In this document: positions 1-39,342 of the stretch, piece after piece
Numbering within the stretch: position 1 is the first letter of the stretch
How the letters are laid out: every line of letters starts with the position of its first letter
Source: Gemmatimonadota bacterium
GTDB taxonomy: Bacteria; Gemmatimonadota; Gemmatimonadetes; Gemmatimonadales; Gemmatimonadaceae
Length of the DNA: 39,342 nucleotides
Assembly (NCBI GenBank): GCA_027622655.1
Contig: JAQBYI010000030.1
Location: 1 to 39,342 of the forward strand
Reading direction: 5' to 3'
The notes under the pieces: generated by a model
What the model was told of the DNA's origin: nothing
Database searches by the model: none
The model's input: only the letters and a program-made list of their open reading frames with translations
Position numbers and translations under genes: made by a program

Positions 1-20
1 CCAGAAGGGGTTGAAGAAGT

Positions 21-60
21 GTCACCCATGTCGCCGGACACCTGTCACCTATGTCCCCGG
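21..60. repeat. Short direct repeat next to the cassette segment
   Basis: Two 17-bp copies, 21-37 and 44-60, differ at two positions and lie 23 bp apart. Each reads roughly GTCACCYATGTCSCCGG. They sit just outside the first attC-like site. Doubled motifs of this kind occur at the ends of some insertion sequences, so this may be an IS end remnant. No transposase is visible on this side and the origin is an inference. Confidence 0.4.
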
Positions 61-74
61 GTTGTACCAGACGC

Positions 75-184
75 GGCATAACGAGCAATTGCTGCTGACG
101 GCGCGGGACGGAAGCGGCTGGCTCGCTTTGCTCGCCTGCCGCATCGTTGATGGTGCGCCGCAGCAGAATTGCGAGCGTTATGCC
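75..184 (+). other. attC: attC-like recombination site 1 (integron cassette)
   Basis: The two arms pair over nearly their whole length. The outer boxes are GCATAAC (76-82) and GTTATGC (177-183), extended to a 9-bp pairing of 75-83 with 176-184. After a small asymmetric bulge, 85-90 pairs with 167-172, 92-97 with 161-166 and 99-104 with 155-160. G91 and A98 on the left arm remain unpaired. An R''/R' box pair, an unpaired spacer, an L stem with two extrahelical bases on one arm and a variable centre of about 50 bp are the hallmarks of integron attC sites. The overall length of about 108 bp is in the usual range. The R' box departs from GTTRRRY at one position. Confidence 0.72.
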
Positions 185-198
185 TCAATGTCACTGAC

Positions 199-660
199 GT
201 GAACGCCCTTGAACTAAAACTCCCACCGCTGGGTCTGGCGCTCTTGCTTGCCGTGGCGATGTGGTTTGTGGCACTGCAGCTACCATCGCTTGCGATTGCG
301 GTGCCCTGGCATCACCTCCTCGCAACTACGATTGTCTGCGTCGGCGTCATATTTCTCATGGCGGGGGGTTACGCGTTTCATAAGGCCAAGACCACCGTAA
401 ACCCCACCAAGCCCACCGCCACCTCATCAATCGTGACCTCAGGCGTCTATCGCCGAAGCCGCAACCCGATGTACGTCGGCGCACTGCTCGCGCTTGCCGG
501 GTGGGCGGTATTCCTGTCCAATGCATTGCCGTTCTTTTTCCTACCAGCTTTTGTCATGTACATGAACCGTTTTCAAATCTCACCCGAAGAGCGCGTGCTA
601 TCTGCCAAGTTTGGTGCCGAGTATGAAACGTACAAGCGAGCCGTGCGCAGGTGGCTATGA
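199..660 (+). CDS. Isoprenylcysteine carboxylmethyltransferase-family membrane protein in a gene cassette
   Basis: The 153-residue product has about four hydrophobic segments and the ICMT/PEMT-type methyltransferase signature: SGVYRRSRNPMYVG near residues 81-94 and an E-E pair at 130-131 followed by a conserved Y-x-x-Y-K segment near the C-terminus. In this family these elements bind S-adenosylmethionine and support methyl transfer to small or lipid-like substrates. The substrate cannot be told. GTG at 199 is preferred because it follows the preceding attC-like box by 15 bp, as in cassettes; an in-frame ATG at 169 would lie inside the stem. The stop abuts the second attC-like site. Its base composition is visibly more A/T-rich than the flanking peptidase genes, in line with transfer. 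Confidence 0.75.
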   Translation: MNALELKLPPLGLALLLAVAMWFVALQLPSLAIAVPWHHLLATTIVCVGVIFLMAGGYAFHKAKTTVNPTKPTATSSIVTSGVYRRSRNPMYVGALLALAGWAVFLSNALPFFFLPAFVMYMNRFQISPEERVLSAKFGAEYETYKRAVRRWL

Positions 661-751
661 GGCATGACCCCTTGTTGCTGCGGACGGGCCACCGGCACCG
701 TGCCAACGGAGCCCTCGTCACGGCCCGCCGCAGAACAACACGTTAGGCGCC
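661..751 (+). other. attC: attC-like recombination site 2
   Basis: The right box is GTTAGGC (742-748), an exact GTTRRRY match. The left box GCATGAC (662-668) is degenerate. The L stem pairs 672-676 with 734-738, 678-683 with 728-733 and 685-690 with 722-727. G677 and A684 stay unpaired on the left arm, in exactly the arrangement seen in site 1. The centre contains a small palindrome around 693-703. The site starts one base after the stop codon of the methyltransferase-family gene, where a cassette's own attC should lie. The cassette would run from about 178 to 742. Confidence 0.75.
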
Positions 752-855
752 GATCGTGTGACCGATTCGGTCGGTACGGGGGCTCAAACGCCGATGCGGT
801 ACCCTTCCCGCGGGAACCTCGGCCCGGCTGGGCGCTACGGGCGGCGGGGGGGGCC

Positions 856-1023
856 CGCGCGCCTTCACAGCTGTCCGGTGGCCAGCAGCAGCTCGTCGCC
901 GTGGCGCGCGCCATGATCCACAAGCCCTCGTTGATTCTCGCTGACGAACCCACGGGAAACCTGCATTCGTCGCAGGCGCGTGAGATCATGGAGCTGTTCA
1001 CCAAGCTGAATCAGGTCGGCGGC
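856..1023 (+). pseudogene. ABC transporter ATPase fragment (LolD/MacB type)
   Basis: A block of about 55 codons encodes the C-loop LSGGQQQ, then a Walker B segment [11 protein letters not shown] and the start of the following helix ([10 protein letters not shown]). These are typical of the ATPase that partners MacB/FtsX-like permeases. No Walker A is visible upstream in any frame before the attC-like site, and similarity stops abruptly near 1023 before the H-loop histidine. The product cannot be a working ATPase. It is a remnant between the cassette segment and the convergent M1 peptidase gene. Two ADOP permease genes lie at the far end of the window, but no link is implied. Confidence 0.75.
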
Positions 1024-1070
1024 GGTCCCACGCGCGGGCGGCTTACCAGCGAATGCCGCGCGGTGCGGCG

Positions 1071-2783
1071 CTATCGTCCTTTCCCGAACGTGGCTTCCAT
1101 AAGGACCCACAGGTTCGGATCCAGGCGCACGTCCTCCGGCTCCGACGGCACGTCGATCGTGAACGCGTTCGTTCTGGCATTGACCTGCACTCTATGGATG
1201 GCCGGAACCGGCTGGCCCCTGTGGTGAACCGCGACCTCCATCGGCATCGTAAACAGGCTCCCGTCCGTCTGCACCTGGTCGAGCGCAATGCGCACCTGTC
1301 GGACGCCGGCGTCATACGTCCAGCTGCCAGCGAGCTTGAGGGTGCCAGGCTTGTACAGCCACTGGTCGAAGAACCATTCCAGGTCCTGCCCTGAGGCTTC
1401 TTCCATCGCCAGACGGAAGTCGGCGGTTGTCGCGCTCGCGTTGAAGTGCCGCTGGTAGTACGTCCGGATGCCGCGCTGAAAGGCGTCCGAGCCGATCACG
1501 CCGCGCAGCATGTGAAGTGTCCAGCTCCCTTTCTGGTAGGTGTGCGAGCTGGTCACATCCTCCATACGGCTCAGGTTCTTGTGGACGATGGTGTAGTCGG
1601 GATGCGACGCCGCGAAGGTCATCACGGTGCGCCGACTGGCCTCGAGCCCGCGAATGAATTCGTCCCGGCCGTACGCGCGCTCGATGAACAACTGCGTGAA
1701 GTAGGTCGCGAATCCTTCGCTCAGCCAGACGTCGTCCCAGTCGGACTCCGTGACGGCGTTGCCAAACCACTGATGGGCGATCTCGTGGATGACGACGTTG
1801 CGCCAGCGGACGCTCCGCGTGCCGGTCACCGAACTCTCGTTGTAGAGGATCGCGGACGCCGACTCCATTCCGCCGGCAACGCTGCTGGCCTGAATGTTGG
1901 CCAGCCGCTCGTAGGCAAAGGGACCGACGTAGTCGCTGTAGAAGGCGAGCACCTGCTTGGTCGGTGACGCGAAGTCCGCGAACCCGGCGTCGCGATCCTG
2001 CGGATACACCCAGGTCTCAATCGCCTTCCCCTCGAACGTGTCCACCCGCTGCATGGCGAAGCGCGCCACGCCCAGCATGTACAGCCACGGCGCGATCGGC
2101 ACCGAGTTCCTCCAGTGCGTGCGTCGCATGCCGCCGGGCATGTCCGTAAGCTCGACCTGCAACCCGTTCGACACCACCTGATAATGGCTCGGTGCGGTGA
2201 CGATGAACTCGCTCGTGGCCTTGTCGTAGGGATGGTCGATCGTCGGCAGCCATTGGCGGGCGCGGTTCGGCCAGTTGTCGCTGAAGAAGGTGCGATCGCC
2301 GTGCTTGTTCTTGCCGGTGAGGAGCCCGGTGGCGGGTGTCCCCGAATATTGCACGACCACCCGCGCGCGCTGCTGTACCGCGCGCTGCTGTACCGCGCGC
2401 TGCTGTACCGCGCGCTGCTGTACCGCGCGCTGCTGCACCGCGGGCGGCGAGGCCAGCGGAATGCGCAGCTCGTCATTCGCGTGCGTGTACGGCACCGGTG
2501 CGCCGTTCAGCGTGACGGCAGACACGCGCATGCCCTTTCCGCCGCGAGCCGCATCGGCGTTGGCCAAGTCGAGTCGGACGGCGCGCGCATCCGGCGTCGT
2601 GAAGCGAAGGTCGAGCGTCAGTTCGCCGACGATCGCGTCGGTCGTGTCCGAGAGCTCAAGCCGGAAAGCGTAGTTGAGCGCATCGATGGCGGGGTTCTTC
2701 GGATACGTGTCGAACGGCGTTGATGGGGCGACGAACGTCACCATCAGCGCGAGCCGCGACGCGAATCTGGGCATGCGGCTCAT
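1071..2783 (-). CDS. Secreted M1-family metallopeptidase
   Basis: This 570-residue zinc aminopeptidase-like protein carries HEIAH at residues 333-337 and the third zinc ligand at E356 in LSEGF, giving the HExxH-x18-E pattern of the M1 family. A GGMES segment shortly before replaces the usual GAMEN exopeptidase motif. The N-terminus is hydrophobic and may be a short signal peptide, suggesting action on peptides outside the cytoplasm. The N-terminal beta domain contains five tandem AVQQR units (about residues 115-139) encoded by a 15-bp repeat. The gene overlaps the upstream M24 peptidase gene by 4 bp (ATGA), so the two are probably translationally coupled. The 3' end faces the ABC remnant. Confidence 0.9.
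2366..2440. repeat. 15-bp tandem repeat inside the M1 peptidase gene
   Basis: Five copies of CGCGCTGCTGTACCG run head to tail (2366-2440); the fifth has a C in place of one T. On the coding strand each copy encodes AVQQR. Because the unit is a multiple of three, copy-number change would alter protein length without shifting the frame. Confidence 0.95.
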
Positions 2784-4249
2784 TCGCGGTTTGATTCCGG
2801 GCCGCGCGGCGGCGGGACTGGCTTGTGCAGCTGCACCATTCCCGGCTCGGCGATCGTCCGCTGAACGTCGGCGATGCGCGTCGGCACGAATGCGCTGAGA
2901 TTTTCCACGCCGTTGGCCGTCACCAGTGCCACGTCCTCGATTCGGATGTAGAGCCGCTCCTCGGGAATCCAGATCATCGGGTCGATCGTGAACACCATGC
3001 CCGGCGCGAGCGGTACGCCCCGCAGGCGCCCGACGTCGTGTACGGCCATGCCCACTGAGTGCTGGAAGTGGCCGCGGAACTTCACGCCTTCCTGCACCGC
3101 CTTGAGGTGGGCGGGCGAGGCGAACGACTTGCCCACGAGATACTGCGTCATGTCTGCTGCTGCGCGGTCGAGCACCTCCTCGGACGTAACGCCGGGCTTG
3201 ATGTGACGGAACAGCGCATCGCGATATGCGACGATGAACTCGTACAGTGCCGCCTGCGCTGGGGTGAACGTTCCGTTGACCGGCCAGATGCGCGTGACGT
3301 CGCTCGTGTAGTAGCGGTAGTCGGGCGCATAGTCCATCAACACGAGGTCGCCGTCACGCAGCACGTCGGACTTGCGGAAGTAGTGCCCCATGAAGGCGTT
3401 CGTCCCGCCCCCGATGATGGAGGCGTAGCCGTCGCCGCGCGCGCCGTTCAGGTAGAACACGTACTTGGCGGCCGCGTCGAGCTGGTATTCGTACGCGCCA
3501 GGGCTCGTCGACCGCATTGCCTCGGTGATGCCGAGCCCGGCCAGCTGCGTGGCCCTGCGGATGAGGACGATCTCCGCGGCACTCTTGATCAGGCGCATGG
3601 CGTCGAGCGCCGGCGACAGGTCACGGATCTCGAACTGCGGGAAGCGTGCTTTCACGAGCCGGACGAAGTGGGACTCGCGCGGCGGGCGGCCATCCCACGG
3701 GTCGCCCGCGGCGCGGACTTGGGCAGCGAGCAACTCATCGCGGCTGTCGTTACCCGTCTCCATCGGCGCGAGCGCGGTGTAGAGTGCCATTGCCGGCGGG
3801 CGCAGGAGGTCGGCGCCCACGAGGTCCTGCGCGAGGTTCTCAAGCCCGCGCACCCGATTGACGCCGGTGAGCTGCGTGAGCAGGACGCTGTCCTCAACCG
3901 ACAGAATCTTGCCCTGCGAACGCTCGCGCCCCTCGTCGCGGCGAGGGAGGTAGAGTGTGGTTGTTCGGCTGCGGCCATTGAGCAGGAGGTAGGCGTGCTC
4001 CGACTCCACGCCGCACAGGTAGTAGAAGTCATTCGACTGCCGGAACACGCTGAAGCCCGGCAACCCGCTGGCCCCCTGCACAACGGCGATTCCCTGCGTG
4101 CCGATGGCATCGTAGATTCGCGCGCGCCGGGCCGCGAACTCCTCGCTGGAGAAGTCGACTTGGTAACCACTCGGGGCCTGAGCGCCAGCGACGGAACCCG
4201 CGATGCACAGTAGGCCCGCGGCGAGGGATTGCGTTGAGAGGAAGCGCAT
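2780..4249 (-). CDS. Secreted M24-family Xaa-Pro aminopeptidase
   Basis: The 489-residue protein starts with a clear signal peptide ending in VAGAQA, then an aminopeptidase-P N-terminal domain (about 30-190) and the pita-bread catalytic domain (about 215-455). Expected metal ligands are visible at D306, D317, H397 and E438. The position normally held by Glu in the T-V-E-P segment is Asp423 (TIDPM). Members cleave the bond before proline in peptides, so with the coupled M1 enzyme downstream this looks like a peptide-scavenging pair in the periplasm or outside the cell. The gene is first in its two-gene operon. Its promoter should lie within 4250-4560. Confidence 0.9.
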   Translation of the reverse strand: MRFLSTQSLAAGLLCIAGSVAGAQAPSGYQVDFSSEEFAARRARIYDAIGTQGIAVVQGASGLPGFSVFRQSNDFYYLCGVESEHAYLLLNGRSRTTTLYLPRRDEGRERSQGKILSVEDSVLLTQLTGVNRVRGLENLAQDLVGADLLRPPAMALYTALAPMETGNDSRDELLAAQVRAAGDPWDGRPPRESHFVRLVKARFPQFEIRDLSPALDAMRLIKSAAEIVLIRRATQLAGLGITEAMRSTSPGAYEYQLDAAAKYVFYLNGARGDGYASIIGGGTNAFMGHYFRKSDVLRDGDLVLMDYAPDYRYYTSDVTRIWPVNGTFTPAQAALYEFIVAYRDALFRHIKPGVTSEEVLDRAAADMTQYLVGKSFASPAHLKAVQEGVKFRGHFQHSVGMAVHDVGRLRGVPLAPGMVFTIDPMIWIPEERLYIRIEDVALVTANGVENLSAFVPTRIADVQRTIAEPGMVQLHKPVPPPRGPESNRE

Positions 4250-4476
4250 TCAGGAAACGGTGAGGGAAGCGCGGATGAACGGCGGTCGGCAGCCTTTCGG
4301 CGAATGTACAGCACCGTGTGGGTGCGTGCCATCGCCGCTCGCCGTCTTTCAGCTCGGCAGCTTTGTGCTGCACAACCATATGATGCTCAACATCGGATGG
4401 CGGCTTTCCGCGTTGCAGGGCATGGGCGGGACGACTGGGTGGTCTGAGCGCGTGCCCTCCGAGCCAGCGGGGTGTT

Positions 4477-4497
4477 ATGCAGCGTGCCTCGCTGCAT
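4477..4497. repeat. Inverted repeat, 8-bp arms
   Basis: ATGCAGCG (4477-4484) and CGCTGCAT (4490-4497) are perfect reverse complements around TGCCT. No T-run follows on either side, so it is more likely a protein-binding site or a recombination scar than a terminator. Confidence 0.6.
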
Positions 4498-4589
4498 CAA
4501 CCGATCGGTGGCGAGCCGGAAAGCGGTAGTCACGTGTTGGCCGGATATGGTATTGCGAGGTCCGCGGCCTGGATTGATCATTAGAATAT

Positions 4590-4607
4590 GCAGCAAAAAT
4601 TTGCTGC
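4590..4607. repeat. Palindrome with 8-bp arms in A/T-rich patch
   Basis: GCAGCAAA (4590-4597) and TTTGCTGC (4600-4607) pair perfectly around AA. It lies upstream of both possible brnT promoters and could be an operator. Function is unknown. Confidence 0.6.
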
Positions 4608-4617
4608 CTAACCCAGC

Positions 4618-4647
4618 TTGATTCCAATATCCTTGCTGTCTAATACT
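4618..4647 (+). promoter_or_regulatory. Possible upstream promoter for brnTA
   Basis: TTGATT (4618-4623) and TAATAC (4641-4646) are separated by 17 bp, a reasonable sigma70-type pair. It would give a leader of about 60 bases before brnT. The match is by eye and the region is A/T-rich, so chance is possible. Confidence 0.3.
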
Positions 4648-4678
4648 CGCTAGGCCCTCCGCCAGCGGGTGTTTGCGC

Positions 4679-4707
4679 TTGACTAGCGTATATACCAGAC
4701 ATATACT
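4679..4707 (+). promoter_or_regulatory. brnTA promoter with overlapping inverted repeat
   Basis: TTGACT (4679-4684) and TATACT (4702-4707) are spaced by 17 bp, a near-consensus sigma70-type promoter. The inverted repeat GTATAT (4688-4693) / ATATAC (4701-4706) lies in the spacer and over the -10 box. BrnA-type antitoxins are known to repress their own operon, so this repeat is a likely BrnA or BrnTA operator. Transcription from here would start at about 4713-4714, on or next to the GTG start codon, which predicts a leaderless or nearly leaderless mRNA. Confidence 0.55.
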
Positions 4708-4713
4708 CCCGCG

Positions 4714-5061
4714 GTGACCGACGACATTTACGATCGGCTCGCGCGCTGCGAGGGATTCGACTGGGGCGAGGGCAACGCCCCGAAAGTCCAGGCGCGTCAC
4801 GATGTTGAGCCCGGCGAATGCGAGCAGGCGTTTGTCAGCGAGCCGTTGCTGGTATTCGCAGACCCGCACCACTCGCAGCACGAAGAACGGTGGCGTGCGC
4901 TCGGGGGGACGCTTGGTGGCCGGCGCCTGCACCTGGGATTCACGATCCGGCGCAAGGTGTTGATTCGCGTACTCACGGCACGCGACATGAATCGCAAGGA
5001 GCGAATGATCTATGAGCAAGCCAAAACGCGGTTTGAAGAAGATCCCGACGTTCAGGTCTGA
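4714..5061 (+). CDS. brnT: BrnT-family ribonuclease toxin
   Basis: The 115-residue product matches the BrnT pattern: FDWGEGNAPK near the start, then a PLLVFADPHHSQHEERW segment, an IRRKVLIRVLTARDMNRKER core and a Y-E-x-A helix. BrnT toxins are small RelE-like ribonucleases that block translation and are neutralised by BrnA. The start is GTG at 4714, with no visible ribosome-binding site and a promoter whose predicted start point falls on the codon. It overlaps brnA by 50 bp, the usual toxin-first order for this family. The C-terminus (FEEDPDVQV) may be slightly longer than typical. Confidence 0.85.
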   Translation: MTDDIYDRLARCEGFDWGEGNAPKVQARHDVEPGECEQAFVSEPLLVFADPHHSQHEERWRALGGTLGGRRLHLGFTIRRKVLIRVLTARDMNRKERMIYEQAKTRFEEDPDVQV

Positions 5062-5320
5062 GGCCGCCGAAAGGGAATTCTGGGCTACTGCCGATTCTAC
5101 AGAGTATGTGGATTGGTCGAAGGCCCGCATGCTTCGATTCCCCAACCTGCGGCCTTCCTCAACCGCCATTTCGGTGCGCCTTCCCGAGACGCTTCTCACC
5201 GAGTTGAAGCTGCTCGCAAACGAGCAGGACGTGCCCTACCAGAGTCTGTTGAAAGTCTATCTCTCCGACCGAGTCCGCGCGGAGCGTCGCCGTAACCGTC
5301 GGCAGCGGGCGGGGGCCTAA
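5012..5320 (+). CDS. brnA: BrnA-family antitoxin
   Basis: The 102-residue protein has the BrnA features: an IPTFRSEAAEREFWATADS start, a VDWSKAR segment and a C-terminal ribbon-helix-helix-like part (ISVRLPETLLTELKLLA, then VPYQSLLKVYL). BrnA binds BrnT through its N-terminal half and DNA through its C-terminal half. ATG at 5012 follows an AAGGAG-like ribosome-binding site inside brnT, so it should be translated more strongly than the toxin. The gene ends 14 bp before a strong terminator. Confidence 0.88.
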   Translation: MSKPKRGLKKIPTFRSEAAEREFWATADSTEYVDWSKARMLRFPNLRPSSTAISVRLPETLLTELKLLANEQDVPYQSLLKVYLSDRVRAERRRNRRQRAGA

Positions 5321-5334
5321 ATGGACGACAGCGG

Positions 5335-5373
5335 GCCCGCCGGGGCGACAAACCGGCGGGCTCGTTTGTTTTC
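5335..5373 (+). terminator. Rho-independent terminator after brnA
   Basis: A perfect 9-bp stem, GCCCGCCGG (5335-5343) with CCGGCGGGC (5353-5361), encloses a 9-base loop and is followed by a T-rich tail ending in TTTTCC. It ends the brnTA transcript. The leftward reading frame from 5790 runs into it. Confidence 0.8.
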
Positions 5374-5411
5374 CTTCGACGGGTGCTCGGCTTCGTGTTC
5401 AGTCAACAATA

Positions 5412-5431
5412 CATTGCAACAAGTTGCAATG
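5412..5431. repeat. Palindrome with 9-bp arms
   Basis: CATTGCAAC (5412-5420) and GTTGCAATG (5423-5431) are perfect reverse complements around AA. It is A/T-rich compared with its surroundings and 39 bp beyond the brnA terminator. It could be an operator or a junction of transferred DNA. No adjacent start codon explains it. Confidence 0.65.
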
Positions 5432-5490
5432 CTTCGGTGACGCGACAGCCAGAAGCTTGCCCCCGAATGGATCGCCTGCTGACTCACGAC

Positions 5491-5519
5491 CGCCACCCAC
5501 CGCCACCCACCGCCACCCA
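5491..5519. repeat. 10-bp tandem repeat, three copies
   Basis: CGCCACCCAC occurs three times in a row; the last copy is cut by one base. It lies in the leftward membrane-protein gene. Each gain or loss of a unit shifts the reading frame. Confidence 0.9.
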
Positions 5520-5862
5520 AGGCGCCGAAAAGGGGAAGCGACAACTCGGCGAATCGGCGACGGCGCCCTGCAATCCCGAGAACTACCGAAAAGAACGCGC
5601 CAGCGAAGAAGCCCGGCATCGCCATCGCCGGCAACGGGGCATCGAAGATTTCAAAGAAAGAATCCCAGAATGGGAGACCGGGCACGAGGATGCTGGCCGC
5701 CCCGATCAGCACTCCGGCGACCGCCCAGCCGAGCGCCCAGGTCAGGCCCATCCCAGCGGCTCCGCGGATTCGTCTCAGCCACTTCTTCATTGCTGCCTCC
5801 CTTCGCACGACCCGGCCGGTAGTGCCACAACTGCTCGCCTCTTTACATACATAGGCGGACGC

Positions 5863-6114
5863 ATGGAGTGGACCGATGGGATGCTCTATCCGGTTCTGCA
5901 TCGGCTCGAGAGGCTTGGCCACGTCAAGGCGCGCTGGGGCTCTGCCGAGAATGGCCGCCGCCGCAAGTATTATCGGATCACGGCCGGGGGCCGGGATCAG
6001 CTCGACGAAGAACGCAAACAATGGCAAGCGGTGAACGCGACGCTGAAAGGCATCTGGCCTCTCGTCCGCGCCAGCTATGCGGCAACAGCCACACTATTTC
6101 CACAGGGAGCCTGA
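5863..6114 (+). pseudogene. 5'-truncated PadR-family regulator
   Basis: The 83 codons encode the second half of a PadR winged helix: MEWTDGMLYPVLHRLERLGH, the wing with GRRRKYYRIT and the terminal GRDQLDEERKQW helix. Full PadR proteins begin about 35 residues earlier with the helices preceding the recognition helix. That part is missing, and the sequence before about 5850 is the upstream region of the divergent gene at 5790. The downstream permease-prefix gene starts 3 bp after its stop, the usual PadR/permease-prefix pairing. Translation from ATG 5863 would give an incomplete DNA-binding domain, so regulation of the downstream gene is probably lost. Confidence 0.7.
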
Positions 6115-6117
6115 TCG

Positions 6118-7518
6118 ATGTCGGCTCAAGATCACGCGGTATCGCTCGAAGAGCAGATCGACCAATGGCGGAACTACCTCCGCCACCGGCGGGCAATCCA
6201 GTCCGTTGACGTCGCGGAACTGGAGGACCATTTGCGCGAGCAGATCGCTGACCTGACGGCGGCGGGGCTCGCCGCGGATGAAGCGTTCCTGGTGGCGATG
6301 AAGCGATTGGGTAATCTCGACGCTCTGTCACGTGAGTTTGCGCGCGAACACTCGGACCGCCTCTGGAAGCAGCTCGTCTCTGTCGCGGCCGATTCCGGGG
6401 AGCCGGCGGCGGGGAGCCGCAAGGATGCCATTGTAGCCTTCGCCTTTGCGGCCGCGGCTGCCGTGGCCATCAAGGTGCCAGAACTCTTCGGCGTCCATAT
6501 GGACACCAACAGCGAGCTACCCAGCTTCTATTTTCACAACATTCCGCTCTTCGTACTGCCCTTCCTGACCGGGTACTTCGTTTGGAAACGGCGGCTCGAC
6601 GCCAAGGCGGCTCTTCCGCTTGCCGTGGCGTTCGTTGCCGCGGCTGTGTTCGCCAACGTTTATCCGTTCAGCGAGGGCGCCAATGGCGAGCCGCTGGCTT
6701 CGAGTACAGAAGCGCTGACGGTGATGCACTTGCCGATTGCGCTTTGGCTCGTCGTCGGCATCGCGTACGCGGGCGGGCGTTGGGGGCAGGTGGAGGGCCG
6801 CATGGACTTCGTCCGATTCTCGGGCGAGCTCTTCATCTACTTCACGTTGATGGCGGCGGGTGGCGGCGTCATTTCGGGACTCACGATGCTCACGTTCCAG
6901 GCCGTCGGGGTCAACGCCGAAACATTCGTCGCGACGTGGCTGCTGCCGTGCGGCGCGGTGGGGGCCGTGCTCGTGGGCGCGTGGCTGGTGGAGGCCAAGC
7001 AGAGCGTTGTCGAGAACATGGCGCCGGTGCTGACGCGCCTCTTCACTCCGCTCCTTGCCGCTGTGCTCGTCACGTTTCTGGGGACAGTGCTGTGGACCGG
7101 AAACGCCGTCGACATCCAGCGGGATGTACTGATCGCGTTCGACATGGTTCTGGCCCTGGTCGTCGCCCTGTTGCTCTACTCCATATCGGCCCGCGATCCC
7201 CGGTCGGCTCCCGGCCTGTTCGACGGGGTGCAGGTCGTGCTGGTGATCAGTGCGCTCCTGGTGGACGCGGTCGCGCTGTGGGCGATTGCCGCGCGCATCT
7301 CCGAATTCGGACTCAGTCCCAATCGCGTTGCAGCACTGGGCCTGAACGTGATTCTGCTGGCCAACCTGGCGTGGTCCGCAGTGCTCTACGTCCGATTCCT
7401 GCGCGAGCGCGGATCGTTCCCGGCGCTCGAAAAGTGGCAGACGAATTACCTGCCGGTCTATGCCGCGTGGGCGGCGATTGTGGTTGTCGTGTTTCCAGTG
7501 CTCTTCGGATACGTCTGA
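6118..7518 (+). CDS. Permease-prefix-domain multi-pass membrane protein
   Basis: The 466-residue protein has a soluble N-terminal segment (about 1-90) with the permease prefix pattern: EEQIDQWRNYLRHRRAI, then VAELEDHLREQIADL, GLAADEAFLVAMKRLG and LSREFAREH. About ten to eleven hydrophobic segments follow (about 105-466), resembling DUF4153-like membrane domains. Such proteins are usually encoded directly after a PadR repressor, as here with a 3-bp gap and GGAG upstream. The substrate or role is unknown. The N-terminal module is shared with ADOP permeases, but no FtsX domain is present. Confidence 0.75.
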   Translation: MSAQDHAVSLEEQIDQWRNYLRHRRAIQSVDVAELEDHLREQIADLTAAGLAADEAFLVAMKRLGNLDALSREFAREHSDRLWKQLVSVAADSGEPAAGSRKDAIVAFAFAAAAAVAIKVPELFGVHMDTNSELPSFYFHNIPLFVLPFLTGYFVWKRRLDAKAALPLAVAFVAAAVFANVYPFSEGANGEPLASSTEALTVMHLPIALWLVVGIAYAGGRWGQVEGRMDFVRFSGELFIYFTLMAAGGGVISGLTMLTFQAVGVNAETFVATWLLPCGAVGAVLVGAWLVEAKQSVVENMAPVLTRLFTPLLAAVLVTFLGTVLWTGNAVDIQRDVLIAFDMVLALVVALLLYSISARDPRSAPGLFDGVQVVLVISALLVDAVALWAIAARISEFGLSPNRVAALGLNVILLANLAWSAVLYVRFLRERGSFPALEKWQTNYLPVYAAWAAIVVVVFPVLFGYV

Positions 7519-7558
7519 TGACCGTGGACGCGCCGTCGCCTGGCTGGTGCGCGAGTAG

Positions 7559-8461
7559 ATGACCAAGCGACGTCGGTGGATCTTGATCGTTCTCGGCGCC
7601 GCCGCCGTTCTCTTTGGCGTCGCATTCACCCAGTGGCAGGCGGCGATAAAGAGAAACCGTTCGATACCCGACGATCCGTTCCACATTGCCGGCAACCTGT
7701 ATTACGTCGGGTCAACCGGGGTGACCTCATTCCTGCTAACCGGACCCGAGGGCCACGTGTTGATCGACGGTGGCTTTCCCGAAACCGCACCACTGATCCT
7801 CGGCAGTATCGCCAAGCTCGGCTTCAACATCACCGACGTCAAAGTGTTGCTCAACACGCACGCGCATTCCGATCACGCGGGCGGCCTGCGCGAGCTGCAG
7901 GAAGCATCGGGTGCCGAACTGTGGGTGAGCGAAGGCGATGCCGATGTGATGGCGGCCGGTGGCCGTGGCGACCGAGCCCTTGGCCCACTCGGCACTCTTG
8001 GGTACTACCTGGGTGGATTGAAGTTCGCGGCGCCGCGCATTGACCACCGGTTCAAGGACGGAGAGACGATTCGAGTTGGTCCGATTGAACTGACCGCACA
8101 CGTCACCGCGGGCCACACGCGCGGGTGCACGTCGTGGTCGTTCCCCGTTCGCGACGGCGACCGTGAGCTGCTTGCCGTGGAAATCTGCAGCCTCACGTTG
8201 TTCCCGTTGGTGAAGCTGGTTGAACCGGAGGCGTATCCGGGAATCCGGTCCGACTTCGAGCGTAGCTACGCGGCGCTGCGGAGCCTGCCCGCCGACATCT
8301 TTCTGGCTTCGCACGGGGACATGTTCAGCATGCAACGCAAGCGGGGAGAACGCGCTGGCGCCAAGGACCCGGTGGATCCGTTCATCGACCGAGCTGGCTA
8401 CCTCAGCTTCATCGACCGGGCCGAAGCGAGATTTCGCGAAGCGCTCGCGAAGCAGCAGTGA
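7559..8461 (+). CDS. Subclass B3-like metallo-beta-lactamase
   Basis: The 300-residue protein starts with a membrane anchor or signal segment (about 7-24). The zinc site is complete: H101, H103, D105 and H106 in HAHSDHAGG, H186 in TAGHTRGCTSW and H252 in ASHGD. Ser211 follows Cys210 where B3 enzymes carry Ser in place of the B1 cysteine ligand. GHTxGCTSW is typical of the B3 group (L1, GOB, THIN-B), which hydrolyse beta-lactams in the periplasm. Related environmental enzymes may have other substrates, so the activity is an inference. It starts 40 bp after the membrane-protein gene on the same strand and may share its transcript. Confidence 0.82.
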   Translation: MTKRRRWILIVLGAAAVLFGVAFTQWQAAIKRNRSIPDDPFHIAGNLYYVGSTGVTSFLLTGPEGHVLIDGGFPETAPLILGSIAKLGFNITDVKVLLNTHAHSDHAGGLRELQEASGAELWVSEGDADVMAAGGRGDRALGPLGTLGYYLGGLKFAAPRIDHRFKDGETIRVGPIELTAHVTAGHTRGCTSWSFPVRDGDRELLAVEICSLTLFPLVKLVEPEAYPGIRSDFERSYAALRSLPADIFLASHGDMFSMQRKRGERAGAKDPVDPFIDRAGYLSFIDRAEARFREALAKQQ

Positions 8462-8540
8462 CGAACTGCTTCACCCTGCGCGAACAAACAAGCCTTGCAC
8501 CATATTCTCAGTTGAGTTGATCCCCAACTGGAGTGTGCCG

Positions 8541-8966
8541 ATGCGAAATCCCATCGGAAGATGCCTTTTCCTTCTGCTCGGGCTGGCCCTCTTCGCCGCC
8601 CCGGTGCACGCGCAGAGCCAGAAGCGCGGCGACCAGACAAGGCTGACGCGGGTGGACCTCGATGAATCCGGTGGCACGATCGTCACGGCGTACGACGCCG
8701 TGCAGCTCCTGCGGTCCCGGTGGCTTAGCCCGCCGCGGGGCAGGCAGGCAGGGTCCAACATGACGGGCACTGGTGGGGGCGCCACGACCGTGATCGTCTA
8801 TGTGGACGGCATCCGTCAACCCGATGTCGAGAACTCGTTGAGGCGCGTCAGAGGCGCCGAGATCGCGGAGATGCGGTATTTCGATCAGAATCGCGCGATT
8901 CAGGAGTTCGGCCCGGGCCACGAAGCGGGCGCAATCAAGGTGACCACTGTCAGCAAGCCGAAATAG
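8541..8966 (+). CDS. Secreted small protein with TonB-plug-like C-terminus
   Basis: The 141-residue product has a clear signal peptide ending in PVHAQ. The mature part resembles the carboxypeptidase-linked plug segments of TonB-dependent receptors: ITAYDAVQLLRSRWL-like helix, a VIVYVDGIRQ strand, an IAEMRYFDQNRA turn and a final GAIKVTT strand. It is far too short for a receptor barrel. Similar short stand-alone plug-like proteins are known in Gemmatimonadota (recollection). ATG at 8541 is preferred over upstream in-frame codons because it gives the signal peptide and has GGAG upstream. Role unknown. Confidence 0.65.
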   Translation: MRNPIGRCLFLLLGLALFAAPVHAQSQKRGDQTRLTRVDLDESGGTIVTAYDAVQLLRSRWLSPPRGRQAGSNMTGTGGGATTVIVYVDGIRQPDVENSLRRVRGAEIAEMRYFDQNRAIQEFGPGHEAGAIKVTTVSKPK

Positions 8967-9060
8967 CGTCGCGGCAACCTGCCACGGTCATCGCCATGCC
9001 AAGGCATACGCCAACTTTGAAAGGTGCATTGATTTGAGAAGCCGCGGTAGCAATCCGCAA

Positions 9061-9807
9061 ATGGCGCTCGCGGTCTGTGACAGTAATGCAGGTGGCCGAA
9101 CCTGGTCCGACTCCGTCGTGTGGGTCTCGGGCCTGCTCGGGATTGTTGCGATTGGGCGCCTTCGACTACGGAAGCGGAACCGAAATCCGCGTATACCCAC
9201 TCTACTTCTTGCCGATCAGTCTCTTGGCCTGGCACGCTGGCCGTGCGGGTGGGGCGGTGGCCGCAGTGCTCTGCGCGGCGTCGTGGCTGCTCTCAAACAG
9301 TCTCGCAGGAATGGAGTTTTCGAGTCGCACGATTCTGGTCGTGAATGTGGCGGTCACCGGAGCGTCCTTCCTCTTCGTCGGCCTTCTCATCGCCAAGCTG
9401 CGGAGCGTGCTGGCCCACACGCGGGCGCTGAGTCGCACCGATCCGCTCACGCTACTGCGGAACTCACGCGCGTTCTTCGAAGACTCGGCTCCGCTACTGG
9501 CGCTTTGCCTGCGCACGGGGCGACCACTGACCGTCGCGTACCTCGATCTGGACAATTTCAAGACCGTAAACGACGCGCGCGGACATCAAGCCGGCGATGC
9601 ACTCTTGAAGGACGTTGCCGCCGCAATACGGGACGCACTGCGGCCGAGCGACCTTTGCGCGCGGCTCGGCGGAGATGAGTTCGCAGTCCTGCTTCCCGAA
9701 CTGGGGGAACGCGACGTGGAGCTCAGATGTACATCGCGAAAGCGGCCGGGCGCAATCGCATCACGCGCGTGGTTGTGCACGCCGCAAATGAAATCGATGC
9801 AGGCTGA
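9061..9807 (+). pseudogene. Broken GGDEF diguanylate cyclase gene
   Basis: Three coherent pieces lie in two frame changes. From ATG 9061 a frame encodes a first hydrophobic helix (SVVWVSGLLGIVAIG). At the GGG run 9154-9156 the sense shifts by one base to AFDYGSGTEIRVYPLYF, further membrane helices and a GGDEF domain with LDLDNFKTVND and LGGDEFAVLLPE. After GERDVE (about 9722) coding similarity jumps to MYIAKAAGRNRI in another frame (9727-9807, ending in TGA). The stretch between, normally some 55-65 codons of the cyclase fold, is missing. A single-base insertion plus an internal deletion makes the gene inactive. It would otherwise be a membrane-bound cyclic-di-GMP synthase. Confidence 0.75.
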
Positions 9808-9886
9808 CGACGGTCCAACCTCTTCCCCGCAGGGCGGTCCCGCGTCGACATTTCCGGGCGCAGGATCGCTTCTATCGGGAGACGCA

Positions 9887-11269
9887 ATGCATCGACGATC
9901 GACGATGGCACTTGGCCTGCTGCTCGCGTGCACAGTGAGCGCGCAGGCCGGCAGTCAACAGTCACGAACTTCTACGGGAGCCCCCGCGCTCAAGAGTGGC
10001 GAGGTTCGGCTCACCTACCTCGGGAACGCCGGCTGGGAGATCACGGATGGGAACAAGATCATCCTCGTGGACCCGTTCCTCACGCAGTTCGCGCGGTGGA
10101 TGCCATCGGCCGCCGAATCCGGTCCCGCGCCGGACGCGCCCTACCCTGCCGACACCGCGCTGATCAACGCGCACGTCAAGCGCGCAGACTACATCGTGAT
10201 CACGCATGGACATCCGGATCACGCGCTCGACGCGGGGTACATCTCGCGCCGCACCGGGGCCGTGATCATCGGCCATGAGACCGCGGCGAATCTCGCGCGC
10301 GCGTACGGCGTTACTGACAGCTCGCTCATCACCGTCATCGGCGGCGAGGACTACGAGTTCGGCGACTTCTCGCTGAAGGTGATCCCGAACATCCACAGCG
10401 CGCTCGACGACAAGCACTACTACAACAACACACGCGGAATCGTCGGCAATGCGCCGCGTGGTCTGCGCGCGCCGCTCCGCCGCCAGGATTACGTCGAGGG
10501 CGGAAACCTCGCATACCTGCTGCGCATCGGCGGCCACGAAATCCTGATCATGGGTTCGATGAACTTTATCGAACGCGAGATGGAGGGCCTGCGCCCCGAC
10601 ATCGCTCTCGTCGGCTCCAACAGCCAACGTCTCGAGATCCGCGAATTCACGGGCCGCCTGATGCGTGCGCTCGGCAATCCGGCCATCGTGATCCCCACGC
10701 ACGCCGATGCCTACGGCAACCCGAATCCGTCGGCTGCGGCGCTCGCCGATCGCAAGCGCTTCCAGGAGGAGGTCGCGACCGCCTCGCCGGGGAGTCGTTT
10801 CATCACCCCGAAATGGTTTGAGCCGATTGTCGTGCCGGCGCGTATGTCGAGTTCACCGATGAGCGCAACGCAGGGAACAGCGCGGCAGGTCGTGAACCCG
10901 CCGGGCATCTCGCCGCTGGTGGCCGCATACTCGGTGGCAATCCGCAACGGGAATAGAGTGTTCGTCTCGGGCATGACGGGGATCAAGCCGGGCACTCAGG
11001 AAATAGTCGCCGGTGGTATTTCCGCGCAGACGAGGCAGACGCTCGACAACATCAAAACTTCTGTGGAGGCGGCGGGAGTAACGATGGCAAATGTCGACGA
11101 GTGCACCGTCTTCCTGATGGACATGGCCGACTACGCGGCGATGAACGCCGTTTACATACAGTTCTTCCCCGTCAACCCGCCCGTCCGCGCGGCGCTTGCC
11201 GTTTCGGCGCTGCCAAGGCCGGCGGCTCGCGTGGAGATCAAGTGCAGTGCGACCATCCCGGGACGCTGA
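9887..11269 (+). CDS. Secreted MBL-fold hydrolase fused to a Rid (YjgF) domain
   Basis: ATG 9887 has GGGAG upstream and starts a signal peptide (to about residue 21, TVSAQA). The first domain (about 38-318) is an UlaG-like MBL fold with H107, H109, D111, H112 in THGHPDH and H272 in IPTHAD. Without any stop the frame continues into a complete RidA/YjgF domain (about 332-458), with the SGMTG strand and R434 at the place of the imino-acid-binding arginine. The total is 460 residues. Rid domains deaminate reactive enamines/imines; the MBL part is likely a hydrolase of unknown substrate. Methionines 320 and 325 could start a separate Rid protein but lack a ribosome-binding site. The open frame also extends upstream through the broken GGDEF gene. 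Confidence 0.75.
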   Translation: MHRRSTMALGLLLACTVSAQAGSQQSRTSTGAPALKSGEVRLTYLGNAGWEITDGNKIILVDPFLTQFARWMPSAAESGPAPDAPYPADTALINAHVKRADYIVITHGHPDHALDAGYISRRTGAVIIGHETAANLARAYGVTDSSLITVIGGEDYEFGDFSLKVIPNIHSALDDKHYYNNTRGIVGNAPRGLRAPLRRQDYVEGGNLAYLLRIGGHEILIMGSMNFIEREMEGLRPDIALVGSNSQRLEIREFTGRLMRALGNPAIVIPTHADAYGNPNPSAAALADRKRFQEEVATASPGSRFITPKWFEPIVVPARMSSSPMSATQGTARQVVNPPGISPLVAAYSVAIRNGNRVFVSGMTGIKPGTQEIVAGGISAQTRQTLDNIKTSVEAAGVTMANVDECTVFLMDMADYAAMNAVYIQFFPVNPPVRAALAVSALPRPAARVEIKCSATIPGR

Positions 11270-11285
11270 GCAAGGAAGCCAACGC

Positions 11286-12470
11286 ATGAAGCATTTCTAT
11301 GCCAGACCGATGATGGCCCTGATCGGCAGTGCGCTGATCGCGCTGATCGCGCTGCCGGCATCGGCCGGCCAGGGCACCTCGGTTCGATCGTTCGATCGCG
11401 TGCTCCTGCTCGAAACCACGAGTGAGACGTCTGCGAGCGTCAGCGTCGCTGACCTGGACGGGAACGGTACTCTCGACGTGGTGCTCGCCAAGGGGCGGCA
11501 CTGGCCTCTCAACAACCTGATCCTGCGCAACGACGGCAAGGGACATTTCACAACCGAGCCGCTCGCGGACGCGCCGGACCGTACCTATTCGGCCGCGCTC
11601 GCCGATCTCGACGGCGACGGTGATCTCGACATGGTCGTCAGCAACGACCGACCCGACCTGAAGCTGATCTACCTCAACGACGGCAACGCGAAATATCGGG
11701 TCGCGGGGACGTTCGGCCGGTCCGAGTGGTCAACGCGCTATGTGACGGTCGCCGACCTGAATGGCGACGCGCGTCCTGACCTGATCGTGGCCAATCGCAG
11801 TTCGAACCCCGCCAACCCGCGGCCGAGTTTCGTGTGCCTGAACGACGGCAAGGGCGCGTTTCCCGCGTGTGACGCGCTCGGAACGCAATCGGCGACAATC
11901 ATCGTCGCGGCCGACCTCGATGGCGACGGCAAGACCGACCTGTTCGTACCGCACCGCGACGGCGGGCAGAATCTGATTTTTTGGAACGACGGAACCGGAC
12001 GATTCGCCGCTGGTGCGCCCGCCGGTCCGGCCAAGTCACAGATCCGCGCTGCCGTAGCCGCAGACATCAATGGCGACGGGACCCAGGACCTCGTCGTTGG
12101 TGACGCACAGAACGGGATGTTTCTCTATGCCGGCGCGGGCCGCCGCACGTTCGGTTCGCCCATGGCGCTCGGCGCGGGAACAGGCGCGCCTTATTCGATC
12201 GGTGTCACCGACCTGAATCGCGACGGCAAGCCCGACATCGTCGTAGGACGGCAGGAGGCTCCGGGGTCGATCTTCTTTAATGAAGGCGGAGAGCAGCCAA
12301 GGTTCATTGAAACGCGCTGGAATGACGGTAAAGGTGCGGTCTATGGCATCGTCATTGCCGATCTCGATGGTGACGGTTGGCCTGACATTGCGGCGGCCCG
12401 CTCCGACGCGCCGAACGGTATTTGGTTCAACGGGCCGGCGGAGAAGCCCCGAACTCAAGGATCACCATGA
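11286..12470 (+). CDS. Secreted FG-GAP/VCBS repeat beta-propeller protein
   Basis: A signal peptide (to about residue 31, ALPASAG) is followed by seven FG-GAP-like repeats, each with a calcium-loop motif such as DLDGNGTLD, DLDGDGDLD, DLNGDARPD or DINGDGTQD. Seven repeats fit one closed beta-propeller covering the whole mature protein of about 360 residues. Such propellers bind ligands or other proteins outside the cell; no catalytic site is evident. It starts 16 bp after the MBL-Rid gene with AAGGAAG upstream and overlaps the DoxX gene by 4 bp, so an operon is likely. Confidence 0.88.
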   Translation: MKHFYARPMMALIGSALIALIALPASAGQGTSVRSFDRVLLLETTSETSASVSVADLDGNGTLDVVLAKGRHWPLNNLILRNDGKGHFTTEPLADAPDRTYSAALADLDGDGDLDMVVSNDRPDLKLIYLNDGNAKYRVAGTFGRSEWSTRYVTVADLNGDARPDLIVANRSSNPANPRPSFVCLNDGKGAFPACDALGTQSATIIVAADLDGDGKTDLFVPHRDGGQNLIFWNDGTGRFAAGAPAGPAKSQIRAAVAADINGDGTQDLVVGDAQNGMFLYAGAGRRTFGSPMALGAGTGAPYSIGVTDLNRDGKPDIVVGRQEAPGSIFFNEGGEQPRFIETRWNDGKGAVYGIVIADLDGDGWPDIAAARSDAPNGIWFNGPAEKPRTQGSP

Positions 12471-12841
12471 CCACCTCGCTCGCCCGACGCGCTCTGCCCT
12501 GGATCTTGCGGGCCCCGCTTTCCGTTTTGATGCTCCTTGCGGGGCTCACAAAGTTTTTGCCGGAGGCTGGGTGGGACGCCCGCTTCGCTGCGTGGGGTTA
12601 CGCGACGTGGTTCGTCGCTGTCATTGGCACGCTTGAAGTCGTCGGCGCAGTCGGCTTGTGGATCCCGCGGGTCCGCCAGCCTGCTGCAATCGGCCTCGCC
12701 GTCTTAATGCTGGGCGCCATCTACACCAATCTGACGCACCCGCCGATGGCCGAGGCCATTCGGCCGCTTTCTTTTCTCCTCGCGTTTGGCGGCCTTGCCT
12801 GGCTGCAGCGGAGTGACGCGCCAGACACCGTTGTAGCGTAG
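12467..12841 (+). CDS. DoxX-like small membrane protein
   Basis: The 124-residue protein has four transmembrane segments with the DoxX-type pattern: LRAPLSVLMLLAGLTKFLPE, FVAVIGTLEVVGAVGLWIPR, a third helix AAIGLAVLMLGAIYTNLTH and a last helix near FLLAFGGLAWL. DoxX proteins are thought to support quinone or redox chemistry at the membrane. Its ATG overlaps the stop of the propeller gene (ATGA), implying coupled translation. Confidence 0.8.
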   Translation: MTTSLARRALPWILRAPLSVLMLLAGLTKFLPEAGWDARFAAWGYATWFVAVIGTLEVVGAVGLWIPRVRQPAAIGLAVLMLGAIYTNLTHPPMAEAIRPLSFLLAFGGLAWLQRSDAPDTVVA

Positions 12842-12850
12842 CGTTTGGTC

Positions 12851-13177
12851 ATGCCAATCATTCGCAGATGGATCAATCCTGCATCGGCTCTCGTTGCCGA
12901 CGCCAAGCCCGTGCGCAGTGTTCTTTATGTTGCGATCGCGCTGGCCGCCCTTCCACTCGGCGCGCAGCAGGCGCCGCGCTGGTTTGCCACCTGGGCGCCC
13001 TCGTATTTCGCGGCACCCGCTATCCCGCTCCCGGACCAGCGACGAGTTTGACGGCGTGATCGACTTCGAGGCCGCGACGCGCGACCCTGCCCAGCCGGGT
13101 CGCATGTTCCCCGCCTTCGATTCCAGAGACCACCTCCATCCGAGCGATGCGGGGTACAAGGCGATGGGAGAATCGCT
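12851..13177 (+). pseudogene. SGNH/GDSL hydrolase remnant with internal deletion
   Basis: The 5' part (12851 to about 13035) encodes a signal-like segment (VLYVAIALAALPLGAQQ) and the typical start of a secreted SGNH hydrolase (APRWFATWAPSYF). The frame then stops near 13051. In another frame, 13038-13177 encodes the C-terminal block VIDFEAATRDP, then DHLHPSDAGYKAMG, which holds the catalytic D-x-x-H. The middle of the enzyme, including the catalytic Ser block, is missing. The end abuts the truncated convergent amidohydrolase. Confidence 0.72.
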
Positions 13178-13922
13178 CGAGCAGGATGCCGTTCGGCACA
13201 CCGAATCGGTTGCGACCGATCGTGCCACCGTACGGGTTGGGCGTTGCCGCCGTGATTCCAGCGAGCGAGAGTGCTCTCGCATTGAGCCAGCCTGCGTGTC
13301 CATCGGTTCGAGCCAAATAGACCGGATTGTCGGGAGCCGCCGCGGTCAGTACTTCATTAGAGGGGAGCGCCTGTGTACCCCACACGGCCTGACTCCAGCC
13401 GCCGCCGACGATCCACGCTCCGGCCGCCGAGGTTTCAGCGGTTGCCGGCAACGATCTGATCCGGGCGCCAATCAGCGCCGCGACCTCGTCGAGAGACTTG
13501 GCGCCGCTCACGTCGACCATCAGCCGACCAGCGTCGCGATCGTTGAGCAGAGCCAGTCCAACATTGAACAAGTGGACGTGGTGATCAATGAGCGCCGGTG
13601 TTAAGACTGCGCCGGCAAATCGAAGTACCGAACTGCCGGAGCCAAAATCCGAGATCAGACTCGAGTCGCCCATCGCAACGACGCGCCCGTTTGCGATGAC
13701 CACCGTGGTGACCGTCGCGGCCTCTGAGGCGCCCAGTGCGCCAGCCACACCGGCGGCCGTCGAATCGAGTGTGACGACCTGTCCAACTGACAAAACCAGA
13801 TCGCCCGCGATCTGATCTGCGCCGGAGCATGACGTGGTGACCGTCGCGGCGAGTCCAACCGTCAACAGCACGCGCCAAACGCATGCGCGGCGCTGAAACG
13901 GCTGCTCGTAGCACGGAGTCAT
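13020..13922 (-). pseudogene. 3'-truncated lipoprotein amidohydrolase (YtcJ-like)
   Basis: ATG 13922 overlaps the stop of the upstream reductase gene (ATGA). A lipoprotein signal with Cys in TTSCSG leads into an amidohydrolase N-domain with the metal-binding HHVHL segment and the YtcJ-type WIVGGGWSQAVW and DNPVYLARTDGHAGWLN motifs. Similarity continues to GVPNGILLER (about 13185) and then stops: the remaining codons are the antisense of the SGNH remnant. About half of a normal 550-residue enzyme, with the remaining metal ligands, is absent. The protein is probably inactive. Confidence 0.75.
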
Positions 13923-14983
13923 GTCGACATCGGTGGAGTGACGTCCGTCCGCGTCGCACCCGGGATCTCCAGAATCAAGTCCGCACCGTAAGCGCGCGAC
14001 GGCGTCTGAAAGCCGGCCGGCGCGGCGCCGGTGAGAACTTTCGCCGCGATGTGCACCGCCGTTTGCGCCGTGAGCGTATAGCCGCTCGCACACCGGATCG
14101 TCGCCTCCGCGCGACGCCCATCCGCCGCTACCGCTTCACCCCAAAGCATGCTCTTGCTGCGCGCGCGGGCCTCCTCATCAGGACCTGCCGGTCCGCGCCG
14201 CACTCGGGCGGCAAGTGTCCGACGCAGGAAGCCGCTACGAAGCGCGGGACCGATCCACCGCGAGGCGACCATCATCCGTCGCAGCGCGGGTCGCATGCTG
14301 GTGTAGACCTCGATGTCCGGGATTCCGGTGCTGTGGTAGGCTGTGGACACGTCGCCCCATGGGATCGTCGTTGCGTGCCGGAGCTTTCCGTCGCCGAAGT
14401 CGATGCGGCGCGTGCGCCATGCCGGCGGCACCGCGACAATCTTCCCGTTCACTCGCGCCGCGCCTGAGGATCCAAGGTTTTCCACCACCGTGGTCAGCGT
14501 TCCGCGCGAAATACCGCCGGACGCGTGGAAGCCAAGTGCGAGGCGCACGGCATCCGGCACCCGACGCGCGAGATGTGCGGCAAGACACTCGGATGGAACA
14601 ACATCGAAGCCGACTCCGGGGAGCAACATGATCCCCGCCGCCCGCGCTTCTGCATCGCGAGCGGCGAGGCCCTCGAATACATCGATCTCTCCGGTGATGT
14701 CCAGATAGTGCACCCGATTCCGGATGCACGCGTCGGACATCGCGCGCCACGTGTGCGCAAACGGCCCGGCACAGTGCAACACCGCGGTTGCACCCTCGAG
14801 TGCGGCGTCCAGCGCTGCGGCATCGTTGATTGCCGCGCAGCGCCACTTGAGAGTCAGCAGCTCGGCTTGCGCACTCACCGCGTCGGCCGAACGGCCGGCC
14901 AGCGTCGGGCGCAGGCCACGAGCGATTGCCTCTGCAACGACGAGCCGCCCCGTGTAACCAGTAGAGCCGTAAATCAGCAGCAT
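13919..14983 (-). CDS. Saccharopine dehydrogenase-like / enoyl reductase-family oxidoreductase
   Basis: The 354-residue protein opens with a Rossmann glycine motif (YGSTGYTG) and shows the family segments LAGRSADA, VLHCAGPFAHT, HYLDITGEIDVFE and LLPGVGFDVVPSE. These are characteristic of the saccharopine-dehydrogenase-like group that includes trans-acting enoyl reductases of lipid synthesis. It is a likely cytosolic NAD(P)-dependent reductase; the substrate is unknown. It is the first gene of a two-gene transcript with the truncated amidohydrolase. Confidence 0.82.
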   Translation of the reverse strand: MLLIYGSTGYTGRLVVAEAIARGLRPTLAGRSADAVSAQAELLTLKWRCAAINDAAALDAALEGATAVLHCAGPFAHTWRAMSDACIRNRVHYLDITGEIDVFEGLAARDAEARAAGIMLLPGVGFDVVPSECLAAHLARRVPDAVRLALGFHASGGISRGTLTTVVENLGSSGAARVNGKIVAVPPAWRTRRIDFGDGKLRHATTIPWGDVSTAYHSTGIPDIEVYTSMRPALRRMMVASRWIGPALRSGFLRRTLAARVRRGPAGPDEEARARSKSMLWGEAVAADGRRAEATIRCASGYTLTAQTAVHIAAKVLTGAAPAGFQTPSRAYGADLILEIPGATRTDVTPPMST

Positions 14984-15030
14984 GACCGTATGGTAGCGCC
15001 GGTAGCCGACCTCAAGTTGGAAGCGTAGCG

Positions 15031-16575
15031 TTACCGCGGTGTTTTTCGCGGAATTTTCGTATCCGCCATCGCCGCGTGGTACACGTAGCTCGCCATGATC
15101 GTCGCGTTCTTCATTAGATCATCGGCCTGGATCGTGTCAAAGAAATCCAGATTGGTGTGGCCGCCGCCGCCAGGGATGTGATCCTGCAGGAACTGGAAGC
15201 CGGGAAGCCCGACCTCGTCGAACGCGATATGGTCGGTGCTCCCGAGGCTCTGGTTCGAAACCGCCGTCATCCCGAGATCCCGAAACGGCTCCATCCACGC
15301 GGTGAGCATTGCGCGCGCGTGCTCGTTGCCCTGGAGGTAGATGCCGCGGTACTGCCCGGCGTTGTAATCCTGATTGAAGTACACAGAGAGCTTGTCGTAC
15401 GCCGGCTTCACTCCCACTGCCGGATCCCGAGGATCGCCGAAGTGCTCGCGCACGTACGCGCGCGAGCCCCATAGCCCCTGCTCCTCCCCGCTCCAGAGGC
15501 CGACGCGAATGGTGCGTCGAGGCTTGGCACCAACAGCCTTGAGAATACGCATCGCCTCGAGCATGACAGCCACGCCGGACGTATTGTCGCTCGCGTTAGG
15601 GCTGGCGTGCCATGTATCGAAATGCGCACCGAGCATCACCACTTCGTCGGCAAGGTCCGAACCGCGTATCTCGCCGACGATGTTCATCGCCTTCTCGACG
15701 GTCTCGCCGATGCGGTTCCGCACTTCGAATTCGACTTTCACCGGGATACCCCGGCTCGCAATGCGGTACATCCGGTTGTAGTGCTCCGGCGTAATGGCCA
15801 CGATCACGGGCGAGGCGAGATCGCCTGCGCGCGACCATTGATCGATCTTGGAATCCGGGCGCGAATAACCGCGCACCGCGCCGAGCCATCCGCTCTCGCT
15901 CTGCAGGACTGCGGCCACACCTTCGGACTTGTAGAACGCCATCTTCTCGATGGCCGACACCGCGTTTGGATTTGGCACCGCGCGAGGCGCAACGGCGCGG
16001 CGCGGTACAATGACCGTCTGTTCTATCGCGTGCAGATCCTGCTGCGTCAGCCTCGGTACACCGTTGGTGAGCCGGGTGAGATCAATCGTCGCCGGCGGCG
16101 TCGAGAGAACGGCCTTTCCCTTCAGCGTGCCGCGAAGTTCTGCGAGATCCGCTTTCGACGTCAGCTCCGCGATCACGGCCTCCGCCGTGACCTTGCCGTT
16201 CGTGCCGGCCGTGTGGGCGATCGGATACCCAACCATCGGTGAGTAGTCCGGCTCTATCATGTGCAGCGACACGTACTCGTTGTCCCACGTTACGCCGAAG
16301 TCCATGTACGGTTCGGCGGCGACGTTATCCAATCCCATTCGCGTCAGCTCGCCGCGCACCCACGCCTGTGCACGCTTCATGTCATTCGAGAGAGTGAGGC
16401 GCGCGCCCAGCACGTCCGTCATGTAGCTCTCGAACTCCATCACCTTGGAGCGCTGGAGGCCCTCTTCGCGAATCTTGGCCACCATAGCCCAATCCACTTC
16501 AGTGGCCGGAGTGAACGCGATGAGCGAGCTGACACCGAGCGCGACGACAGCGAGCAATCGGAAACGTGTACTCAT
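15031..16575 (-). CDS. Secreted M28-family zinc peptidase with PA domain
   Basis: ATG 16575 gives a 514-residue protein with a signal peptide (LLAVVALGVSSLIAFTPA). A protease-associated insert covers roughly 120-265. The M28 metal site is visible: H318 and D320 in GAHFDTW, Asp in SDNTSG, the Glu pair in SGEEQG, Asp in NQDYNAG and the last His in GGGGHTNLD. M28 peptidases of this layout act as aminopeptidases or glutamate carboxypeptidase-like enzymes outside the cytoplasm. A start 11 codons upstream is possible but would spoil the signal peptide. It follows the channel-like gene by 43 bp on the same strand. Confidence 0.9.
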   Translation of the reverse strand: MSTRFRLLAVVALGVSSLIAFTPATEVDWAMVAKIREEGLQRSKVMEFESYMTDVLGARLTLSNDMKRAQAWVRGELTRMGLDNVAAEPYMDFGVTWDNEYVSLHMIEPDYSPMVGYPIAHTAGTNGKVTAEAVIAELTSKADLAELRGTLKGKAVLSTPPATIDLTRLTNGVPRLTQQDLHAIEQTVIVPRRAVAPRAVPNPNAVSAIEKMAFYKSEGVAAVLQSESGWLGAVRGYSRPDSKIDQWSRAGDLASPVIVAITPEHYNRMYRIASRGIPVKVEFEVRNRIGETVEKAMNIVGEIRGSDLADEVVMLGAHFDTWHASPNASDNTSGVAVMLEAMRILKAVGAKPRRTIRVGLWSGEEQGLWGSRAYVREHFGDPRDPAVGVKPAYDKLSVYFNQDYNAGQYRGIYLQGNEHARAMLTAWMEPFRDLGMTAVSNQSLGSTDHIAFDEVGLPGFQFLQDHIPGGGGHTNLDFFDTIQADDLMKNATIMASYVYHAAMADTKIPRKTPR

Positions 16576-16618
16576 GTGACGGACGCCTCGATGGAATGTT
16601 CGGTGCAACCGTGCCTGA

Positions 16619-17290
16619 CTAGCGATCCTTGCCCTTGTCGATCATCCCGTCCAGCGCCCGCTGAACGGCGCGCGACGATCCGATGCCCACGGCGATGGCA
16701 AATGCCACGCCGACCGCGCCGAACCCGATGAGGAACGCGGACAGGACGATCTGCCGCGCAAAATCGAGTTGCCATAGTGCCAGCGCGCCGACCACCGACC
16801 AGAGAGCGGCTTTGCAGATTCTGGCGACGAGTCTCGCACGCGCAACGCCTTCCTCTTCCAGCGCGTCTTCCACGCGGTCGGCGAGCATATTGGCGAGGAA
16901 TACACCGACTATCCCGATGGCTCCGACGAGCGCCAGATTCGGCAGGGTGAACAGGGCGCGATCCACAAGCCGTGACAGCACTGTAAGGCCCCAGATCTGG
17001 AGCGCGTTATCGAGAAAGACAAGAAGGACGAGGATCAGAACAACATTCCCGACGCGGTCGTACAGCGCGGAACGCACATCGCCCTTAGCGAACGCCGCGC
17101 GCCACGACTGTTTTCCCCCCAGCCGATCGAGCCGGAGCCAGACTAGTGCTCGAACTACGGCGCGCTTGGAGAGCCAGGCGACACCGATGCCGAGTGCCAG
17201 CACGACGAGGCCGGCCGCGAGCGTGGGAAGGTATTCGGAGACGCGGTTCCGGAATTCGGCCAGAGTACCGGTCGCAGGAAGCTGGGTCAT
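16619..17290 (-). CDS. Conserved-TM-helix membrane protein, mechanosensitive-channel-like
   Basis: The 223-residue protein has about five membrane segments. It contains the repeated TM-helix pattern seen in mechanosensitive ion channel-related proteins: one copy near LPTLAAGLVVLALGIGVAWL, one near VLILVLLVFLDNALQIWGL and a last one near GAVGVAFAIAVGIGSS. It lacks the soluble beta domain of MscS proteins, so it resembles stand-alone TM_helix proteins. Its start lies 3 bp after the stop of the permease gene, indicating co-transcription. Confidence 0.72.
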   Translation of the reverse strand: MTQLPATGTLAEFRNRVSEYLPTLAAGLVVLALGIGVAWLSKRAVVRALVWLRLDRLGGKQSWRAAFAKGDVRSALYDRVGNVVLILVLLVFLDNALQIWGLTVLSRLVDRALFTLPNLALVGAIGIVGVFLANMLADRVEDALEEEGVARARLVARICKAALWSVVGALALWQLDFARQIVLSAFLIGFGAVGVAFAIAVGIGSSRAVQRALDGMIDKGKDR

Positions 17291-17293
17291 GGC

Positions 17294-19540
17294 CTATTTC
17301 CTCGAGAAAAAGACATCGTCGAGCCGGCGCGCGCGGTGTTCCCGCACGGCACTGACTACGATGACGGAGTTTCGCTTTCGGCTCGCAATGAGCGCGGGAA
17401 GCGTGATGCCCAACAACGGCACGAGCGGTCCGCTCGTTGGTGCACCTATAAGTACGACATCGCCACGCGCGATTCCACGAAGCAGTCCGCGGGCAACGTC
17501 CGCGCGGCGAAGCACCTCAATCGGCTGTTCTAGCTCCGCCTCCGCCAACAGAGCCTGCGCATCCGCAGTGCGTTGCGCCGCATCCGCCTCGCTGAGCGCC
17601 GGATCGACGACGGTCACCGGACGGACAGCGGCATCGAACCACGCACCGAAGGCGGGCGCGAGGCGCGCGGCGAGCGTTGCGTTGGCGGCCTTGGTGACTG
17701 GAACAACAACCCGCGAAATGTTCGCGCGGTCCAGCACGCCATACACGATCGCAACCTGGCACGGCGCGTTCTTCAGGACGAGGTCAGCAACCGACGGAAC
17801 AAGTTGGTCGAGCAGCGAACGCTGCCGCGGCTGGCCCAGGACGAGGAAATTGCAATCGGCCTCGCGGGCAGCCTGAACGAGCGCGTGGCTGATTCTCCGG
17901 CCGATCTCGACCACGGGCCGGACCTCGATCCCGCGCTCGCGCCCGAATTGTACTGCTGCGTCGAGCCGCGCCTCCACTCCGCGCGGCAACGCCATGCCAG
18001 CCATGATCGGCTCACCGTCCGGCACCTCGACGACGGTCACGGCCACGACTTCGCCATTGTTTGGCTTGGCAATCGCGAGTGCCGTTTCCATCAGGCTCGG
18101 AAGCGAATCCATGTCGGCGAGCGCCACGAGCACGCGGTATTCATCGCGCTCTATCCGCTCCATCCACGATGTACGAGCCTGAAACACGGTCTCGCGCTTG
18201 CGGCTGTACATCATATAGAAGGCCCAGCCCGCAACGATCCACAGGGCAGTCGCGAGCCACGCAAGCGGATATCCGACGAACATGAACACCGCCACGAACA
18301 GCATCGCCACGATGGCAATAATCGGCGTCACTGGGACGAAGGGCACCTTGTATCCACGGTCCAGATCGGGACGCTGTTTGCGCAGCCGAATAAGCGCGAT
18401 GTTCACGCCGCCGAACAGCAGCAGAAACATCACGCTTGCCGCCGCCGCGACATCCTCGATCGGCAGCGCCACCGCCATGCCAACGATGAGAACTGTGGAA
18501 ACAAGAATCGCGATGTGCGGAGTTCCGCGCGTCGGATGCACGCGTGCTACCGCCTGCGGGAGGCTCGCGTCGCGTGCCATCGCAAATGCCACCCGCGACG
18601 ATGAATAGATGGTCGCGTTCAGCGCCGAGACGGTGGACAACAAGCCGCCGACGAGAATGACGATTCCACCGCCGACCATGAACTGGTTGGCCGCCGCTAC
18701 AAGCGCGACTTCCTTCTCCTGCCCGAGGTACTCCGTCACCGACATTCCGGCTGGCGGCGTGACAGCGCCAATCGCGACGAACGCCACTAGCAGATAGATG
18801 GGAATCACAATGAGGAGCGACAGGAACACCGCGCGCGGAATATTGCGTTTCGGGTCTTCGACCTCCTCGCTCGTCTGCGCGATGATCTCGTATCCTTCAA
18901 ACGCGATGAACGTGAGCCCCATCGCCGCAAACACACCGCCAAGTCCATTCGTCATGAACGGCGAGAACGACCCCTGCCAGCCGGTTTTTTGCGCCATCGT
19001 CCAGAGCCCGGCCGCGATGAACGCGCCGATGATGGCGATCTTTCCGATCGTGACGACGTTGCCGGCTTTCCCGGCTTCCGCTGCGCCGCGAAAATTGATG
19101 TACGCGAACACGGCGCACGCGCCAACGGCAAGCCAAATTTCGACCGGGAAGATCGGCGTCTGGATATCGTGAAATCCGGCCACGGCCATCGCTTCCCTGA
19201 AGTACGCGCCGAAGCCGAGTGCGTAGAGGGAGCAGGCGACGGCGTGGGCAAACCAATCCATCCATCCGGCAAGGAACCCGCTCGGATCGGGGAGCGACTG
19301 CTTGATCCAGAGATAGCCGCCGCCGGCGCCATGAATGGCACCGCCCAGCTCGGCGTACGCCATGGCCGTGAGCAGCGCAATCAGTCCGTTGAGCAGGAAC
19401 ACGACGAGCAGCGCAGGGCCGGCTACACCAGCCGCAATCCCGGTGAGCACAAAAATGCCGGCCCCGATCATGGCGCCGACACCAATCATGGTGACGTCGA
19501 TCAGCCGCATCTCGCGGCTTAGGCGAACTTCGACTGCCAC
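17294..19540 (-). CDS. APC-family amino-acid permease with C-terminal universal stress domains
   Basis: The 748-residue protein has about 12 transmembrane segments (about 15-450), starting with the APC signature VGAMIGAGIFVLTG, which binds the substrate backbone, and a GPALLVVFLLNGL helix. The soluble tail (about 465-748) looks like two UspA-type domains: an EYRVLVALADMDSLPSLMETA start, a second start near SRVVVPVTKAANATLAARL and a glycine-rich RGDVVLIGAPTSGPL end. Permease-Usp fusions of this kind are known in the cationic amino-acid transporter group. The fused sensor may tune uptake to ATP or stress. It heads a transcript with the channel-like protein and probably the M28 peptidase, suggesting peptide and amino-acid use. 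Confidence 0.85.
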   Translation of the reverse strand: MAVEVRLSREMRLIDVTMIGVGAMIGAGIFVLTGIAAGVAGPALLVVFLLNGLIALLTAMAYAELGGAIHGAGGGYLWIKQSLPDPSGFLAGWMDWFAHAVACSLYALGFGAYFREAMAVAGFHDIQTPIFPVEIWLAVGACAVFAYINFRGAAEAGKAGNVVTIGKIAIIGAFIAAGLWTMAQKTGWQGSFSPFMTNGLGGVFAAMGLTFIAFEGYEIIAQTSEEVEDPKRNIPRAVFLSLLIVIPIYLLVAFVAIGAVTPPAGMSVTEYLGQEKEVALVAAANQFMVGGGIVILVGGLLSTVSALNATIYSSSRVAFAMARDASLPQAVARVHPTRGTPHIAILVSTVLIVGMAVALPIEDVAAAASVMFLLLFGGVNIALIRLRKQRPDLDRGYKVPFVPVTPIIAIVAMLFVAVFMFVGYPLAWLATALWIVAGWAFYMMYSRKRETVFQARTSWMERIERDEYRVLVALADMDSLPSLMETALAIAKPNNGEVVAVTVVEVPDGEPIMAGMALPRGVEARLDAAVQFGRERGIEVRPVVEIGRRISHALVQAAREADCNFLVLGQPRQRSLLDQLVPSVADLVLKNAPCQVAIVYGVLDRANISRVVVPVTKAANATLAARLAPAFGAWFDAAVRPVTVVDPALSEADAAQRTADAQALLAEAELEQPIEVLRRADVARGLLRGIARGDVVLIGAPTSGPLVPLLGITLPALIASRKRNSVIVVSAVREHRARRLDDVFFSRK

Positions 19541-19670
19541 GGGCGCTCCGTCGAAAGGACATATCGAGTGTAGGGGCGCGACGGCGACCGGGCAAGGCGC
19601 GGCCGTGTTACCCGGCGAACACCTTGGCCAGGTACGCTACGGCGATGCCGGCGTAGTTGCCCCCTGCGCG

Positions 19671-20708
19671 CTAGAACCCGCGCGCCGTATCGAACACGTT
19701 CAGCAGCGGGCTCCCGGCCAGGTACCGCCGGAGGTTCTCGCAGAACAGCTCCGTGATGCGCGCATTTTCACCGTCCGTGGTGCTCGCCGAGTGCGAACAG
19801 ACAATCACGTTGTCCATCTCCCAGAGCGGGCTCGACTGTGGAAGCGGTTCCTGCTCAAACACATCGAGCCCAGCGCCAAGCAGGTGGCCCGAACGCAGGG
19901 CGTCAACGAGCGCCGATTCGTCCACCAATGCTCCGCGGCCGATATTAATGAACACCGCTCCGCTCGGAAGCATGGCCAGTTCAACTGCTCCGATCATGCG
20001 GGCGGTCTCAGCCGTATGCGGTGCAATGAGCACGAGATTCTGCGCCTCGGCGAGCGCGCGCGGAAGATCGGCCGGGCCGTAGAGCACATCGAGGTGCAAA
20101 TCGGCCGGCACCACTCCGACGGTCGATCGCTTCACACCAACGACGCGCATCCCGAACGTCTGCCCCATCCGCGCGACTTCCTTGCCGACGCGTCCCACGC
20201 CGACCACCACGAGCGTCTGTCCACGAAGATCTGTGGACGCGAATCGCTCCCAGTGCTTGCGCTGCTGATCGCGCTTCACGGAAAACAGTTTCCGGTGGAA
20301 CGACAGCATCACGAGAACGCAGAACTCGGCCAGCGGCTGCGCGTGCACGCCCGCTGCAGTGGTGAAGACGGTGTTTGGCATGGACGTTGCGTAGCCCGCC
20401 GTGCGTACGAACTCGCCGATTCCTGAGCTCGTCGCCTGTATCCAGCGGACGCCGGGCGCAAGCGTGCTCAACTCGCGGACGTGCGACTTGTCGAAGTCGA
20501 AAAGCACGTCAGCGCGGGCGAGCAGGCTCAGCCACCGCGCTTCCTGTTCCGCGGTTCGCGTGAACGGGTGGCCGGTGTGATCAGCGTGATAGCGCGGCGG
20601 CGCGAGCAGCTCCGGCTCGAACAGGACATCGATCCGCGGGTCCAGTCCGCGGATACGCTCGACCAGTTCCGGCTCGAGATAGCTGGCGATCAGAACGACG
20701 CAGCGCAT
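19671..20708 (-). CDS. D-2-hydroxyacid dehydrogenase (NAD-dependent)
   Basis: The 345-residue enzyme has the NAD-binding motif GVGRVG (about 170-175) and catalytic R258 (NIGRGALVDE), E287 (FEQEPLP) and H306 (CSHSAS). These reduce 2-keto acids or oxidise D-2-hydroxy acids in the cytosol. The substrate is not clear. Its ATG lies 16 bp after the end of the YbdK-like gene, so they are likely co-transcribed. Beyond the TAG the same frame stays open for 20 codons (to TAA at 19608), with a plausible helix-like sequence NYAGIAVAYLAKVFAG; this may be chance or an old gene end. Confidence 0.88.
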   Translation of the reverse strand: MRCVVLIASYLEPELVERIRGLDPRIDVLFEPELLAPPRYHADHTGHPFTRTAEQEARWLSLLARADVLFDFDKSHVRELSTLAPGVRWIQATSSGIGEFVRTAGYATSMPNTVFTTAAGVHAQPLAEFCVLVMLSFHRKLFSVKRDQQRKHWERFASTDLRGQTLVVVGVGRVGKEVARMGQTFGMRVVGVKRSTVGVVPADLHLDVLYGPADLPRALAEAQNLVLIAPHTAETARMIGAVELAMLPSGAVFINIGRGALVDESALVDALRSGHLLGAGLDVFEQEPLPQSSPLWEMDNVIVCSHSASTTDGENARITELFCENLRRYLAGSPLLNVFDTARGF

Positions 20709-20724
20709 GGCGATTCCCGAATTC

Positions 20725-21909
20725 CTACTCGCGGTATCCGGCCAGCACGTCGGCTTCGAATTCCTCGGCGAGCGCAGTCGTCACGGCGCCGATGTCATTC
20801 GTTCGTTCGTACATCGCGAGTTGCCTGTCAGCACTCGTCGGTGCGCCGTCGGCGAACCGTTGCAGTTCATCGATGTACGGTTCGTTCCCAACCATGAAGC
20901 CGTCGCGCTCGAGATCATCGAGCGTAACGCGCAGCCAGTCGCGAATCGGCATCGTGTTGCCTTCGTCGTCGAGCACGAAATCGGCGTTCATGCCGTGACG
21001 GGACGCCCTCCACTTGTTCTCGCGGATGCGCCAGCCCGGCGGATAAAGACGCCCCTGGCCCGCGGCGACGCGCGAGCCGGCGCGGCGCGCGAGTCCCTGC
21101 GCCAGCGCGACGATCACGCACGTTTCACGCAGCGTGGCAAGTCCGTCGCAGACGCGAATCTCCAGCGTTCCAAACCGGGGGCTCGGACGAATGTCCCACC
21201 AGAGATCCTTCAGCGACGTTATCGCGTGCGATCGCGTTAGCGCGGCCACTACTTTGAGAAACTCATTCCAGTCGCGGACGAGCGCTGGCATCGCTGCGGT
21301 CGGCATCGCCTCGAACACGGTGATGCGCGACGACGAGAGGCCCGTGACGTACCCCTGCCAAAAGGGTGAACTCGTGGAAATGGCCAGGAGCATCGCGAGA
21401 TCGTGCAGTAACTCGTTCTGGACCGCAATGCACGTTTCGGCGTCCGGCATCCCGATGTGAACGTGCAGCCCGAAAATGAGGAGCCGGCGCGCAATCCACT
21501 GATTGCGCGCGAGTAGCGTGTGATAGCGTTTGGCCGGGAACAACTCGCGTTCCTGATACCGCGCGGTCGGGTGCGTGCCGGTGGCAATGAACCTGACCCC
21601 ATCCGCGTGTGCCAGCGCAAGGAGCGGCTCCGCCGTGGCGCGCAGGTCCCGCTCTGCATCCGTGGTCGTACGGCAGATACCCGTGCTGATCTCGAGCATG
21701 GACTGAAAAAATTCGGCCTGAATCCGCGGCGGACCGCTCCAGTCGCTGAGCAGCCGCTCGGCGAACGGCTTCAATGCGTTCGTTTCGCGGTCGACGATTT
21801 GAAGTTCCACCTCGACGCCGAGCGTAAACGGTTCTGATCTGGCAAATTCGACCATGGCGGGCATCAGCCGGAGGGGGCGACGCGCCTCGTGCGCTACCGC
21901 AGGACTCAA
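20725..21909 (-). CDS. GCS2-family carboxylate-amine ligase (YbdK-like)
   Basis: The 394-residue protein shows the glutamate-cysteine ligase 2 pattern: FTLGVEVELQIVD near residue 28, IQAEFFQSMLEISTG, the FGLHVHIGM strand, RPSPRFGTLEIRVCD and ENKWRASRHG. YbdK-like ligases join glutamate or other carboxylates to amines using ATP. The exact product is uncertain; some members make gamma-glutamylcysteine weakly. The first 15-18 residues may be non-native, since later methionines at residues 16 and 19 are close to the first conserved strand. Confidence 0.85.
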   Translation of the reverse strand: MSPAVAHEARRPLRLMPAMVEFARSEPFTLGVEVELQIVDRETNALKPFAERLLSDWSGPPRIQAEFFQSMLEISTGICRTTTDAERDLRATAEPLLALAHADGVRFIATGTHPTARYQERELFPAKRYHTLLARNQWIARRLLIFGLHVHIGMPDAETCIAVQNELLHDLAMLLAISTSSPFWQGYVTGLSSSRITVFEAMPTAAMPALVRDWNEFLKVVAALTRSHAITSLKDLWWDIRPSPRFGTLEIRVCDGLATLRETCVIVALAQGLARRAGSRVAAGQGRLYPPGWRIRENKWRASRHGMNADFVLDDEGNTMPIRDWLRVTLDDLERDGFMVGNEPYIDELQRFADGAPTSADRQLAMYERTNDIGAVTTALAEEFEADVLAGYRE

Positions 21910-21997
21910 TCATACGCCCCCCGCCACCGTTCGTACCAGTATCGCGTTGCTCGGATCTCCGAGGGGCCGCGGTCTGGGCCGGTCGGGCCGGGCAGCG

Positions 21998-22531
21998 TTA
22001 CGTGAAATCTCTTGCGCGTTCCAACAGCGCCTCGAGCCCCGGCTCGTCGGCGTCGCGTGGCTTTCCAGGATGTATGATCGACACCTGACAGCTCTCGGCG
22101 GCCTCGACGAGCTGGGCATAAGTTCCGGCGTCCACGTCCGCGATATACGCCTGCTTGTTCTCATTGTACGCGAACATCTTGTCGTTCATCTGCGTGCACT
22201 CATTGCACGTCGTGCAGCGTGCAGTCTCGATGTACGCCTCGTCTGGGTTTCTCAATTCCTCGGCCGTAGCTTCGGCCGTAGCTTCGGCCTCTGCCTGAGC
22301 GGGCGCCTGCGGCGGCGCGGCGGCTACTGACACCGGCGGGTCGGCTGCTCGGTGCTCCGCTCGCTGCTCCGCGTGCGAATTGTGAATGCCTCCGAGCTCC
22401 TGGAGGCTGTGCCACGATTCGCGACAGCGCCGTGCGGCCCGCAACAACCGGTCGTCGACCACGGAGCGAAACAGCGAGTTTCTGTCGTCCACCAAGGTGA
22501 TGAACGGAACGGTATGACACTCCCGACAGTG
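21998..22531 (-). pseudogene. C-terminal remnant of a larger iron-sulfur protein (ferredoxin domain)
   Basis: The best-preserved part (residues ~85-165 from TTG 22495) is a ferredoxin-like domain: ARCTTCNECTQMND supplies three cysteines and AAESCQVSIIHPGKP a fourth, enough for one [4Fe-4S] cluster. A low-complexity A/E/P linker precedes it. Upstream the same frame stays coherent (CHTVPFITLVDDRNS and a CRECH CxxCH motif at 22514-22528) until a TAA at 22532-22534, with no ATG or ribosome-binding site. In family members I recall, this block is the end of a much longer redox protein. Most likely the 5' part has been lost. A short ferredoxin using TTG 22495 or GTG 22492 cannot be excluded. Confidence 0.65.
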
Positions 22532-22563
22532 TTACTCCCGGGGCATCAACCGACTGTCAGGGA
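22521..22563. repeat. Imperfect inverted repeat upstream of the ferredoxin remnant
   Basis: TCCCGACAGT (22521-22530) pairs with ACTGTCAGGGA (22553-22563) apart from one bulged base. No T-run follows. It overlaps the lost 5' part of the remnant and could mark its break or be a regulatory site. Confidence 0.4.
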
Positions 22564-22657
22564 TACCCGCAGGTCGTGTCCGGCAAACCGGTTGTTCTCT
22601 GCCGCTCGGCCAGCGCGGCTCGTAGGCGTAGCGCCGGTAGCCCGCGGCAGCTTCATT

Positions 22658-22689
22658 AGATAACCGCTCCTTCAGATAACCCTTCCTTC
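22658..22689. repeat. 16-bp tandem duplication before the agmatinase gene
   Basis: AGATAACCGCTCCTTC (22658-22673) and AGATAACCCTTCCTTC (22674-22689) are adjacent near-copies. They end 9 bp before the GTG start of the arginase-family gene. Confidence 0.7.
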
Positions 22690-22698
22690 GCGTCCCGC

Positions 22699-23541
22699 GT
22701 GACCTCAGAGCTCAGCAATTCCCTTGTGTTCGCCCCGTCGCTCATCGGCCTTCCGTATGATGCGAGTTCGTCGTTCATGCGCGGGCCGGCTGACGCGCCC
22801 GCCCTGATTCGTGCAGCCATACACTCAACGGCCGGCAACTCTTGGACGGAAGACCTTCACGACCTCGCAGCATCGGAGGGACTGAGCGATGCCGGCGACC
22901 TTGAACTCCCACCGACTTCGGCAGCCCGCGAGCTGATCGAAGCCGGAATCGTGCGCCTGCTTGAAAGCGACCGGAGACCGATTGCTCTTGGCGGCGATCA
23001 CTCGGTGACGTATCCGATCCTCCGGGCAATCAATGGACCACACCCCCGGCCGACGATCCTTCACATAGATGCGCACCCCGACCTCTACGAGGAGTTTGAG
23101 GACGATCGCTACTCGCATGCGTGCCCGTTCGCCCGCATCCACGAGGACGGACTCGCTGCGCGGCACGTCCAGGTCGGAATCCGGACGATGAATGCGCAAC
23201 AGAACGCGCAGGCGGTTCGGCACGGCGTGGAGGTCATCGACATGCGGGCGTGGGCCGCAGGTGTCCGGCCGGTTGTAGAGGGTCCGGTGTACCTCTCGAT
23301 CGATCTCGACGGCATCGACCCGGCATTTGCACCCGGCGTGTCGCACCGCGAGCCGGGAGGACTGACGACCCGCGAGGTCTTGACGCTCATCCAGAGCTGC
23401 GCTGGTACTCTCGTTGGCGCCGACGTCGTGGAGTTCAATCCACGTCAGGACGCCACCGACCTCACGGCACGTCTTGCGGCGAAGCTGGTGAAGGAGATCG
23501 CGGCGCGAATGTTTGCCGACCGAGAGCGAGGAGGCGTTTAG
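22699..23541 (+). CDS. Agmatinase/arginase-family ureohydrolase
   Basis: The 280-residue protein carries all binuclear manganese ligands: H101 in GGDHS, D124, H126 and D128 in DAHPD, and D202 and D204 in SIDLDGIDPAFAPG. Family members hydrolyse agmatine, arginine or related guanidino compounds to urea. The DGIDPAFAPG form and overall length fit agmatinase-type enzymes; the substrate is not certain. Start is GTG 22699. The stop TAG overlaps the GTG start of the K+ channel gene by one base (TAGTG), pointing to coupled translation. Confidence 0.85.
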   Translation: MTSELSNSLVFAPSLIGLPYDASSSFMRGPADAPALIRAAIHSTAGNSWTEDLHDLAASEGLSDAGDLELPPTSAARELIEAGIVRLLESDRRPIALGGDHSVTYPILRAINGPHPRPTILHIDAHPDLYEEFEDDRYSHACPFARIHEDGLAARHVQVGIRTMNAQQNAQAVRHGVEVIDMRAWAAGVRPVVEGPVYLSIDLDGIDPAFAPGVSHREPGGLTTREVLTLIQSCAGTLVGADVVEFNPRQDATDLTARLAAKLVKEIAARMFADRERGGV

Positions 23542-24374
23542 TGGCAATCGGGCCCAGCATCGAGTCTCTGCCTGCAGACTGGCCAGCGTGGAGGCGAAAT
23601 CTCCACGTTGTCATTTTCGGCCACCACACTCCGGCTGGAAAGGCGTTTGACGTAGCACTCATCATCAGCATCGTGCTGAGCGTCATCGCCGTGATGCTCG
23701 ACTCAGTGAGCAGTATTCGGGACGCCTACGGCCCGGCACTTCATGCGCTCGAGTGGATGTTCACCATTGTCTTCACGATCGAGTACGGACTCCGGTTGAT
23801 CTGCGCGCCGCGTCCCGGCGCATATGCTCGGAGCTTTTTCGGAGTGGTTGACCTGGCCTCAATCCTCCCGACGTACGTCAGCCTGATCCTGCCGGGAAGC
23901 CAGTACTTCCAGGTGATCCGCGTCCTGCGCGTGCTCCGCGTATTTCGCGTACTGAAGCTCGCCGAGTATATCGGTGAGGCCGACGTGTTGCTCAATGCGC
24001 TCGTCAGGAGCCGTCGCAAGTTGTCGATCTTCATCGCGACTGTCCTCGTGCTGGCTGTGATCCTTGGCTGCGCGATGTACATCGTCGAAGGAGGGACGCA
24101 CGGGTACACCAGCATTCCGCAGTCCATCTATTGGACAATCGTCACGATCACTACGGTCGGCTACGGCGACATAGCACCGGTCACGCCGCTGGGACAGGCG
24201 CTGGCCTCCGTGATCATGCTGCTCGGTTACGCGATCGTCGCAGTGCCAACGGGCATAGTCACGGTAGAACTGACACGCAGCGCCAAGCAAACGCCACGAA
24301 CCTGTGGCGGATGCGGTGCGGCCGAACACGACACTGATGCCGGGTTCTGCAAGCTTTGCGGCGTGCGGTTGTGA
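23541..24374 (+). CDS. Voltage-gated potassium channel with C-terminal zinc ribbon
   Basis: The 277-residue protein has six membrane segments. S4 carries regularly spaced arginines (R127, R130, R133, R136 in VIRVLRVLRVFRVLKL) and the pore loop has the K+ filter TTVGYGD (204-210). The cytosolic tail ends in a short zinc ribbon with C255/C258 and C270/C273. This is the Kv-type layout for gated K+ flow. GTG 23541 has GAGGAGG upstream and overlaps the preceding ureohydrolase stop by one base. The zinc ribbon tail on a minimal Kv channel is unusual and may sense redox state or metal, which is inference. Confidence 0.88.
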   Translation: MAIGPSIESLPADWPAWRRNLHVVIFGHHTPAGKAFDVALIISIVLSVIAVMLDSVSSIRDAYGPALHALEWMFTIVFTIEYGLRLICAPRPGAYARSFFGVVDLASILPTYVSLILPGSQYFQVIRVLRVLRVFRVLKLAEYIGEADVLLNALVRSRRKLSIFIATVLVLAVILGCAMYIVEGGTHGYTSIPQSIYWTIVTITTVGYGDIAPVTPLGQALASVIMLLGYAIVAVPTGIVTVELTRSAKQTPRTCGGCGAAEHDTDAGFCKLCGVRL

Positions 24375-24470
24375 GCGACGCCGGCTTTCGATTCACCGGT
24401 TGCTCGTAGCAGGAGCGCTCTCTTTTCGGTAGCTTGAGTGGAGACCTGCTGACGGCGAACCGGAGGTTCG

Positions 24471-25841
24471 ATGCGTATCGCCGACCTGCGCCGCCTGCGC
24501 ACCGCGCTCAGAACGGCGACCGCACTGATGCTGACCGCAACGGCTGCCGCGTTTGCGCCGCAAGGCGCGAATGCGCCGGCGGCGTCTGCGCCGGTACCAG
24601 ATTCCGCTGCGCGCGGCACCGTCGACGTGATCCAGGTGGACGACGCGATCACGCCGATCACGCTGCAGCAGATCGAGCGGCAGATTGACGAGTCGGCGAC
24701 GCGTGGGGCACGGGCGCTCGTGCTCGTGATGGACACGCCGGGCGGACTGGAGTCCGCGATGCGATCCATCGTCCAGGCAATTCTCGCGAGCCCCATTCCC
24801 GTGATCACGTACGTGTCGCCGCCGGGTGCCAGGGCCGCTTCGGCTGGACTGTTCATTGTCACGGCAAGCCACGTGGCGGCAATGGCCCCGAGCACGAACC
24901 TCGGAGCCGCATCGCCGGTGGCGATGGGCGGAACCATGGACTCGACGCTCGCGAAGAAGGCGATGTCCGATGCGGCTGCGCTGATCGAGGGACTGGCGCA
25001 GGCGCGCGGACGAAACGTGGAGTGGAACGGGCGCGCAGTGCGCGAGGCCATCTCCGCCGGCGCGACAGAAGCCGTGGAGCTGAACATCGTCGACTTCATC
25101 GCCGACGATCTCGACGACGTGCTGCGCAAGGCACACGGGCGCATGGTCATGGTGGCCGGCGTCGAGACGACGCTCGACCTGGCCAGCGCGGAACTCCGCG
25201 AGATCACTCCGTCGTTTCGGCTCCGCGTGCTCTCGTTCATCGCCAACCCCAATGTGGCGTACCTGCTGCTCACGCTCGGCTTCTACGGACTCCTGTTCGA
25301 GCTGCAGAGTCCGGGCGCGATCCTGCCCGGGGTTGCCGGCGCGATCTTCCTGATTCTCGGAGCCGTCGCACTCCAGATGCTCCCCGTCAACGCCGCGGGG
25401 CTTGCGCTGATCGTGCTGGCGCTTGCGTTTTTCGTGATCGAACTGAAGGTTCAATCACACGGCGTGCTCGCGACCGGAGGGGTCCTGTCGTTCGCGATCG
25501 GTTCGCTGATCCTCTTTCAGCCGGGGCGTGGAGACGTGTTCCGCGTATCGTGGCCAGTGATTGTCGGCACAACCGCGGCCACTGCGGCGTTCTTCATCTT
25601 TGCGATCGGGAAGGCGCTCGCCGCACAGAAACGCCGCGTCACGACTGGACCCGAAGCTCTCATCGGCTCAACTGGTGAGACGCTAACTCCGCTCGCCCCT
25701 CGCGGGCAGATTCGCGTGCACGGCGAAATCTGGCAAGCCGAAACGGCAGGCCACCTCCCCGCCGGCGCCGGCGTCGAGGTCTTACAGATGCGCGGGTTGA
25801 CGCTCGTCGTCGCGCCGCGATCCAAGGAGTACCCTGAATGA
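24471..25841 (+). CDS. nfeD: NfeD long-form membrane serine protease (ClpP-like)
   Basis: The 456-residue protein has a signal peptide or anchor, a ClpP-class protease domain (about 50-220), several transmembrane segments (about 245-375) and a C-terminal OB-like NfeD domain (about 385-450). S124 in ARAASAGLF and a lysine at 162/163 about 40 residues later fit the Ser-Lys dyad described for PH1510 of Pyrococcus. MDTPGGLE is the usual oxyanion-side motif. The partner in that system is a stomatin, and the next gene here is a slipin overlapping by 4 bp (ATGA). CGGAGG precedes the start. Confidence 0.9.
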
Positions 25842-26620
25842 ACCAGACCCTCCAGTTCCTCATACCGATCGTCTTCATCGCCGGCGCGATCATTGCCAGC
25901 GCCGTCAAGATCCTTCGCGAGTATGAACGCGGCGTCGTATTCCGGCTCGGCCGCTTCATCGGCGTGAAAGGGCCGGGACTCATCCTGCTGATCCCGTTCG
26001 TGGACCGGATGGTCAAGGTGAGCCTTCGCACGATCACGATGGACGTGCCGCCGCAGGACGTTATCACCCGCGACAACGTATCCGTGAAGATCAATGCGGT
26101 GATCTACTTCCGCGTCGTTGACGCCGCCAGGGCGATCATCGAGGTCGAGGATTTCCTGTATGCCACGTCGCAGATTGCCCAGACAACTCTGCGCGCCACG
26201 GCCGGCCAGTCGGAGCTTGACCAGATCCTGGCGCAACGCGAGGAAATCAACCGGGAGTTGCAGCGCGTCATTGATCAACAAACCGAGCCGTGGGGGATCA
26301 AGGTCTCGGTCGTTGAAGTCAAGAACGTTGATTTGCCCCAGGAAATGCAACGGGCGATCGCGCGTCAGGCCGAGGCCGAACGCGAGCGACGCGCCAAGGT
26401 GATCAACGCCGAAGGCGAGTTCCAGGCGTCCACGCGTCTCGCCGAAGCTGCGGAGATCATCCAGCGCCAGCCAGCCGCAATCCAGCTGCGGTATCTCCAG
26501 ACGCTGGCCGAGATCGCGACCGAGAACAACTCGGTGACCGTGTTCCCGGTTCCGATCGACATGCTGACGGCGTTCATGGAGAAACTGACGGCGAAGCCCT
26601 CCCTGCCTCCTGCACCATAA
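25838..26620 (+). CDS. Slipin (stomatin/prohibitin, SPFH family)
   Basis: The 260-residue protein has one N-terminal membrane segment (about 6-25) and an SPFH domain: [27 protein letters not shown], then [17 protein letters not shown] and a [10 protein letters not shown] strand. A charged helical tail ([16 protein letters not shown]) follows. Slipins form membrane rings or microdomains and, with NfeD partners, are substrates and regulators of the NfeD protease. Its ATG overlaps the nfeD stop, so the pair is translationally coupled. Confidence 0.92.
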
Positions 26621-26687
26621 GGAATCGTATCAAACCGCTGCACCGTGGGGTCACGCAGCGCACATCTGCCCGAGAAAGGAGAATCAC

Positions 26688-26900
26688 ATGGCCGAAAGCG
26701 TTTACAAAGTCATCGAGTTGGTCGGCACGAGCACGACGTCATGGGAAAAGGCGGCGGCTGCCGCGCTGACCCGTGCGGCGAAGAGCTTGCGCGACCTGCG
26801 CATCGCCGAGGTGACAAGACTCGACATCCAGATGAAGGACGGCAAGATCGACTGCTATCGCGCAAAACTGAAAGTGTCGTTCAAGTACGAAGGCAAGTAG
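26688..26900 (+). CDS. Dodecin
   Basis: The 70-residue protein matches dodecins throughout: VYKVIELVGTS at the start, the flavin-stacking Trp in TSWEKAA, an AEVTRLDIQMKDG strand and a YRAKLKVSFKYE end. Dodecins assemble as 12-mers that bind flavins or CoA and buffer or protect free flavin. ATG follows an AAGGAG ribosome-binding site. It lies 67 bp after the slipin gene and may share its transcript, though a separate promoter is possible. Confidence 0.92.
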   Translation: MAESVYKVIELVGTSTTSWEKAAAAALTRAAKSLRDLRIAEVTRLDIQMKDGKIDCYRAKLKVSFKYEGK

Positions 26901-26960
26901 CGGCAGTCCGGACACACCGGCGCGTTTGCTCCGAGCCGTGAAGCACGCGATTCTTCGTCG

Positions 26961-27167
26961 ATGATGACCGAACGACGTTTCAGCGACGAGGAAGTCGCCG
27001 CACTTTTCGAGCGTGCGGCCGCGGCGGAGCATGCCACGCCCCGGCCCGTTGCGGCGTCGAGTGGCATGACGCTCGCGGCGCTACAGGACATCGGGCGCGA
27101 GGTGGGCATCGAACCGGAACTGGTCGGTAGGCGAGCGAAGAACGGCGGAGCGCTCCTGACAGCAACG
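26961..27167 (+). pseudogene. N-terminal fragment of an unknown regulatory-type protein
   Basis: The 69 codons before the serine hydrolase encode MMTERRFSDEEVAALFERA and GMTLAALQDIGREVGIEPEL, a helical N-terminal module I recall from hypothetical proteins of about 200-300 residues. It breaks off after VGRRA and runs in frame, without a stop, into the lipoprotein signal of the next gene. It looks like the remnant of a gene whose remainder was deleted, rather than a real extension of the hydrolase, because a signal peptide cannot work internally. Confidence 0.55.
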
Positions 27168-28430
27168 ATGAATCTCCGTCGCGTTCTAGCGTGGTCGCTC
27201 GCCGCGGCGTTCCTCACAACCGCGGTGGCCTGCACGCCGGCGGCGGAGCAGGCCATCACTGCGGCGACGGCGCCGCAACCGAATCCGCACGCAGGCGACT
27301 CGATTGGATCTGTTCGCGAGATCTACGACGGCGTGCTCACGCCCGAGCTGGCCGTCAACACGTTTCGCAACATCGACCGGCTCTTCCCGACTCGCGTTGT
27401 TACCCGCTCAGCGAATCCGCTACCGCTGCCGCCGGCCGATGCGGTGTTCGACTCTGTGACGACGACATATCGCGGCGAGAGCTACACGCTTGATCAGTTC
27501 ATTGAACTGAATCGGGTGGCCGGTCTCCTGGTGCTGCAGGATGGGCGCGTCAGACTCGAACGGTACCTGCTCGGAAACACCGACCGAACGCGGTGGATGT
27601 CCATGTCCATCGCCAAGTCCATCACATCAACGCTCATCGGTGCGGCGGTGAAGGAAGGGCGCATCACGGCGATCACTGATCCCGTGACTAAGTACGTCCC
27701 TTCGCTTGCAGGCAGCGCCTACGACGGCGCATCCGTGCGCGACGTGCTGATGATGTCGTCGGGTGCGCAGTGGAGCGAGACATATACGAATCCCGCATCT
27801 GATCGAAGACGGCTGCTCGAAGCCCAGATTTCGCGGACTCCGGGCTCGGCTATGGAAGTGATGAAGAGTCTTCCGCGCGCAGCGGACCCCGGTACGAAGA
27901 ACACGTACAACACCGGCGAGACCCAAGTGGCCGCTGAAATCGTGCGCAACGCGGTCGGGACTTCGCTCTCGGCGTATCTCGGCGAACGAATCTGGAGCAA
28001 AGTGGGCATGGAGGCCGACGCCAACTGGTGGCTCGATTCGCCAGACGGCGTCGAGATTGGCGGAAGCGGATTTAGCGCCACACTCCGCGACTACGGCCGT
28101 TTCGGACTATTCATGCTTGGCGGCGGAATCGCCGGCGGAGAGGCGATTCTTCCGGATGGCTGGGTAGCCGAAGCCACCAGTCCGAAAATGCTCGCCGGAC
28201 GAACGGGGCCGGTGCCGCTCGACTACGGCTACCTCTGGTGGACCGGCACGTCGGCAACTGACAGGCGCGACCACGCCTTCGGGGCGGAAGGCATTCACGG
28301 CCAGTTCATCTATGTGAACCCGGCGGCAAAAATCGTGATCGTGATCTGGAGCGCGCGGCCCAGGCCATCTGGCGGCGCAGTGGTGGATGAGTGGGCGTTC
28401 TTCGACGCGGTGGTGAGCGCCCTCCGTTAG
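27168..28430 (+). CDS. Lipoprotein serine hydrolase (class C beta-lactamase-like / 6-aminohexanoate hydrolase-like)
   Basis: ATG 27168 gives 420 residues with a lipoprotein signal (FLTTAVAC, Cys22). The catalytic Ser-x-x-Lys is SIAK (S147, K150), followed by a Tyr motif near Y247 (TYNTG) and a late GIHGQF segment in the place of the KTG box. The HGQF and LDYGYLWW segments resemble 6-aminohexanoate-dimer hydrolases and related esterases more than true lactamases. It probably acts in the periplasm on amides or esters. The open frame continues upstream for 69 codons, but that part belongs to a different protein. Confidence 0.82.
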   Translation: MNLRRVLAWSLAAAFLTTAVACTPAAEQAITAATAPQPNPHAGDSIGSVREIYDGVLTPELAVNTFRNIDRLFPTRVVTRSANPLPLPPADAVFDSVTTTYRGESYTLDQFIELNRVAGLLVLQDGRVRLERYLLGNTDRTRWMSMSIAKSITSTLIGAAVKEGRITAITDPVTKYVPSLAGSAYDGASVRDVLMMSSGAQWSETYTNPASDRRRLLEAQISRTPGSAMEVMKSLPRAADPGTKNTYNTGETQVAAEIVRNAVGTSLSAYLGERIWSKVGMEADANWWLDSPDGVEIGGSGFSATLRDYGRFGLFMLGGGIAGGEAILPDGWVAEATSPKMLAGRTGPVPLDYGYLWWTGTSATDRRDHAFGAEGIHGQFIYVNPAAKIVIVIWSARPRPSGGAVVDEWAFFDAVVSALR

Positions 28431-28556
28431 CCCGGCACCGCGTGCAACGGGTCGGTGGTGCTCATCGGTCCCGTGATGCACTTTTGTCCGCTGGGTACGC
28501 TCCGCAACTTGCGAACGCCGTTGCTCGTGACCAGTAACTTCAACAAAGACACCATC

Positions 28557-28985
28557 ATGGGACAGACGTATCAGTCGATCGTGATCAACGCGCCCGCCGA
28601 GAAGGTGTGGTCCGCCATCCGCAACTTTCACGATATGGGCTGGGCGCCGAACGTGATCACGAAGGTCGATGGTGTGGGTGACAAAAAGGGAAACGAAATC
28701 GGCGCAGGTCGCGTGGTCAACGGGGCCTTCCACGAAACGCTTCATGAGCTCGACGACAAAGGGCGCACCTTTGCGTACAGCATTGATGATGGCCCCCCGC
28801 CGGTATCGAAGGTCGACGTGAACTCGTACGTGGGCCGCGTAGCGCTGCGCTCGGTGACCGAAGGCGGCGGCACGTTCGTCGAATGGTCGTCGTCGTGGAA
28901 GAACAATGACAAAGCGGCAGCAGAGTTTTGCCACGGCATCTACGTCGCTCTCCTCGGGGACATGAAGAAGAGCCTCGAGAGCTGA
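28557..28985 (+). CDS. SRPBCC-family (START-like) protein
   Basis: The 142-residue protein has the hallmark start SIVINAPAEKVWSAIRNFHD, a central FHETLHELDDKGRTFAYSI strand pair and the long C-terminal helix typical of polyketide cyclase/START-like folds. These proteins bind hydrophobic ligands in a helix-grip pocket. The ligand is unknown. No clear partner lies next to it. Confidence 0.78.
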   Translation: MGQTYQSIVINAPAEKVWSAIRNFHDMGWAPNVITKVDGVGDKKGNEIGAGRVVNGAFHETLHELDDKGRTFAYSIDDGPPPVSKVDVNSYVGRVALRSVTEGGGTFVEWSSSWKNNDKAAAEFCHGIYVALLGDMKKSLES

Positions 28986-29142
28986 GCATAACCGCGCCAG
29001 GCGGGCCTACGCACCGGAGGCGCAGTACATCCTTCGTGGATCGGTGGCGGGTTTCAACGCTGTGCTGACCGCCCTTCGCCAGTCCACCTGTTTTCGTATT
29101 TCGCCGCTCGCAGAGTTCCCTGCCACGGATTCTGGAGATCAA

Positions 29143-29409
29143 ATGACAGATATCGCCGACGGCGACGAAACTGGTGACGCGCCCGCCGAACTCCGCTGGG
29201 TTCGCCTCACCGGTTGTGCGAACACAGTTGAAGCCGAGGTGCTCCGGCAGACGCTCGACACCGCAGACATTCCCGTCCTCATTCGCGGGCTGCAGCCCGG
29301 AATTTTTGGCGGTGGATTTCAGGGCGCCATCCCCCACGGGATTGATGTCTGCGTGCCATCTCCCGAGCTCGAACGCGCGCGCGAGCTACTCAGCGACAGC
29401 CCTGAGTAG
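29143..29409 (+). CDS. DUF2007-like putative signal-transducing protein
   Basis: The 88-residue protein reads WVRLTGCANTVEAEVLRQTL, then DIPVLIRGLQPG and a VCVPSPELERARELL end. This is the compact alpha-beta layout of DUF2007 domains, which resemble PII-like or ACT folds and have no proven role. The start at 29143 has CTGGAG upstream. Confidence 0.75.
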   Translation: MTDIADGDETGDAPAELRWVRLTGCANTVEAEVLRQTLDTADIPVLIRGLQPGIFGGGFQGAIPHGIDVCVPSPELERARELLSDSPE

Positions 29410-29512
29410 CCGCGGACCGTGCGGTGATTTCGCGCCTTGACGCATCTATATTGCCGGGGCGGTGCATCTGATTGTGGTGTTGGCCGTTCCGTACCCACAG
29501 GAGGATCGCACG

Positions 29513-29674
29513 ATGATTCGTCCGCTCTTGGCGGTCGCCCTCTTGGGCATTTCCACTCCCGCGCTCTCGCAGGCACCGCTCGACTCGGCCGCGCTCCGCC
29601 ATTCGGTTGAACAACTGCGTTCGTCCATCGGCAAATGGAATGTCGCACCGGCGCGTAGCCCAGCGCCTTTCTAG
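29513..29674 (+). pseudogene. Truncated secreted protein (DUF1579-like start)
   Basis: ATG 29513 with AGGAGG upstream begins a signal peptide (LLAVALLGISTPALSQA) and the first mature residues LDSAALRHSVEQLRSSIGKWNV. Secreted DUF1579-type proteins begin in this way and continue for 150 residues or more. Here the sequence loses sense after WNV and stops at 29674. A 3' deletion is the simplest explanation. Confidence 0.55.
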
Positions 29675-29772
29675 CGCAGCAAGTACCGTTCGCTGGCCAG
29701 GTCGACAACGCAGCTCCGCCGTGGCAGTATTGGATCTGTTCCAGTCGCACTTCCCCCACTCGGCAGCCCTCA

Positions 29773-30216
29773 ATGCGCCCGACGCTGAAGCCGCTTTGCA
29801 TTGCCCTCGCACTGACGATGACCGCCGCCGCGCCGCTCAGCGCGCCGCTCAGCGCGCAGGAATCGGCGCCGATGAAGTTGCTCGGACCGCCGGGTCTGCT
29901 GCCGGGTAAATGCACCGTCGTTCGGAGCAGCATCGGGAACAATCCGCGCGATTCGACCATTACGCGCACGCTCCTCCTTTCCGAGTCTGGAAAGGACGTG
30001 CGCCGGATTGTGACGGCAGAGGATCTTGCCGGCCAGCTCGTTCGAGTGTCGGACGTTTCGTTTACAGCGCTCGAGAATGTGGAAGTACGCTTCGCCGGCA
30101 ACCGGCCCCGCGTGTCGTGGCATACAACCGGCGACACCGGAATGCCTGACTCGGCCGCCGGCGTTGCGGCTCAGCGGCTTGCCGACGTGCTCAGGCGCCG
30201 CTGCTCGGTTCGCTGA
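29773..30216 (+). CDS. Secreted hypothetical protein
   Basis: The 147-residue protein has a signal peptide (ALALTMTAAAPLSAPLSAQ), with a small APLS duplication encoded by a direct repeat near 29835-29855. The mature part has alternating strands (TITRTLLLSES, VRRIVTAEDLAGQL, ENVEVRFAGNRPRVSW) and two cysteines (CTVV and RRCSVR) that could form a disulfide. I do not recognise the family. It is probably periplasmic. Confidence 0.6.
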   Translation: MRPTLKPLCIALALTMTAAAPLSAPLSAQESAPMKLLGPPGLLPGKCTVVRSSIGNNPRDSTITRTLLLSESGKDVRRIVTAEDLAGQLVRVSDVSFTALENVEVRFAGNRPRVSWHTTGDTGMPDSAAGVAAQRLADVLRRRCSVR

Positions 30217-30408
30217 GGGCGAGCGCAACAAACCAGCCGTCTAGTTAGGCAAACGAGACGCATGCGCTGAGGCCAAACGTGAGCGTGCGTTCGGCGGGAT
30301 TGCGCTGGAAGGCAGAATTTTGCACTGTATGAATGGATGCGCCTGACGCACCGACCCGCGGAGTCAGTTTTCGGATAACGAACGCACCGATACCCGGAGG
30401 GATCGTCC

Positions 30409-30894
30409 ATGATAAGCGAGCCATCAGATCTCCACCTCACCGAGCGAGTTCGCAAAGCGGTTGAGCTCGCCAACGATGAAGCCGCGCGGCACCGTCACGA
30501 ATACGTTGGCACCGCGCACCTCCTGATGGCTCTGGTGGATTCTGGTGAAGGCGTCGCCGCAGCGGTTCTCAAGGATCATGGCGTTCCGCCGCAAGAGCTC
30601 CGAAAACGCCTGGACGTTGTGATTCAGCACGGCCGCTATCCCGACGACGTGAACCTAGAGCGCGCGATGACGACCAAGTGCCGCCGGACGTTTGCGTACG
30701 CCGAGCAGGAGGCTCGCACGCTCGGGCACAATTACATCGGAAGTGAGCACCTGCTGATCGGCTTTCTCAATGAGCCCGCGAGCGTCGCCGGTCAGATACT
30801 CATCGAGGCCGGAATCACGGAAGAAGTTGCCCGCCAGGACGTGCTGAGGTTGCTCGGGTCGGCGGCAAAGCATACGGGCGCCGATCCGGCCTGA
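30409..30894 (+). CDS. Stand-alone Clp N-terminal domain protein
   Basis: The 161-residue protein consists of two Clp-N repeats: LTERVRKAVELANDEAARHR and VGTAHLLMALVD in the first, then FAYAEQEARTLGHNYIGSEH and LLIGFLNEP in the second. In ClpA/ClpC this domain binds adaptors or substrates, but no AAA+ module follows. It may act as an adaptor or decoy for a Clp chaperone elsewhere. ATG 30409 follows GGAGGG. Confidence 0.88.
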   Translation: MISEPSDLHLTERVRKAVELANDEAARHRHEYVGTAHLLMALVDSGEGVAAAVLKDHGVPPQELRKRLDVVIQHGRYPDDVNLERAMTTKCRRTFAYAEQEARTLGHNYIGSEHLLIGFLNEPASVAGQILIEAGITEEVARQDVLRLLGSAAKHTGADPA

Positions 30895-30953
30895 GGACGC
30901 GCTAAAAGCCAGCGTCGGATTGGTCGTCGCCAGCCGGTGCTAACTTGCACGGC

Positions 30954-31625
30954 ATGACGCGCGACGACCGCTGGACTTCCGTAGACCACTACATCGAGGA
31001 CATGCTCCTCAAGCCGGACCCCGAGCTCGATGCTGCACAGGCAGCATGCGACGCAGCCGGACTGCCGAGCATTGCGGTATCGCCGGCCCAGGGGAAGCTC
31101 CTCTCGCTGATGGCCAAGGCGTGCGGCGCGTGCAATATCCTCGAGATCGGCACGCTCGGCGGCTACAGCACAATCTGGCTGGCGCGCGCCCTTGACCCCG
31201 GCGGACGCGTGACGTCGCTCGAGATCAGCGAGCGGCACGCTGCCGTCGCCCGTGCGAACATTTCATCCGCCGGATTCGGCGATGCGGTGGATATCCGCGT
31301 CGGGCCCGCAAACGAATCGTTGCGAAAGCTTGCCGCGTCACAGCACGAGCCGTTCGACTTCGTGTTCATAGACGCCGACAAGCAGGGTTACCCGGAATAC
31401 CTCACGCTGACACTCCCGCTCTGCTAGGCAGGCGCGCTGATCGTCGCGGACAACATCGTGCGCGACGGCGCCGTGACCGACGACGCTAGTGACGACCCGC
31501 AGGTCCGGGCCGTGAGGAAGTTCAACGAGATGATGGCAGCCGAGCCCCGGCTGAACGCAACCATCGTGCAGACGGTTGGCGTGAAAGGGTATGACGGGTT
31601 CGCGATCACGATGGTGGCGCGGTAG
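30954..31625 (+). pseudogene. SAM-dependent O-methyltransferase with in-frame TAG
   Basis: Read through one TAG (31425-31427), the 223-residue product is a complete class I O-methyltransferase of the CCoAOMT/COMT type. It has an ILEIGTLGGYSTIWLA SAM loop, FIDADKQGY with a metal-ligand Asp, then after the stop ADNIVRDG with the Asp-Asn metal pair and GYDGFAITMV. The frame is unbroken across the stop, so a single base change rather than an indel is responsible. As written, translation ends after 157 residues without the metal site. It is a pseudogene, a sequencing error or, less likely, a suppressed amber codon. Confidence 0.75.
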
Positions 31626-31681
31626 CGGCAGGCGGATGAGGCAGCCATTCGTGACGAACGGCTGGCGCAGGAACGCGTTCC

Positions 31682-32995
31682 CTATCCGTCGCCAATCATC
31701 TCATTCACCGCTCCAATAAGCGCATCCATCTCGAACGGTTTCTGGAGCGCTTTTACAGTCCCTCCCGGCAACCCGGACCACGATATGTCACCGTGCACAA
31801 AGCCCGACATGTACACAACGCGCACGGCTGGGTTGTGTGCGGCAATCTGCTCAATCATCCGCATCCCAGTCATCGCCGGCATGATCACATCAGAAACGAT
31901 CACCGCCGGACGGTCCTCTGGTGCCGCATCGACGTATCGCTTGATGGCTGCCGCCGGGCTCTCCGTATCCCAGACACGAAAACCGTGGCCGGCAAGGATC
32001 CCTTTCACCGCGCTGCGCACCGCGGCATCGTCGTCCACCAGGTACACCAATCGCGGACCTGGCGCCGACGCGGCTCCTCCGTCAGCGGCGTGGTCGCGCT
32101 CTGCATCGGCGGTGCGCTGTGCGATTGCGGCCCGCGCAACCTTGTCCGGAGCAACCGCCACCGAGTCACGCCCGCTCTCCTTGGCCCGGAACAGCGCGCG
32201 GTCGGCTGCACCAATGAGCAGCTCGTACGAACCCATGCCCGCTTCGTACGTTCCGATCCCCGCGCTCACAGTCTGACGGCCCCATGAGAACGGGATGTCA
32301 CGCATCTGGTCGAGCACGCGCTGCGCGAAGAGCTGGGCGGCTGGCGTGTCTGCTTCGCGGAGTACCGTAATGAACTGACCGCCGCCGTATCGCGCGGACA
32401 GGTTCTCCTTTCGGGTGTTCGCCTGCAGCACTTTCGCGAATGCGCGGATCACGGCGTCACCAGACGGCTGACCGAGTCGCTTGTTGACCGCATCCAGACG
32501 ATCGATATCGAAAATGATGACCGCCAGGTCACGCCCGCGGGCCGCAGCCGCAAACTCCTGCTCGATCGACTTGTCCACGTATCCCCGATTGGGGAGGCCG
32601 GTGAGGCGGTCCACCAATGCAGTCGCGTCAGCGGTGCGTCGCTCTCGATACAGCATCTCGACAAGAACGACCATTCCGATCAGAACGCCCAGGTAGAGGC
32701 CCGGACTGGTCGCCGGTAGCGAGTCGAGCGACTCGGCCGGATCGAGCGCTGCAACACTCGCCTGAATCCCGGCGATTGCGGCCATGCTCGCCGCGAGCGC
32801 AACGGCAGCGCCCCCAAGCCCTCGAAAGTACGCCAGCAGGAACGCAGGAATAACCGCAGTGATCCAGATCAGTACGCCGAGGCCGATGTCGCGTTCGGGA
32901 AACACGAACGCACTTCCGATCGCGATCGCCGCGATGAGGATCGAGCCGCCGAACGCGACCCGCGGGATTGGCTGCTGCTTCAGTTCAACCGGCAT
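31682..32995 (-). CDS. Membrane GGDEF-like protein with C-terminal receiver domain
   Basis: The 437-residue protein has about four membrane segments (about 13-115), a GGDEF-fold domain (about 125-285) and a receiver domain (about 315-435). The active-site motif is GGGQF (204-208) in place of GGDEF, and the upstream metal-binding segment FDIDRLDAVN is kept, so cyclase activity is doubtful. The receiver keeps the acidic pocket (VDDD near 320-323), phospho-acceptor D369 in VSDVIMP and K419 in LQKPF. The receiver at the C-terminus, after the GGDEF domain, is the reverse of the usual order. It may act as a c-di-GMP-binding or phospho-signalling relay. Confidence 0.82.
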   Translation of the reverse strand: MPVELKQQPIPRVAFGGSILIAAIAIGSAFVFPERDIGLGVLIWITAVIPAFLLAYFRGLGGAAVALAASMAAIAGIQASVAALDPAESLDSLPATSPGLYLGVLIGMVVLVEMLYRERRTADATALVDRLTGLPNRGYVDKSIEQEFAAAARGRDLAVIIFDIDRLDAVNKRLGQPSGDAVIRAFAKVLQANTRKENLSARYGGGQFITVLREADTPAAQLFAQRVLDQMRDIPFSWGRQTVSAGIGTYEAGMGSYELLIGAADRALFRAKESGRDSVAVAPDKVARAAIAQRTADAERDHAADGGAASAPGPRLVYLVDDDAAVRSAVKGILAGHGFRVWDTESPAAAIKRYVDAAPEDRPAVIVSDVIMPAMTGMRMIEQIAAHNPAVRVVYMSGFVHGDISWSGLPGGTVKALQKPFEMDALIGAVNEMIGDG

Positions 32996-33035
32996 GTGTC
33001 GTCGATTGGAGGGACCTGCAATCTACGATCCGCGC

Positions 33036-33422
33036 CTACGGCATATACGCGATGCAATCGATCTCGACGCGAAGACCCTCGCCCGGGAGCCCGGCGGCTT
33101 GAATCGTCGTGCGGGCCGGACGATGATCCCCGAACATCCGTGAATACACCGCGTTCATCGCCGAAAACTCCTTCATGTCCATGAGGAACACGCCGCAGCG
33201 GAGCACGTACTTGAGGTCCGAGCCTGCTGCCTGAAGAATCGTCTGCACGTTCTTGAGGCATTGCTCGGTCTGCTCGCCGGGGTCGGCGCTGACGATTTTG
33301 CCGGTGGCTGGATCCACGGCGCCCTGACCGGAAACGAACACGAGGCGCTCGAATCCCATTCCCGGTGAATACGGGCCGACGGGCGCGGGGAGGTTGGCGG
33401 CTTGGACGGGACGGTGAGTCAT
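33036..33422 (-). CDS. RidA-family enamine/imine deaminase
   Basis: The 128-residue protein has the Rid features APVGPYSPG, FVSGQGAVDP, the ECLKNVQTILQAAGS-like helix and an Arg in HRPARTTIQ at the imino-acid site, ending in RVEIDCIA. Rid proteins release ammonia from reactive enamines and imines made by PLP enzymes. It has no signal peptide, unlike the MBL-fused Rid domain at 10883-11263. It lies 40 bp upstream of the GGDEF-receiver gene on the same strand. Confidence 0.9.
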   Translation of the reverse strand: MTHRPVQAANLPAPVGPYSPGMGFERLVFVSGQGAVDPATGKIVSADPGEQTEQCLKNVQTILQAAGSDLKYVLRCGVFLMDMKEFSAMNAVYSRMFGDHRPARTTIQAAGLPGEGLRVEIDCIAYMP

Positions 33423-33596
33423 GATCCTCTCGGTGGGGAGTACGAGGCATATTCAGTATCATGTGCCGCAGCGGCATCCTGCAAGCGGTACGCTTCCGAC
33501 GCTGCAATTGCGGAGTCCCCAACGAATGCCGCGAGCGCGCAACCGTCGCCGCGCGTATGGGGTACGGAACGAAGACTCATCCCCACAGGAGTAGAG
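33423..33596. promoter_or_regulatory. Divergent promoter region between ridA-like and doxX-like genes
   Basis: The 174 bp must hold promoters for both genes. No strong -35/-10 pair or operator could be picked by eye. Confidence 0.35.
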
Positions 33597-33998
33597 ATGT
33601 CGAATTCGGGAATTGCCGCGCGCTGGAGCGCACTTGCCCCCTACCTGCAAAGCGCCCTGCGCATCATGGCCGGGTTCTCGTTCATGCTGCACGGCACACT
33701 CAAGCTCTTCGCCTTTCCCGGTGGCGAGAATACGGTGACGCTTATGTCGCAACGCGGACTCGCTGGAGTTCTCGAGGCGTTCGGCGGCGCGCTGATGCTC
33801 CTCGGACTCTTCACACGACCGGTCGCCTTCCTGCTCGCCGGCGAAATGGCCGTGGCATATTTTCAGGCGCACTTTCCACGCAGCTTCTGGCCGGTACAGA
33901 ACGGCGGCGAGGCGGCATTGCTCTTCTGCTTCATCTGGCTCTATTTCTCAGCAGCCGGACCGGGCCCGTTGAGCCTTGACGCGAAGCGCGGCAAGTAG
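33597..33998 (+). CDS. DoxX-family membrane protein
   Basis: The 133-residue protein has four helices with the DoxX pattern: ALRIMAGFSFMLHGTLKLF, GVLEAFGGALMLLGLFTRPV, AFLLAGEMAVAYFQAHFP and ALLFCFIWLYFSAAGPG, including the conserved HG and RPVAF positions. DoxX proteins are linked to membrane redox homeostasis. AGGAG precedes ATG 33597. It is transcribed divergently from the RidA gene over a 174-bp shared region. Confidence 0.9.
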   Translation: MSNSGIAARWSALAPYLQSALRIMAGFSFMLHGTLKLFAFPGGENTVTLMSQRGLAGVLEAFGGALMLLGLFTRPVAFLLAGEMAVAYFQAHFPRSFWPVQNGGEAALLFCFIWLYFSAAGPGPLSLDAKRGK

Positions 33999-34070
33999 TG
34001 CGCCACGCAGATTGGTCCTTCGCTGCACGTACGTGAAATAGACCAGGGAACCTGCACGAGCTGAGGCCAC

Positions 34071-36521
34071 ATGTTCTGGAACGACATTCGTTACGCAGTC
34101 CGCTCGCTCGCGCGAGCCCCCGGGTTCGCCGTCGCCGTGGTCCTTACACTCGGGCTGGGCATCGGCGCCAACACAGCCATCTTCAGCGTCGTCCGGGGCG
34201 TGCTCCTCAAACCGCTCCCGCATCGCGATGGTGAGCGGCTGGTCTACCTGCGGCATTCGGTGAGCGGTCCGGGCGGCGACAACATCGTGTTCTCCGTGCC
34301 CGAGATTGACGACTACCGGAACGCGGCACGCACGCTCGGCGGAATCGCCGAGTATTCCGCCATGACGTACACACTGCAGGGAGAGCGCGATGCAGTGCGC
34401 ATGACCGTTGGGCTCGTCACCGGCAACTACTTCAACGTGATGGGCCTCTCCACGATTCTCGGACGCCCGCTTACCGACGCCGATGACGGCACCAAAGTGC
34501 CGCCGGTGATGATCCTGACGCACGACTACTGGATGAAGCGGTTCGGCGGCGACAGCGGCATCGTGAACACTGACGTCCTGCTGGACGGCAGAGCCGTGAA
34601 GGTCGTCGGCGTGCTCCAACCCGCCCCGACCTTTCCGGCGCGTTTCGACGCCATTCTCAACATGGTCATCAGCGAGCACCACACCAGCGCACTCATGGTG
34701 CAGGGTCGAACGCACCGGATGACGGAGATGATCGCACGTCTCGCGCCGGGTGCCACCGTTGAGCAAGCCCGCGCGGAGGTCACCGACATTACGCGGCGCG
34801 CGGTGAGCGATCATCCCGACATGTACGACGCCGCATCGGGGTACCGTGTGACGCTCACGCCGTTTCAGGACGTACTCGGCGAAAAGGCGCGACTCACGCT
34901 CGGACTCCTCATGGGCGCGGCCGCGTTCGTGCTGATCATCTCGTGCGCCAACGTGGCCAACCTCACGCTGATGCGTGGCGTACGCCGAGAGCAGGAACTC
35001 GTCGTACGCGCAGCACTCGGCGCGGGTGCTGCGCGGCTCCGTCGACTGCTGCTCGCCGAGAATCTGGTGCTCGCCACGACCGGCGCCGCGCTCGGTCTCG
35101 TACTCGCCGTCGGTGTGCTACAACTCCTCGTGTCGCTCGCCGAACGCTACTCGCCGCGCGCCGGCGAGATTCAGCTCGATGGGATGGTGCTTGGTTTCAC
35201 GCTCGTGCTCACGCTCGCGGTCGCAGTCATCCTGTCATTCGTGCCGCGACTCACCAAGGAAGGGTCGCTCGGCGGATGGATTTCGGCCGGGGTCAACCGG
35301 ATGAGCGGCAGCGGCCGACGCCAGCGCCTGCAGCGCGCCCTCGTGGTGGCCCAGATCGCGGTTTCCGTCATGCTACTCACCGGCGCCGGCTTGCTGACGC
35401 GCACGATGGTTCGCCTGTCCGAAGTTGACACCGGGATGGACGCCGAACAGGTGCTTACTATGGAGGTGCCGCTGTCGGGCGGCGCCCGGTCCGACACGGC
35501 CGTGAAAGCGCTGTACGACCGCATGCGGCTCGAGGTGGCTGCGATTCCCGGAGTGAGCGAAGTGGGAATCGGTTCCGTCATGCCGCTACGCAACACCGGC
35601 GGGTTCATGCTCGATGTCAAGGCAGAAGGGCGCGCCGTAGCATCGGGCGAAGCGATACCACGCGCCGAGTTCCGCACGGCGAGTCCGGAATATTTTGACG
35701 CGGCAGGCATTCCTGTTCTGAAGGGAAACTCGTTTTCAACAACGGACCGGCTGGGCTCTGCACTCGTGGTGATCCTCAACAAGACACTCGCCGACCAGCT
35801 CTTCGGAGACATTGACCCCATTGGCCGGCGCGTGGCCTGGACCGGCGACGTGCTGCGCTTCATCGGCCTCAGCGGCGACTGGCGCACGGTCGTGGGCGTG
35901 GTCGGCGACACCAAGGACGGCGGACTGGACGCCGCGCCAGCGCCGGTGTTGTTCATGCCGTTCACGCAGGAAGCTGCGTTCTCGGGCGGCCTGGTCATTC
36001 GCGCCGGCGATGTGACGGCGGCGTCACTCGTGCCGGCGGCAACGCGACTCGTGCGCAGTATCGCGCCCACCGACCCCATCGAAAACATTCTCACGGTACC
36101 ACAGATTCGCGACGAGAGCGTCGCGCCTCGGCGCCTGAACGCATCGCTGGTGTCGTCGTTTGGCCTACTGGCGGTGATCATCGCCGCCGTCGGGATTGCC
36201 GGAGTGCTCGCGTTTTCCGTGAGCGCCCGCACGAACGAAATCGGCATTCGCATGAGCCTTGGCGCCGACAGCGGAAGAGTGCAACGGATGGTGCTTGCCG
36301 AAGGCGGCATATTGCTCGTCGCAGGACTGGTGCTCGGCATCGTTGGCGCGCTGTTCACCACGCGGCTCATCGAGGGCTTGCTGTTCGGCGTGGCTCCGAA
36401 CGACCCAGCCACGCTCGCACTCGTGGCGCTGGCAATGGGCGTGGTCGGATTGACGGCGTGCTGGTTCCCCGCGCACCGTGCGTCGAAGATTGATCCGTCA
36501 CGGGCGATGCGGGCCAACTAG
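34071..36521 (+). CDS. ADOP-family FtsX/MacB-type permease, intact
   Basis: The 816-residue protein has the ADOP layout: MFWNDIRYAVRSLARAPGF start, first helix (GLGIGANTAIFSV), MacB-like periplasmic domain (about 50-270), three helices (about 280-395), a second half starting RALVVAQIAVSVMLLTGAGL, a second periplasmic domain (about 440-680) and a final FtsX block with TNEIGIRMSLGAD and a SRAMRAN end. Such permeases work with a LolD/MacB ATPase in efflux or mechanotransmission, often of peptides or lipids. No complete ATPase is encoded next to it. Confidence 0.92.
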   Translation: MFWNDIRYAVRSLARAPGFAVAVVLTLGLGIGANTAIFSVVRGVLLKPLPHRDGERLVYLRHSVSGPGGDNIVFSVPEIDDYRNAARTLGGIAEYSAMTYTLQGERDAVRMTVGLVTGNYFNVMGLSTILGRPLTDADDGTKVPPVMILTHDYWMKRFGGDSGIVNTDVLLDGRAVKVVGVLQPAPTFPARFDAILNMVISEHHTSALMVQGRTHRMTEMIARLAPGATVEQARAEVTDITRRAVSDHPDMYDAASGYRVTLTPFQDVLGEKARLTLGLLMGAAAFVLIISCANVANLTLMRGVRREQELVVRAALGAGAARLRRLLLAENLVLATTGAALGLVLAVGVLQLLVSLAERYSPRAGEIQLDGMVLGFTLVLTLAVAVILSFVPRLTKEGSLGGWISAGVNRMSGSGRRQRLQRALVVAQIAVSVMLLTGAGLLTRTMVRLSEVDTGMDAEQVLTMEVPLSGGARSDTAVKALYDRMRLEVAAIPGVSEVGIGSVMPLRNTGGFMLDVKAEGRAVASGEAIPRAEFRTASPEYFDAAGIPVLKGNSFSTTDRLGSALVVILNKTLADQLFGDIDPIGRRVAWTGDVLRFIGLSGDWRTVVGVVGDTKDGGLDAAPAPVLFMPFTQEAAFSGGLVIRAGDVTAASLVPAATRLVRSIAPTDPIENILTVPQIRDESVAPRRLNASLVSSFGLLAVIIAAVGIAGVLAFSVSARTNEIGIRMSLGADSGRVQRMVLAEGGILLVAGLVLGIVGALFTTRLIEGLLFGVAPNDPATLALVALAMGVVGLTACWFPAHRASKIDPSRAMRAN

Positions 36522-36529
36522 CGCCGCAC

Positions 36530-36561
36530 AGCGCGCGCTCAGTGCGCGCTCAGCGTTTTTT
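36530..36561 (+). terminator. Possible terminator after the ADOP permease
   Basis: A perfect 7-bp stem AGCGCGC / GCGCGCT (36530-36536, 36544-36550) is followed, after five bases, by six T residues. The T-run is also the AAA-AAA lysine pair at the end of the convergent SET gene. The gap between stem and T-run weakens the case. Confidence 0.4.
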
Positions 36562-37017
36562 CGCGAGGATCGTACTTCGGCAGGTGGCCGCGCCACAGTG
36601 GCACGGAAACTTCCGCTTGGCCGCCGGCGTGTGCCGCTCCTCGAGAACGTACGCGTAGTCATAGGCGAGTTCCTCGCCCGGCGAGACATCGCGAATCGTC
36701 TCGATCCAGATACGCCCGTCTTCGATGACGGCATCGCAGTTCGGATCACATGAGTGATTGATCCACCGTGCGTCGTTTCCGCCCACAGATGCATCGATCA
36801 CCACGTCGTCGTCTATCGCGAAGAGGTACGTGTGGTGTCGCTCGCCTTCGACGTCGGGATAGCGGGCGTCGGACTGAGCTGTCGTGAGGCGCTCTCCCGC
36901 GTATTCGATTAAGCGCACACCGGCCGGAATCACCTGCGTCGCGAACGCACCGTGACCCTGGATAGGCGAACGGCGGACATCAAACGGTCGACTGGTGTCT
37001 TGTTTCTGCGCAGTCAT
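36550..37017 (-). CDS. SET-domain protein-lysine methyltransferase
   Basis: The 155-residue protein (from ATG 37017; an ATG 7 codons upstream is possible) starts with the SET-N motif VRRSPIQGHGAFA, has NHSCDPN and the catalytic ELAYDYAY segment, and ends with a post-SET CHCGAATCRS cysteine cluster that binds zinc. This is a complete SET plus post-SET unit. Bacterial members methylate lysines of unknown or histone-like proteins. Its 3' end meets that of the ADOP permease gene. Confidence 0.92.
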   Translation of the reverse strand: MTAQKQDTSRPFDVRRSPIQGHGAFATQVIPAGVRLIEYAGERLTTAQSDARYPDVEGERHHTYLFAIDDDVVIDASVGGNDARWINHSCDPNCDAVIEDGRIWIETIRDVSPGEELAYDYAYVLEERHTPAAKRKFPCHCGAATCRSTILAKKR

Positions 37018-37061
37018 CGGGCGAAAGGTAGCGGCCACGTCGTTCGCGTAACTTCTTGGGC

Positions 37062-37589
37062 ATGAACCTGCTCTTCCGCCTCATCTGGACGGCCATAGCC
37101 CGCCGCTGGCGCGCCGCCGTGCCGCCACTCGGCCCGTGTGCGACACCCTTTCGCGTATTGCCGACCGACCTCGACGTGCTCTTTCACGTCAACAACGGCG
37201 TCTATCTCTCGATGATGGACGTCGCGCGCGTGGACCTGATGTACCGCGCCGGCTTGATGGGCAGGCTCACCGCGCGTCGGTGGTACCCGGTCGTGGTGGC
37301 CGAAACGATCCGGTTCAGGAAATCACTGCAGTTGTTCGATCGGTTCACAATCGACACGCGGGTAATCGGCTGGGACGAAAAGGCGTTGCTGCTTCAGCAG
37401 GATTTCGTCAGGCGTGGCGAAGTGATCGCCACCGCGACCGTGCGATCACGGTTTCTGATTCGCGGCGGCGGGTCTGTTGCGCCAAGCGATCTGGCCGTAC
37501 TCGCCAGCGAACCAGCGGTGTCGCCACCGCTGAGCGAAGCAGTGGCGCGGTGGAACGCCGACCAGGCCAGCGATCGCTCCGCTACCTAA
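37062..37589 (+). CDS. Acyl-CoA thioesterase-like hotdog protein
   Basis: The 175-residue protein has an N-terminal basic hydrophobic helix (MNLLFRLIWTAIARRW) and a hotdog domain with PTDLDVLFHVNNGVYLSMMD, which carries the catalytic-type Asp and His-Asn-Asn region of 4HBT thioesterases, followed by ETIRFRKSLQLFDRFTIDT. It likely cleaves acyl thioesters. The start could also be TTG 37056. It is divergent from the SET gene and overlaps the DUF4399 gene tail to tail by 8 bp. Confidence 0.82.
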   Translation: MNLLFRLIWTAIARRWRAAVPPLGPCATPFRVLPTDLDVLFHVNNGVYLSMMDVARVDLMYRAGLMGRLTARRWYPVVVAETIRFRKSLQLFDRFTIDTRVIGWDEKALLLQQDFVRRGEVIATATVRSRFLIRGGGSVAPSDLAVLASEPAVSPPLSEAVARWNADQASDRSAT

Positions 37590-37998
37590 CGGTGATCGTG
37601 ATCGGCTTGGACACGAGGTCCGGGCCGATCACCTTGTGATCCATATCGCCGAGCACAAGGCGCAACGTGTGCCTTCCGGGCGGCAGGGTGATCTTCGTTT
37701 CGATCAACCCCGTACCGTAGTGCAGGTTTACCGCGTCCTTCGGGATCAACTCGCCGGTCGCCGGCGCGTCCATGTCCACGACGATGTGGAAGTGGCCCGT
37801 CATCGAGGCGTTGATGCCTGCAGGCGCGACACCATAGTTGCGGAGGCCGAACACGACGTCGAACGTCGAGCTCACCGTAGCATTGTTCACCGGGGCACGG
37901 AAGAAGATCTCCGGCTTTGGCATCGGCTGAGCTGGCGCGGACTGCGCGGCTGCAACCAGCGGCGCAAAGATTGCGAGCAATAGCAGACGACGAATCAC
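37582..37998 (-). CDS. Secreted DUF4399 protein
   Basis: GTG 37998 with AGGAG upstream gives a 138-residue protein with signal peptide (RLLLLAIFAPLVAAAQ) and the DUF4399 pattern: FFRAPVNNATVSSTFDVVFG, GHFHIVVDMDAP, an ITLPPGRHTLRLVLGD strand and a final PITITVR. DUF4399 proteins are small secreted beta-sandwich proteins of unknown role. Confidence 0.85.
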   Translation of the reverse strand: MIRRLLLLAIFAPLVAAAQSAPAQPMPKPEIFFRAPVNNATVSSTFDVVFGLRNYGVAPAGINASMTGHFHIVVDMDAPATGELIPKDAVNLHYGTGLIETKITLPPGRHTLRLVLGDMDHKVIGPDLVSKPITITVR

Positions 37999-38134
37999 GT
38001 GGCGCTCCTGACGGTGTGGCGGACGATCGGCATTTCGCATGCCTGCATGACAAATATGGTACTTCAGGCCTGAACGCGCTGCGGGCCGGCCGGCGCAGAA
38101 GCACCTACCGGCCCGCCGACGCAAGATGGAGTAT

Positions 38135-38925
38135 TCAGTCCGCTCGGAGCGCCACCAACGGATCTATCAGCGTCGCGCGCCTGGCGGGCACGAGACAGGC
38201 GATCAGCGCCACCGTGCCGAGCACCGCCACCACGCCGCCGAAGATCAACGGGTCGCGCGGTTGCACGTCGAACAGAATGACCTGCATGAACTGAGCGACG
38301 CCCGCCGCGAGTCCGAGCCCAAGCACCATTCCCACCGCGACCTGCACGATGCCTTGGCGAAATATCATCCCGACCACGTCGCGTGATTGCGCGCCCAGTG
38401 CCATCCGGATGCCCACCTCACGCACGCGCCGGCTCACCGAGAACGACATCACGGCATACAACCCGATCGATGCCAGGAAGAGCGCGATGAATCCGAAGAT
38501 CATGAACATCGTGCCGAAGACGCGAATGAACCACGTGGGCCGGGCCAGCGCCTCCTCCATCGAATAGATCCAGTACATCGGGATGTCGGGATTCAGCGAT
38601 GCGACGGCCGAACGCACTTGCCCCGTGATCGCCATCGGCGGTCCGGCCGTGGCGACAGCAACGTAGACAAAATTCGAGTGGTTTTGCGTCAATGGCATGT
38701 AGTACTCGGGCGTCCTTGGCCGGTCCTGCCGTCCGCTGAAGCCGGTCGGCACCACGCCGACGATCGTCCTCCACGGCTCCGTGCTCTTCAGGCCGCCGGG
38801 GCGGATTCGTTTTCCGAGCGGATCCTTGCCGCCGAGGTGCTGGTCCACGAACATCTGGTTCACGACCGCGACGGGATCGGTGTCAACGCGGTCGCTGGCA
38901 AGTATGCCGCGTCCCTGCAGCACGC
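38135..38925 (-). pseudogene. 5'-truncated ADOP permease
   Basis: About 262 codons encode the second half of an ADOP permease: end of a MacB-like periplasmic domain (VAVVNQMFVDQHLGGKDPLG, TPEYYMPLTQ) and the last FtsX block with REVGIRMALGAQ and a final DPLVALRAD. The first half is missing. The frame continues upstream without a stop into a transposase fragment at about 38926, so the N-terminal membrane anchor and first FtsX block are lost. Confidence 0.85.
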
Positions 38926-39342
38926 TCGTGCGCGCGAGTCCGAACGCTTCGGGCACCGCCTCGGCCGCCGCCCGATACTCGCGCGTCGAGATGCCGGCCA
39001 GCACGCGGCGGAAGAGCCCCACGTCCCCAGCCCGCGGCGTCTGGAGCGCGTGGTACGTCGCGAGTGGCACTTCCCGCCCCATCGCGCGATCGCGCACGCG
39101 CGGCACGTGGACGGCGAGCTTCTGATCAGCAAGAAAGACGGACCCGCGTTGGCCGCCCCATCGCACGAGGGCCGAGGGGCCGTCGCCATGGGCATAGCGC
39201 GGGCCGGCGAGCCGCGTGACTTCCTGCTGCAGCGCGTCCTCGACCGCTTGAAGCCCGAGCGGGATGAGCGCTTGAATCATCGCGACGACCGCCGCGTCGG
39301 CCGGCATCGCCTCCAGTGGCGCGATCACGCGCGACTGGTTCT
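38926..39342 (-). mobile_element. IS256-type transposase N-terminal fragment, 5' end off the window
   Basis: About 135 codons from GTG 39328 (the frame stays open to the window edge) encode LIPLGLQAVEDALQQEVTRL, then GSVFLADQKLAVHVPRVRDR, REVPLATYHALQTPRAGDVG and AAEAVPEAFGLARTSV, as in IS256-family (mutator) transposases. The DDE catalytic core, which lies further downstream in complete enzymes, is missing. At about 38926 the sequence switches in frame to the ADOP permease, so an IS insertion followed by deletion probably cut both genes. No terminal repeat was identified. Confidence 0.78.

Follow-up and report, generated by a model that had tools for sequence, protein, structure and literature searches.

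The beginning of the window, by which we mean the whole stretch of 39,342 nucleotides that was analysed, carries two attC sites with a complete gene cassette between them. What they mark is, with a probability of about 0.93, the distal end of a chromosomal array of integron cassettes in a bacterium of the Gemmatimonadaceae, which was shortened in the assembly by an insertion sequence (IS) of the IS481 family. Directly observed were the two sites and how they fold, the anatomy of the cassette, and the fact that both sites belong to the family's attC population. The integron gene cassette is genuine, and it is an ordinary example of a kind already known.

Two attC sites and the cassette between them

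Both attC sites lie on the plus strand, site 1 at 76–183 and site 2 at 662–748, within 1–3 bases of the limits that the earlier note had proposed for two such sites. Against R1, a covariance model for attC described below, they scored 64.1 and 46.4 bits, corresponding to genome-wide E-values of 6.2e-14 and 6.9e-9, respectively. Site 1 is composed of R'' (76–82), L'' (85–104, with G91 and A98 unpaired), L' (155–172) and R' (177–183), and site 2 of R'' (662–668), L'' (672–690, with G677 and A684 unpaired), L' (722–738) and R' (742–748). The R'' and R' boxes read GCATAAC and GTTATGC in site 1 and GCATGAC and GTTAGGC in site 2, both right boxes being of the GTT type as had been described. The conserved AAC/GTT of the R''/R' boxes of attC sites is thereby present, with GAC replacing AAC in the imperfect R box of site 2.

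The arms of the L stem are GCAATT-G-CTGCTG-A-CGGCGC and GCGCCG CAGCAG AATTGC in site 1, and TTGTT-G-CTGCGG-A-CGGGCC and GGCCCG CCGCAG AACAA in site 2. The earlier note had correctly read an unpaired G and then an unpaired A on the left arm of both sites, with pairings of 6 bp between and after them. On the bottom strand, these extrahelical bases correspond to T-N6-C in both sites, which is the arrangement expected of an attC L stem. When the sites were folded alone as single-stranded DNA, both strands of each were more stable than shuffled sequence, with z-scores for the bottom strands of −4.0 (site 1) and −2.9 (site 2). It had been argued that such identical geometry is hard to explain by chance, and this holds, but there is nothing special about it because it is the standard T-N6-G/C geometry of attC sites, and efficient excision of cassettes by IntI1 was described for T-N6-G and T-N6-C sites (PMC3053210). 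As the signature of attC sites, the shared geometry reflects common recognition by an integrase and does not constitute a new feature. The attC sites of relatives that served as seed for R1 follow the same plan, with a second unpaired base, mostly a top-strand A, that varies.

The two R' boxes place a complete gene cassette of 565 bp at 178–742 on the plus strand, bounded by predicted cuts in the GTTATGC of site 1 and the GTTAGGC of site 2, both positioned by comparison with known attC sites. The cassette gene (199–660, plus strand), which probably starts with GTG, encodes a PEMT/ICMT-type membrane methyltransferase of 153 aa, with matches to Pfam PEMT (E 2.7e-12) and ICMT (E 3.2e-5). The NCBIfam model for isoprenylcysteine methyltransferase matched the protein partially and far below its cut-off, and the protein is likely to be a methyltransferase of small molecules or lipids. 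Its stop codon occupies 658–660 and R'' of site 2 begins at 662, leaving the gap of one base that had already been pointed out. A single gene flanked by two attC sites that point the same way, with its end close to the attC that belongs to it, is the anatomy of a gene cassette, and the distance of 479 bases between the sites is near the median of 518 in relatives.

In cassette arrays, R'' complements the 5' end of the cassette to which it belongs, which is the R' of the preceding site. Among 62 neighbouring attC pairs in relatives, R'' showed a mean mismatch of 0.37 to the upstream R' compared with 1.35 to its own R', and the match to the upstream R' was perfect in 48 of these pairs. For R'' of site 2, one mismatch to the upstream R' compares with two to the downstream R'; this is a single case with a difference of one base, in the expected direction. 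Within the family, homologues of the cassette gene are widespread (162 of 179 genomes). No attC site was found near the 29 loci of its closest homologues in the family that were checked; in a genome of the same genus, G005, an attC site follows 25 bases after the end of a distant homologue (32% identity).

For the function of the cassette, we envisage that the single-stranded bottom strand of each attC would fold into a hairpin with the two extrahelical bases (T-N6-C), and that this hairpin would be recognised by an integron integrase (IntI) of the type found in relatives. Recombination at the putative G/TT points of the R' boxes, as positioned from known sites, could then excise or insert the 565-bp methyltransferase cassette, and a past insertion by IntI presumably brought it to its present place.

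Downstream of the array end, a fragment of an ABC-transporter ATPase gene (862–1011, plus strand), which matches ABC_tran up to the end of the domain, precedes the conserved chromosome. The flank common to relatives begins at a gene for an M1-family aminopeptidase (1071–2783, minus strand; Peptidase_M1), with similarity to other Gemmatimonadaceae loci setting in at 1062–1087. The closest relatives of this peptidase, with 72–79% identity, come from metagenome-assembled genomes of Gemmatimonadetes/Gemmatimonadaceae, on which we base the placement of the host in this family. In relatives, the fetched stretches of the syntenic locus with the M1 peptidase contained no convincing attC site, a point against our main reading. 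In one relative (G001), an integron integrase gene (L168, contig C14 of G001, 1504–2445) shares a contig with the syntenic M1 gene, at a distance of about 15 kb, and no attC site was detected near it in a stretch of 19.9 kb (L168). Two further observations concern this flank: contig C40 of this genome contains a stretch with 85% identity to the isolated ABC ATPase fragment, and the M1 peptidase gene contains a tandem repeat of 15 bases, CGCGCGCTGCTGTAC, in about five copies (2364–2448), at which the alignments of relatives break.

The contig edge and the question of the integrase

The window corresponds to contig C39 and shares its first base; this contig is one of 115 in the 3.14-Mb draft genome. 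At its start is the right end of an insertion sequence of the IS481 family (1–68, minus strand), with a sequence that recurs unchanged at the end of a complete copy of about 1.3 kb in contig C37 (L002, 277–1568). The transposase of the complete copy matches rve and LZ_Tnp_IS481 and, slightly below the cut-off, NF033577 IS481 (E 1.1e-63); in C39 the start codon of the transposase lies at about base 25, and the gene reads leftwards off the contig. The same 67–68 bases terminate three other contigs. Seven bases separate the IS end from attC site 1, whose own cassette gene was cut off by the IS, and the contig edge is reached 75 bases upstream of the site. Since the window starts inside one of several copies of this element, everything upstream of base 1 is out of view. 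As a side observation, the element breaks the assembly at several places, and matches of 3–4 bases in its flanks could help to join contigs.

The earlier note had called the cassette integrase-less. The gene cassette with two real attC sites stands, but the absence of an integrase is unsupported because C39 begins inside a copy of the IS481-family element. With two attC sites and no integrase in view, the window reaches the minimum count of two attC sites in the current definition of a CALIN, a cluster of attC sites lacking a nearby integrase (PMC9024848), with its upstream neighbourhood beyond the contig edge. Within our main reading, a true CALIN and a complete integron that was cut off carry about equal weight.

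We put even odds on a true CALIN, in which the integrase was lost or the sites were inserted off-target by an integrase located elsewhere, and which persists without one. This would agree with the lack of any integron integrase above the cut-off in the 3.14 Mb of the draft, which is 99.67% complete; the best matches to the integron-integrase model comprised only the part common to other tyrosine recombinases, as in control genomes. Furthermore, the genome contains just two attC sites, the genomes G006, G009, G010 and G024 of the genus likewise have attC sites and no intI above the cut-off, and the ABC-gene fragment beside the array suggests a rearrangement. However, the contig ends in a repeated IS so close to site 1 that a missing left-flank contig may carry the integrase. 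Draft genomes are known to inflate CALIN counts, with integrons split between contigs and spurious CALINs arising at contig borders (PMC9024848).

The chances fall a little short of even that the array is the tail of a complete integron, with intI and more cassettes upstream of the IS on an unbinned or unassembled contig; a complete integron has intI and an attI site next to its array. In the bin, right ends of the IS were found on five contigs versus left ends on four. Matching bases beside the IS ends (CGCC, GAA and GAG) pair C80 with C83, C22 with C33 and C72 with C62, and leave C39 partnerless. This is suggestive, though not strong, evidence that the left-flank partner of C39 is missing from the bin, and as one such contig is apparently missing, the lack of intI in the draft is weak evidence. 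The tail of a complete integron would also fit the common occurrence of intI in the genus. It is opposed by a near-complete genome without any intI fragment, and the pairing of contigs by 3–4 bases is weak. The stretches retrieved next to the remaining IS ends (on C72, C80, C22, C83, C62, C33 and C37) contained no attC site.

The covariance model and its matches

R1 was made in this analysis from an alignment of 26 attC sites that lie close to integron integrases in different genomes of the same order, with the window left out and the attC structure laid out from the expected R and L boxes. In the seed alignment, 92% of the cells pair, and the 96 two-sided changes, compared with a mean of 34 after shuffling, are a count biased towards the structure because the seed sites were picked partly by their pairing. 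The pairing signal was lost when the partners were slid. An ad hoc attC pairing score, which yielded many false positives at low thresholds, served only for the collection of the seed, and all decisions on attC sites were based on the covariance model.

Within the window, R1 matched site 1 with an E-value of 7.7e-16 and site 2 with an E-value of 8.8e-11, and both matches are significant. The earlier note had recommended an attC covariance model (IntegronFinder or HattCI) for this purpose; R1 is a model of our own. At an E-value threshold of 0.001, 5 of the 18 genomes of the genus had no match to R1, indicating that the model does not ring everywhere. An Rfam scan of the window gave nothing above any family threshold, which does not count against the attC sites, and a search of a plasmid collection with positions 1–800 gave no match. 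It is very improbable that the two sites are chance palindromes or terminator-like hairpins merely resembling attC: although both are GC-rich inverted repeats and one R box of site 2 is imperfect, they were the sole matches of R1 up to E = 1 across the 3.14 Mb genome, with the sequence of the boxes, the spacing, the register and the position of the gene all in keeping with attC, and the model search refutes such a reading computationally.

Integrons of the Gemmatimonadaceae and related systems

The window had been assigned to a genome type that is not well known for integrons, which is contradicted by both our counts and the literature. Sites of the attC type were detected in 13 of the 18 genomes of the genus and in 140 of 179 Gemmatimonadaceae genomes (31 of 35 genera), and an integron integrase above the cut-off was present in 31 of 61 relatives. 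In view of this distribution of attC sites, integrons seem to belong to the normal make-up of Gemmatimonadaceae genomes. Gemmatimonadota were listed among the integron-bearing phyla in a 2021 review (PMC8618304), and a large integron was described in Gemmatirosa (PMC9024848). At all 10 Gemmatimonadaceae loci (10/10), intI and the cassettes were co-directional, which resembles the arrangement in Treponema (PMC3607928). The Gemmatimonadaceae are quite probably a large and little-studied reservoir of such 'inverted integrase' integrons.

What the present array contributes is a further cassette of a kind of system already known, this one encoding a small membrane methyltransferase, and it cautions against taking a cluster of cassettes at a contig border as evidence that the cluster lacks an integrase. 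A family-wide view of Gemmatimonadaceae integrons could merit its own study, as may the co-directional layout of intI and cassettes.

The array in the window shares boxes, stem, T-N6-C, cassette sizes and register with the chromosomal integrons of Gemmatimonadota, but differs from them in having no visible integrase and only one complete cassette together with the end of another. A CALIN likewise has two attC sites and no integrase in view, but here the contig border leaves the absence of the integrase unproven. In mobile class 1 integrons, attC sites like the one of ant(3'')-Ia have T-N6-G, whereas the sites in the window have C as the second base; sites with C in place of G at the second extrahelical base are also excised well by IntI1 (PMC3053210).

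Follow-up and report, generated by a model that had tools for sequence, protein, structure and literature searches.

An exported MBL-Rid fusion protein and its rearranged relatives in Gemmatimonadota

What might a Rid domain do in a protein that carries a signal peptide and a hydrolase fold? Studies of Rid proteins have treated them as protectors of PLP enzymes from 2-aminoacrylate in the cytosol, and an earlier note on the DNA considered here had described a single gene in which an exported MBL runs in frame into a complete Rid domain with its active arginine. The gene lies in a window (the whole stretch analysed) of 39,342 nucleotides from a Gemmatimonadota bacterium of the family Gemmatimonadaceae (assembly GCA_027622655.1, contig JAQBYI010000030.1). 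The analysis confirmed the fusion and found it to be part of something larger than first claimed: hydrolase, Rid and propeller form an exported unit that is conserved and has been rearranged repeatedly.

The fusion gene and its two domains

The translation and Pfam matches give the order of the product as signal peptide, MBL, short linker and complete Rid, all in one stop-free frame, as the earlier description had it (Table 1); putative catalytic residues are conserved in both domains. An AlphaFold2 model built on a 55-row alignment contains two well-formed domains (mean pLDDT 85, pTM 0.67), and the linker between them is loose, with pLDDT below 50 at residues 323-329. A longer open reading frame from 9077 was considered as the gene and rejected, as it starts inside a GGDEF gene with a broken-off domain; 9887 was taken as the true start, which is supported by the ribosome-binding site and the signal peptide as well as by the relatives. 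In the GGDEF gene itself (9077-9807) the domain stops at position 94 of the 161 in the profile, and MYIAKAAGRNRIT, the signature of its C-terminal end, is picked up again at 9727 in a different frame, consistent with an internal deletion, a frameshift or an assembly collapse.

Table 1. Coordinates in the window of the fusion gene, its parts and the adjoining propeller gene.
Feature	Position	Strand	Basis or remark
GGGAG, Shine-Dalgarno-like	9877..9881	+	5 bases 5' of the ATG at 9887
MBL-Rid fusion gene, 460 aa	9887..11269	+	Stop-free frame; PF13483 and PF01042; AlphaFold2 model
Signal peptide, residues 1-21	9887..9949	+	Sequence; heuristic test; type I cut after AQA or weak lipobox
MBL-fold domain, residues 39-316	10001..10834	+	Pfam; fold similarity to TM1162 of UPF0173
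Metal motif HGHPDH, residues 107-112	10205..10222	+	Conservation in alignment A1; alignment to TM1162
His170	10394-10396	+	Predicted metal ligand, with the HGHPDH motif
Ser224	10556-10558	+	TM1162 has Asp there
His272	10700-10702	+	Predicted metal ligand, with the HGHPDH motif
Linker, residues 319-333	10841..10885	+	pLDDT; DNA alignment; junction list
Rid domain, residues 334-457	10886..11257	+	Pfam; conservation; fold match to 1x25
Arg434 of Rid	11186-11188	+	Putative catalytic residue, conserved
Exported FG-GAP (VCBS-type) propeller gene	11286..12470	+	PF13517, 188.8 bits; signal peptide

Both domains are members of known superfamilies. Profile PF13483 matches residues 41-272 of the MBL half with 43.6 bits (cut-off 24), and the HxHxDH, His and His ligands of that superfamily are present; His107, His109, Asp111, His112, His170 and His272 are invariant in every readable row of alignment A1. 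The closest solved folds are those of UPF0173 proteins such as TM1162 (3x2y; Z 23.6, 215 residues aligned, rmsd 2.3), and the UPF0173 hydrolases taken together (TM1162, Igni18 and 7e3v) match with Z values of 22-24 at 24-25% identity, which places the domain within the UPF0173 fold. The earlier label, UlaG-like, was only roughly right: the UlaG-like structure 3bv6 matches at Z 21.2, the domain is nearer to UPF0173, and two ligand positions of that group are missing. The His of the 'LGHA' motif that forms the N-terminal GH ligand of TM1162 (His8) is replaced by Asn47 in the window and by Asn or Ala, with Thr or Cys in rare cases, in the fusion family, and in motif 4 the Asp of 'GDT' has become Ser224, giving GSM. 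These replacements suggest that metal binding may differ from that of the nearest folds. The family-level models score below their cut-offs, at 60.7 bits against 144 for UPF0173 (NF001911) and 15.1 bits against 306 for the UlaG lactonase (NF008688). A further difference from the UPF0173 hydrolases is that the window MBL is exported.

The Rid half matches positions 8-120 of the 121 in PF01042 (residues 345-456; 99.9 bits, cut-off 27.3) and the fold of 1x25 (Z 22.9, rmsd 1.2). Arg434 corresponds to Arg105 of Salmonella RidA and is accompanied by Asn420 and Glu450, which we take to be catalytic positions beside it; all three are kept in all 32-33 rows of A1. The likeness to RidA thus covers the fold (Z about 22-23) and the Asn, Arg and Glu positions, whereas the window Rid differs in being exported and fused to a hydrolase, and it falls below the cut-off of the RidA model TIGR00004 (100.5 bits against 106.25). 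Its score for the RutC model TIGR03610 is 73.8 bits, where the cut-off is 169.1, and the protein has one Rid domain, not the three in tandem that characterize 3x-RidA. A catalytic role of the Rid arginine is described in passages of a published study (PMC8113886).

The conserved residues bear on a quite improbable reading in which the Rid would be a trimer-forming scaffold or a ligand binder devoid of deaminase activity, with all catalysis left to the MBL. Rid proteins assemble as trimers, as stated in sections of the 2015 survey (PMC4433059), so that a fusion would give MBL trimers, and the third repeat of one triple-Rid protein (at L117, see below) seems by eye to be without the arginine, but the invariance of Asn420, Arg434 and Glu450 in the rows read is more than a scaffold needs. 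Pairwise dN/dS values among the relatives are low in the MBL part (0.02-0.19) and in the Rid part (0.04-0.17), which indicates that both halves are under purifying selection. A second Rid of 128 residues, apparently cytosolic, is encoded elsewhere in the window (33039-33422, minus strand).

Fused, split and solitary relatives

By the earlier note, the fusion claim would fall if homologues were always two separate genes and reads showed a stop near 10840; a search of 179 genomes of the family speaks against this. At a match threshold of E<=1e-45, 40 genomes match: MBL and Rid are fused in 15, encoded by separate adjacent genes in seven (in G105 they lie on different contigs, at the ends of these), represented by a Rid without an MBL match in 17 (one of them a Rid-FG-GAP fusion, and another, G010, 61% complete and cut) and by an MBL alone in one. 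The fused set comprises eight MBL-Rid proteins (a contig end truncates that of G093, and that of G013 is without its 5' part), four MBL-Rid-FG-GAP proteins and three FG-GAP-MBL-Rid proteins. Besides the window's own genome, 14 others of the family have the two-domain frame, as does one genome from another family of the same class, at 67-76% identity; the copy outside the family (G354, 71% identity) was acquired by transfer or otherwise.

Because the fused frame is present in 16 genomes, the window's included, the fusion is not an assembly slip. This brings close to refutation the reading of the locus as an artefact, arising either from an assembly join or from internal starts at 10844 or 10859 that would yield a separate cytosolic Rid. 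Split relatives do exist, and the junction does contain these two in-frame ATGs, but neither is preceded by a purine run like the GGGAG of the true start, in keeping with the earlier observation that the gene has no internal ribosome-binding site. Furthermore, the Rids of the seven split genomes bear signals, so that the relatives do not show a cytosolic Rid product.

The DNA alignment and the junction list place the linker where, in split relatives, the MBL ends in its stop and the signal peptide of the Rid follows. The Rid genes of split genomes start with a signal of their own (for example one with a lipobox, LTGC, in L013, another with LAAC in L011, and a type I signal in L024), and in the fused proteins with a readable junction (10 of 16) the hydrophobic stretch of the Rid signal is gone and a short linker is left. 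In the window this linker, ...PARMSSSP-MSA..., echoes the leader of L077 and L081, which starts M[ST]SSP and ends MSA, and these two are the sisters of the window protein in the Rid tree (85/82). We infer that the fusion probably arose by joint loss of the MBL stop and of the core of the Rid signal.

The signal peptide of the window protein reads MHRRSTMALGLLLACTVSAQA and is followed by G; Cys15 forms a weak lipobox, LLAC, within it, and for that reason type I and type II processing are indistinguishable. Under a home-made export rule, which is lenient because 460 of 2600 shuffled upstream stretches pass it, a signal was assigned to 25 of the 26 unfused Rids of the window type (the remaining one, L090, ends at a contig end, and L079 is counted with L078 as one genome divided by a contig break) and to 31 of 35 MBLs (L080 fails; L076, L077 and L131 were unread). 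Among other Rids, 4 of 15 pass the same rule and look like real signals, and two more are without a match. By these predictions, export is not peculiar to the fusion, as unfused Rids carry signals too, and the presence of a signal peptide on split Rids strengthens the export claim. The suggestion that an exported Rid fusion points to an unusual job is upheld in part: the signal-bearing split Rids argue for a job outside the cytoplasm, but export does not set the fusion apart. Export and the functional pairing of MBL and Rid are well supported, and much surer than the mechanism discussed below.

The relatives also differ in the placement of the FG-GAP propeller, which the signal peptides indicate to be a third exported part of the MBL-Rid unit. 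In the window its gene starts 16 bases 3' of the fusion gene with its own AGGAAG site; elsewhere it is a neighbouring gene, or is fused with MBL-Rid or Rid (L066, L067, L070, L071, L073-L075 and L097), either before or after MBL-Rid or, in L097, straight onto Rid. The tree implies at least two changes between the fused and split states and at least three for FG-GAP fusion, numbers that are rough because only 10 of 37 inner branches are starred and bootstrap support is not settled. At L070, where all three parts are fused, the FG-GAP segment lies in two frames (about 4402-4856), owing to a frameshift or a sequencing error.

Other exported Rids and their neighbours

More distant MBLs were found in a variety of settings. 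Among 19 divergent MBL loci that were read (43-51% identity), five have a Rid and six an FG-GAP gene next door, and no Rid was found in the stretch read at 14. With about 7 Rids per 3.1 Mb, the chance of five Rid-bearing loci in 19 is about P = 1.5e-7, a value to be read cautiously because the loci are not independent, one architecture being common to three of the five. An exported triple-Rid adjoins the likewise exported MBL in L117 and L125, and L126, L127 and L132 have a reversed fusion in which a PF14588-type Rid precedes the MBL (Pfam on two of the three). Because 17 family genomes have the exported Rid without an MBL match and 14 of the divergent MBL loci have no Rid in the stretch read, it follows that MBL and Rid can each work alone. 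No Rid was found within the DNA examined around the far MBL matches L029-L043, nor in the 12.9 kb around the single Acidobacteriota MBL homologue (one of 297 genomes at E<=1e-28). At L125 an exported three-Rid protein is fused to an Amidohydro_2 domain (2903-4921), and a stand-alone exported relative of that domain adjoins the MBL at L123 (3973-5022).

Matches to the triple-Rid, in some cases over just a portion of the query, were obtained in 25 of 297 Acidobacteriota genomes and 36 of 390 Gemmatimonadota genomes; the name Acidobacteriota is taken from the titles of the records of L033 and L035. Three-domain Rid fusions (3x-RidA) were described in a survey whose main text uses neither 'signal' nor 'periplasm' (Niehaus 2015, PMC4433059). 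The triple-Rids found here share the three Rids per chain, but they are mostly signal-bearing, with 43 of 55 fetched passing the rule (29 of 55 when only the stretch upstream of the match is scanned), and may adjoin an MBL, amidase or creatininase. The 12 failures include several that are still signal-like by eye and others that are not, and two of the 12 run off contigs. Loci L171 and L177, from two phyla, have equal length and coordinates and are not identical; one assembly may thus be contaminated, and the 55 may include a near-duplicate.

As neighbours of the triple-Rids, the frames scoring best within about 1.5 kb were taken; some are truncated or incorrect, and most belong to unrelated families. 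Creatininase was found upstream at 4 of 50 loci, all four read with signals, in closely related genomes and with at least one divergently transcribed; other neighbours include Amidase, at 3 of 50 and at 1 of 53 loci, acetamidase/formamidase, at 3 of 53, and Lactamase_B_3, at 2 of 50. In G441, labelled Acidobacteria, a twin-arginine amidase (PF01425) lies directly upstream of an exported triple-Rid.

The genome of the window has seven Rid matches, three of them with signals (the fused one, L002 and L004). At L004/L148, two class V aminotransferases with twin-arginine starts are encoded with the exported Rid (L148 849-2153, 4543-5844 and 5964-6410), and these enzymes may supply imines or enamines outside the cytoplasm. 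Such an arrangement would fit the chief rival explanation of the fusion, which we consider unlikely: that the exported Rid removes or exploits imines and enamines released by other exported enzymes, such as PLP enzymes or amino acid oxidases, with the MBL acting in parallel and the fusion serving co-export only. Also in its favour, exported Rids are without an MBL match in 17 of the 40 matching genomes, and Chlamydomonas RIDA is drawn with a periplasmic L-amino acid oxidase in part of a published account (PMC10805672). That LAO2/RIDA pair resembles the present case in having a Rid near an extracellular oxidase, and differs from it in that the Rid is unfused, there is no MBL and the organism is a eukaryotic alga (PMC10805672, same part). 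However, neither a PLP enzyme nor an oxidase was recognised among the families that recur at the MBL-Rid loci, and a shared path is suggested by the repeated fusion of MBL with Rid and by other amide hydrolases encoded beside Rids.

A candidate two-step reaction outside the cytoplasm

We tentatively favour, at a little below an even chance, an exported two-step enzyme in which hydrolysis by the MBL would free an enamine or imine that the Rid would deaminate outside the cytoplasm. The protein would reach this location by signal-peptide cleavage or lipid anchoring. There, the MBL, as a metal hydrolase of the UPF0173 fold, would cut an amide-, lactam- or lactone-type bond and release the enamine or imine, and the Rid, tethered by the short flexible linker, would hydrate it to ammonia and a carbonyl compound, a step modelled on cytosolic RidA and RutC. 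The FG-GAP propeller, in the next gene or, in relatives, in the same gene, probably binds the substrate or a surface. Neither enzyme requires a soluble redox cofactor, which suits an extracytoplasmic setting.

This two-step reading builds on what can be seen in the sequences, namely predicted export signals, the retention of catalytic positions in both domains, and repeated fusion or adjacency. The last of these, involving exported hydrolases and Rids, lends support to the earlier idea of a hydrolase followed by a deaminase; metal loading, the activity of both domains, the order of hydrolysis before deamination and the substrate are what we infer. The reverse order, in which the Rid or a spontaneous step would give a carbonyl that cyclises and the MBL would then open the lactone or lactam, is improbable. 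Its attraction is that UlaG-type MBLs are lactonases (2wyl is annotated as an L-ascorbate-6-phosphate lactonase) and that both domain orders, MBL-Rid and Rid-MBL, occur in the relatives, but the Rid partners in two phyla (Amidase, Creatininase and Amidohydro_2) are easier to see as enamine producers.

The simplest reading of exported amide hydrolases adjoining exported Rids would be that they follow the two-step logic of RutC and RutB, the latter presumably not an MBL, outside the cytoplasm. In the uracil rut pathway of E. coli, RutB hydrolyses ureidoacrylate to 3-aminoacrylate, which is deaminated by RutC, a Rid with the same arginine (PMC8113886, in passages). The likeness is that a C-N hydrolase frees an enamine for an Arg-bearing Rid, and the difference is that RutB and RutC are two separate proteins and that the word 'periplasm' is absent from the paper (PMC8113886). 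Another precedent for a Rid in a catabolic cluster is OngD, which is needed in an oxidative chitin cluster together with the deacylase OngB and whose role is given as unknown; unlike the window Rid, it is unfused, is without an MBL and belongs to an intracytoplasmic pathway, according to sections of its description (PMC9537276). In the open-licence literature, searched by title and abstract opening, no report of an exported bacterial Rid family or of an MBL-Rid fusion was found.

A bolder extension, which we consider somewhat unlikely, is that extracytoplasmic Rid enamine chemistry is a general trait of Gemmatimonadota and Acidobacteriota, with several exported Rid subfamilies fed by non-homologous exported hydrolases (MBL, amidase, creatininase-like and amidohydrolase). 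The MBL-Rid fusion would then represent this trait at its most compact, as a bifunctional N-acyl-enamine (or lactam) hydrolase-deaminase scavenging nitrogen from modified peptides or similar compounds. An exported Rid family, whether lipoproteins or secreted, that has been fused in several orders with a hydrolase and a propeller points to an extracytoplasmic source of enamines or imines worth a dedicated enzyme. As the fused gene would put both steps in one protein, the question of who makes and uses extracytoplasmic enamines becomes directly assayable.

The gene neighbourhood of 61 loci revealed no family pointing to a substrate; besides MBL, Rid and FG-GAP, the widest recurring neighbour was an S9-like peptidase, named by eye, at 9 of the 61 and at mixed distances. 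Upstream of the fusion gene, the window encodes an exported protein of the subclass B3 metallo-beta-lactamase type (7559-8461; NF033105, 272.5 bits, cut-off 240). It was rejected as a partner, as it has no match at E<1e-12 in the 40 stretches L064-L103, the window excepted, and one weaker relative (30%) lies near a divergent MBL. At L116, a PQQ dehydrogenase-FG-GAP fusion (1694-5038) adjoins a lipoprotein MBL.
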